From an uncultured beta proteobacterium (GTDB lineage Bacteria > Pseudomonadota > Gammaproteobacteria > Burkholderiales > Burkholderiaceae_C), in contig CAIYMN010000032.1 of assembly GCA_903927295.1 (NCBI GenBank), positions 1 to 42,733 on the forward strand: 42,733 nt of DNA, read 5' to 3'. Below, piece by piece: positions 1 to 42,733 of the stretch. Numbering within the stretch: the first letter of the stretch is position 1; each line of letters begins with the position of its first letter. Below the pieces are notes generated by a model. That model had not been told where the DNA came from. It did not search any database and saw only the letters and a program-made list of their open reading frames with translations. A program made the position numbers and the translations under genes.

Positions 1-1
1 A

Positions 2-370
2 GTAGCAGCGAAGAAGGCTGCACCTGCAAAGAAAGCGGCACCAGCGAAGAAGGCTGCACCTGCAAAGAAGGCTGCACCTGCAAAGAAGGCTGCACCTGCA
101 AAGAAGGCTGCACCTGCAAAGAAGGCTGCTGCCAAAAAGGCCGCACCAGCAAAAGTAGCTGCTAAGAAGGTGCCTGCAAAGAAGGCTGCCGTAGCGAAGA
201 AACCTGCTGCCAAAAAGCCAGCCGCCAAGAAAGCAGCCAAGAAGCCGGCCGCGAAGAAAGCCGCGAAAGCACCCGCTGCCAAGGCAGCGCCTGCCCCGGC
301 CGCCCCTGCTGCTCAAACTACTTTGAGCCCCCAGGCCGCTTGGCCATTTCCGACGGCCACCAAGCCCTGA
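2..370 (+). CDS. Histone H1-like DNA-binding protein, C-terminal part (5' end outside window)
   Basis: The open frame runs from the window edge to a stop at 368-370 (122 residues visible). It is almost entirely Lys, Ala and Pro in AAPAKK and AAKKPAAKK repeats, like the tail of bacterial histone H1/HC2-like nucleoid proteins, which bind DNA non-specifically through charge. It ends in a non-repetitive segment, QTTLSPQAAWPFPTATKP, which I remember as common at the end of these proteins in Comamonadaceae. An apparent GTG start at 170 is only an internal codon, because the same repeat continues upstream to the window edge. A strong terminator follows 21 bases after the stop. The N-terminal domain is not visible, so the exact subfamily is open. 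Confidence 0.85.
   Translation, partial: VAAKKAAPAKKAAPAKKAAPAKKAAPAKKAAPAKKAAPAKKAAAKKAAPAKVAAKKVPAKKAAVAKKPAAKKPAAKKAAKKPAAKKAAKAPAAKAAPAPAAPAAQTTLSPQAAWPFPTATKP
53..124 (+). repeat. Perfect 18-bp tandem repeat coding for AAPAKK
   Basis: Four identical 18-base units (gctgcacctgcaaagaag) lie head to tail at 53-70, 71-88, 89-106 and 107-124. A diverged copy sits at 17-34. The unit keeps the reading frame and encodes Ala-Ala-Pro-Ala-Lys-Lys. Identity at the DNA level, including wobble bases, suggests recent slippage or unequal recombination. Copy number may therefore vary between strains. Confidence 0.9.
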
Positions 371-391
371 ACTTTAGACAAGTTCGACTTG

Positions 392-423
392 AAGCCCGGT
401 GCCTAAAAGCATCGGGCTTTTTT
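392..423 (+). terminator. Intrinsic terminator of the histone-like gene
   Basis: An 11-bp stem, AAGCCCGGTGC (392-402) with GCATCGGGCTT (409-419), has one G-T wobble and a 6-base loop, and is followed directly by a T run to 423. It lies 21 bases after the stop codon at 370. The PfkB kinase stop on the other strand is at 425-427, so the hairpin also lies just after that gene. Its T run favours termination of plus-strand transcripts. Confidence 0.9.
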
Positions 424-424
424 G

Positions 425-1330
425 TTACTGGAGGTCGAATGACTTTAAGTCCAAAGTGTAATTTTGTGGGCCGCGCTCCGCTACCTTGAGCGAACCCAGG
501 CGGTTGCCAAGGGCCACACTGCGCGTCAATGACCACCCCCGCTCAAGCCCGAACAATAGTGCGCCTCGAAAGGCATCACCGCAGCCGGTTGGGTCCACCA
601 CGGCGTTCGCTTTGACTGGCGCAACATGTGTCTTGGTGCCCTCCAGCCAGATCTCTGAACCGTCCGCTCCGAGAGTCACGATCAGCCCCTGGACGCGCCG
701 GGAAATTTCTGCGTTGCTCCAGCCGGTGCGCTCGTTCAGCATCTTGCCTTCATAGTCGTTCACAGTGACCCAGGTCGCCTGATCTATCAGCGTTTGCAAC
801 TCATGGCTGTCGAAGCGAGGCAATTGCTGGCCGGGATCGAATACGAAAGGAATTTTTGCGGCGACAAATTGTTCCGCATGTTGCCACATCGCGTTACGTC
901 CATCGGGAGCAACAATGCCGAGTTTGATGTCGCCGCGTGGGGTAATCTGATTTTGATGCGCCTGCTCCATGGCGCCCGGATGGAAGCCGTTGATCTGGTT
1001 GTTGTCACGGTCAGTAATGATCATGGCCTGAGCTGTGTACGTGCCTTCAATGGTCCGCACGAATTCTGTTGAAATTCCCTGACCGCGCAGCCGTTCCAGG
1101 TAGCCCGCACCGTCGATCCCGACAGTTGCCATGGGCAGTGCGGTTCCGCCGAGTTGCCGCATGGCATAGGCGATATTGCCAGCGCACCCGCCAAAATCGC
1201 GGCGCAACGCAGGCACCAGAAACGATACGTTCAGTATATGGAGTTGATCAGGCAGGATTTGCTCGGCAAAGCGGCCCTCGAAGTTCATGATGGTGTCAAA
1301 GGCCAGTGAGCCGCAAATGATGGTTGCCAT
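425..1330 (-). CDS. PfkB-family carbohydrate/nucleoside kinase
   Basis: This 301-residue protein is of the ribokinase/PfkB family, which phosphorylates sugars or nucleosides with ATP. The N-terminal substrate region has GGCAGNIAYAMRQLGG (about 48-62). The C-terminal PfkB signature DPTGCGDAF holds the expected catalytic base Asp252 in the anion-hole motif. The frame is open for 61 further codons upstream, but that stretch overlaps the preceding gene and lacks family character. ATG at 1328-1330 gives the typical MATIICGSLAFD start. No clear Shine-Dalgarno is visible. It begins 16 bases after the DUF3426 gene and closes the accB-accC-prmA series. Sequences of this type are often annotated as adenosine kinase-like, but the substrate cannot be read from the sequence. 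Confidence 0.85.
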   Translation of the reverse strand: MATIICGSLAFDTIMNFEGRFAEQILPDQLHILNVSFLVPALRRDFGGCAGNIAYAMRQLGGTALPMATVGIDGAGYLERLRGQGISTEFVRTIEGTYTAQAMIITDRDNNQINGFHPGAMEQAHQNQITPRGDIKLGIVAPDGRNAMWQHAEQFVAAKIPFVFDPGQQLPRFDSHELQTLIDQATWVTVNDYEGKMLNERTGWSNAEISRRVQGLIVTLGADGSEIWLEGTKTHVAPVKANAVVDPTGCGDAFRGALLFGLERGWSLTRSVALGNRLGSLKVAERGPQNYTLDLKSFDLQ

Positions 1331-1346
1331 GGTTTTGGAGATGAGT

Positions 1347-2096
1347 TCAGGGATAAAAGGCGTAGACACGGTAGCCACCTGTCTGCTGCATCGCGTCAGA
1401 GAGATCAACAGTGACAACCAATGAAGCGGACCATTCGGCGCCGGCCTCCAGCGTGTCCGACTTGAACTCAAGGTCGGTGGGCAGGAGTACGCGGCGCAAG
1501 ACGGGTTGATCACTAATGTCGGTTAACGTCAATTCGATTGCTGGTGCTGCAACGGGAACGGTGGATGTGTTTCTGACAGTGAGATTCAGACGATAGGAGT
1601 TTCCGATGATCTTGCTGAAGGACGCGTGGTCTATGGTGATCGACTCCTTTTGCCGTAGCGGCGACAACTGGCATTTCAGGGGCAGACAAAGTGCCGACAT
1701 CCACGGTCTGAGTGTCGGCTGCCAGGCGACAAGCCGGTCGCGTTCGTGCAGGAGTACTTGAGCGCCAAGTACGAGACATAGCGTCAAGGCCAAGGAAACC
1801 AACGCGAAGTGCCGTACAACCTTGGTTGGACGCGATGTGCCAAGTTCCATGGGCAATTGGGTAGCGGTGGCAGGTTCGGTGCTAGGGGTGAATACCGAGT
1901 CGACGGTAGGTGATTCGGGGTCCAGGTCATTGCTCGTGGCTGGGTCGGCTTTCACGGTGTCGGCCAATAAGTGCAGTGACGCATCGAAGATGGAGTCGCA
2001 CGACCCGCAGCGAGCCCAACCTTCAGAAATTCGAAGCTGGTCTGGTACCACCCGGAAGTGGGTCTGGCATGCCGGGCAGCGTGTAATCAGGCTCAT
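1347..2096 (-). CDS. Zinc-ribbon membrane protein with DUF3426-like domain
   Basis: This 249-residue protein begins with an MJ0042-type zinc ribbon: Cys7, Cys10, Cys30 and Cys33 in CPAC and CGSC pairs. A low-complexity Ser/Thr/Pro linker follows, then a single membrane segment (about 96-116). The C-terminal domain is beta-rich and probably extracytoplasmic, with a segment like LNLTVRNTSTVPVAAPAIELTLTD typical of DUF3426. The function of the family is unknown. The start MSLITRCPAC at 2096 is preferred over an ATG three codons upstream because the zinc ribbon normally begins close to the first residue. It lies 34 bases after prmA and is probably cotranscribed with it. Confidence 0.8.
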   Translation of the reverse strand: MSLITRCPACQTHFRVVPDQLRISEGWARCGSCDSIFDASLHLLADTVKADPATSNDLDPESPTVDSVFTPSTEPATATQLPMELGTSRPTKVVRHFALVSLALTLCLVLGAQVLLHERDRLVAWQPTLRPWMSALCLPLKCQLSPLRQKESITIDHASFSKIIGNSYRLNLTVRNTSTVPVAAPAIELTLTDISDQPVLRRVLLPTDLEFKSDTLEAGAEWSASLVVTVDLSDAMQQTGGYRVYAFYP

Positions 2097-2130
2097 GAAG
2101 CGCAAATTGTAGGGTGATCGGCGCAGTGTC

Positions 2131-3009
2131 CTAGTGCCGCGCGGTCATGCGTATCCAGCCATCTTCCTCGTCGGTAATGTCGAGTTGACAATAGGGTGCG
2201 TAGGCGGCCTTGAGTTCATCAGCCTGGCGCGACAGAATTCCTGCCAGTACCAGAGAGCCGCCCGGTGCCACATAAGACCACAAAAGTGGTGCGAGGACTT
2301 TCAACGGGATTGCCAGAATATTTGCCAGCACCGTCTGGTACACGCCTTCTGCAATGTCTGGTGTGCCTGTGCGGACGCTGACCTGATTTGCCTTGGCGTT
2401 CAAAACGGTTGATTGCACAGCCGCCTCATCAATGTCAACAGCATCAATCTGGGTGGCACCGAATTTGGCCGCGCCAATAGCCAGTATCCCGGAACCACAA
2501 CCGTAATCAAGGACGCGGCCGAGTGCATTCTTCTGTGCAATCCAGCGCAAACACATACGGGTTGTCGGGTGGGTGCCGGTCCCAAACGCGAGTCCAGGAT
2601 CAAGCTCAATCATGATTCGTGCCTGCGCTGGAGGTTCATGCCAGCTTGGCACGATCCAGAACTCGGGCGTGATTTCCACCGGAGAAAATTGGGACTGGGT
2701 TAGTCGCACCCAATCCTGCTGCGGCACTTCCCGGTTCGCCAGGAACTTGCACTGGGTGAAGAATTCCTGTGCCTGCAGGATGATCAGTGCATCTTTCGCC
2801 AAAATATCGGAGGCGAAAAGCGCAGAAACCCGAGAGCGTTGCCAACCTTCCTTAGGGGGAGGCATGCCGGGCTCGCCAAACATAGCTTCTTCAGCTTCGG
2901 TTTGAGCGTCTGCATCCTCCACGCTGATACTCAAGGCGTCGAGTGCATCCAGGGCATCAGTCAAGAGGTCCAACTGGTGCTGTGAACACAGCAGACTCAA
3001 TTCAAACAT
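2131..3009 (-). CDS. prmA: Ribosomal protein L11 methyltransferase
   Basis: PrmA trimethylates ribosomal protein L11 with S-adenosylmethionine. The 292-residue product has the family length. It carries FGTGTHPTT, the SAM-binding glycine loop LDYGCGSGILAI, the acidic strand end DAVDID and VLANILAIPL, which are together diagnostic of PrmA. The N-terminal L11-recognition domain (about 1-60) is present. The gene begins 12 bases after the accC stop, so it is very likely part of the accBC transcript, a common arrangement in beta- and gamma-proteobacteria. Confidence 0.96.
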   Translation of the reverse strand: MFELSLLCSQHQLDLLTDALDALDALSISVEDADAQTEAEEAMFGEPGMPPPKEGWQRSRVSALFASDILAKDALIILQAQEFFTQCKFLANREVPQQDWVRLTQSQFSPVEITPEFWIVPSWHEPPAQARIMIELDPGLAFGTGTHPTTRMCLRWIAQKNALGRVLDYGCGSGILAIGAAKFGATQIDAVDIDEAAVQSTVLNAKANQVSVRTGTPDIAEGVYQTVLANILAIPLKVLAPLLWSYVAPGGSLVLAGILSRQADELKAAYAPYCQLDITDEEDGWIRMTARH

Positions 3010-3021
3010 GCGGTGTTCGAC

Positions 3022-4371
3022 TCAGCGCTGGTGGTGACCAAGCCACTCTTCCAGGTAATGAATGTTGGTGCCACCAGCAACAAATTTTGCATCAAGCATC
3101 AGTTCACGGTGCAGCGCAATGTTCGAACTGATGCCTTCCACGACGGTTTCGCCCAACGCAGTCACCATGCGAGCCACAGCCTGTTCACGGGTATCGCCAT
3201 GCACAATGATTTTGCCAATCATCGAGTCGTAATTCGGCGGGACAAAGTAGTTCGTATAGATGTGGGAATCGACCCGTACGCCAGGGCCACCGGGGGCATG
3301 CCACATAGTGATGCGCCCAGGCGATGGCGTGCATTTGTAAGGGTCTTCAGCGTTAATTCGACATTCAATTGCATGCCCGCGAATCTGGATCTGGCGCTGC
3401 GTAAAAGGTAGCTTTTCTCCGGCAGCCACCATGATCTGGGTCTTGACGATATCAACGCCGGTCGTCATTTCTGTGACCGGGTGTTCAACTTGTACGCGCG
3501 TGTTCATTTCAATGAAGTAGAACTCGCCGTCTTCATACAAGAACTCAAAAGTACCGGCGCCCCGGTAAGCAATCTTCTTGCAGGCTGTAACACAGCGTTC
3601 GCCCAGACGTTCAATCAACTTGCGTGCGATGCCGGGTGCTGGTGCTTCTTCAATGATCTTTTGGTGTCTGCGTTGCATCGAGCAATCGCGCTCGCCGAGG
3701 TAGACTGCATTCTTGAATTTGTCAGCAAGGATCTGTATTTCGATGTGCCTGGGGTTCTGTAGAAACTTTTCCAGATAGACGGCCGGATTGCCGAACGCGG
3801 CGCCAGCCTCAGCGCGTGTCATCGTCACAGCGTTGATCAGCGCAGCTTCTGTGTGCACTACCCGCATCCCGCGGCCACCACCACCACCAGCAGCCTTGAT
3901 GATGACCGGATATCCGACTGTCTTGGCGATACGGCGAATTTGTGCGGGATCGTCCGGCAACTCGCCTTCAGAGCCAGGGACACAGGGAACACCCGCTTTG
4001 ATCATGGCTTGTTTGGCGGACACCTTGTCACCCATCAGGCGAATCGATTCAGGGGTGGGCCCAATGAACTGGAAGCCACTTTTCTCTACTCGCTCGGCGA
4101 AGTCGGCGTTCTCGCTCAAAAAGCCGTAGCCTGGATGAATCGCTTCGGCATCGGTTACCTCAGCCGCCGAAATGATGGCCGGCATATTCAGGTAGCTCAG
4201 CGTTGACTGGGCCGGGCCGATACACACCGCTTCTTCAGCCAGTTTGACGTATTTGGCTTCGCGGTCTGCTTCCGAGTAAACCATGACCGCCCGAACGCCG
4301 AGCTCGCGACATGCACGCTGAATTCTGAGGGCAATTTCGCCTCGATTGGCAACCAGGATTTTTTTGAACAT
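3022..4371 (-). CDS. accC: Biotin carboxylase subunit of acetyl-CoA carboxylase
   Basis: AccC carboxylates the biotin of AccB with ATP and bicarbonate, the first half-reaction of fatty acid synthesis. The 449 residues match the family. The protein starts [17 protein letters not shown]. It has the ATP-grasp glycine loop [12 protein letters not shown], the [11 protein letters not shown] segment, and the metal and active-site region [26 protein letters not shown] split over adjoining motifs. It lies 18 bases after accB and 12 bases before prmA, in the same direction. Confidence 0.98.
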
Positions 4372-4389
4372 AAGTTGTGGCGCTTGACC

Positions 4390-4848
4390 TTACTCAATGG
4401 TGAATAAGGGTTGACCGTATTCGACAGCTTGCCCGTTTTCGCAATGAACCTGGGTGACGACTCCGGACTTGTCAGATTCGATCTCGTTCAGAATCTTCAT
4501 GGCTTCAATGATGCAGATGGTATCGCCAGCCTTGATGGAGTCCCCGATTTCGACAAAAGACTTCGCGCCTGGTGAAGCGGATCGGTAGAAAGTGCCAACC
4601 ATGGGTGATTTGACCTTGTGACCGACAATTGGGGGCGGTGCCGCAATGGCCTGCTCCACTATGGAAGTGCTTGCGGCGGTCAAGACACCAGTGGGTGCCT
4701 GGACCGTAGCGAGCGCCGGTTGATGCGAAACCATTGCGCCGCTTCCCTTGACGATACGAATCTTGCCTTCGGCCTCGGTTATTTCCAATTCGGAAACATT
4801 GGAATCCGAAACGAGATCAATCAGCGTCTTCAATTTTCTTAAATCCAT
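4390..4848 (-). CDS. accB: Biotin carboxyl carrier protein of acetyl-CoA carboxylase
   Basis: This 152-residue carrier has an N-terminal helical part (MDLRKLKTLIDLV), an Ala/Pro/Thr-rich linker (about 38-75) and a C-terminal biotinyl domain. The biotin-accepting Lys118 sits in EAMKILNEI, where many homologues have EAMKMMNEI. The biotin-accepting Lys is intact. It is the first gene of the accB-accC pair. The 134 bases before it are unusually AT-rich for this window and probably hold the operon promoter. Confidence 0.97.
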   Translation of the reverse strand: MDLRKLKTLIDLVSDSNVSELEITEAEGKIRIVKGSGAMVSHQPALATVQAPTGVLTAASTSIVEQAIAAPPPIVGHKVKSPMVGTFYRSASPGAKSFVEIGDSIKAGDTICIIEAMKILNEIESDKSGVVTQVHCENGQAVEYGQPLFTIE

Positions 4849-4982
4849 TGCATCTCCAACGAAGTTCTTGTAACAGTATTCTAATCTACATTAAGTACAG
4901 ACAAAATACGCTATTTGCAATCATCTTTTGTAAATCAAATTGACGAGCACGGAGCGAATATTGCATGTTCTTGGTTCGATTC
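4849..4982 (-). promoter_or_regulatory. AT-rich upstream region of accBC, probable promoter
   Basis: This gap between the TlpA-type gene and accB is clearly richer in A and T than its surroundings. On the minus strand it includes TTGTCT followed 15 bases later by TAGAAT, and other TTG-type hexamers, but no single pair has both good matches and 17-base spacing. The region is therefore named as the likely accBC promoter from position and composition only, without assigning exact -35 and -10 boxes. Confidence 0.35.
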
Positions 4983-5525
4983 CTACACTGACCCAACCCA
5001 TGCATGCAACTCTTCGAACGTTACCTTGCCCATTTTACGGTGCACAATTTGAGCATTCTGGTCCAGTACGACCGTGAACGGCAAGCCACCAATCAAATTA
5101 CCTAGTGACTTGCTGAGTTGAACGCCGGAAATCCCTGCCACGCCGACCGGAAAACTGACAGGTGCGTGAGCCAAAAAACGCTTTACAGGATCAGGTTCAT
5201 CAACGGCTAATCCAAGAACTTGCCAGCCGTTAGCTACATTTTCTTTATAAAAAGCGCTTAATAATGGAAGTTCTTCGATGCAGGGGGGGCACCAACTGGC
5301 CCAGAAGTTGAGCAGCAGTCGCTTGCCGCGCAGGGTATGCATGGAGAGGGCTGTTCCGTCGGGCGCAGTAAATTTGAGTTGCCAAAAAGCTGGGTCCAAA
5401 CCGTTCTGGACCGGATCTCTTTGAAGTTTAAGCCACGCCAAGCCGATCCCCCCCAACGTGGCGGTACCAGCCACTGCGCCAACAAGCCAGTGGCGTCGAT
5501 TTGGATCGGAATCTGAGTTCTTCAT
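4983..5525 (-). CDS. TlpA/ResA-like thiol-disulfide oxidoreductase, membrane-anchored
   Basis: This 180-residue protein has an N-terminal hydrophobic anchor (about 13-32) and a thioredoxin fold with the active site WCPPC (Cys79 and Cys82) and the cis-proline loop GGLPFTVVLD. Proteins of this kind reduce disulfides in periplasmic proteins, such as apocytochrome c or copper-site precursors. This partner is not shown by the context, since the ccm genes lie 16 kb away with their own CcmG. The start ATG overlaps the stop of the upstream gene by four bases (ATGA, 5522-5525), so the two are translationally linked. Confidence 0.9.
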   Translation of the reverse strand: MKNSDSDPNRRHWLVGAVAGTATLGGIGLAWLKLQRDPVQNGLDPAFWQLKFTAPDGTALSMHTLRGKRLLLNFWASWCPPCIEELPLLSAFYKENVANGWQVLGLAVDEPDPVKRFLAHAPVSFPVGVAGISGVQLSKSLGNLIGGLPFTVVLDQNAQIVHRKMGKVTFEELHAWVGSV

Positions 5526-6115
5526 GTTCTCTGATCATGCACCAATTGCCGAACCGCCGCCAGATCACCTCTAGGACGGCGTCCTTTGGCGTCAGGCCGC
5601 ATAGCGCCCCTCAGATCGTCGTAATCATTGATGAGCAGATGAACGCCAATGTCCTCATGGAGGTCCTCGCAGAAGGCGTGCACGCTCAAGGTTTCCACGA
5701 TGTCGCCATGCAGGCCGGTGACGCTGCGGGCGTTGTAGTCGACCCCTTGACCAATCAGCAGAATCTCAGCCGACTTGCTGTCATCACAAAAGAGCTGGAT
5801 GTAGATGTCGGACAAGCGAGTGGCGCTGCCGTGCCAGACGGCACCACCCAGGTGCGGTGAAAACGCGGCCAGGCGCTCCATCCAAAGCAGAGCAAGACGT
5901 CGCAGAGCGATGAGTTCAACGGCCTGGCTGTCAGCGCAGAACAGCGAGATGTGTTGTAGAACCGCGTCTTCGATCAGGTCATTGTCTGGCAAGGCGCTGC
6001 GCACAGGCAGCCCCAACTGGCGCACGGCGCGCCGCTTGGCTGATCCATAGTCCAGCCCTTCTTCCACGACGAGACGCGCTGCAACCACCGATATTTCCGC
6101 CTTCAAGTTGTCCAT
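5522..6115 (-). CDS. Conserved hypothetical protein next to mpl
   Basis: This 197-residue protein has no motif that I can assign to an enzyme. It is mixed alpha/beta with a central WHGSATRLSDIYIQLFCDDS segment and a basic C-terminus. I remember similar proteins beside mpl in other Comamonadaceae, sometimes mislabelled as a ligase, so it appears to be a conserved lineage-specific family. The start is taken at ATG 6113-6115 (MDNLKAE). A TTG three codons upstream is also possible and has AAGG at a suitable distance. It is divergent from mpl and overlaps the TlpA-like gene by four bases. Confidence 0.7.
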   Translation of the reverse strand: MDNLKAEISVVAARLVVEEGLDYGSAKRRAVRQLGLPVRSALPDNDLIEDAVLQHISLFCADSQAVELIALRRLALLWMERLAAFSPHLGGAVWHGSATRLSDIYIQLFCDDSKSAEILLIGQGVDYNARSVTGLHGDIVETLSVHAFCEDLHEDIGVHLLINDYDDLRGAMRPDAKGRRPRGDLAAVRQLVHDQRT

Positions 6116-6158
6116 GAGGTCCAATTTTGCCTTGATTGGGTCGGCCTAGAATCCGTCA

Positions 6159-7712
6159 ATGCATATTCATATTCTTGGCATTTGCGGAACCTTTATGGGC
6201 GGGCTGGCAGCGCTGGCGCGCGATACAGGCCACAAGGTGACTGGCTGTGACGTCGGCGTTTACCCGCCCATGAGCGACCAGTTGCGCGCTCTCGGCATTG
6301 AACTGATCGAAGGTTTTGCAGCCGACCAACTGGCGTTGAAACCCGATATTTTCGTCGTCGGCAACGTCGTCAGCCGGGCGCACATGGCCGATGGCAGCCC
6401 CAAGTTCGAGTTGATGGAGGCCATTCTGGACGCTGGACTGCCCTACACCAGCGGCCCGCAATGGCTGGCGGAGCACGTACTGCAAGGGCGCCATGTGATC
6501 GCCGTTGCCGGCACACATGGCAAGACCACGACCACAGCCATGATCGCCTGGATTCTCGAGTGTAGCGGTCTGCATCCTGGTTTTCTGGTTGGTGGCGTAC
6601 CGCTGAACTTCGGTGTGTCAGCCCGACTGGGTCGAAAGGGTCAGCAATTTTCCGACGGGCCGCCCCAAGCAAGTTCAGCCGCCTCGGGGCTGGAGCCTGC
6701 GGCTCCAAGCATGCTTGAGCAGGGTTGGGCAGGCGACAAAGGCGAAGCGTCTCGTGAGCCGCGGCCTGCAAGGCCGCGCGCAGTGCGCGAAGGGACCAGC
6801 GTGGGGGCTTGTTTCGTTATCGAAGCCGATGAATACGACACCGCCTTCTTCGACAAGCGCAGCAAGTTTGTGCACTACAGACCACGCACCGCAGTGCTTA
6901 ACAATCTTGAGTTTGATCACGCGGATATCTTTGACAACCTGGGGGCGATCGAGCGCCAGTTCCACCATCTGGTGCGCACAGTGCCTCGGACTGGACGCGT
7001 ACTGGTCAACGGTCTGGAAGAAAGCCTGGCGCGTGTGCTGCACCTGGGTTGCTGGAGCGAGGTCCGCAGCTTCGGCTCTGCCATCAGCGACTTCAGCGCG
7101 GAGGGTGAACCTGACGCGTTTGACGTGCTCTATCAAGGTCGAAAGGTTGCCAGTGTGAAGTGGGCACTAACTGGTGTGCACAATCAATTGAATGCGCTGG
7201 CGGCCATTGCCGCGGCTGAGCATGTTGGTGTGTCAGCGGTTGAGGCAGCCAGGGCCTTGCAGACTTTTGAAAATGTGAAGCGTCGCATGGAACTGCGCGG
7301 CACCGTGGCACGTCAGGGTGGCAGCATTGCGGTTTATGACGACTTTGCTCATCATCCAACCGCGATTCGAACCACCATCGATGGATTGCGGCGCAAAGTT
7401 GGACCGCTCGCGCGCATTCTGGCAGTGTTTGAGCCGCGTTCCAACACCATGAAACTCGGCACCATGAAAGCGCAACTCCCCTGGAGTCTTGAAGGTGCCG
7501 ATCTGGCGTTTTGCCATGGCGGTGCATTGGGCTGGGATGCGCGCGAAGCCCTGCTCGACATGGGTGCCAAAGCTCAGGTGGCCGACAGCATCGAGGCACT
7601 GGTCGGGCAAGTCATGAGGCAAGCCCGGGCCGGGGACCACATCCTGTGCATGAGCAATGGCGGCTTTGGCGACATTCACGGCAAATTGTTGACGGCACTT
7701 CAGGAAGTCTAG
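6159..7712 (+). CDS. mpl: UDP-MurNAc:L-Ala-gamma-D-Glu-meso-DAP ligase, with an inserted segment
   Basis: Mpl joins the recycled tripeptide to UDP-MurNAc, saving cell-wall material. The protein starts MHIHILGICGTFMGGLA and has the Mur-ligase ATP loop GTHGKTTT (118-125), then FVIEADEYDTAFFDKRSKF, VLNNLEFDHADIF, and YDDFAHHPTAI. At 517 residues it is about 55-60 longer than usual for the family. The excess lies at about 161-216, between SARLGR and the FVIEADEYD motif, and is Pro/Ala/Gly/Arg-rich. It is encoded by a palindrome-rich DNA element (see the repeat entry). Mpl and MurC relatives normally run almost directly between these motifs. The frame is intact. No Shine-Dalgarno is visible, and the divergent gene is only 43 bases away. 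Confidence 0.93.
   Translation: MHIHILGICGTFMGGLAALARDTGHKVTGCDVGVYPPMSDQLRALGIELIEGFAADQLALKPDIFVVGNVVSRAHMADGSPKFELMEAILDAGLPYTSGPQWLAEHVLQGRHVIAVAGTHGKTTTTAMIAWILECSGLHPGFLVGGVPLNFGVSARLGRKGQQFSDGPPQASSAASGLEPAAPSMLEQGWAGDKGEASREPRPARPRAVREGTSVGACFVIEADEYDTAFFDKRSKFVHYRPRTAVLNNLEFDHADIFDNLGAIERQFHHLVRTVPRTGRVLVNGLEESLARVLHLGCWSEVRSFGSAISDFSAEGEPDAFDVLYQGRKVASVKWALTGVHNQLNALAAIAAAEHVGVSAVEAARALQTFENVKRRMELRGTVARQGGSIAVYDDFAHHPTAIRTTIDGLRRKVGPLARILAVFEPRSNTMKLGTMKAQLPWSLEGADLAFCHGGALGWDAREALLDMGAKAQVADSIEALVGQVMRQARAGDHILCMSNGGFGDIHGKLLTALQEV
6657..6813 (+). repeat. Palindrome-rich interspersed element inserted in frame in mpl
   Basis: The segment contains three neat palindromes: TGGAGCC/GGCTCCA (6691-6707, 3-base loop), CAAGCATGCTTG (6706-6717) and CGCGGCCT/AGGCCGCG (6760-6778, 3-base loop). 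It begins with gggccgccccaagcaag and ends with agcgtgggggctt. I remember these ends from a repeat that is abundant between genes in Comamonadaceae. Here it lies inside a gene and is translated without a stop. Its borders are estimated from the extra residues in Mpl, to within about 10 bases. Confidence 0.65.
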
Positions 7713-8848
7713 CGGGCCCGACGAAGCTTGACTGCCTGCGACAAGGATTCCAGCGAGTTGCAGGAATCGTCCCAGCCCAGACAGGCATCGGTGATGCTCT
7801 TGCCGTATTCGAGCTGCGAAGAATCGTCCTTGCCGGCAACGAACTTCTGGGAGCCAGCGCGCAGGTGACTTTCGATCATTACGCCGAACACGCTCGTGGA
7901 GCCGGACGCGATTTGAGCTGCGATGTCGCGCGCAACCTCGACTTGCTTCTCGTGACGCTTGCTGCTGTTGGCGTGGCTGCAGTCGACCATCAGGGTTGCT
8001 GGCAATTTCGCAACTGACAGGTCCTTGCAGGCCGCGGCGATGCTCGCGGCGTCGTAGTTGGGTGTCTTGCCGCCGCGCAGGATGACGTGGCAATCGGGGT
8101 TGCCAGCGGTCTGCACAATCGCGACCTGTCCGTTCTTGTGGACCGACAGAAAATGGTGACCCCCGGCAGCCGCTTGAATGGCATCGGTGGCTATCTTGAT
8201 GTTGCCATCGGTGCCATTCTTGAAGCCAATCGGAGCCGACAGACCCGAGGCGAGTTCGCGATGCACCTGACTCTCGGTGGTTCGTGCACCGATGGCACCC
8301 CATGAAATCAAGTCACCCAAGTACTGCGGCGAGATCACATCGAGAAATTCGCTGCCGGCAGGCAGACCCAGACGGTTGATTTCAATCAGCAACTGGCGCG
8401 CCATGCGCAAGCCTTCGTCGATGCGGAAGGACTCATCCAGATACGGATCATTGATCAATCCTTTCCACCCCACCGTGGTGCGCGGCTTCTCAAAATACAC
8501 GCGCATCACGATCTCCAGTGTGTCCGCGTACTTTTCACGCTGCATTTTCAGCTGCTGTGCATAGTCCAGTGCCGCAGACGGGTCGTGAATGGAGCAGGGA
8601 CCAATGACGACGAGCACGCGGTCGTCATGACCCGTCATGATCTTGTGGATACGTCGGCGTGTCGCGCTGATAAGGGACTCGGCAGCGGTGCCACGAATCG
8701 GGAAGAACCGAATCAAATGCTCAGGAGGGGGTAACACGGTGATGTCCTTGATGCGTTCGTCGTCGGTCTGACCGGTGCGATCAGTGATGGGCGCATTTGC
8801 TTTGGCATACCAGGCATCGGATTGGCTTGTACTGGCTTTTGATTTCAT
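7709..8848 (-). CDS. aroG: 3-deoxy-7-phosphoheptulonate (DAHP) synthase, class I
   Basis: DAHP synthase condenses phosphoenolpyruvate and erythrose-4-phosphate, the first step toward Phe, Tyr and Trp. The 379-residue protein has the class I AroF/G/H motifs VIGPCSIHDP, FEKPRTTVGWKGLINDP, ARTTESQVHRELASGL and VDCSHANS. These include the metal-binding Cys of GPCS and the PEP-binding Lys/Arg residues. Which aromatic amino acid inhibits it cannot be read safely from sequence. It ends tail to tail with mpl, the two stop codons sharing CTAG at 7709-7712. AAGGA lies 8 bases before the ATG. Upstream are a Phe/Tyr/Trp-rich leader peptide and a terminator, so expression is probably controlled by attenuation. 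Confidence 0.96.
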   Translation of the reverse strand: MKSKASTSQSDAWYAKANAPITDRTGQTDDERIKDITVLPPPEHLIRFFPIRGTAAESLISATRRRIHKIMTGHDDRVLVVIGPCSIHDPSAALDYAQQLKMQREKYADTLEIVMRVYFEKPRTTVGWKGLINDPYLDESFRIDEGLRMARQLLIEINRLGLPAGSEFLDVISPQYLGDLISWGAIGARTTESQVHRELASGLSAPIGFKNGTDGNIKIATDAIQAAAGGHHFLSVHKNGQVAIVQTAGNPDCHVILRGGKTPNYDAASIAAACKDLSVAKLPATLMVDCSHANSSKRHEKQVEVARDIAAQIASGSTSVFGVMIESHLRAGSQKFVAGKDDSSQLEYGKSITDACLGWDDSCNSLESLSQAVKLRRAR

Positions 8849-8866
8849 CTTCTGTTTCCTTCATTG

Positions 8867-8910
8867 TTGGGGGCAGAACTGGCTCGCTTCGCGTAGCTGC
8901 GGTCTGTCCC
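8867..8910 (-). repeat. REP-like hairpin repeat, copy 1 (aroG leader)
   Basis: This 44-base imperfect palindrome has ends GGGGCAG and CTGTCCC and a central GCTTCGCG-type turn. It matches 36 of 44 positions of a second copy at 10585-10628. It lies between the attenuator terminator and the aroG start, 18 bases upstream of the ATG, so it would be part of the read-through mRNA. Confidence 0.75.
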
Positions 8911-8928
8911 ACGAGGTTTCACGTGGAC

Positions 8929-8959
8929 AAAAAAAACCGCCGGGGCTGCCGGCGGTTTT
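8929..8959 (-). terminator. Attenuator terminator in the aroG leader
   Basis: Read on the minus strand, AAAACCGCCGG (8959-8949) pairs perfectly with CCGGCGGTTTT (8943-8933) around a 5-base loop, and the T run continues to 8929 (eight T in total). This is a strong intrinsic terminator placed 80 bases before the aroG start and 31 bases after the leader-peptide stop. Its 5' arm ACCGCCGGCAG (8956-8946) can alternatively pair with CTGTGGCGGT (9012-9003) at the end of the leader-peptide frame, which would act as an antiterminator. Confidence 0.9.
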
Positions 8960-8990
8960 GGGAAGATCAGGACGTTTTTTTCAGGTACGT

Positions 8991-9059
8991 TCAGAACTCT
9001 CTACCGCCACAGGCGCCTGAGAACCAAAAATAGCTAAAGTAAAAACTGGCCGACTTCAT
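8991..9059 (-). CDS. aroG leader peptide (Phe/Tyr/Trp-rich attenuation peptide)
   Basis: This 22-codon frame begins ATG at 9059 and stops with TGA at 8991-8993. The peptide starts MKSASFYFSYFWF: residues 6-13 are Phe-Tyr-Phe-Ser-Tyr-Phe-Trp-Phe, and the last residue is also Phe. Such a cluster of codons for the pathway's end products, just before a terminator and the first aromatic-pathway gene, is the classical design of ribosome-mediated attenuation known from trp, phe and his operons. A ribosome waiting at these codons would free CTGTGGCGGT to pair with the terminator's 5' arm. All three aromatic amino acids are represented, suggesting shared sensing. No good Shine-Dalgarno is visible, the one weak point. 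It lies 37 bases after the tldD stop. Confidence 0.85.
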   Translation of the reverse strand: MKSASFYFSYFWFSGACGGREF

Positions 9060-9096
9060 GACATCGAATGTATCACAACCGTTGACGACAAGTGGC

Positions 9097-10569
9097 TCAC
9101 GCGGTCCCGCCGACGGTCAGGCCGTCGATGCGCAGCGTCGGTTGGCCGACGCCGACGGGGACGCTTTGTCCCTCCTTGCCGCAGGTGCCGACGCCGCTGT
9201 CGAGCTTCATGTCATTGCCGATCATGCTGACGCGCTTGAGGCATTCGGGGCCGCTACCAACCAGAGTCGCACCCTTGACCGGGTACAGAATCTTGCCTTT
9301 CTCGACCCAGTAAGCTTCACTCGCCGAAAAGACAAATTTGCCGGAAGTGATGTCAACTTGTCCACCACCAAAGTTGCTCGCATAAAGACCCTTCTGGATG
9401 CTCGCAATGATTTCATTGGGGTCTTTGTCTCCACCGAGCATATAGGTATTTGTCATGCGCGGCATCGGTACCGATGCGTAGCTCTCGCGTCTGGCGTTGC
9501 CGGTCACTGCTACACCCATCAGCCGTGCATTCATGGTGTCCTGCATATAGGCTTTGAGAATGCCATCTTCGATCAGCACATTGCGCTGGCTGATGTTGCC
9601 CTCGTCATCGACATTAAGCGAGCCACGGCGCTCAGCCAGCGTACCATCGTCCAGCACGGTCACACCCTTGGCTGCGACACGTTGGCCAATGCGACCACTG
9701 AAGGCGCTTGAACCCTTTCGGTTGAAGTCGCCCTCCAGACCGTGCCCGATCGCTTCGTGCAGCAAAATGCCAGGCCAACCGGCGCCCAGAACCACCGTCA
9801 TTTCTCCCGCCGGAGCGGCGCGCGCCTCCAGATTGGTCAGCGCGGCATGGACCGCTTCATCGACATACTGACTGATGCGCGTAGCGTCGAAGTAGGCCAG
9901 ACCAAAACGGCCACCGCCGCCCGCCGTGCCGACTTCACGCCGGCTCTTGCCACCGATTACCTGCTCCGCTATGACCGTGACGGACAGGCGCACCAGCGGG
10001 CGCACATCGGCCGCCAGCGTTCCGTCAGCGCGCGCGATCAGCACCACGTCGTATTCGCTGGCCAGACCCGCCATCACCTGCGCGACACGAGGGTCCTTGG
10101 TACGCGCCAGACGTTCGACGGTTCCAAGCAAGGCTACCTTGCTGGCGCTGTCCATCGTGGCAATTGGATCCAGACCTGGATAGAGTGAGCGCGCGGTTGC
10201 CAACTTCTTCGCACTCGTTCGCACGCGCGCAGTTTGCGCGGCGCTTGAAATGGTTCGCACGGTGCGGGCAGCGTCCAGTAGCGACGCTGCGGAAATATCA
10301 TCCGAGTAGGCGAAAGCAGTCTTTTCTCCGCTGACAGCGCGCACGCCGACACCCTGATCAATGCTGAAGGAGCCGGTCTTGACGATGCCTTCTTCCAGAC
10401 TCCAACCCTCCGATCGCGTGTACTCGAAATACAGGTCAGCCTCGTCAACTTGATGTGACTTGATTTCGTTCAGAGCGCGGGTCAGGTCGGATTCGTCCAG
10501 ACCAAAGGGGTCGAGCAGCAGGGCCTTGGCAGTTGCCAGGCGTTCAAGAGTCGGTTCGCGAGAGATCAT
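9097..10569 (-). CDS. tldD: TldD metalloprotease subunit
   Basis: TldD pairs with TldE/PmbA to form a zinc protease that trims peptides such as microcin B17 precursors and degrades unfolded peptides. The 490-residue protein has the HExxxH metal motif HEAIGHGLEGD (271-276) and SGRIGQRVAAKGVTVLDDG. It also has the C-terminal region CGKEGQSVPVGVGQPTLRIDGLTVGG typical of TldD. The frame is open 33 codons upstream, but that stretch is a translated hairpin repeat, so ATG 10567-10569 (MISREP) is chosen. No pmbA gene is in the window. It lies between rodA and the aroG leader on the same strand. Confidence 0.95.
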   Translation of the reverse strand: MISREPTLERLATAKALLLDPFGLDESDLTRALNEIKSHQVDEADLYFEYTRSEGWSLEEGIVKTGSFSIDQGVGVRAVSGEKTAFAYSDDISAASLLDAARTVRTISSAAQTARVRTSAKKLATARSLYPGLDPIATMDSASKVALLGTVERLARTKDPRVAQVMAGLASEYDVVLIARADGTLAADVRPLVRLSVTVIAEQVIGGKSRREVGTAGGGGRFGLAYFDATRISQYVDEAVHAALTNLEARAAPAGEMTVVLGAGWPGILLHEAIGHGLEGDFNRKGSSAFSGRIGQRVAAKGVTVLDDGTLAERRGSLNVDDEGNISQRNVLIEDGILKAYMQDTMNARLMGVAVTGNARRESYASVPMPRMTNTYMLGGDKDPNEIIASIQKGLYASNFGGGQVDITSGKFVFSASEAYWVEKGKILYPVKGATLVGSGPECLKRVSMIGNDMKLDSGVGTCGKEGQSVPVGVGQPTLRIDGLTVGGTA

Positions 10570-10584
10570 GGCTGATGGTATCAG

Positions 10585-10628
10585 TTGAGGACAGTACTGG
10601 TGCGCTTCGCGCAACTGCGGTCTGTCCG
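10585..10628 (-). repeat. REP-like hairpin repeat, copy 2 (rodA-tldD gap)
   Basis: A 44-base palindromic unit lies in the 67-base gap between rodA and tldD. Its outer arms GGACAG (10589-10594) and CTGTCC (10622-10627) are perfect. An inner stem TGCGC/GCGCA closes on a 3-base loop. It aligns without gaps to copy 1 at 8867-8910 (36 of 44 identical). Both copies sit just upstream of a minus-strand gene in the same orientation. Confidence 0.75.
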
Positions 10629-10636
10629 GCAAGGCA

Positions 10637-11791
10637 TCAGGATTGCACCAGCCGCTTGGACTTGGCAATAGACATCAATATGCCGAGCCCCATGCCCAAG
10701 GTGACCATGGCGGTGCCGCCGTAGCTGACAAAAGGCAGTGGCACACCGACCACCGGCAAAATGCCGCTGACCATACCCATGTTGACGAAGGCATAGGTGA
10801 AGAAGATCAACGTGATGCTGCCAGCCAGCAGTCTTGAGAACACGGTTGGGGCTTCCAGCGCAATGTTCAGGCCGCGCAGGATAAGGAAGCCAAAACCGGC
10901 AATCAGCAGCAAGTTGCCAAAGAGGCCGAACTCTTCAGAAAACGCAGCAAAGATGAAGTCGGTGGTGCGCTCCGGGATGAATTCCAGATGGGTTTGAGTG
11001 CCCTGCATGAAGCCCTTGCCCCAAAAGCCACCCGAGCCAATCGCGATCATGCCCTGAATGATGTGGAAGCCCTTGCCCAGTGGGTCACGTGTCGGATCCA
11101 GCAAGGTGCAAATACGCTGCTGCTGGTAATCGTGCAATACCGGCCAGCGCATGCCGTCAGCACAGAGTTGAGGTTCAAAACCGACCACCAAAGCCACGCC
11201 TGCCACCCCCAGTAGCAAAGGCGGCAGGATCAGCTTCCAGGACAATCCAGCGAAGAAAATGATTGACAGGCCGGCTGACAGCACCAAAATGGCGGTGCCC
11301 AGGTCGGGCTGGCGCACGATCAGCGCAATCGGCACGACCAGCAACAAAGCGGCCACAGCAAAGTCCAGCGGTCGCAATTGCCCCTCACGCTTCTGGAACC
11401 ACCAGGCCAGCGTCAGCGGTACCGCGATCTTGAGTATTTCGCTGGGCTGGATCGTGACGCCGACATTGAGCCAGCGCCGTGCACCCTTCTTGGTAACGCC
11501 GAAAACTGCGACGGCGATCAGTAGCGTGACGCCAACCAGGTACAACGGTACGGCCAGTGACATCAAGCGCTGCGGTGGAATCTGTGCAACAACAAACAGG
11601 ATGAAGCCGGCCAGCAGCATGTTGCGTCCATGGTCCTCAAAGCGCGTACCCTGATCAAAGCCGGATGAATACATGGTCAGCAGACCCGCGCAAGCGAGCA
11701 GGAAGACGGCAAACGCCAATGGCCCGTCAAACCCGCGAAACCAGGGCGCCATGCGCTGCCACACCGAAAGATTCTTGAAAACCACTGCCAT
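10637..11791 (-). CDS. rodA: Rod-shape peptidoglycan polymerase RodA
   Basis: This SEDS-family glycosyltransferase polymerises lipid II for cell elongation in partnership with PBP2. The 384-residue protein has about ten hydrophobic membrane segments. It has the SEDS motifs KKGARRWLNVGVTIQPSEILKI, in two halves, and RQPDLGTAILVL. Further motifs are GSGGFWGKGFMQGTQTHLEFIPERTTDFIFA, again over adjacent segments, and LPFVSYGGTAM near the end. These and the gene's length favour RodA over FtsW. The mreBCD and mrdA genes are not in view. It is divergent from the esterase gene, with 40 bases between starts. Confidence 0.93.
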   Translation of the reverse strand: MAVVFKNLSVWQRMAPWFRGFDGPLAFAVFLLACAGLLTMYSSGFDQGTRFEDHGRNMLLAGFILFVVAQIPPQRLMSLAVPLYLVGVTLLIAVAVFGVTKKGARRWLNVGVTIQPSEILKIAVPLTLAWWFQKREGQLRPLDFAVAALLLVVPIALIVRQPDLGTAILVLSAGLSIIFFAGLSWKLILPPLLLGVAGVALVVGFEPQLCADGMRWPVLHDYQQQRICTLLDPTRDPLGKGFHIIQGMIAIGSGGFWGKGFMQGTQTHLEFIPERTTDFIFAAFSEEFGLFGNLLLIAGFGFLILRGLNIALEAPTVFSRLLAGSITLIFFTYAFVNMGMVSGILPVVGVPLPFVSYGGTAMVTLGMGLGILMSIAKSKRLVQS

Positions 11792-11831
11792 TCTGCAATT
11801 ATCCCTTGTCGGGCGTTACGATGAAGCCAAC

Positions 11832-12428
11832 ATGACTGCTCAGCGCCCGATCACGCACCTGCTTTATCTGCACGGCTTTCGCTCATCGCCAAAGTCAAAC
11901 AAAGCGCGTCGGATGGCCTCACTTCTTGGCACACTGCATCCAGAGTTGGTATGGTGGTGCCCGCAACTGCCCGCTTCCCCTCGTCAGGCCATGCTGGAGG
12001 TGATGCAGGCAGTGGCGGACTGGCCACACGACCGCATGGCGGTCATCGGGTCTTCGCTTGGTGGTTTCTATGCCACCTGGGTGGCTGAGCAGACGCGATG
12101 CAAGGCTGTACTGCTTAATCCGGCAGTCAACCCTGCACGTGATCTGGCGCAGTACATTGGTGAACACAGCCTTTGGCATGATCCAGCCGAACATTTCTTC
12201 TTTCGGGAAGAATTCGTCCAGGAATTGCGCAACCTGGCGCTGCCACTTCTGAGTTTCCCGGAGCGTTCTCTGGCCGTGATTGCCAAGGGGGATGAATTGC
12301 TGGACTGGCGCGAGATGCTGGCGCACTACGCTCGTGCCCAGGTTCGACTGATTGACGGCAGCGACCATGCGCTGAGTGACTTTGAGGCGCATTTGCCGGC
12401 GCTGCTGGAGTTCCTGGGCCTGGACTGA
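11832..12428 (+). CDS. YqiA/YcfP-like alpha/beta hydrolase (esterase)
   Basis: This 198-residue protein is of the UPF0227/YqiA type. It starts near LLYLHGFRSSPKSNKA and has the nucleophile elbow GSSLGGFYA, with the catalytic Ser in the centre. It continues with LLNPAVNP, an Asp in KGDELLDW and a His in DGSDHALSDF, giving a complete Ser-Asp-His triad. E. coli YqiA is an acyl-CoA/ester hydrolase. The natural substrate here is unknown. The open frame reaches 53 codons further upstream, across the rodA start, but ATG at 11832 gives the family N-terminus. It is followed closely by the RNB gene. Confidence 0.88.
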   Translation: MTAQRPITHLLYLHGFRSSPKSNKARRMASLLGTLHPELVWWCPQLPASPRQAMLEVMQAVADWPHDRMAVIGSSLGGFYATWVAEQTRCKAVLLNPAVNPARDLAQYIGEHSLWHDPAEHFFFREEFVQELRNLALPLLSFPERSLAVIAKGDELLDWREMLAHYARAQVRLIDGSDHALSDFEAHLPALLEFLGLD

Positions 12429-12469
12429 GGCGCCGCCGCCGCTCCCGTTTTGCTGGGACAATGTTCCTC

Positions 12470-14563
12470 ATGTACTTATTGTTTGAAGAATCCGGGAAGT
12501 TTTTCGCCGGGCGTGTGTTGACCGAGACGGAATCCTCGGCGCAACTTGAACTCGACAGTGGCAAGCGCGTCAAGGTCAAGGCGGCCAGTATTCTGCTGAG
12601 GTTTGAGAAGCCGGCGCCGGCCCAGTTGCTTGCCAGCGCACAGTTGATCAGCCAGGACATAGAACTGGAGTTGGCCTGGGAGTTCTGTCCGGAAGATGAA
12701 TTCGGATTTGCCGACCTGGCGCGTGAGTATTTCAGCACCAAGGCAAACCAGCCAGCCACTCTGGAGCAACAGGCCGGCACTTTGTTGCGCCTTTTTGAGG
12801 CGCCACACTACTTTCGTCGGGCTGGCAAGGGGCGTTTTCGCAAGGCTTCAGCTGACATACTGGCGCAGGCCTTGGCAGCGATTGAAAAGAAGAGGCAGAT
12901 CGCGCTGCAGGTTGAGCAGTGGGTCATGGACTTGAGCGAGGGACAATGTCCCCAGGCGGTGCGCGATCAACTGTACAAAATATTGTTCAAGCCGGACAAG
13001 AATGCGCCTGAATACAAAGCCGTCGTGGAGGCATCGCGGGCGACCCATCTGGGGCCGCTGGAACTGCTGATCAAGGCCGGTGCGATCGACTCACCCTACC
13101 AGTTTCACTGGAAGCGTTTCCTGCTGGAGAACTTCCCCAAAGGAACAGGTTTTGCCAGGATGGACGCGCCGCCGATTCGCGAGGACTTGCCGCTGTCAAC
13201 GGTCCATGCGTTTTCTATCGACGACTCCGCTACCACCGAGATAGACGATGCACTGTCGGTGCAGGGACTGGGTACCGGTCGGATACAAATAGGCATTCAC
13301 ATCGCGGCGCCAGCTTTGGCGATCCTGCCCGGCAGCCCGATTGACGTTGCAGCGCGCCAGCGGCTGTCAACGGTTTACATGCCAGGATACAAGATCACCA
13401 TGCTGCCCGAGCATGTGGTGCAAAGCTACACCTTGCGGGAAGGCTGCGACTGCCCTGCCGTTTCCCTCTACATCGAACTCGATGAACGGACGCTGGAGAT
13501 CGTGAGCAGTGAGACACGAATTGAACGCGTCCACATCCGCGCCAACCTGCGTCATGACCAGCTTGATGCCATCGTAACTACGCAATGGCTGGAGGATCCG
13601 GCGTTCGAGCATCAGATTGAGCCGCAGGTCTTGCAGCAGCAGCGTGAGCAACTGTCCTTTCTGTTTCGGTTGGCCAGACACCTGAAAGCTGGACGTGAAC
13701 TGGTACGCGGCAAGCCAGAGAGCTTCAACCGCCCGGACTACAACTTCAAACTGCTCGAAAACCAGGGCACGGAACCGCAGGGCACGGAGACGGTGCAGAT
13801 CAGCATTCGCCAGCGTGGTGCGCCGCTTGATCTGATCGTATCGGAGGCCATGATTCTTGCCAACAGCACCTGGGGTAACTGGCTGGCCGAACATGGTGTG
13901 CCAGGCATTTACCGCAGTCAGGCTTCATTGTTGCCGGGCGTCAAGGTCCGCATGGGCACCAAGGCGCTGCCGCATGCGGGTATCGGTGTCAGGAGCTATG
14001 CCTGGAGCAGTTCGCCGCTGCGCCGCTACACCGACTTGGTGAATCAGTGGCAAATCATCGCGTGCGCGCGCCATGGCAAGACCGCTGCACTGGTGGCGCC
14101 ATTCAAGCCGAAAGACGCTGATTTGTTTTCGATCATTTCGAGCTTTGACGCCGCCTACGCCGCCTACAACGGATACCAGGGTGCAATGGAGCGCTTCTGG
14201 ACACTGAAGTACCTGCAGCAAAATGCGATTACTGAAATCAACGCTACGGTGTTCAAGGAGAACATGGTGCGTGCTGATGAACTGCCGCTGGTGCTGGTGG
14301 TTGCCGGGGCACAAGGATTGGCGCGTGGCGTGCGCTTGCGCGTCAGACTCGGCAGTATTGACGAAGTGAGTCTGGACGTGACAGGGACGGTGCTGGTGCG
14401 ACTCGATGCTTCGACAGTCACCGACAACACAGCGCCGAATGGCGACGCCGATGATGATGAAGTTGACGATGGTGGAGCGGCGGGGCCGATTGCCATTGCC
14501 GTCGATATGAACGATGCCGATGCTGCCGTCAGCGCAGTGGCCAGCGATGATTCAGTGTCGTGA
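12470..14563 (+). CDS. RNase II/R-family exoribonuclease (RNB domain)
   Basis: This 697-residue protein has the central RNB catalytic domain. The Asp-rich site FSIDDSATTEIDDAL corresponds to the metal-binding aspartates of RNase II, followed by IGIHIAAPALAILPG, LPEHVVQSYTLREG and SSPLRRYTDLVNQWQI. The N-terminal part (YLLFEESGKFFAGRV) is a small beta domain rather than a classical double cold-shock domain. The acidic C-terminus (DADDDEVDDGG) is low complexity. ATG 12470 is preferred because homologues begin near MYLLFEE. An in-frame ATG lies at 12461. It overlaps the next gene by four bases (GTGA). Likely role: 3'-5' RNA decay. Confidence 0.88.
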   Translation: MYLLFEESGKFFAGRVLTETESSAQLELDSGKRVKVKAASILLRFEKPAPAQLLASAQLISQDIELELAWEFCPEDEFGFADLAREYFSTKANQPATLEQQAGTLLRLFEAPHYFRRAGKGRFRKASADILAQALAAIEKKRQIALQVEQWVMDLSEGQCPQAVRDQLYKILFKPDKNAPEYKAVVEASRATHLGPLELLIKAGAIDSPYQFHWKRFLLENFPKGTGFARMDAPPIREDLPLSTVHAFSIDDSATTEIDDALSVQGLGTGRIQIGIHIAAPALAILPGSPIDVAARQRLSTVYMPGYKITMLPEHVVQSYTLREGCDCPAVSLYIELDERTLEIVSSETRIERVHIRANLRHDQLDAIVTTQWLEDPAFEHQIEPQVLQQQREQLSFLFRLARHLKAGRELVRGKPESFNRPDYNFKLLENQGTEPQGTETVQISIRQRGAPLDLIVSEAMILANSTWGNWLAEHGVPGIYRSQASLLPGVKVRMGTKALPHAGIGVRSYAWSSSPLRRYTDLVNQWQIIACARHGKTAALVAPFKPKDADLFSIISSFDAAYAAYNGYQGAMERFWTLKYLQQNAITEINATVFKENMVRADELPLVLVVAGAQGLARGVRLRVRLGSIDEVSLDVTGTVLVRLDASTVTDNTAPNGDADDDEVDDGGAAGPIAIAVDMNDADAAVSAVASDDSVS

Positions 14564-15417
14564 AGTGGTTTCCTCTTAGCTCTCTGCAGTGGGCCCTGGG
14601 CGCATCGATTGCCGTGCATGCTGTGGTGCTGTCCGTGCGCTTTGTCGATCCAGACGCTTTCAACCGCGTGTTTCAAGATACGCCGCTTGAAGTCATTCTG
14701 GTTAACGCGCGGACCAGTGAACGTCCGGTGAAGGCCCAGGCCATCGCCCAGGCCAGCATGCTTGGTGGTGGTGATGCGCAGGCAGGGCGTGCGATCAGTC
14801 CACTGCCGCCGGCGCCAGTGTCCCAGGTTGGGGATGCAAGTGAAACCCAGACACAGGCACAATTGCAGACGCTGAAGGAGCAACAAAACCTGTTATTGGC
14901 AGAGGTCAAAGCTCGCTTGGCCAGCATGCCCGTACAAGACCCTCAGCCCAACAAGCCGACGCCAGAGCAGGCTCAGCGTGAGGAGACTCGTCGTCAGTTA
15001 AGCAAGTTGCTCGCGGAGATTGAACACCGGATCAGAGTTGAAAACGAACGCCCCAGAAAACGCTATATCGGACCATCCACCAGGGAAGAGGTATACGCCC
15101 TGTATTACGACCGTTTGCGCCGTCGCATTGAGGACAAGGGCACGGAGAATTTTCCGGAAACGGCTGGCAAAAAGATGTACGGAGAGCTGACTTTGGCTGT
15201 GACTGTCAATTTCGACGGCCGAATTCATGAGGTTGAGATTGTTGAAGGCTCAGGCAACCGCGCATTGGACCGGCGCGCGATGGCGATTGTCAGGAGCGCT
15301 GGACCCTTTGGGCGCTTTAATGCTGCCATGCGCCGGCAGGCTGAACAGATATGGGTTGTTTCGCGTTTCAAATTTACGCGCGATGAAACGCTTGAAAGTC
15401 GGCTTACTGCGAACTGA
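14560..15417 (+). CDS. TonB-family protein
   Basis: This 285-residue protein has one N-terminal membrane segment (about 10-27), then a Pro/Gln-rich spacer and a predicted coiled coil (about 95-160, rich in Glu, Gln, Arg and Leu). A C-terminal TonB-like domain follows (about 205-275), with GELTLAVTVNFDGRIHEVEIVEGSGN split over neighbouring strands. The start is GTG at 14560, overlapping the RNB stop. TonB proteins pass energy from the inner membrane to outer-membrane transporters, but no exbB/exbD or receptor gene is nearby. The position between an RNase and aroE appears conserved in Burkholderiales and does not reveal a partner. A structural envelope role is possible. Confidence 0.85.
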   Translation: MKWFPLSSLQWALGASIAVHAVVLSVRFVDPDAFNRVFQDTPLEVILVNARTSERPVKAQAIAQASMLGGGDAQAGRAISPLPPAPVSQVGDASETQTQAQLQTLKEQQNLLLAEVKARLASMPVQDPQPNKPTPEQAQREETRRQLSKLLAEIEHRIRVENERPRKRYIGPSTREEVYALYYDRLRRRIEDKGTENFPETAGKKMYGELTLAVTVNFDGRIHEVEIVEGSGNRALDRRAMAIVRSAGPFGRFNAAMRRQAEQIWVVSRFKFTRDETLESRLTAN

Positions 15418-15423
15418 AAGCTT

Positions 15424-16251
15424 ATGGATATCTACTGCGTCATGGGTAACCCGATTGAGCACAGCAAATCACCGTGGATACACACGCGCTTTGCTGAACT
15501 TGAGGGCCAGACGCTGCACTACGGCAGGCGGCTTGTACCGATCCATGGATTTGCCGCAGAGGTGCAGTCCTTCTTTGCGCAGGGTGGGCGTGGTTGCAAC
15601 ATCACGGTGCCTTTCAAGTTTGAAGCGGCTGCATTGGCCAACCAGGCCTCGCAGCGGGTGACGCTGGCAATGGCTGCAAATATTCTGAGCCTGCAGGATG
15701 GCAAACTGCTGGCTGACAACACCGACGGCACCGGCTTGGTCAACGATATTGAGTGCAACGCCGGAGTCGAATTGAAAGGGCGCAACTTGCTGCTGATTGG
15801 TGCGGGCGGCGCCGCCGCTGGCGTACTCGGTCCGCTGCTGCTGGCCCGTCCAGCCAGCATCACGGTGGCGAATCGCACTTTACCCAAAGCCAGTGCTTTG
15901 GTGGCACGGCATGCGGCGCTGGCGGCGCAACAGGGAGTTGAATTGCGGGCGCAGAGCTCGCAGTCATTGGCATCAAGTTTTGATGTGCTGATCAATGCAA
16001 CTGCCAGCAGCCTCACGGGCGGCGCCATACCGGTCCCGGATTGCACGCTCAAATCCGGCGCGTTGGCGTACGACATGATGTACGGTAACGCGGCCCGGGG
16101 TTTCATGAACTGGGCACAGGCACATGGTGCGCAGGCGCGCGACGGGCTCGGTATGTTGGTGGAGCAGGCAGCCGAGGCTTTCATGATCTGGCGCGGTGTG
16201 CGCCCGCCGGCGCGGCAGGTGCTTGCCGAACTGCGCCTACTCATGCCCTGA
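15424..16251 (+). CDS. aroE: Shikimate dehydrogenase (NADP+)
   Basis: AroE reduces 3-dehydroshikimate to shikimate in the aromatic pathway that starts with the aroG product. The 275 residues match the family. The substrate-binding start is [19 protein letters not shown], the catalytic Lys is in [10 protein letters not shown], and the Asp is in [10 protein letters not shown]. The nucleotide-binding loop is [14 protein letters not shown], with NRT for NADP, and the C-terminal [13 protein letters not shown] helix is present. It starts 6 bases after the TonB-family gene and precedes mtgA closely, so it is probably in one transcript from the YqiA or RNB gene onward. Confidence 0.96.
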
Positions 16252-16264
16252 CGTGCTGATAGCG

Positions 16265-17020
16265 ATGAAACCTTTGCTACGCTGGCTTGGCTTGACGTCT
16301 CTTGCGGTGCTGGCGTTGCAACTCTTCTTTATCGGTCGAATCGCAGCCATGGCAGTGCTTGAGCCACAGTCGACGGCCTTTCAGCGTTCCGAAGCCTGGC
16401 GTTTGCAATCGGAAAAAGGCCGCCTGCCCTGGCGCCAGCAATGGGTTCCCTATGGCCAGATTTCAGACCTGCTCAAGCGGGCCGTCATCGCCAGTGAAGA
16501 CGACGGCTTCAGTAACCATGATGGCGTGGACTGGGATGCTCTTGAAAAAGCCTGGCAAAAGAACGCCAGGGCACAGGCACAGGCGGATAGAGTACCCGGC
16601 GATCGAGCAGCAGCGGCACGGACCAACAACAAGCCTCCACCTCGCACACCGAAGGTTGTGGGCGGATCGACGATCACCCAACAGCTTGCAAAAAACCTGT
16701 TTCTGTCGGGTGAGCGCACGCTGGCGCGCAAGGGGCAGGAGTTTGTGCTGACGCTGCTGCTTGAGACTTTGCTCAGCAAGCAGCGCATTCTGGAGATTTA
16801 CCTCAATAGCGTGGAGTGGGGTGAGGGTGTCTTTGGTGCCGAAGCGGCGGCGCAGCATTATTTTCACAAGCCGGCGTCCAGGCTCAGTGCTCTGGAATCG
16901 GCAAGGCTGGCTGTGATGCTGCCGCGACCGAAATACTTCGAAAAACTGCCCAATTCAAGCTACCTGGCCGAACGCGCGGGTGTGATTGCGACTCGCCTGG
17001 GCAGTGCTGAACTGCCTTGA
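16265..17020 (+). CDS. mtgA: Monofunctional peptidoglycan glycosyltransferase
   Basis: MtgA polymerises lipid II into glycan strands at the inner membrane. The 251-residue protein has an N-terminal membrane anchor (about 9-30) and the GT51 motifs [15 protein letters not shown] (catalytic Glu78), [22 protein letters not shown] and [17 protein letters not shown]. Between the first two motifs there is an Ala/Gln/Arg/Pro-rich stretch (about 98-130), some 20 residues longer than in E. coli MtgA. ATG 16265 follows the aroE stop by 13 bases. The frame is open further upstream, inside aroE, but without family character. Confidence 0.95.
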
Positions 17021-17080
17021 CGACAACTTGCCGATCCACCCTTTTGCGGGTGTGATGGGCAATCCATTTATCATCTCCCC

Positions 17081-17692
17081 ATGCGTGCCATGCTGATGAG
17101 TTACTTCCTCCTCGGGTTGATCCGTGTATTGACCGGATCCCAGGCGCGCTGGTATGGTTGTCCACCGAAGGCGGAGCAACGCATTTACTTTGCCAATCAT
17201 CAAAGTCATGCCGATCTGGTCATGATCTGGGCGGCATTGCCCAAGGAACTGCGCTCGACAACCCGGGCCATTGCGGCCAGGGACTACTGGACCAGGACAC
17301 CCTTCAAGCAGTGGATTACAACAGCCGTGTTTAACGTCATCTACGTATCGCGTGAGCGCAACGCCGAAGAGGATCCGCTGGAGCCGCTTTTTGAGGCATT
17401 GGACCACGGTGATTCGATCATTCTGTTCCCGGAAGGCACGCGTGGCAACAAGGATGAGCCGCAGGCCTTCAAGGCCGGGCTGTACAATCTGGCGTGCAGG
17501 TATCCGGACGTTGAGTTGGTGCCGGCGTGGATCAACAATGTCCAGCGTGTTCTGCCCAAGGGCGAGGTCGTGCCCGTGCCGGTGCTATGTTCGGTAACTT
17601 TTGGCACACCGCTTCATCTGCAGGAAGCTGAAGCGCGCGTGGCCTTCCTTGAACGCGCCCGCAGTGCCGTCATGGCCTTGCGTGAGGTCTGA
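17081..17692 (+). CDS. PlsC-like 1-acylglycerol-3-phosphate acyltransferase
   Basis: This 203-residue protein has the acyltransferase motif NHQSHADLVMIW, whose HxxxxD pair is catalytic, and the glycerophosphate-binding motif FPEGTRG. Further motifs are the segment VIYVSRER and the downstream VPAWINNVQRVLPKG. It would add the second acyl chain to lysophosphatidic acid. It is directly followed by a CdsA-like gene, 4 bases away, together suggesting phosphatidic acid to CDP-diacylglycerol flow. In-frame ATGs at 17090 and 17096 are alternative starts. No Shine-Dalgarno separates them. The upstream 60-base gap holds only a small CACCC/GGGTG hairpin. Confidence 0.88.
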   Translation: MRAMLMSYFLLGLIRVLTGSQARWYGCPPKAEQRIYFANHQSHADLVMIWAALPKELRSTTRAIAARDYWTRTPFKQWITTAVFNVIYVSRERNAEEDPLEPLFEALDHGDSIILFPEGTRGNKDEPQAFKAGLYNLACRYPDVELVPAWINNVQRVLPKGEVVPVPVLCSVTFGTPLHLQEAEARVAFLERARSAVMALREV

Positions 17693-17696
17693 CGGC

Positions 17697-18686
17697 ATGT
17701 ATCAGGCCCTGAAAAATCTCAGCGCAAGCCAGCAGGTGGGTGCGCTCTTTACCATTGTGTTTGGCATTCTGTTGCTGGCGAGTGTCGTCGCCGTGCTGCT
17801 TTCGATGCGCGAATTGGGCGACAGCCATCGTGCCGAGCAGCAGCGCAGTGATCTGCGTAATTTCGAGGGTGTTCTCAGGACCAGCTGGTTGGTGATGCTG
17901 GTGTTCTGGGTCAGTTGGTTGGCCGGCGACTGGGTTGCGCTGACCTTGTTCGGTCTGGTATCCGTTTTTGCATTGCGTGAATTCATGACACTGTCACCGA
18001 CGCGCCGGGGCGACCACCGCAGCCTGGTGCTGGCGTTCTTTGTTGTACTACCGGTTCAATACGCTTTGGTCGGCAACGAACTGTTCAACCTGTTCACAGT
18101 GTTCATTCCGGTCTACGTGTTTCTTGCGATTCCTGTCGTCAGTGCCCTGGCCAACGATCCGCAGCGCTTCCTGGAGCGCAATGCCAAATTGCAGTGGGGC
18201 ATCATGGTCTGTATTTATGGGATGAGCCATGTGCCGGCCCTGTTGCTGCTCGATTTTCCCCATTACGACAAGAAGAACGCATTTCTGGTTTTCTTTCTCG
18301 TGTTGGTGGTGCAAACCAGCATGATTGCGCAGCATCTGGCCTCGCGCCGACTGCACAGGCCGCCGGTCGCACCCGCAATCAGCCAGAGTTTCAACTGGCC
18401 CAGCTGGTGGATAGGTATCACGGTCGGCAGTCTCCTTGGCGCCTTGCTGGCGGGTATCACACCCTTTGTGCCAGGGCAGGCGTTTGCACTGTCCTTTATC
18501 GCGTGCATGGCCGGATCCTTCGGCCATCTTGTCATGAAAGCGCTCAAGCGCGACCGAGGCATACCCATCTGGCGTGGTCAGGGCACGGCGGTGACGGGTG
18601 CCGCCGGTTTGCTAGACCGGGTCGATGCCTTGTGCTTTGCTGCACCGGTCTTCTTTCACTCGGTCCGCTGGTATTTTGGCCTGTAG
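17697..18686 (+). CDS. CdsA-like phosphatidate cytidylyltransferase family protein
   Basis: This 329-residue protein has about seven to eight hydrophobic segments and the C-terminal CDP-diglyceride synthase region. The signature is degenerate: [12 protein letters not shown] and [13 protein letters not shown] stand where canonical CdsA proteins have a KD pair and a PGHGG-type motif before LDRxDS. The LDRVD part is kept. Such variants paired with a PlsC-like gene, compare E. coli ynbB, are known. Whether they make CDP-diacylglycerol or a related CDP-lipid is not settled by sequence. ATG 17697 is chosen because the longer frame overlaps plsC. Confidence 0.82.
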
Positions 18687-18690
18687 TTCG

Positions 18691-19239
18691 ATGAGAGTTC
18701 TCGGCATTGACCCCGGCCTTCGCACTACCGGGTTTGGTGTGATCGACGTGCAGGGCGCTGAACTGGGCTATGTGGCAAGTGGCACCATCAGCACCGTCCA
18801 TCTTGAAAAGAGCCAGTTGCCAGCGCGCCTGAAGGTGCTGTTTGACGGTGTACGCGAAGTCATTGCCCGTTACCAGCCCGACTGCGCGTCGGTCGAAATT
18901 GTCTTTGTCAACGTCAATCCGCAATCTACCTTGTTGCTGGGTCAGGCCCGTGGTGCTTGTGTTACGGCATTGGTATCGCTGGATCTGCCCGTTGCCGAAT
19001 ACACGGCGCTGCAGATGAAGCAGGCCGTTGTCGGCTATGGCCGGGCAGACAAGACACAGGTTCAGGAGATGGTTCGTCGTTTGCTCGCATTGCCCGGCTT
19101 GCCGGGGGCGGACGCTGCCGACGCGCTCGGGTTGGCGATTACCCACGCGCACGCCGCCAAGGCGCTGGCACGCCTGGCGTTAGCGGACGGAGTGATTGGC
19201 GCCGGCAGTGGCAAATACAAGGCCGGAAGGAGTCGCTAG
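18691..19239 (+). CDS. ruvC: Holliday junction endonuclease RuvC
   Basis: RuvC cuts Holliday junctions symmetrically as part of RuvABC. The 182-residue protein has the RNase H-like acidic residues Asp7 (GIDPGL), Glu69 (VEIVF), Asp141 and Asp144 ([16 protein letters not shown]). ATG 18691 starts MRVLGIDPG, the universal RuvC N-terminus. An apparent 22-codon extension lies in the CdsA-like gene. It starts 4 bases after that gene. ruvA and ruvB are not in the window, so ruvC is detached from them here. Confidence 0.96.
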
Positions 19240-19304
19240 ACGGCCCATTTTGTCCAGTAAGATGTATGTTCGAATTTGCAATTTGATAAAGATAAAGGTC
19301 ATTT

Positions 19305-21380
19305 ATGAGTCAGACACGCAGTACCCGTATTCGCAGCGTAGCCCTGGTTGGCCATGGGGCCGTTGGCAAGACTACATTGGCAGAGAGCCTGCTGGCGGCC
19401 AGTGGAGCGGTCAAGAGTCGGGGATCGATCGAGAAAGGCAACACCGTTTGTGATTTCGATCCGATTGAAAAGGAACTGGGTCACTCACTTCAGTCATCAA
19501 TCGTTGGTTTTGAATGGGAAGGCACCCAGATTCATCTGATTGATACGCCCGGGTTCCCGGATTTTTCCGGCCAGTCCATGGGCGCATTGGCGGCAGTGGA
19601 CACCGCGCTGGTCGTGATCAATGCGCAGAACGGCATTGAACTTGCGACCGAGCGCATGTTCACGCTGGCCGGTGAGCGTGGGCTGTGCCGCATGATTGTG
19701 ATCAACAAGATCGATGCCGACAACGTCGATCTGCCGGCGTTGGTGAACGAGATTCGTGAACGTTTCGGCAAGCAGTGCCTGCTGCTGGATTTGCCGACAC
19801 ACAATGGTCAGGATGTGGTGGAACTGCTGGGTCATGATGACGGCGAGAGCGACTTTGCTTCAGTTGCTGCCGCACACCGGAGCCTGATTGACCAGATCGT
19901 TGAAGAAGATGACAGCCTGATGGCCAGCTACCTGGAAACTGGTGCAGACCCGACCCTGGATCAACTTCACGAGCCCTTCGAGCGTGCCTTACGTGCCGGG
20001 CATCTGATCCCGATCCTTTTTGTATCAGCCAGGACCGGGGCTGGCGTGCCGCAATTGATGGACGCCCTGGCGCGGCTTGCTCCGAACCCGGCGGAGGGCA
20101 ACCCGCCACCGTTTTACCGTACCGAGCCTGGCGCCGAGCCGCAGGCTTTTCAGGCACAACCTGACGACGCGCTGCACGTTCTGGCACACGTTTTCAAGAT
20201 TGTGATCGATCCCTTCATTGGCAAGCTGGGGATCTTTCGCGTGCACCAGGGAACCATCCGGCGCGACGCCCAGCTGTTTGTTGGATCCGCCAAAAAGCCT
20301 TTCAAGGTATCGCATTTGTATCGCCTTCAGGGCAAGGATCACATTGAGGTCGCAGACCTGGTGCCAGGTGACATCGGTGCCGTTGCCAAGGTTGACGAAA
20401 TCGAATTCGACTGCGTGCTGCACGACTCGCACGACGAGGATCACATTCACCTGAAACCACTCGCTTTTCCACAACCGATGCATGGTCTGGCCGTGCAAAC
20501 GCGACGCAAGGGCGACGAGCAGCGGCTGTTCGATATATTGCACAAGCTTGAACTGGAAGACCCCTGCTTCAAGGTGGAGCGTCACCCCGGCACCAACGAA
20601 ACCGTGATTCGAGGGCTCGGAGACATGCATTTGCGAGCCAAGCTTTCACGCATGCTGCAACAGTACAAGCTCGAGCTCGACACCAGTGTGCCGCAAATCG
20701 CCTACCGCGAAACCATCAATGGCAATGCCGAGGGTCACTGCCGCCACAAGAAGCAAAGCGGCGGCGCCGGTCAATTCGGCGAGGTCATGCTGCGCGTGGA
20801 ACCCCTGCCGCGTGGCGCTGGCTTCGAGTTCGTCGATATTGTCAAAGGCGGCGCCATTCCAGGCGTGTTCATGGCGGCGGTGGAAAAAGGTGTGCGCCAG
20901 GCGCTGGCTGAAGGTGTGGTGGCAGGCTACCCGGTGCACGACCTGCGCGTCATTGTGCATGACGGCAAGACACATGCCGTCGATGGCAAGGATATCGCGT
21001 TCACGTCGGCGGGCCGCAAGGCGACCATTGAGGCAGTACGCCTGGCGCGTCCCATGGTGCTGGAACCACTGGTTCATATTGAGGTGCTGGCGCCCGAAGC
21101 CACCATCGGAGATTTGACGGGTGACCTGGCCAGCAAGCGTGGCCACGTGACCGGCACTCAGCCGCGCCCGAACGGGGCGGTGGCCATCAGTGGCCTTATC
21201 CCCTTGGCCGAATTGGGCGACTACCAGGGACGCCTCAAATCACTGACGGCCGGTGAGGGTTCCTACAGCATCGAGTTCTCGCACTACGCGCAAGTGCCTG
21301 ACGCCACCCAGCAGCAGCTTGCTAGCAAGTACAAGGCCGTCAATCTCGACGATGATGCTCCGGCAGGGCCGGCTCGATGA
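19305..21380 (+). CDS. Elongation factor G-like GTPase (EF-G2 type)
   Basis: This 691-residue translational GTPase has the P-loop GHGAVGKTTLAES, switch II DTPGFPDF and NKID, followed by domains II to V with HKKQSGGAGQFGEV and a C-terminal EF-G fold. The switch I region reads RGSIEKGNTVCDFDP, not the RGITI form of housekeeping EF-G. It therefore fits the EF-G2/FusA-like branch, whose exact role in translation or ribosome recycling is uncertain. A housekeeping fusA normally sits with rpsL, rpsG and tuf, which are absent here. AAAGG at 19294-19298 lies 6 bases before the ATG. It overlaps hemG by four bases. Confidence 0.88.
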   Translation: MSQTRSTRIRSVALVGHGAVGKTTLAESLLAASGAVKSRGSIEKGNTVCDFDPIEKELGHSLQSSIVGFEWEGTQIHLIDTPGFPDFSGQSMGALAAVDTALVVINAQNGIELATERMFTLAGERGLCRMIVINKIDADNVDLPALVNEIRERFGKQCLLLDLPTHNGQDVVELLGHDDGESDFASVAAAHRSLIDQIVEEDDSLMASYLETGADPTLDQLHEPFERALRAGHLIPILFVSARTGAGVPQLMDALARLAPNPAEGNPPPFYRTEPGAEPQAFQAQPDDALHVLAHVFKIVIDPFIGKLGIFRVHQGTIRRDAQLFVGSAKKPFKVSHLYRLQGKDHIEVADLVPGDIGAVAKVDEIEFDCVLHDSHDEDHIHLKPLAFPQPMHGLAVQTRRKGDEQRLFDILHKLELEDPCFKVERHPGTNETVIRGLGDMHLRAKLSRMLQQYKLELDTSVPQIAYRETINGNAEGHCRHKKQSGGAGQFGEVMLRVEPLPRGAGFEFVDIVKGGAIPGVFMAAVEKGVRQALAEGVVAGYPVHDLRVIVHDGKTHAVDGKDIAFTSAGRKATIEAVRLARPMVLEPLVHIEVLAPEATIGDLTGDLASKRGHVTGTQPRPNGAVAISGLIPLAELGDYQGRLKSLTAGEGSYSIEFSHYAQVPDATQQQLASKYKAVNLDDDAPAGPAR

Positions 21381-21907
21381 GCCATGTTCTGCTGGCATAT
21401 TCAACCACTGACGGCCATACGCCACGCATCTGCGAGCGCCTGAGACAGGTCATCGAGCAGCAGGGGCATGACGCCAAGGTGGTGCCCTTGTCCCAGGCTG
21501 ATGCGCTCGATCTGGCGGCGTTCGATGTTATCGTCGTTGGTGCGAGCATCCGCTACGGCAAGCATCAGCCAGAGGTGTCGCAGTTTATTGCGCGGCATCA
21601 GGCGCTGCTGGAGCGCAAGGCAAACGCCTTTTTTACTGTCAATATCGTGGCGCGCAAGCCCAACAAGAACCGTCCCGAGAATAACCCCTATCTGATCAAG
21701 TTCCTGCGGACGATCAGCTGGAAACCGAAGTTGCTCGGCGTTTTTGCCGGCAAACTCGACTACCCGCGCTATCGCTTCATTGACCGCCAGATGATCAGGT
21801 TCATCATGCTGATCACCAAGGGACCGACCGACCCCTCGGTCGTGGTCGAGTTCACGGACTGGCAGGCAGTCGAGGACTTTGGCCTCGAACTCTGCAAGAT
21901 GGGGTGA
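21377..21907 (+). CDS. hemG: Protoporphyrinogen oxidase, flavodoxin type (HemG)
   Basis: HemG oxidises protoporphyrinogen IX to protoporphyrin IX, passing electrons to quinones. The 176-residue protein begins LLAYSTTDGHTPRICERL, the FMN-binding loop of flavodoxins. It has the HemG-specific FFTVNIVARKPNKNRPENNPY insertion, in two parts, then GKLDYPRYRFIDRQMIRFIM and the end VEFTDWQAVEDF. Closely matching E. coli HemG in all these parts, it is unlikely to be a plain flavodoxin. The start ATG overlaps the stop of the EF-G-like gene. The ccm operon converges from the right, 18 bases after its stop, so two haem-related units meet here. Confidence 0.92.
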   Translation: MSHVLLAYSTTDGHTPRICERLRQVIEQQGHDAKVVPLSQADALDLAAFDVIVVGASIRYGKHQPEVSQFIARHQALLERKANAFFTVNIVARKPNKNRPENNPYLIKFLRTISWKPKLLGVFAGKLDYPRYRFIDRQMIRFIMLITKGPTDPSVVVEFTDWQAVEDFGLELCKMG

Positions 21908-21925
21908 ACCGGCTCGGAGGTCGGA

Positions 21926-23320
21926 TCAGGGTTTCGCCTTGGGCTGCAGGCCCAGACCGGCTTTGCTGCGAGCGTCGGCGATTTCGGCTTCCACCTGCGC
22001 TGCGTCACGTGAGCCGGGTGGCAGTACCGTGAGCACCTTTTCCCAATGACTGATGGCCAGTTTGTAGTCTGAGCGCCGATAGGCCGCGGAACCCGCCAGC
22101 ATCAGGGCCATCGGGTGTTTGGGATCGAGTGCCAACGCCTTGTTGACGAGTGCCAGCGGGCGACCCTCCAGCGTGTTCATGCGCATGGCCAGCAGGTCAG
22201 CATACTGGGTTAGCAGACCGGCGTCGCCGTCGACAAGTTTGCCGGCTTTCTCGAAGGCTTGTTCGGCCTCGGGTAAACGCCCCTGAACCTTGTAGGCGCC
22301 AGCCAGACGCGCCCAACCCGCAAGGTCTGAAGGACTGGCTTTCAGTTTGGCTGCCAGACCGTCGATCATCTGGTTGATCTTTTCCGGGGTCATGACGCCT
22401 GCAGCTGCCGGGTCAACCGGCGGCAGTTTGCCGGCTTCGGATCCGGTGCCGGCCGGCTTGGCGCCCGGTGCGGCCTTGGCAGTTGCAGGCAGCCCCGCTT
22501 TGGCACGTGCCTCGGCGATGTCGGCCTCCACCTGCTGGGCATCCGGTGAACCCGGATCGAGTACTGCCAACAATTTTTCCCACTGTGCCACGGCAAAAGC
22601 GAAGTCAGAGCGTCGATAGGCGGCAACGCCTGACATCATCAGTCCCATCGGATGTTGCGGATTCAGCGCCAGTGCCTTGTTGACCAATTCCAGCGGTTTG
22701 CCTTCGATGTTGTTGTTGGCACGCACGGCGAGCAGGTCGGCGTAATCCACCAGCAAATCCGGATTCTTGTTGATCAGGTCGCCGGCCCTCAGGAAGGCCT
22801 GTTCCGCATCGGCAAAACGTCCCATCACTTTGTAGGAACGCGCGAGCATGGCCCAGCCCTGGGGATTGTCGGGGTTGGCTTTCAGGCGTGCGGCGAGCGC
22901 GTCGACCATGGTTGCAACCTGATCGTCATTTGCCTTTTGAGTTGCCACCGGATCGATCGCTTCGGGACTGCCGAGCCACCAGTACATGCCAGCGGCGCCA
23001 AGCGGCATGAGCAGCGCAATCACCAGCGCCGTGCGCCGACCTGTCCAGAAGCTCGCACCCGGTCCGTGTGAAGCGGGCGACTCCTGCGTGTCATCGAGCA
23101 GGCGCAGTTGCAATTCGTCGCGGGCGGTTTCACAGTCTTGCGCACTGATGATGCCGCGCGCCAGATCACGTTCCAGCGCTTCGAGTTGGTCGCGGTAAAT
23201 GGAGGCGTTGAGTCCCTGGCTTGTCACGCCGGCAGCAGCGGACGGCCAGAGTAGCGGGCGCACCAGCCAGCCCAAAGCCAACAGGGTCAGGACGGCTGCG
23301 ATGGCAATAAAAACAGTCAT
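21926..23320 (-). CDS. ccmI: Cytochrome c maturation protein CcmI with duplicated TPR domain
   Basis: CcmI holds apocytochrome c for haem ligation. The 464-residue protein has two membrane segments (about 3-22 and 97-117) separated by a cytoplasmic loop. A periplasmic TPR domain follows. Unusually, that domain is present twice: residues 134-277 and 315-457 align along their length, roughly 60% identical by eye. Shared blocks include YADLLA, LVNKALAL and AAYRRSD. They are joined by an Ala/Pro/Gly-rich linker (278-314). Usual CcmI proteins carry one such domain. The start overlaps the ccmH stop by four bases. It is the last gene of the operon. Confidence 0.93.
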   Translation of the reverse strand: MTVFIAIAAVLTLLALGWLVRPLLWPSAAAGVTSQGLNASIYRDQLEALERDLARGIISAQDCETARDELQLRLLDDTQESPASHGPGASFWTGRRTALVIALLMPLGAAGMYWWLGSPEAIDPVATQKANDDQVATMVDALAARLKANPDNPQGWAMLARSYKVMGRFADAEQAFLRAGDLINKNPDLLVDYADLLAVRANNNIEGKPLELVNKALALNPQHPMGLMMSGVAAYRRSDFAFAVAQWEKLLAVLDPGSPDAQQVEADIAEARAKAGLPATAKAAPGAKPAGTGSEAGKLPPVDPAAAGVMTPEKINQMIDGLAAKLKASPSDLAGWARLAGAYKVQGRLPEAEQAFEKAGKLVDGDAGLLTQYADLLAMRMNTLEGRPLALVNKALALDPKHPMALMLAGSAAYRRSDYKLAISHWEKVLTVLPPGSRDAAQVEAEIADARSKAGLGLQPKAKP

Positions 23321-23784
23321 GAGGGAAGTTCCGTATCTTTGAGAAGAGACTGCGCCTTCTTGCGCTGGTCTGCATCGAGTACAGGCGCGGCGCTGCCAGC
23401 CTGCTGGCGTCGCACCACACGTACCAGGAAAAACAGGGCGCCGATCAACAGCAAAAAGGGGCCAAACCAGAGCATCCAGGTCAGCGGCTTCATGGGTGGT
23501 CGGTAGCGCACAAAGTCGCCATAGCGGCTGACCATGTACTCCATGATCTCCGCATCGCTCTTGTTCGCCTTGACCAGCGTGCGCAGTTCGCGCCGCAGAT
23601 CCATGGCCAGGTCAGCACGCGATCCTGCCAGTGATTCGTTCTGGCAAACCAGGCAGCGCAACTCTTCCGAAATGGCGATCATGCGTTGTTCCACCACAGG
23701 GTCTTCCGCCAGTGGTATGGCTTCACCTGCATAACTGGAAAGGACGCCTTGCAGCGTCAGGATCAGGGCCAGCCAGTATTTCAT
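23317..23784 (-). CDS. ccmH: Cytochrome c maturation thioredoxin-like protein CcmH
   Basis: CcmH reduces the haem-binding cysteines of apocytochrome c. The 155-residue protein has a signal/anchor sequence (about 1-20) and the redox motif LRCLVCQNESL (Cys44 and Cys47). It continues SRADLAMDLRRELR and DFVRYRPPMK, and has a second membrane segment (about 102-122). The frame is open 67 codons upstream inside ccmG, but ATG 23784 gives the typical MKYWLAL signal. It overlaps ccmG by four bases and ccmI by four bases. Confidence 0.95.
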   Translation of the reverse strand: MKYWLALILTLQGVLSSYAGEAIPLAEDPVVEQRMIAISEELRCLVCQNESLAGSRADLAMDLRRELRTLVKANKSDAEIMEYMVSRYGDFVRYRPPMKPLTWMLWFGPFLLLIGALFFLVRVVRRQQAGSAAPVLDADQRKKAQSLLKDTELPS

Positions 23785-24308
23785 TTTTGCAACTCCCGCA
23801 CCATGGGCAGAATCTTGTCGCGCAGCGCCTCTACAGTGACAGGCCCGATCTGCTTGTAGCGAATGATGCCCATCTTGTCGATCAGAAAGCTCTCCGGCAC
23901 GCCATAAACGCCGAAGTCGATGCCTATGCGGCCGTCCTGGTCGGTGATAGAGAGGTCGTAGGGGTCGCCAAAACGGGCCAGCCACTTCAGGCCCTCGGTG
24001 TTCTGGTCCTTGTAGTCAAGTCCGATCACAGGAATCGTCTTGGTCTTGGCAAATTCCATCAGGATCGGGTGTTCCTGGCGACACGCGACACACCAGGAGG
24101 CCCAGGTATTGAGGATCCACACCTTGCCCAGCATGTCCTTGCCAGAAAATGTCTGCTCCGGTGAATGCAGTTTGGGTGCCGTAAAGGCAGGCGACGGCTT
24201 GCCAATGAAGGGCGACGGAATTTCGTGCGGATCACGCGTCAGGCCGATGGCCAGAAAGACCACCAGAACAGCAAAAATTCCCAGTGGAATCAATGCCTTC
24301 TTGTTCAT
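23781..24308 (-). CDS. ccmG: Thiol:disulfide interchange protein CcmG/DsbE
   Basis: This periplasmic thioredoxin supplies electrons for reducing apocytochrome c. The 175-residue protein has one N-terminal anchor (about 7-24). The active site is WASWCVACRQEHP, with Cys73 and Cys76 spaced CVAC where many CcmG proteins have CPTC or CVPC. The region YGVPESFLIDKMGIIRYKQIG is the CcmG specificity segment with the cis-proline. It overlaps both ccmF and ccmH by four bases. Confidence 0.95.
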   Translation of the reverse strand: MNKKALIPLGIFAVLVVFLAIGLTRDPHEIPSPFIGKPSPAFTAPKLHSPEQTFSGKDMLGKVWILNTWASWCVACRQEHPILMEFAKTKTIPVIGLDYKDQNTEGLKWLARFGDPYDLSITDQDGRIGIDFGVYGVPESFLIDKMGIIRYKQIGPVTVEALRDKILPMVRELQK

Positions 24309-26266
24309 GCTGGCACTCCCTGACTTGGTGCTTTGCTGGCCAGGGCTTTGCGGCGATAACGTCGGTCCAGCGCTGCCATGGCGCCACCAATTGCCATCAA
24401 CAGGCAGCCGCCCCAGATCCAGGTGACAAAGGGCTTGTGGTAAACCCGCATCGCCCAGGCCGGGCTGGCACCATCCTGAAGCCGCTCACCCAGCGCAACA
24501 TAGACGTCGCGTACCAGGTTGCTGTCAATGGCGGTTTCCGTCATCGGCATCGTGGACGAGAAATAGGTTCTCTTCTCGGGCTCCAGCGTGCGCAGTACCT
24601 TGCCGCTCTTGCTCAGTTCGACAACCCCACGATCCGCGTTGTAGTTGGGGCCAGGTACTTCGCTGATGCCAGTCAGTTTAAACGTGTAGCCAGCCACCTC
24701 AACGGTGTCGCCAATGCCCATGCGTACGTCCTTTTCGGTTTCATACCCTTTGACCATGGTGATGCCGACCACGCACACGGCAATCCCGATGTGTGCCAGA
24801 TGCATGCCCCAGTAGGAAACAGGAATCGCCTTCCAGTTCACCGTGTCCTTGAGTTGGCGGTAAATCTGTTGCAGCGACGACAGCACAATCCAGAATACCA
24901 GCGTCAAACTCAGTGCCACGAGCCAGGACCAGGGACCTGCGAGCACCGGTACGCTGCAACCGAGCAAGACCGAAACAATGGCCACAGGCCGCAGCTTCGT
25001 GGCGAGTTCGGCCACGCTGTCGTTCTTCCAGCGCGCATAGGAGCCGACCACCATGAAAAATAGCACCGGCAACATGATGGGAGCAAAGACCGAGTTGAAG
25101 TAGGGCGGGCCAACAGACAACTTGCCCAGGTTGAGGGCGTCCACGATCAGCGGATACAGCGTGCCCAGCAGCACGGCCGCCGCCGCCGTGGTCAGGAGCA
25201 CATTGTTGATCAGCAAAAAGGTTTCGCGCGAGACCAGTGCAAAGGCACCGCCTGCGCGCACTTTGCCGGACCGCATCGCGAACAGGGTCAAGGAACCCCC
25301 GACGACGACCGACAGGAACAGCAAAATAAAGATGCCGCGCTTGGGGTCCGTGGCAAAGGCATGCACGGAGGTCAGGACGCCGGAGCGAACCAGGAAGGTG
25401 CCGAGCAGGCTGAGCGAAAAACCAATGATCGACAGCATGATGGTCCAACTGCGGAATAAGCCGCGTTTTTCCGTCACCGCCAGGGAATGGATCAGGGCCG
25501 AGCCGACCAGCCAGGGCAGGAAGGAGGCGTTTTCCACCGGGTCCCAGAACCACCAGCCACCCCAACCGAGTTCGTAATATGCCCACCATGAACCCATGGC
25601 AATGCCGATGGTCAGGCAGATCCACGCCGCAGTGGCCCAGGGCCGCGTCCAGCGGGCCCAGGCGGCGTCAAGCCGGCCGTTGAGCAATGCAGCGATGGAA
25701 AATGCAAAGGGCACAGCCATGCCGACATAGCCCATGTAGAGCATGGGTGGATGAAACACCAGGCCAGGGTCCTGCAGCAGCGGATTCAGGTCGCGACCGT
25801 CCGGCGGAATCTCACTCAAGCGCAGGAAGGGATTGGAGGTGATCAGCATGAACAGCAGGAAGCCGACCGCGACCAGACTCATGACTGCCAGCACGCGCGA
25901 CACCATCACATCAGGCAATTGACGGGAAAACAGCGATATCGCCATCATCCACGAGCACAGCATCACGAGCCAAAGCAGCAGCGAGCCCTCGTGGCCGCCC
26001 CAGACACCGGCAATCCGGTAGATGTCGGGTAACTTCGAATTGGAGTGCTGCGCTACATACGATACCGAAAAATCGTTCGTAAAGAAGGCATAGGTGAGGC
26101 AAACGAAGGACAGTGATGCCAGAAACCAGAGCGCCTGTGCCCCCGGCTTTGCCAACGCCATCCAGTCTGCGCGTCCCTTCTGCCCGCCGACGACACCCAG
26201 TGTGCCCAGTGCCAGCGCCACAAAGAGCGCAAGAATCAGCGAAAAGTGACCAATTTCAGGAATCAT
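24305..26266 (-). CDS. ccmF: Cytochrome c haem lyase subunit CcmF
   Basis: CcmF attaches haem delivered by CcmE to apocytochrome c. The 653-residue, multi-spanning protein has the tryptophan-rich WWD domain WGGWWFWDPVENASFLPWL and further family blocks GVWGGHEGSLLLW and FLVRSGVLTSVHAFA. It has conserved His residues in periplasmic loops and a large C-terminal soluble segment with MPMTETAID before the last membrane helix. It starts 46 bases after the ccmE stop, the largest gap in the operon, and overlaps ccmG. Confidence 0.97.
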   Translation of the reverse strand: MIPEIGHFSLILALFVALALGTLGVVGGQKGRADWMALAKPGAQALWFLASLSFVCLTYAFFTNDFSVSYVAQHSNSKLPDIYRIAGVWGGHEGSLLLWLVMLCSWMMAISLFSRQLPDVMVSRVLAVMSLVAVGFLLFMLITSNPFLRLSEIPPDGRDLNPLLQDPGLVFHPPMLYMGYVGMAVPFAFSIAALLNGRLDAAWARWTRPWATAAWICLTIGIAMGSWWAYYELGWGGWWFWDPVENASFLPWLVGSALIHSLAVTEKRGLFRSWTIMLSIIGFSLSLLGTFLVRSGVLTSVHAFATDPKRGIFILLFLSVVVGGSLTLFAMRSGKVRAGGAFALVSRETFLLINNVLLTTAAAAVLLGTLYPLIVDALNLGKLSVGPPYFNSVFAPIMLPVLFFMVVGSYARWKNDSVAELATKLRPVAIVSVLLGCSVPVLAGPWSWLVALSLTLVFWIVLSSLQQIYRQLKDTVNWKAIPVSYWGMHLAHIGIAVCVVGITMVKGYETEKDVRMGIGDTVEVAGYTFKLTGISEVPGPNYNADRGVVELSKSGKVLRTLEPEKRTYFSSTMPMTETAIDSNLVRDVYVALGERLQDGASPAWAMRVYHKPFVTWIWGGCLLMAIGGAMAALDRRYRRKALASKAPSQGVPA

Positions 26267-26312
26267 GTCTTTGTCCTAGTTGGGGGTCGAGCTAAAGATC
26301 GTCCCGGCAAAA

Positions 26313-26750
26313 TTATTTCAGGGTCTTCATGGTTTTCTGGGCTTTGTCGAGCGCATCCTTGGCTTCGGGCGGCATGTAGTTCTCGTCGTGTTTGGCCAGC
26401 ACTTCGGTCGCCACAAATTTGCCGTCGTTGTCGAACTTGCCCTGGGCTACGACGCCCTTGCCCTCTTTGAACAGATCGGGCAGGATGCCGGTGTAGGAAA
26501 CACCCATTTCCTTCGAAGTATCGGTCACGATGAAGTTGACAGTCAGATTGTCGCGGCTGAGAGAGCCCGTCTTGACCAGACCACCGATGCGAAAGGTCCG
26601 GTTCTTCGGCGCTTCGCCGGCCGCAACCTGCGTCGGGCTGAAGAAGAACACCAGATTGCTCTCGAACGCATTGAGCACGAAATAAGCCGCCAGACCCAAG
26701 GCAGCCAGCCCGCCGACGATCATGGCAGCGCGCTTGTGACGTGGTTTCAT
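26313..26750 (-). CDS. ccmE: Haem chaperone CcmE
   Basis: CcmE binds haem covalently and carries it to CcmF. The 145-residue protein has an N-terminal membrane anchor (about 8-28) and an OB-fold domain. The haem-binding motif [12 protein letters not shown] has His121 (covalent ligand) and Tyr125 (axial ligand). [11 protein letters not shown] and [19 protein letters not shown], in adjoining strands, are typical. The start overlaps the ccmD stop by four bases. Confidence 0.97.
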
Positions 26751-26929
26751 TGGGGATCACCTCTTTCCGATTCAAATTGGGAGCGCAGGCTGCGCAACAC
26801 CTCACGACGCTTGGCACGAACCTGTAGCACTTCGATGACCACCGCCAAAGCAGTGAGCCCAAAGGCCGGCCACACGTACTGGGCATAGCCGCCCATGGCC
26901 AAAAACTCGTTCCAGCTATTCCACTGCAT
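26747..26929 (-). CDS. ccmD: Haem exporter protein CcmD
   Basis: CcmD is a small single-span protein (60 residues) that helps release haem-loaded CcmE from CcmABC. The sequence [20 protein letters not shown] and a following hydrophobic segment (about 19-38), then a basic tail, fit the family. It overlaps the end of ccmC by 14 bases and the start of ccmE by four. Position and features together make the call firm despite the short length. Confidence 0.92.
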
Positions 26930-27653
26930 GTTTTACCCACTCCGTATGACGTTCCCGATCCAGGATGATGGCGCGCACTCGTGCCAGGGTCATGGTGATG
27001 GCGTACATCCAGAAGGCCACCGTCATCAGGGCCATGCCCCACAGCATGGCCGGTGCAATGGAGGCGCCTTTCACGGTCACCGAGGCTCCCTGGTGCAGGG
27101 TGTTCCACCAATAGACCGAGCCGTAAATGATGGGAATGTTCACGGCGCCAACCAGCGCGAGCAGGGCGCTGGCCTTGTCGGCGCGGCGCGGGTCGTCAAT
27201 GGACGACTGCAGTGCTATGAACCCCAGATACAGGAACAGCAGAATCAGCGACGACGTCAGGCGCGCGTCCCAGACCCACCAGGTGCCCCACATGGGCTTG
27301 CCCCAAAGGGAACCCGTCGCCAATGACAAAAACGCCAGCAGCGCACCCGTCGGGGCGAGCGCCGACGCCATCATGCCCGACAGCCGGGTGTTGAAAGCCA
27401 GACCAAAACCGGCCCAGCCGGCCATGACAAGGTACACAAACATGGAGAGCGAGGCGGCAGGCACGTGTACGAAGATGATGCGATAGCCCTGCCCCTGCTG
27501 GGCGTCGACCGGTGCCATGACGAGCCCGATCCACAAACCCAGCGCCGCCAGCACCGTGGCCAGCGCCGCAAACCACGGCCACATCCGGCCCGCCAGAAAG
27601 TAGAAATTCTGCGGGGAAGAAAACTTGAACCAGTGAATCGTTTGAGCGTTCAT
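26916..27653 (-). CDS. ccmC: Haem exporter permease CcmC
   Basis: CcmC presents haem to CcmE on the periplasmic face. The 245-residue protein has six hydrophobic segments and the WWD-type motif WGTWWVWDARLTSSLIL. Conserved His residues occur in HVPAASLSMF and near NTLHQGASV. It overlaps ccmB by four bases and ccmD by 14. Confidence 0.97.
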   Translation of the reverse strand: MNAQTIHWFKFSSPQNFYFLAGRMWPWFAALATVLAALGLWIGLVMAPVDAQQGQGYRIIFVHVPAASLSMFVYLVMAGWAGFGLAFNTRLSGMMASALAPTGALLAFLSLATGSLWGKPMWGTWWVWDARLTSSLILLFLYLGFIALQSSIDDPRRADKASALLALVGAVNIPIIYGSVYWWNTLHQGASVTVKGASIAPAMLWGMALMTVAFWMYAITMTLARVRAIILDRERHTEWVKHAVE

Positions 27654-28333
27654 TCCAGGGAAATCCTCAAGGCTGTTTTGGTCGCCAAAGGCGCGAAAAA
27701 GACCGATAGCACCAACAGGGCCGCCAGCAAGGACAGGTGGCCACTGAAACCCAGGCCAGCCGCGTCAGCTTCAACGGCGCCTGCGCCGAATATCAAAACC
27801 GGAATATACAGGGGCAGGATCAACAAGGACAGCAATACCCCTGCACCGCGTACGCCCAAAGTCAGCGCTGCGCCGATGCTGCCAATCAAACTCAGGGTCG
27901 GCGTGCCCAGTAGCAGGGTCAGCATCAGGATGCCCAGAGAACGGCTTTCCAGCCCAAACTGCAAACCAAGTACCGGCGCCATCAGGACCAGCGGCAAACC
28001 TGACAACAGAAAATGCGCCAGCGCCTTGGCCGCCACCAGCAGACCCAGCGGAGTGCTTGAGAGTGCCATCTGCTCCAGCGAGCCGTCGGCATGGTCGGTG
28101 GCAAAAAGGCGTTGCAGGGACAGCATCGCAGCCAGCAACGCACTGACCCACAGCACGCCAGGTGCCATGCGCAGGAGCAGCGCCGATTCCGGCCCGACGC
28201 CTAGCGGAAACAGGCTGGCAACGACCACAAAAAACACGAGCGGTGTAAGTACCTCGCCCTTTTGCCGCAGGGCCACCGAGACTTCCCGGCGCAGCAACGC
28301 TGCCATGACACCGGTCAGTCCGAGTCTCTTCAT
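27650..28333 (-). CDS. ccmB: Haem exporter permease CcmB
   Basis: CcmB is the membrane part of the CcmAB ABC transporter that powers the release of holo-CcmE. The 227-residue protein has about six membrane segments. It has the CcmB-typical ADGSLEQMALSSTPL and LLLGTPTLSLIGSIGAALTLGVR regions, in two pieces. It overlaps ccmA and ccmC by four bases each. Confidence 0.95.
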   Translation of the reverse strand: MKRLGLTGVMAALLRREVSVALRQKGEVLTPLVFFVVVASLFPLGVGPESALLLRMAPGVLWVSALLAAMLSLQRLFATDHADGSLEQMALSSTPLGLLVAAKALAHFLLSGLPLVLMAPVLGLQFGLESRSLGILMLTLLLGTPTLSLIGSIGAALTLGVRGAGVLLSLLILPLYIPVLIFGAGAVEADAAGLGFSGHLSLLAALLVLSVFFAPLATKTALRISLE

Positions 28334-28962
28334 GCGTGCAACTCCAGCATCTGCGGCGCTATCGTGCCGATGTCCACCTGCTGATGGCTGGTCAGTACCG
28401 CCAGGCCGCCCTTGCCCAGATGGCTGGCGATCAAATCCGCCAGCATGCGCACACCTTTTTCGTCCATGGCAACAAACGGCTCATCGAGCACCCACAGCCG
28501 CGCCTGACTCAGCGCAAGTCGTGACAGGGCAACGCGCCGCTTTTGTCCTTGTGACAGGTGCTTGACCAACTGTTCACCGCGACCGCGCACGCCAAAGTGC
28601 GCCAAGACATCCTGCAACTGCGTCGGCTCGGGCGCATTGCCGGCCAGCGCCGCAGTAAAAACCAGGTTTTCATTCACCGTCATCGATTCCTGAAGTGAGT
28701 TCAAATGGCCCAGATAGCACAGGTCCTGACGGTAAACCTCGCTTTGTGAGTGAATCGGTGTGTCGTTCCAGAGAATCTGACCCGACTCGATGGGCGCCAG
28801 ACCACACACCATGCGCAGCAGGCTGGTCTTTCCCACGCCATTGGCACCGGCCACATAAAGCCAGCGCCCAGCCTTCAGGACACAATCAACGCCCTGAAAA
28901 AGTTGTCTTCCTCCCCGACTGCAGCCTAGCTTGGAAAATGAGAGAGTAGGCGCGGTGTTCAA
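28330..28962 (-). CDS. ccmA: Haem exporter ATP-binding protein CcmA
   Basis: This is the ABC ATPase of the CcmABCD complex. The 210-residue protein has Walker A GANGVGKTS (39-47), the signature LSQGQKRRVALSRLAL and Walker B LWVLDEPFVAMD, with the H-loop His in LTSHQQVD. It is the first gene of the nine-gene ccmABCDEFGHI operon. The 119-base region upstream, up to the gshA stop, is moderately AT-rich and must hold the operon promoter or be read through from gshA. Confidence 0.96.
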   Translation of the reverse strand: MNTAPTLSFSKLGCSRGGRQLFQGVDCVLKAGRWLYVAGANGVGKTSLLRMVCGLAPIESGQILWNDTPIHSQSEVYRQDLCYLGHLNSLQESMTVNENLVFTAALAGNAPEPTQLQDVLAHFGVRGRGEQLVKHLSQGQKRRVALSRLALSQARLWVLDEPFVAMDEKGVRMLADLIASHLGKGGLAVLTSHQQVDIGTIAPQMLELHA

Positions 28963-29081
28963 TTCTTGTTAGAGGTAAAACGGAACGGCAATTTTAAGGC
29001 ATGCACCTGCGCCGACTCTTCGCTTTAACAAAACTTTACGACTGCCTGCCTTGTCACTCGACAGAGGCGTGAATCCGGCTC

Positions 29082-30638
29082 TCAAGCGTAGTACTGCGCC
29101 ACGTAATCTTCAAAGCTTCCCTGTTCCTGCGCTTCGAACTGGCTCTGGGCCTGCCATGAGCTCTGCACGCTGGCCAGGAATCTCTCGCTGCCTGGTGCAT
29201 CAAGGCCTTGCGCCAGCAATTGACGCTGGTGCTGCTGTGACAACTGCAAGGTGTAGTTCAGGAAGCCTCCGTGCTCGCGAACGCCTGCCAGCACCTGCGC
29301 AGAAGGTGTGCTGTCAGGCTCGTCTATGCGCTGGCGCAAGGTCCGCATTGTTGAACTGTAGCGTTCGCCACCGTTAGCCGCGTCCAGCATTTCGGCAAAG
29401 GGCTGCATATCGTCAAACAACTCGTGTGCCAGCGGCCGAAACGCCTGCTCGCGGTTGTGCGCCAGCAGGTGCAGCCCTGGCTGGCGGCCATGGTTCACGA
29501 CGCGGCGCTTGTTTTCGTCGTTTTCGCTCTGTTCGCGGCTGGTGATGGGCGGGCTGTCGCGAAACAGGCACATCAGCAACAGCACGTCGGCAAAAGTGCT
29601 TTGCTCCGGGGCAATGCCGATGTCGATGAAGGGGTTGAGGTCGAACAAACGCATTTCGACATATTCAACGCCGCGCAATCGCAAACCTTTGGCGGGTCTA
29701 TCGGTGCCGGTGCGCTTCGGGCGAATGGCGGCGTAGAACTCGCTCTCGGTTTGCAGCAGGTTGGCGCTGAGCTGCTTCCAGTGCTTGCCCTCGTGCACAC
29801 CAATTTCCTCGTAATAGGGGTCCGGTGTGCGGATCGCTGCTTCCAGCCCCTGTGTGTATTCAGTCAGTGAATTGACACTGACGTTGAGGTTGGCCTGGGC
29901 CCGGTTGTGGTAGCCCAGATCGCTCATGCGCAGGCTGGTCGCGTGAATTCCGTAGCGGGTGCCTGGCACCAGTACTTGCAGGTCCGATGGTTGTCCTTTC
30001 AGGAATGACTCGCAAAGAGCCGGTGAGGCGCCAAACAGGTAGGGCACGAGCCAGCCGAAACGCAGGAAGTTGCGGATCAGGCCGAAATAGCGCTCGCTCA
30101 CGTAGTCCTGCCCCCTGCCGGCAGCGCCACAGCAGTCCTTCAGTGCCAGCCAGAAGCCTTCTGGCAAAGACCAGTTGTAATGGGCGCCAGCGATGGCCTG
30201 CATCTTGCGCCCATAGCGCAAGCTCAAGCCTTCGCGGTAGACATACTTGAAGCGGGCGGCGTTGGACTTGCCGTAGTCCGCAATCGGAATGTCACTATCC
30301 GCACCCAGCGCGCAGGGCATGGAACTGGCCCACATCGTCTCACTGTCCAGTCGGGGTGCCACGTAGCGGTGAATATCACGCAGGAAACGCAGCGGAAAGT
30401 CCGGATCAGTGGAGGGTGGCGTGATGAACTCAAGCAGGGCTTCAGAGTAATCGGTAGTGATCCAGGGGTGCGTCAGCTTGGAGCCAAGCGCCAGGGGGTG
30501 CGGCGTCTGCGCCAGCTTGCCAGCGCCGTCAACGCGCAGACATTCACGCTCAAAACCACGCGTGATGCCGCGCAGCACCTGGGCCTGACCATTGGTAAAA
30601 AATTGCTGGACTGCGTCACAGCAGGTGAACTTCAACAT
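29082..30638 (-). CDS. gshA: Glutamate-cysteine ligase, E. coli GshA type
   Basis: GshA makes gamma-glutamylcysteine, the first step of glutathione synthesis. The 518-residue protein matches the gamma-proteobacterial type 1 family in length and blocks: LRGITRGFERECLRV, TTDYSEALLEFITPP, WASSMPC, YGKSNAARFKYVYREGLSLR, IRNFLRFGWLVPYLFGASP and IRPKR. ATG 30638 is the only start with family character. The frame stays open upstream, across cdd on the other strand, by chance. On the minus strand, TTACCA and CATACT with 16-base spacing (30703-30676) are a possible promoter. Many Burkholderiales have a different, shorter GshA family, as I recall. Confidence 0.94.
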   Translation of the reverse strand: MLKFTCCDAVQQFFTNGQAQVLRGITRGFERECLRVDGAGKLAQTPHPLALGSKLTHPWITTDYSEALLEFITPPSTDPDFPLRFLRDIHRYVAPRLDSETMWASSMPCALGADSDIPIADYGKSNAARFKYVYREGLSLRYGRKMQAIAGAHYNWSLPEGFWLALKDCCGAAGRGQDYVSERYFGLIRNFLRFGWLVPYLFGASPALCESFLKGQPSDLQVLVPGTRYGIHATSLRMSDLGYHNRAQANLNVSVNSLTEYTQGLEAAIRTPDPYYEEIGVHEGKHWKQLSANLLQTESEFYAAIRPKRTGTDRPAKGLRLRGVEYVEMRLFDLNPFIDIGIAPEQSTFADVLLLMCLFRDSPPITSREQSENDENKRRVVNHGRQPGLHLLAHNREQAFRPLAHELFDDMQPFAEMLDAANGGERYSSTMRTLRQRIDEPDSTPSAQVLAGVREHGGFLNYTLQLSQQHQRQLLAQGLDAPGSERFLASVQSSWQAQSQFEAQEQGSFEDYVAQYYA

Positions 30639-30713
30639 GAGAGCTTGCTTTCTGAAATCGAGCAGAATCAGTAGCAGTATGGCAGTTTTTTGGAACGTGG
30701 TAAGGTAACTGGC

Positions 30714-31145
30714 ATGACACCGTTTTTGCTCACAGGCGTCCTGCGGGAAGAATTGTTGCGAGCCGCCCGCGCGGCCAGAAGTCGGGCCTATGCGCCTTAC
30801 TCCAGCTATCGGGTGGGTGCTGCAGTGCTGGATGAAGCGGGGCGCATCCATGCCGGCTGCAACGTTGAAAACGCTGCCTACCCGCAAGGAGTCTGTGCCG
30901 AGGCAGCTGCCCTCTGTGCCATGGTGCTGGCCGGAGGCAGCCGCGTGCGCGCCGTGCTGGTGACGGGTGCGGCAGCCGGTGCGTCCTGGACCACGCCCTG
31001 CGGCGGTTGCCGCCAGAAGCTGCGCGAATTCTGTGCACCCGACACGCCGATCCTGACGGCCAGCGACGATGCCATCGGACCTGCTTTCACACTGGCGCAA
31101 CTGCTACCCGAGAGTTTCGGGCCAGAGCACTTGAACATGCCATGA
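30714..31145 (+). CDS. cdd: Cytidine deaminase
   Basis: Cdd converts cytidine and deoxycytidine to uridine and deoxyuridine. The 143-residue protein is the short tetrameric form. It has YAPYSSYRVGAAVLDEAG, the zinc/catalytic motif CNVENAAYPQGVCAEAAA (Cys ligand, catalytic Glu) and PCGGCRQKLREF (two Cys ligands). ATG 30714 is preceded by AAGG. It is the first gene of a six-gene nucleoside operon and is divergent from gshA with 75 bases between. It overlaps the next gene by four bases (ATGA, 31142-31145). Confidence 0.96.
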   Translation: MTPFLLTGVLREELLRAARAARSRAYAPYSSYRVGAAVLDEAGRIHAGCNVENAAYPQGVCAEAAALCAMVLAGGSRVRAVLVTGAAAGASWTTPCGGCRQKLREFCAPDTPILTASDDAIGPAFTLAQLLPESFGPEHLNMP

Positions 31146-31990
31146 CAGACGACGCTTCCTTCACAGCCACTGCGACCATTCGCGATCGCAAACCGGGCTT
31201 TGTGCCGCGCTTGGGACTGATTCTGGGCTCCGGCCTGGGGCCGCTGGCGGAGCAGTTGACTGATGCTGTATCAGTCCGCTTTGACGAACTGCCAGGTTTC
31301 CCCATTTCTACAGTTCATGGCCATGCGGGTGAATTGGTGCTGGGAACGCTGTCCGGTTTGCCGGTAGCCTGCCTGAAAGGGCGCGCGCATTTTTACGAAG
31401 GCTATGGCATGGGTGTGATGACGAGCGCAGTTCGCACCCTCAAACTGCTGGGTTGCGAGACGCTGCTGGTGACGAACGCCGCCGGTTCCCTGCGCAAGGA
31501 GGTCGACGCCGGCAGCCTGGTGGCGGTCAAAGACCACATCAATCTGTTGCCCGGAACACCCATGGTCGGCCCAAATGACGAACGGTTTGGGCCGCGCTTT
31601 TTCAGTTTGAGCAACGCCTATGACCGCGAGCTTCTCGGGCTGCTCAGGGCCAGCGCCCAGGCCAGCGGCATCCAACTGCATGAAGGCGTCTACGCCGCGT
31701 GTCCGGGTCCGAATTTTGAAACCGCCGCAGAAATCCGCATGATGTCCATCCTGGGCGCTGATCTGGTGGGCATGTCGCTCGTGCCCGAAGTCATCGCCGC
31801 GCGTCATTGTGGCTTGAAGGTTGTAGCTGTTTCTGTGGTCACCAACCTCGCCGAGGGTCTGGGTACGGCGGATCTTTCGCACGAGCAGACTCTGAAATAT
31901 GCTGCTCTGGGTGCCAAGGACCTGCTCGGCTTGCTGCGCGTCTTTGTTGCCGATCTGGCGCGGCAACCGGCCACGCCAGCCTCAATCTGA
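31142..31990 (+). CDS. Purine nucleoside phosphorylase, trimeric PNP class
   Basis: This enzyme splits inosine, guanosine and their deoxy forms into base and (deoxy)ribose-1-phosphate. The 282 residues fit the low-molecular-mass trimeric family. It has GLILGSGLGPLAEQL (phosphate loop), FPISTVHGHAGELVLG, the substrate region CPGPNFETAAEIRMM and VVSVVTNLAEGL. Genes of this class are called punA, deoD or xapA in different genomes, so no symbol is assigned. ATG 31142 overlaps the cdd stop. It feeds deoxyribose-1-phosphate to DeoB, the next gene, 27 bases downstream. Confidence 0.94.
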   Translation: MTDDASFTATATIRDRKPGFVPRLGLILGSGLGPLAEQLTDAVSVRFDELPGFPISTVHGHAGELVLGTLSGLPVACLKGRAHFYEGYGMGVMTSAVRTLKLLGCETLLVTNAAGSLRKEVDAGSLVAVKDHINLLPGTPMVGPNDERFGPRFFSLSNAYDRELLGLLRASAQASGIQLHEGVYAACPGPNFETAAEIRMMSILGADLVGMSLVPEVIAARHCGLKVVAVSVVTNLAEGLGTADLSHEQTLKYAALGAKDLLGLLRVFVADLARQPATPASI

Positions 31991-32017
31991 GCAATTGCAG
32001 ATCAGGAACGAGCAGCC

Positions 32018-33211
32018 ATGTCCAGAGCTTTCATTCTCCTGCTTGATTCCATGGGACTCGGAGCGACGCCGGATGCCGCAGCTTTCGGCGATGCCGGGGT
32101 CAACACCCTGGGCCATGTTGCAGCCTGGGCTGCCGACACGGGAACTGGCCTGCCATTGCCGAATCTGGAGGCGCTGGGCCTGGGCGCCGCAGCACAACTG
32201 GCTTGTGGACAGTGGCCACAGGGCTTCGATCGGCGCGCCGGTTTTGGCGCAGCGTATGGGGCGGCCAGGGAACTCTCGACCGGCAAGGACACACAAAGCG
32301 GGCATTGGGAAATTGCCGGATTGCCGGTTGATTTTGATTGGGGTTACTTCCCGCGCCAGATTCCGGCCTTCCCGCAGCAATTGACCAACGCCCTGCAGGC
32401 GCGCGCTGGCGTGCCCGGTTTTCTGGGCAACTGCCACGCTTCCGGCGTCGAGATCATCAACCGGCTGGGCGACGAGCATGTCGCGACCGGCAAGCCCATT
32501 CTCTATACCTCGGCCGACTCGGTGTTTCAGATCGCAGCTCACGAACAGCACTTTGGACTGGAGCGCCTGTATGCCCTGTCCGAAGCGGCTTTTGATCTGG
32601 TCAAGCCCTATCACATTGGCCGTGTCATTGCGCGACCCTTTTTGGGCCAGAAGGGGCAGTATCGGCGTACCGCCAACCGGCACGACTACGCCGTGACGCC
32701 GCCCAAAGCCACGCTGCTGGATCACGTCAGGGATGCGGGCGGCGAAGTGCTGGCGCTGGGCAAGGTTGGCGACATCTTTGCCCAGCAGGGCGTCTCGCGC
32801 GTGGTCAAGGGCAAGGACAATATGAGCCTGTTTGACGCGCTCCTGCAAGTCGCCAGCGAGGCGAAGTCAGGCTCGCTCAGCTTCGTCAATTTTGTGGATT
32901 TCGATCAGCTCTTTGGTCACTCGCGCGATGTCGCCGGCTACGCCGCCGCCCTGCGCGAGTTTGACGCGCGCCTTCCCGAATTCATCAACCGAATGATGCC
33001 GGGAGATCTGGCCGTGATCACGGCAGACCACGGTTGTGACCCGACCTGGAGTGGCTCCGACCATACCCGTGAACACATACCGATGCTGTTCTTCGGGCCC
33101 GGTCTGAAGGCTCGCTCGCTGGGTGTCTCCGGCACTTTTTCGGACATTGGCCAGACTCTGGCCAGCCATCTCGGCGTCGCTCCACTGGGCCATGGACAGA
33201 ACCTGCTATGA
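32018..33211 (+). CDS. deoB: Phosphopentomutase
   Basis: DeoB converts (deoxy)ribose-1-phosphate to the 5-phosphate. The 397-residue alkaline-phosphatase-fold protein has the metal-binding start LLLDSMGLGATPDA, SGHWEIAG, the FVNFVDFDQLFGHSRDVAGY block and the metal/active-site region TADHGCDPTWSGSDHTREH. AGGA lies 10 bases before the ATG. It overlaps deoC by four bases (ATGA, 33208-33211). Confidence 0.97.
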   Translation: MSRAFILLLDSMGLGATPDAAAFGDAGVNTLGHVAAWAADTGTGLPLPNLEALGLGAAAQLACGQWPQGFDRRAGFGAAYGAARELSTGKDTQSGHWEIAGLPVDFDWGYFPRQIPAFPQQLTNALQARAGVPGFLGNCHASGVEIINRLGDEHVATGKPILYTSADSVFQIAAHEQHFGLERLYALSEAAFDLVKPYHIGRVIARPFLGQKGQYRRTANRHDYAVTPPKATLLDHVRDAGGEVLALGKVGDIFAQQGVSRVVKGKDNMSLFDALLQVASEAKSGSLSFVNFVDFDQLFGHSRDVAGYAAALREFDARLPEFINRMMPGDLAVITADHGCDPTWSGSDHTREHIPMLFFGPGLKARSLGVSGTFSDIGQTLASHLGVAPLGHGQNLL

Positions 33212-34164
33212 CTGATTCAGGCGAGTTGCATCGCAACCAGACAGTCGGTCTTGATCTGGGCTGGGTACAGCAGATCAAGGTCAATCGCAACGCGACCGAC
33301 CGGCGAGCGGCCAGCCTTGTCAATCGTCGCGGCGTGAAGAAGGAGTATCAGGCAGCCTGGTTGCTCAAAGCGATCCAGTGCATGGACCTGACGACGCTGG
33401 GCGGCGACGATACGCCGGGCAGGGTTGAACGTCTTTGCCGCAAGGCGCTGCAGCCCCTGCGTGCCGATCTGCTGCAAGCGCTGGGCGTGCAGACGCTGAC
33501 GACTGGCGCTGTCTGCGTTTACCACGAGATGATCGCACCGGCCTCCCGCGTGCTGGCCGGTCGGCTGCCGATTGCCGCGGTTTCTACGGCCTTTCCGGCG
33601 GGACAGGCAAGCCTCGAGACCAAGCTGTGTGAGATTGAGCTGTCGTTGGCGGCGGGTGCCAGTGAAATTGACATCGTGATCACACGCCAGCACGTGCTCA
33701 CCGGCAACTGGCAAGTGCTTTATGACGAGATGCTGGCTTACCGCCAGGCCTGTGGTCATGCCCATGTGAAAGCGATTCTTGCGACTGGCGATCTGGTGAC
33801 ACTGGAGAATGTGGCCAAAGCTTCCTGGGTCTGCATGATGGCGGGCGCCGATTTCATCAAGACCTCTACCGGCAAGGAAGGTGTCAACGCGACGCTGCCG
33901 GTGGCGCTCACCATGACGCGGGCCATTCGGGAATACTTCGAGCGCTACGGCTTTCGCGTGGGATTCAAGCCGGCCGGTGGTGTCTCTTCCGCCAAATCGG
34001 CTTTGCAGTACATCACCGTGATGGCTGAAGAACTGGGGCGCGAGTGGCTGGAGCCTCAGCTCTTTCGCATCGGCGCGTCGAGCCTGCTGACCGACATCGA
34101 ACGCCAGTTGGAACACCACGTGACCGGCAACTACTCAGCCAATCATCGGCACGCACTACCATGA
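33208..34164 (+). CDS. deoC: Deoxyribose-phosphate aldolase, long (animal-like) form
   Basis: DeoC cleaves 2-deoxyribose-5-phosphate to glyceraldehyde-3-phosphate and acetaldehyde. At 318 residues it is much longer than the common bacterial form (about 220-260). It resembles human DERA in length and sequence blocks: STAFPAGQASLETKL, ASEIDIVITR, VKAILATGDL, AGADFIKTSTGKEGVNAT, GFKPAGGVSSA and LFRIGASSLLTDIERQ. The Schiff-base Lys218 and the proton-relay Lys254 fall, from memory, at the same positions as in human DERA. It overlaps deoB and the ALDH gene by four bases each, so coupling is tight. Confidence 0.96.
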   Translation: MTDSGELHRNQTVGLDLGWVQQIKVNRNATDRRAASLVNRRGVKKEYQAAWLLKAIQCMDLTTLGGDDTPGRVERLCRKALQPLRADLLQALGVQTLTTGAVCVYHEMIAPASRVLAGRLPIAAVSTAFPAGQASLETKLCEIELSLAAGASEIDIVITRQHVLTGNWQVLYDEMLAYRQACGHAHVKAILATGDLVTLENVAKASWVCMMAGADFIKTSTGKEGVNATLPVALTMTRAIREYFERYGFRVGFKPAGGVSSAKSALQYITVMAEELGREWLEPQLFRIGASSLLTDIERQLEHHVTGNYSANHRHALP

Positions 34165-36551
34165 CAAGCATCCAAGACATTCTCAAGACCATGGATTACG
34201 GCCCATCGCCGGAAAGCCAGAAGGAAGCGCTGGCCTGGCTGGCGCAGCATGAGCGCCGTTTTGGCCTGTTCATCAACAACGCCTGGAGCGCGCCCGGCAA
34301 CACTTTTGCGTCCTTCAATCCTGCTGACGGCAAGGAACTCGCGCAGTTGACGCAGGCCACGAGCGCGGATGTTGATCGTGCTGTCGCAGCGGCCAGCGCC
34401 GCGCTGGGTGGCTGGCAGGCGCTGGGTGGTCATCGTCGCGCCAAGGTGCTGTATGCACTGGCGCGCCAATTGCAGAAGCACGCGCGCCTGTTTGCCGTGC
34501 TGGAGACGCTGGACAACGGCAAGACCGTGCGTGAAACCCGCGATGTCGATCTGCCGCTGGCAGCGCGCCATTTCTATCACCACGCGGGCTGGGCGCAGTT
34601 GCTCGGCGAAGAGTTTCCTGGCTACCGCGCGGTCGGCGTGGTCGGGCAAATCGTGCCCTGGAACTTCCCACTGTTGATGCTGGCCTGGAAGATCGCGCCG
34701 GCACTGGCAGCGGGCAATTGCGTCGTCTTCAAGCCAGCCGAGTTCACTTCGCTCACAGCACTGCTGTTTGGCGAGATCTGCCAGCGCGTCGGAGTACCAC
34801 CCGGAGTGGTCAACATCGTGACCGGCGACGGCGAAGTGGGCCAGGCCATCGTGAAGCATCCCGGCATCGACAAGCTGGCCTTTACCGGCTCCACCGAGGT
34901 CGGTCGCTTGATTCGCAGCGCCACGGCGGGCAGCGGCAAGAAGCTGTCGCTGGAGCTCGGTGGCAAGTCACCTTTCATCGTGTTCGAGGATGCTGACCTG
35001 GACGCTGCCGTGGAAGGTCTGGTCGATTCGATCTGGTTCAACCAGGGCCAGGTCTGCTGCGCCGGCTCACGCCTCTTGGTGCAGGAATCGGTGCAATCGC
35101 GTTTTCTGGCCAAGGTGAAAGCGCGCATGGACAAGCTGCGGCTCGGCTCACCGCTGGATAAATCCATGGACATCGGCGCGCTGGTGGACCCGGTGCAGCT
35201 GCAGCGCATCACCGGTCTGGTCGAGGCGGCGCGCGCCGAAGGCTGCGAAATCTGGCAGTGTGAGTGCGAGCTTCCGGGTGGCGGCAGCTGGTACCCGCCG
35301 ACCTTGATCACGGGAGCTTCCGCATCTGCCTCTGTGGCACAGACGGAAATCTTTGGCCCGGTGCTGGTGGCGATGAGTTTTCGCACACCACCTGAAGCCG
35401 TGCAACTGGCCAACAACACGGTCTATGGTCTGGCGGCGTGCATCTGGTCCGAATCGATCAGTCTGGCACTTCACATCGCTCCCCAAATCAAGGCTGGTGT
35501 GGTGTGGATCAACACCGCCAACCAGTTCGACGCCGCCTGTGGTTTTGGCGGTTACCGCGAATCGGGTTTCGGTCGCGAAGGCGGTCGCGAAGGCATGCTT
35601 GAATACCTCACACCGCTGGCCGAAGATGCACGCCCCGCCACCCCGCCACGCGTCGCCAAACCTGAGGGCGGCAAGGGTGCGGCGTCGCAAGACGGCACTG
35701 GCGCCCTCGATATTGACCGCACTGCCAAGCTCTACATCGGCGGCAAGCAGGTGCGTCCGGACGGTGGCTACAGTCGCGCCGTTCACGACGCCGGTGGAGC
35801 CTTCCTGGCCGATGTTGGTGAGGGCAACCGCAAGGACATCCGCAATGCAGTTGAAGCGGCCCATAAAGCCTCGGGCTGGTCCCGTGCGACGGCGCACAAC
35901 CGGGCTCAGGTGCTGTACTACATCGCCGAAAATCTGACCGCTCGCGGGCAGGAATTTGCTGCGCGTTTGCAGTTGATGACCGGTCCTGCCGATGCCGAGC
36001 GCGAAGTTCAGGCTTCAATCGAGCGCCTGTTCTACTACGCCGCCTGGGCCGACAAATACGATGGTCTGGCGCACCAGCCACCCATGCATGGGATCACGGT
36101 GGCACTGAACGAACCCTTGGGCGTGATCGGCATCATCTGCCCGACCGAGCAGCCCTTGCTGGGATTCATCTCGCTGGTCGCACCGGCGATTGCGCTGGGC
36201 AATTGCATTGTTGTGGTGCCTTCTGAAAGGCATCCGCTCTCGGCCACCGATCTGTATCAGGTGCTCGACACCTCCGATCTGCCCGGTGGTGTGGTCAACA
36301 TCGTTACCGGCAGCGCGGACGAACTGGCGCGCGTGCTGACCAGTCACAGTGACGTCGATGCCGTCTGGCGACACGACGGTTCGGCCGCAGGTTGCACCGA
36401 AGTCGAGCGTCTGTCGGCCCAGTCGCTCAAGCGTACCTGGGTTGGGGGTGGCAAAGGGCGTGACTGGTATGACGCCGCTCAGGCCGCTGGCCGGCCGGTG
36501 CTGGCGCATGCGAGCCAGGTGAAAAACATCTGGATTCCCTACGGGGTTTGA
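34161..36551 (+). CDS. Two-domain aldehyde dehydrogenase, ALDH16-like
   Basis: This 796-residue protein has two ALDH units. The first (about 1-490) is complete: IVPWNFPLLMLAWKIAPALA, FKPAE (Lys191), FTGSTEVG, Glu265 in LELGGKSP, catalytic Cys299 in FNQGQVC and EIFGPVL. After a Pro/Gly-rich linker (about 491-518) a second, shorter unit begins at KLYIGGKQV. It repeats the fold up to GVVNIVTGSADELA but has no catalytic Glu or Cys region. This is the architecture of ALDH16, where the second unit is non-catalytic. Position after deoC suggests that it oxidises the acetaldehyde released by DeoC, an inference. The frame is open 39 codons upstream inside deoC. ATG 34161 is chosen for the ATGA overlap. 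Confidence 0.9.
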   Translation: MTSIQDILKTMDYGPSPESQKEALAWLAQHERRFGLFINNAWSAPGNTFASFNPADGKELAQLTQATSADVDRAVAAASAALGGWQALGGHRRAKVLYALARQLQKHARLFAVLETLDNGKTVRETRDVDLPLAARHFYHHAGWAQLLGEEFPGYRAVGVVGQIVPWNFPLLMLAWKIAPALAAGNCVVFKPAEFTSLTALLFGEICQRVGVPPGVVNIVTGDGEVGQAIVKHPGIDKLAFTGSTEVGRLIRSATAGSGKKLSLELGGKSPFIVFEDADLDAAVEGLVDSIWFNQGQVCCAGSRLLVQESVQSRFLAKVKARMDKLRLGSPLDKSMDIGALVDPVQLQRITGLVEAARAEGCEIWQCECELPGGGSWYPPTLITGASASASVAQTEIFGPVLVAMSFRTPPEAVQLANNTVYGLAACIWSESISLALHIAPQIKAGVVWINTANQFDAACGFGGYRESGFGREGGREGMLEYLTPLAEDARPATPPRVAKPEGGKGAASQDGTGALDIDRTAKLYIGGKQVRPDGGYSRAVHDAGGAFLADVGEGNRKDIRNAVEAAHKASGWSRATAHNRAQVLYYIAENLTARGQEFAARLQLMTGPADAEREVQASIERLFYYAAWADKYDGLAHQPPMHGITVALNEPLGVIGIICPTEQPLLGFISLVAPAIALGNCIVVVPSERHPLSATDLYQVLDTSDLPGGVVNIVTGSADELARVLTSHSDVDAVWRHDGSAAGCTEVERLSAQSLKRTWVGGGKGRDWYDAAQAAGRPVLAHASQVKNIWIPYGV

Positions 36552-36554
36552 GCC

Positions 36555-37895
36555 GTGACCTTGCTGCCACAGGAAATCATCCGCAAAAAGCGCGACGGTG
36601 CCGCTCTGAGTCGCGCCGAGATCGAGTTTTTTGTCCGGGGCATCACCGACGGCAGCGTCAGCGAGGGTCAGGTTGCTGCCTTTGCCATGGTGGTCTATTT
36701 CAAGGACATGGTGATGGAGGAGCGGGTGGCCCTGACGCTGGCCATGCGTGACTCGGGTCAGGTGCTGGAGTGGCGTTCACTCGACTTGCCGGGTCCGGTG
36801 ATGGACAAGCATTCCACCGGTGGCGTGGGCGATGTGGTCTCGCTGCTGCTGGGACCGATGGTGGCGGCCTGTGGCGGCTTTGTGCCCATGATCTCGGGTC
36901 GCGGCCTTGGACACACCGGTGGCACGCTCGACAAGTTCGACGCCATACCGGGCTACTGCAGCACACCCGACATCGACACCTTCCGCCGGGTCGTGAAAAA
37001 CGTTGGTGTCGCCATCATCGGACAGACGGCACAACTCGCACCGGCCGACAAGCGGGTCTATGCGATCCGTGACGTTACCGCCACGGTGGAGTCCGTGCCC
37101 ATGATCACAAGTTCCATCCTGTCGAAGAAGCTCTCTGCCGGGCTGGACTATCTGGTGATGGATGTGAAGGTGGGCTCTGGCGCTTTCATGCCCAGTTACG
37201 AGAAGTCACTGGAACTGGCAAACAGCATCGTCAGCGTCGGTAGCTATGCTGGTTTGCCCACGGCAGCCTTGCTGACCGACATGAACCAATCGCTCTCGCC
37301 CAGTGCCGGCAATGCGCTGGAGGTGCGCCTCGCGCTCAACTACCTGAGTGGCCGAGCGCGACCGGCGCGCCTGCATGAAGTGACGATGGCGCTGTGCGCT
37401 GAAATGCTGCTGCTCGGTGGTCTTGCCAACAGTCTGGACCACGCACGAAAGCGCTTGCAGGCGGCACTCGATGGCGGCACTGCAGCAGAACGCTTTGCGC
37501 GCATGGTGAGTGCGCTGGGCGGCCCGGCGGACTTGCTGGAACGCCCCAACGCTTATCTGGAGACTGCACCGGTTTTGCTGCCCGCGACGGCCACCCGTTC
37601 GGGCTATGTGCAGCGTTGCGATTGCCGCAACCTCGGCCTTACGGTGCTGGGTCTCGGCGGTGGTCGCAGCCGTCCGACAGACAGCATTGATTTTGCGGTC
37701 GGGCTGAGTGAACTGGTGCAGATTGGCGCGCACATCGAAGCGGGTCAGCCGCTGGCCATGGTCCATGCACGCACTGCGGCAGCGGCTGAGCAGGCTGCGC
37801 GCGAACTGCAGGCGGCGTACCAGATTGGCGACACCGCACCCGTTGCAGGGGCCGTCGTCTATAACCGGATTGGCAGCGCCGGGATCAAGGCTTGA
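36555..37895 (+). CDS. deoA: Thymidine phosphorylase
   Basis: DeoA splits thymidine and deoxyuridine into base and deoxyribose-1-phosphate. The 446-residue protein has the start [16 protein letters not shown], the phosphate/substrate motifs [14 protein letters not shown] and [20 protein letters not shown], and [11 protein letters not shown]. It starts with GTG 3 bases after the ALDH stop and is the last gene of the operon. Its end overlaps the end of the converging nucleotidase gene by 11 bases (37885-37895). Confidence 0.96.
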
Positions 37896-39822
37896 GCTGG
37901 TACAAGGCCGAGCCGTCGCCGTTGTCCTTCAACCACTGAATGTCCGGGTGTCTGGCAAGGTGCTTTTGCGCTGCGCTGGCTGAAAAAAAGACCATCCTGA
38001 TCCCTGGGACATTCTGGATGTGCCAGTTGCCGTCGGCGCTGGGATTGACCTGTTTGTTGGGACCCAATACATCCATCATGCGCAGGTACTCGATCAGCAC
38101 TTGCCGGTTTTCTTCTGGCGCGTCCAGTATCACCTTGGCTGCCGACAGCCCCGGAAAATTACCGCCACCAAAGGCGCGGTAGTTGTTGGTGGCGACGATG
38201 AATTTGGCATCCAGCACGATCGGTTGGCCCTGGTAGCGCAGGTTCGTCACGCGATGCGCGTCGGGCGCCGCCAGCGTGCCGTTCACCGCGTAGCGGGCCG
38301 GCTGCGTGACGTCGATTTCGTAAGTCACGCCATCGATGGTGTCAAAGTTGAATGACGGGAAGCCGTTGTTCACCAGCGCCTGCTGCGCCGGGCCCTGTGG
38401 GTCAATCCGGTTGAACTGGCCGGCCGACATCTCTATCCACTCTTTCACCTCGGCGCCGGTCAGCAGCATGGCCTTGAGCGTGTTCGGGTACACGTACAGG
38501 TCAGCCACATGCTTGATCGCCAGCGGGCCGGCCGGGATGTCGGTGTAGTTGGTCGAGCCCTGGCGCCCACCGGCCTTGAAGGGCGAGGCCGCAGACAGCA
38601 CCGGGTACTTTTCATAGTCCGTGCCTTGCACCGCGCGTTTCACGTAAGCGATTTGCGCGTTGGAAACAATCTGCACCGACGGATCATCGCTGACCTGGGC
38701 AAAGAAACTGTAGATCGGTGCGCTGCTGAAGGCAATCTTGTCGCGCAGATAGGTCAAGGTCTGCGCATGTTCTTCGCTGATAGCCTGTTCGACCGACGGG
38801 TCGGCATCAGCCAGTGACTTGCGGGCGAGGCGGTCGAACACGGGACGGATGGAAGAGCGGCTGTCTGTGATCCTCCAACTGCCGCTGCCGTTGTCAAGCT
38901 GGAAGTCCACGATGCCCAGATGATCGCCCCAGCGCCCGGGCATCACGGCCGCCACACCGTTGATGGTCCCGCGTTCAATATCCACTCTCGGATGGTTCGC
39001 AAACCCCTTGCCCGGAAACTCGGAATGGGCGTGGCCGAACAGAATCGCATCAACGCCGGGCACCTGTGCCAGACGTGCCACGGCGTTCTCTGCAAACAGA
39101 CCGACCTCACCCTTCTCGAAGCCCGAGTGGGCAATGGCGATGACCAGATTCGCTCCCTTGGCACGCATCTCTGGAACATACTGCTTTGCCACTTCAACCA
39201 TGTCGTGCGCCACCACGCGGCCCTCCAGATTGGCCTTGTCCCATTGCATGATCTGTGGCGGCACAAAGCCGATCACGCCGACCCTGATGGCGTGCTTCTG
39301 ACCCTGCGCGTCCTTGAACTGGCGATCAAGCAGGACGTAAGGCGTGAAGGCATGATGGGCTTGCCCTGAATCCTTGTCCTTGTCATCCAGATAGACGTTG
39401 GCGCTGATGTAGGGAAAGTTAGCGCCGGCCAACGAGCGGCGCAGAAAATCCAGTCCGTAATTGAAGTCGTGGTTGCCAACGTTGGCCGCGTCATAGGCCA
39501 TGGTGTTCATCACCTTGTAGGCCGGATGAACCTGCCCCTCTTGCAGTGGCTTGACGCGTGCCACCCAATCGCCCAGCGGGTTGCCCTGCAGCAGGTCACC
39601 GTTGTCAAACAGCAGGCTGTTCGGCGCCTCGGCGCGGGCGGCCTTGATCAGGCTGAGGGTGCGAGCCAGGCCATACTGGTCTGTCAGCTGGTCCTGGTAG
39701 TAGTCGTAGCTGAGCAGGTTCATGTGGAGGTCGGTCGTCTCCAGAAGCCGCAACTTCAGTTCGGCAGCCTGCGCCGACCACAGGAACAGCGCAGCCAGCA
39801 GGCCCGGGCTGATCTTCCTCAT
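37885..39822 (-). CDS. cpdB: Secreted 2',3'-cyclic-nucleotide phosphodiesterase/3'-nucleotidase
   Basis: CpdB-type enzymes hydrolyse 2',3'-cyclic nucleotides and 3'-nucleotides in the periplasm. The 645-residue protein begins with a signal peptide ([19 protein letters not shown]). It then has the metallophosphatase motifs [40 protein letters not shown] and [11 protein letters not shown], and a C-terminal 5'-nucleotidase domain with the aromatic-rich [19 protein letters not shown] 39822 is chosen. ATG 39834 lies at the edge of a hairpin repeat and the frame continues through that repeat to 39909, probably by chance. It converges on deoA and may supply nucleosides to that operon. Confidence 0.9.
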
Positions 39823-39828
39823 CAACGC

Positions 39829-39896
39829 CGTCATTGCGAGGGCCGAATGCCTGTAGCAATCCATGCATGGACTGCCGCGCTTCGCTCGCAGTGACG
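39829..39896 (-). repeat. 68-bp imperfect palindrome between nucleotidase and amidohydrolase genes
   Basis: The ends CGTCATTGCGAG (39829-39840) and CTCGCAGTGACG (39885-39896) are inverted with one mismatch. The centre contains CCATGCATGG (39861-39870) within a 20-base near-perfect palindrome (39856-39875). Such units, ending in CGTCATTGCGAG and having CAATCCATG-type centres, are a known class of dispersed hairpin repeat in many bacteria. It sits in the 83-base gap between two minus-strand genes and is open in the downstream gene's frame. Confidence 0.8.
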
Positions 39897-39905
39897 CCAC
39901 CGGGT

Positions 39906-41528
39906 TCATTGGCGGTAGTACGCTGGCAGCGCGCGCAGGTACTTGGGCAGGTTCGGATTCTTCATCAGACGCGATAAAAAATCCGGATCATCGCTGGTGG
40001 TCAAGCCATTCAGACGTGTCTTCTCGAAGGGCAGGCCGAAGCGACAGGCAAGCAGGCGCTTGGCGTCAGACGCCTTGATGTCGCCGGCAGGCAGCGGCAG
40101 ATGGCATTCGGAAAAATCCTTGGCAACTTGTTCCGGGCTGAGCCTGGCTGCCAACTGAGCCGGTTCCAGATTCAGGCCCTGCTGGATGCGCTTCATGGTC
40201 TCGGCGATGCTCATGGGTGGCAGGCTGGTGGTCGGGCAGTTGGGTGTCATCGCCTTGCTGCGCTTGCCCTTGAAGGTGGAACTGACCTCCATATCGTCGC
40301 TCCGGCCGCGTGCTGTCTTGAGCAGCGCGAGGTCGCCATACAGGGGCTCCCCGCGCACTGCGACCAGCTGGATGTTTTCTTCAATCGCCAGGATCAGGTT
40401 GCGATACGGATCGCCATGGCGGTCATCGACCACCAGCACATCGCCCAGGTACCCTTCGGTGATCTGGCCGAGGCGCTTGCTCCAGCCCATGGCGTCGGCC
40501 GGTTTGCGTGTCACCATTTCAACCAGATCCCGGTCCGAGAGGGCACCGTGCAGCGCGTGCTTGTTGAACAGATCAGCGACCTTGAGCTCACCCAGGCTGG
40601 ACTTGCTGCCCGAGGGTCCCCAGTCCGGCGCGAGGCTGATGGCCAGACCGGCGCGCCGCGCTGCCTCGATATTGGCGGTCTGACCGTAGAGCATGAAGTT
40701 CGACAGCGGCGACCACACCAGCTTGGCGCCCACTGCGGCCAGTTCCTTGAGTTGCGGCTCGGTCAAGCCGACGCCGTGAATGGCGATCAGTTCCGGCCCG
40801 AGCAGATTGCTGTCCTTGATGGCGTAGAACTCGGTGGCCATGCGCGGCGAAGGTCCTTCTGCCAGATGCACCACCAGCGGACCTTTGCTGCGCTCGGTCT
40901 GCATGGCAGTCCACTCCTTGGAACTGCGACCAATGTCCACGCGGCTGGCCGCCACGCGCGACTCCACCTGCGAATTCTCGATGTTACGGACCAGGCACTC
41001 CTCTTTGGAATAGGCCAGGTTCGTCCGGCCACCCTGCAAGGAGGTCGTGCCACCGGCCAGCGCCTTGTACTCACCGTAACGGCCGACCTCGATACCAAGG
41101 TCCAGGTAGTATGGGCGCGTCAGCACTTCCTGGGGAAAGGTGACGCGCTTGTTGTAGACATCGTCGTACCAGCGCCACTCGTAGCGGTCCCGGTACTTGC
41201 GCGTGATCGGCAGCAGTGGGTAGATCGCGTATTCCGGATGGTTGTGCAGGTCGATGATGCCGGGATAGATCACGCCCTTGCTGTCAATCACCGGCGCATC
41301 TTTTGCGGCGTCTGGCAACGCCTCGCCGGCGCGTGCCACCGCCATGATCTTGCCGCCAGAGAGCCAAACCCGGGCGTTGGGCAGCACGTCGCCCGCATCG
41401 TTCATGGTGACCACTTTGCCCACCAGCACCAGACCGGAGTCGGTGTTCCAGGGCGCTTGCGCAACAGCGGGTGAAGTCAGGACAAAGGCAGACAGGAAGC
41501 ATGCAATGGCAAGGCTGGCAGCGCGCAT
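39906..41528 (-). CDS. Secreted amidohydrolase-superfamily protein
   Basis: This 540-residue protein has a signal peptide (about 1-24, ending VAQA) and an amidohydrolase barrel. It has the HxH metal motif GIIDLHNHPEY, LVVHLAEG, LIAIHGVGL and SLAPDWGPSGSK (the last metal Asp). These residues suggest a metal-dependent hydrolase of cyclic amides, peptides or related bonds. The substrate is unknown. After the barrel and its beta-sandwich (about 425) there is a C-terminal extension of more than 100 residues with two Cys (in FSECHLPLP and LLACRFGLP) that I do not recognise. ATG 41528 follows GGTGA by 5 bases. A GTG lies four codons upstream. Confidence 0.8.
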   Translation of the reverse strand: MRAASLAIACFLSAFVLTSPAVAQAPWNTDSGLVLVGKVVTMNDAGDVLPNARVWLSGGKIMAVARAGEALPDAAKDAPVIDSKGVIYPGIIDLHNHPEYAIYPLLPITRKYRDRYEWRWYDDVYNKRVTFPQEVLTRPYYLDLGIEVGRYGEYKALAGGTTSLQGGRTNLAYSKEECLVRNIENSQVESRVAASRVDIGRSSKEWTAMQTERSKGPLVVHLAEGPSPRMATEFYAIKDSNLLGPELIAIHGVGLTEPQLKELAAVGAKLVWSPLSNFMLYGQTANIEAARRAGLAISLAPDWGPSGSKSSLGELKVADLFNKHALHGALSDRDLVEMVTRKPADAMGWSKRLGQITEGYLGDVLVVDDRHGDPYRNLILAIEENIQLVAVRGEPLYGDLALLKTARGRSDDMEVSSTFKGKRSKAMTPNCPTTSLPPMSIAETMKRIQQGLNLEPAQLAARLSPEQVAKDFSECHLPLPAGDIKASDAKRLLACRFGLPFEKTRLNGLTTSDDPDFLSRLMKNPNLPKYLRALPAYYRQ

Positions 41529-41714
41529 GGGGGTCACCACTTTCAGGAAACGACGTTGGTGCAGACATCATAGCGTTGCCGTGCGCATGGCTGGCGAGCT
41601 GAATGCGTCACTGCAAACTGTCATCGAGCCTTGTCCATCTGTCGGCCACGGCATCGGCCTAAATACAGACAAAGCAGTCTGTCGCCACCATCGCGTTACC
41701 GTAACTTGCGACTG
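41529..41714. other. Intergenic region with no gene
   Basis: No convincing gene was found between the amidohydrolase start and the small membrane-protein stop. A 6-bp inverted repeat, ACAGAC/GTCTGT (41665-41670 and 41677-41682), lies after the stop of the small gene at 41715. It is too weak and without a clear T run to be called a terminator. Confidence 0.5.
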
Positions 41715-41948
41715 TTATGGATGGCTCTGCAAAGCGAGCTTTTCTCCCAATGCAGCGATGCGCTTATGGAGGGAGATGGAAGACACTTGTCCAAAAATGA
41801 CAATACCAAGCGCGAAGCCAGCGATATATATCTGGTCAAGACCAACGAGGCCCATGTGCCTTCCAATAGCTGAGCCACAAAAGGCCATGAGGATGACGCC
41901 AATGACACTTGTAATCTGCGGGGACATAGAGTGCAACTTTCTTAACAT
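41715..41948 (-). CDS. Small two-span membrane protein, unknown
   Basis: A 77-residue open frame encodes a protein with two hydrophobic stretches (about 11-27 and 40-57) separated by a short polar loop, and a basic/polar C-terminus (HKRIAALGEK). It has no domain that I recognise. The membrane-like pattern and clean ends favour a real gene over the overlapping plus-strand frames at 41631-41873 and 41278-41952, which lack such structure. There is no conserved neighbour and no clear ribosome-binding site, so confidence is moderate. Confidence 0.5.
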   Translation of the reverse strand: MLRKLHSMSPQITSVIGVILMAFCGSAIGRHMGLVGLDQIYIAGFALGIVIFGQVSSISLHKRIAALGEKLALQSHP

Positions 41949-42237
41949 CTGAGGCCTATTCGTGATTGCAGGCTGACAGACGTTTAACGATTTGTATGTA
42001 GGAACACCCGTCTAAGCATAAAAAATTGCGGGTGTGGCCGAATGACCGGTTCCGCTGCACTCCTGCACTACATTTTCTCCATACCTGACGCTCCGCATTG
42101 ACGGTCTGCTACAGAGAAAAGTGGCTGGCTCCAGAAGACACAGGCAGCAGGTCGCCAAGATTTTCTCAAATGCCTTGAGTCAGCCAGCACGGCCATTCAC
42201 AGTTGACCAGAGCTGCCGTTGGTGAACAAGACTGCAG
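41949..42237. other. 289-base intergenic region
   Basis: No gene, tRNA or clear promoter was found. A 7-bp inverted repeat ACACCCG/CGGGTGT (42004-42010 and 42029-42035) with an 18-base AT-rich spacer lies here. It could be a weak hairpin or protein-binding site, but there is nothing to assign it. Composition is less GC-rich than the flanking operons. Confidence 0.4.
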
Positions 42238-42441
42238 CTACCAGAGCCGAACCAGGTACCTAAAGCCGACGTTAAAAAAGTCGCGACTGCACCGACTGCA
42301 TCGGTAACGCTCGCTCCACGGCATGAGGCGCATCAGAAAGCGGCGAGGAATTCTTTCCAAATCCGATCCACATACTGGGCAAGGCAACGTCTTCATGTCA
42401 CGTCGCTCGAAGGCTGACTTCTTCTTGTCTTCATCTTTCAC
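42238..42441 (-). CDS. Small zinc-ribbon protein, unknown
   Basis: This 67-residue protein has two Cys pairs: CPVC (21-24) and CSRC (48-51). The pattern is that of a zinc ribbon. It is rich in Arg and Lys and ends FNVGFRYLVRLW. The start is uncertain: GTG at 42441 gives a charged N-terminus (MKDEDKKKSAF), while ATG at 42396 begins MKTLPCPVC, very near the first Cys pair. It may bind nucleic acid or be a small regulatory protein. No family is recognised with confidence. Confidence 0.6.
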   Translation of the reverse strand: MKDEDKKKSAFERRDMKTLPCPVCGSDLERIPRRFLMRLMPWSERYRCSRCSRDFFNVGFRYLVRLW

Positions 42442-42474
42442 TCCCTGTCAACACGGTAACAGGTACTGATGATC

Positions 42475-42506
42475 TTGGGAACCGGTGTTTGCCCTACCGT
42501 TCCCAA
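42475..42506 (-). terminator. Hairpin after the Bug-family gene, possible terminator
   Basis: TTGGGAACCGGT (42475-42486) and ACCGTTCCCAA (42496-42506) form an 11-bp stem with one bulged base and a 9-base loop. It lies 25 bases after the stop of the minus-strand gene at 42532 and before the zinc-ribbon gene. It lacks a T run on the minus strand, so it may be a terminator without one, an mRNA-stabilising hairpin or a protein-binding site. Confidence 0.45.
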
Positions 42507-42531
42507 CTGCACGAGATCAGTTTTTTGGAAC

Positions 42532-42733
42532 TCACTGGTCCATCGTGTAACCGGATACCTTGATCGGAGTTTCCCAGCGCTTCAGGTGCGCCGCCTGCAG
42601 ATTGGCAAGAGCCTGCGATCCGGCAAAAGCAGGGGTGAGGCCCAGGGCGCGCACGCGTGCTTGAAACTCCGGGTTGCTCGAGGCCTGGGCGACGGCATCG
42701 CTGATTCTCTGGACTTTGTCTGCCGGCATGTTG
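42532..42733 (-). CDS. Bug/TctC-family substrate-binding protein, C-terminal fragment
   Basis: The gene runs off the right edge. The last 67 codons are visible, with the stop at 42532-42534. The visible part, reading PADKVQRISDAVAQASSNPE, then a LGLTP step and an end in HLKRWETPIKVSGYTMDQ, is the C-terminal pattern of the periplasmic binding proteins of tripartite tricarboxylate transporters (Bug family). These are very numerous in Burkholderiales and bind small carboxylates. The internal ATG at 42729 is not the start, since the frame stays open to the window edge. The ligand cannot be told. Confidence 0.75.
   Translation of the reverse strand, partial: NMPADKVQRISDAVAQASSNPEFQARVRALGLTPAFAGSQALANLQAAHLKRWETPIKVSGYTMDQ

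Follow-up and report, generated by a model that had tools for sequence, protein, structure and literature searches.

Upstream of a gene for DAHP synthase, an uncultured beta proteobacterium (assembly GCA_903927295.1, contig CAIYMN010000032.1) carries a very short frame crowded with aromatic codons, followed by a hairpin with a T tract. The locus raises the question whether this arrangement is a transcription attenuator through which a shortage of aromatic amino acids would raise expression of aroG, or a chance frame beside the terminator of the preceding gene. Ribosome-mediated attenuation controls trp, phe and his operons in proteobacteria, and the DAHP synthase genes of E. coli are under TyrR or TrpR control. 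Our analysis of the 42,733 nt stretch containing the locus (hereafter the window) and of genomes from the same family, order and class points to a ribosome-mediated transcription attenuator of aroG of the trp/phe type, a reading to which we assign a probability of roughly 0.93 and which rests on comparative sequence analysis and folding. The features concerned are listed in the table.

Table. Features of the predicted aroG attenuator and its neighbours, in order of transcription (positions are those of the window)
Feature	Position	Strand	Details	Basis
tldD (metalloprotease), upstream neighbour	9097..10668	-	start codon provisional	NF008006, 652.9 bits vs cut-off 513
Putative extended -10 promoter element	9067..9077	-	TGTGATACATT, 7 nt 5' of leader start codon	pattern in relatives
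Leader peptide ORF	8991..9059	-	MKSASFYFSYFWFSGACGGREF, ATG start, 22 codons	ORF scan, relatives
Control codons	9021..9044	-	Phe6 Tyr7 Phe8 (Ser9) Tyr10 Phe11 Trp12 Phe13	tallies in 110 leaders, folding switch point
Predicted protector hairpin 1:2	8997..9023	-	TTCTC 9023-9019/GAGAG 9001-8997 and CGCC 9015-9012/GGCG 9008-9005	RNAfold, alignment
Segment 2, predicted antiterminator 5' strand	9003..9012	-	CTGTGGCGGT, core GGCGGT 9008-9003	duplex calculation, covariation
Predicted intrinsic terminator	8929..8959	-	11-bp hairpin 8959-8933, then the rest of the T tract to 8929	folding, alignment
Segment 3, shared by antiterminator (3' strand) and terminator (5' arm)	8946..8956	-	ACCGCCGGCAG	duplex calculation, covariation
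aroG	7709..8848	-	class I DAHP synthase, first enzyme of the shikimate pathway	Pfam/NCBIfam profile matches

The gene 3' of the terminator is a DAHP synthase gene, as had been predicted. Its product matched PF00793 (E 1.2e-94) and, with 526.9 bits against a cut-off of 173.2, the NCBIfam model TIGR00034 (aroFGH); against the AroG-specific model NF006723 it scored 542 bits, below the cut-off of 568. A 517-residue plus-strand ORF, which we take to resemble a murein peptide ligase, is convergent with the minus-strand aroG and overlaps it by 4 nt at 7709-7712. The same genome encodes a second DAHP synthase (L002, G000:C287:9999-10988) that is 57% identical to the window AroG; no aromatic leader was present in the 600 nt before this match, whose alignment begins at residue 33 of the query. 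The covariance model described below gave a single match in the window's assembly at E <= 0.001, located at aroG. A possible second copy in the assembly (E 0.76) was rejected as the same terminator read on the reverse strand, and a plasmid-borne copy was rejected as well, blastn of 8848-9100 against plasmids giving no match. A protein search of plasmids with the aroG product returned 87 records, some of them from Burkholderiales.

The leader was confirmed as an ATG frame of 22 codons, unlisted among the ORFs, and its residues 6-13 read F Y F S Y F W F, that is, seven aromatic residues in eight. Stretches of eight residues with at least six aromatics occurred three times in the six frames of the window, overlapping one another and all belonging to this leader, compared with a mean of 0.1 in 40 first-order Markov randomisations of the window, none of which gave a stretch with seven or more. 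Searches of the peptide against Pfam and NCBIfam were without match. If functional, the aroG leader would be a clear example of how easily a short leader frame is overlooked.

The original prediction had been made to stand or fall with conservation of the aromatic codon run and of both stems, and all of these proved to be conserved in relatives. A protein search found aroG in 390 of 399 genomes of the family (no match in nine). We read 110 upstream regions from the best-scoring places of this search, 80 of them chosen to spread over genera, and every one contained an aromatic leader. Phe and Tyr codons were present in all 110 leaders and a Trp codon in 100, with means of 4.5 Phe, 1.8 Tyr and 0.9 Trp codons per leader. 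At the position three codons 5' of the final control codon, 107 of the 110 encode Tyr, by TAC in 82 and by TAT in 25, and this synonymous variation at a conserved residue is conservation of a coding type. Trp stands directly 5' of the last control codon in 100 leaders; the Phe between the conserved Tyr and the last control codon was set by our anchoring pattern and is excluded as evidence. The downstream half of the leader behaves differently. There, GGCGGT, A or T, and GAGAG follow one another as nearly the same DNA. Most species translate it as GGRE, but seven of the 110 (L015, L016, L021, L024, L032, L044, L066) have it in a different frame, which gives AVES or AVER. Since the same letters are retained in a different reading frame, this half appears to be kept as RNA and not as peptide. 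As a side observation, Phe codons in the leaders (L001, L003-L111) are TTT in 310 of 499 cases, compared with TTC in 182 of 257 in aroG stretches of 30 loci, and TTT also serves for the Phe two codons ahead of the run's end in 104 of 110 leaders; the preference for TTT may slow decoding or keep the RNA unpaired.

Both strands proposed for the switch are present: CTGTGGCGGT spans 9012-9003 and ACCGCCGGCAG spans 8956-8946. Two details of the original prediction need correction. The terminator stem is a perfect 11 bp with a loop of 5, as described, but the eight T do not all trail it: four form the 3' side of the stem in A-U pairs and four follow. Likewise, pairing between the leader segment and the terminator 5' arm holds as a 6-bp core, GGCGGT/ACCGCC, but in the duplex calculation its extension runs not through CTGT but through GGCGCC (9017-9012), which pairs with GGC and GCC farther along the terminator 5' side. 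Because GGCGGT (9008-9003) copies the terminator 3' arm, two alternative partners are available to ACCGCC (8956-8951) in the terminator 5' arm.

Compensatory base changes, which the original prediction suggested looking for in both stems, were found in relatives in alignments of 67 of the 110 family sequences (A1) and of 33 diverse sequences from many families (A3), and in a tally of 146 sequences. The automated terminator search picked the wrong hairpin in some loci (e.g. L023, L031, L058, L070), and the alignment was used instead; L044, whose terminator departs from the search pattern, was omitted from the pair alignments. Within the family the antiterminator (2:3) core is nearly invariant. 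Its only pair varying on both sides, 81-145, shows GC in 62 of the 67 sequences and AU in the other five, which belong to one group, so that the change may be a single event. At positions 85-141, 50 of the 67 sequences have no pair. For the protector hairpin and the terminator together (1:2 and 3:4), the covariation in this set, 0.062, was above shuffles and barely above the alignment slid by -1 (0.058, with equally many two-sided changes). In the 33 diverse sequences both helices show variation while pairing is retained. Antiterminator pair 61-131 is UA in 15, CG in eight, AU in two, UG in two and unpaired in six, and 85.2% of antiterminator cells are paired; terminator pair 131-147 is AU in 18, GC in 12, UA in two and unpaired in one, with 97.3% of terminator cells paired. 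Covariation was 0.144 for 2:3 (shuffled 0.082, sd 0.014; slid <=0.043) and 0.213 for 3:4 (shuffled 0.096, sd 0.012; slid <=0.078), and in both cases none of 500 shuffles was as high. These shuffles keep kinship, so that the counts here and in the three-way tally below are not independent events, and the numbers of changed pairs and pair types were not clearly above shuffles in either the 67- or the 33-sequence set. The three-way tally was taken at the position next to the core, comparing leader copy, terminator 5' arm and 3' arm. Among 146 distinct sequences it gave C-G-C in 86, T-A-T in 19 and A-T-A in two, one or both pairs being broken or wobble in the other 39; the changed forms were seen in Burkholderia, Massilia, Xanthomonas and others. 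Judged by these pairings, a mutually exclusive antiterminator that shares the terminator 5' arm is present.

The analysis also points to a hairpin that was not part of the original prediction, a putative protector beginning at the last Phe codon, which would hide segment 2 when the aromatic codons carry no ribosome. Its outer stem is paired in 94.3% of cells in the 67 family sequences, and for each of two pairs there is one sequence with a two-sided change. The inner stem CGCC/GGCG becomes CGTC/GACG in L097, L099, L100, L111 and L088, where segment 2 carries GACG, and GTCC/GGAC in another clade; its register differs between clades, with mismatches in some. By RNAfold the 46-nt piece of the window is no more stable than shuffles (z -0.28), and 107 cut-outs, several of them clipped and with three loci left out, had a mean z of -1.2, with 75 below -1. 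In these calculations the protector hairpin is weak and its energy modest.

Folding with a masked ribosome was calculated in detail for eight loci, and the switch point for 108 of the 110 relatives. In the window the predicted probability of 2:3 was 0.91-0.99 with the A site anywhere from residue 4 to F13, 0.32 at S14 and 0 beyond. It was 0.37 with no ribosome at all (0.00-0.80 in the seven other loci), where suppression is expected. In two of the eight loci a stall at the last Phe codon was non-permissive (L020, L049), in L049 also a stall at the last Tyr codon. The last permissive codon and the last aromatic codon were at most one codon apart in 102 of 108 relatives with the footprint first assumed, and in 93 to 103 over four footprints. 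Segment 2 and the footprint determine this switch point, and it is there that the aromatic run ends. Depending on the footprint, a ribosome at the stop codon leaves segment 2 free in 28 to 51 of 108 loci, so that in these cases termination would have to depend on the protector hairpin once the ribosome is released.

A promoter element, too, was not part of the original prediction. The pattern TGnTAnnnT lies 6-9 nt 5' of the chosen leader ATG in 106 of the 110 family relatives; three of the remaining four have it 12-14 nt upstream, an earlier in-frame ATG lying between it and the chosen one, and one has no TG. A pattern search for a Shine-Dalgarno-like motif 5' of the leader ATG was negative in all 110. 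With an extended -10 element 7 nt upstream of its ATG and no Shine-Dalgarno motif, the leader is probably leaderless, its transcript being predicted to start at or next to the AUG. In other families an extended -10 at 5-9 nt upstream was present in 13 of the 44 loci listed; its position is shared by some of these families and by Xanthomonas, and not by Burkholderia or Oxalobacteraceae relatives.

We infer transcription start, leader translation, stalling, termination and the amino acids that matter as follows. Transcription would start at about 9060 from the extended -10 promoter. The transcript would thus have the leader AUG at its 5' end or immediately beside it, and translation of the leader peptide would begin with no Shine-Dalgarno sequence. 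When charged Phe and Tyr tRNAs, and here also Trp tRNA, are available, the ribosome would pass the aromatic codons and either cover segment 2 or free it into the protector hairpin. With segment 2 unavailable, segments 3 and 4 would form the terminator and aroG would be off. When a charged aromatic tRNA is short, the ribosome would stall within F6-F13, GGCGGT of segment 2 would pair with ACCGCC of segment 3, the terminator would be blocked and RNA polymerase would continue into aroG.

Covariance searches indicate how widespread the element is. Model R1, built on 67 of the 110 family sequences, matched 376 of 399 family genomes (no match in 23), including 338 of 349 of good quality, and 137 of 141 genera. 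In the order it matched 98 of 399 genomes, 86 of them in 13 other families; given training on a single family and strict filters, the 301 order genomes with no match are not proof of absence. Both R1 and a second model, R2, are biased to their training families, and their counts outside these are lower bounds. The order search yielded 29 loci besides the window's own (L114-L142), all with aroG downstream (tblastn), and an aromatic leader was recognised in 28 by script and in L129 on reading. Among 80 named DAHP synthase loci the strict motif occurred in 59, and a looser rule (five aromatics in nine residues) gave a frame in 63, a few of them doubtful. Genera with the element, according to record titles and including some metagenome-assembled genomes, include Polaromonas, Ramlibacter, Variovorax, Acidovorax, Hydrogenophaga, Comamonas, Rubrivivax, Burkholderia, Caballeronia, Paraburkholderia, Massilia, Janthinobacterium, Rugamonas, Xanthomonas, Stenotrophomonas and Dyella. 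The 21 named loci in which the strict motif was not found include three of Polynucleobacter, the Cupriavidus pampae copy and the chromosome 2 copy of C. necator, and loci of Thauera, Azoarcus, Rhodocyclus, Chitinimonas (two), Undibacterium, Colwellia and Enterovibrio. The Polynucleobacter and the two Cupriavidus copies (L166-L168, L170, L171) are without the element despite 74-75% identity to the query, to which their DAHP synthases are closer than the element-bearing Burkholderia copies are.

At the level of the class, R2 matched 35 of 369 genomes. Many of the matches outside the order cover the terminator half only and look like chance. Seven R2 loci were opened: those in G949, G1057, G797 and G1058, all outside the order, are full-length, with an aromatic leader and, downstream, an aroG 60-64% identical, three of the four having leaders that resemble those of Xanthomonas, and L230 and L240 were without aromatic leader or DAHP synthase. 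The seventh is L233 (1470-1660; G966, from a family outside the order), where an aromatic frame, ACFFYFSFFSPALGG, precedes a DAHP synthase 35% identical to the window AroG, with an apparent alternative stem of its own and a poor T tract; this frame is perhaps an independent attenuator.

Several other readings of the locus have to be weighed. The hairpin might be the terminator of tldD only, with the aroG promoter 3' of it and the aromatic frame arising by chance. tldD is indeed codirectional with aroG, its end at 9097 lies 137 nt upstream of the hairpin, a terminator by itself would be ordinary, and read-through out of tldD would likewise reach the terminator of the aroG leader. However, the model that matches 376 of the 399 family genomes spans leader, antiterminator copy and terminator together, the strands co-vary, and a scan of 8840-9200 on either strand recognised no sigma-70-type promoter pattern, an extended -10 with no recognised -35 lying outside that scan. 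On the model matches and the covariation of both helices we rejected a chance ORF beside a tldD terminator, and consider this reading practically negligible. Arrest of the ribosome by the nascent peptide, in place of slow decoding, would fit the strong conservation of a YFWFS core within the family. Against it, the C-terminal half of the peptide shifts frame while the RNA sequence is retained, and across families the aromatic run is kept with its order changed (KFYFYFFWHL, SFYFWYYGF, FFTGYFYF), which suits codon identity and not a fixed peptide; an arrest peptide therefore seems very improbable. The terminated leader RNA or its peptide might in addition act in trans, like rnTrpL/peTrpL of Sinorhizobium meliloti. 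A strong terminator at its end and a predicted start at the AUG, as for rnTrpL in the accessible text of PMC7298713, would agree with such a role, but the ends of the peptide vary freely among relatives and we regard it as unlikely.

What the attenuator would sense is a more even contest. The original prediction held that shortage of any of the three aromatic amino acids would raise aroG expression. Folding permits antitermination for a stall at any aromatic codon of the window, but the Trp codon is missing in ten of the 110 leaders. Phe, perhaps with Tyr, could be the only working signal and the Trp codon incidental, Phe and Tyr codons never being missing; in C. glutamicum, aroR responds to Phe limitation and not to Tyr availability, as far as the accessible text of PMC11802643 goes. 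On the other side, in 100 of the 110 leaders Trp immediately precedes the final control codon, inside the stall-permissive stretch. We hold the reading with Phe, and perhaps Tyr, as the working signal to be possible but less likely than not. The best explanation appears to be an attenuator that senses Phe and Tyr and usually also Trp, with Phe dominating, and a pooled response to all three aromatic amino acids is likely. For the broader proposal, that entry into the shikimate pathway is gated by a single old attenuator, often leaderless, which reads the charging of Phe-, Tyr- and Trp-tRNA together and is shared by the window's family, many other families of the order and xanthomonads, we would give even odds. 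If the switch works as read, the first committed aromatic step in a very large bacterial group, with the switch in 376 of 399 sampled genomes of one family and in members of many others, would be under one small RNA switch. A pooled attenuator at a single gene would represent a branched-pathway logic differing from that of the separately controlled E. coli DAHP synthases; it might offer a direct and cheap test of how the signals of three end products of a branched pathway are combined at a single gene, and a natural sensor of aromatic starvation.

The pheA (pheL) and trp (trpL) attenuators of gammaproteobacteria consist of control codons and of protector, antiterminator and terminator hairpins that share strands. 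The window leader has likewise control codons and predicted strand-sharing hairpins; unlike pheL and trpL, it would govern the common first step, carries codons for all three end products and has no Rfam family match. A known Rfam RNA was rejected, since in 7500-10700 of the window at E <= 5 only NsiR1, SpR10_sRNA and sroD were reported, all far below their gathering scores, the weak NsiR1 and sroD matches (Rfam 15) overlying the terminator region; in 12 relatives Rfam 15 gave no match to the leader up to E 0.1. With regard to protein regulators, TrpR (PF01371) had no match in the window's assembly (86.8% complete), the E. coli control being matched, and a regulon survey (PMC5343134) reconstructs, in its accessible part, the regulon of TrpR for eight gammaproteobacterial lineages and that of TyrR for six.

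The principle of attenuating a DAHP synthase gene is already known. According to the accessible parts of PMC11802643 and PMC4046766, C. glutamicum aroR-aroF (Neshat et al. 2014) has a Phe-Tyr-Phe leader before the DAHP synthase gene, and ribosome stalling at the leader codons under Phe limitation raises transcription; Tyr availability is, in the accessible text of PMC11802643, without effect despite the Tyr codon. The window element resembles this system in having an aromatic-codon leader peptide before a DAHP synthase gene and would work alike, but it belongs to another phylum and has a longer run, usually with a Trp codon; the likeness is one of mode of action. In Shewanella, Table 3 of PMC2659441, as accessible, labels a predicted 5' element of aroF as 'Attenuator sensing tyr-tRNA'. 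This is likewise RNA control before a DAHP synthase gene, but the element is Tyr-specific by its label and thereby set apart, by description, from that of the window. The leader RNA of S. meliloti trpL starts at the AUG (accessible text of PMC7298713), as is predicted for the window leader; it precedes trpE(G) in a different bacterial class, and a role in trans has been reported. No description of the element in betaproteobacteria or xanthomonads was found in open-access literature, and prior description elsewhere is possible. The accessible texts of PMC11802643, PMC4046766, PMC2659441, PMC2965389, PMC7298713, PMC1262725 and PMC5343134 contain none, and the main text of Naville and Gautheret 2010 (PMC2965389), as accessible, is without aroG, 'aromatic' or 'deoxy'. 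With precedents in C. glutamicum and Shewanella, no Rfam match and no such report, the aroG leader is best compared with these systems as a known mechanism that appears to be unusually widespread and to have, probably, a leaderless start.
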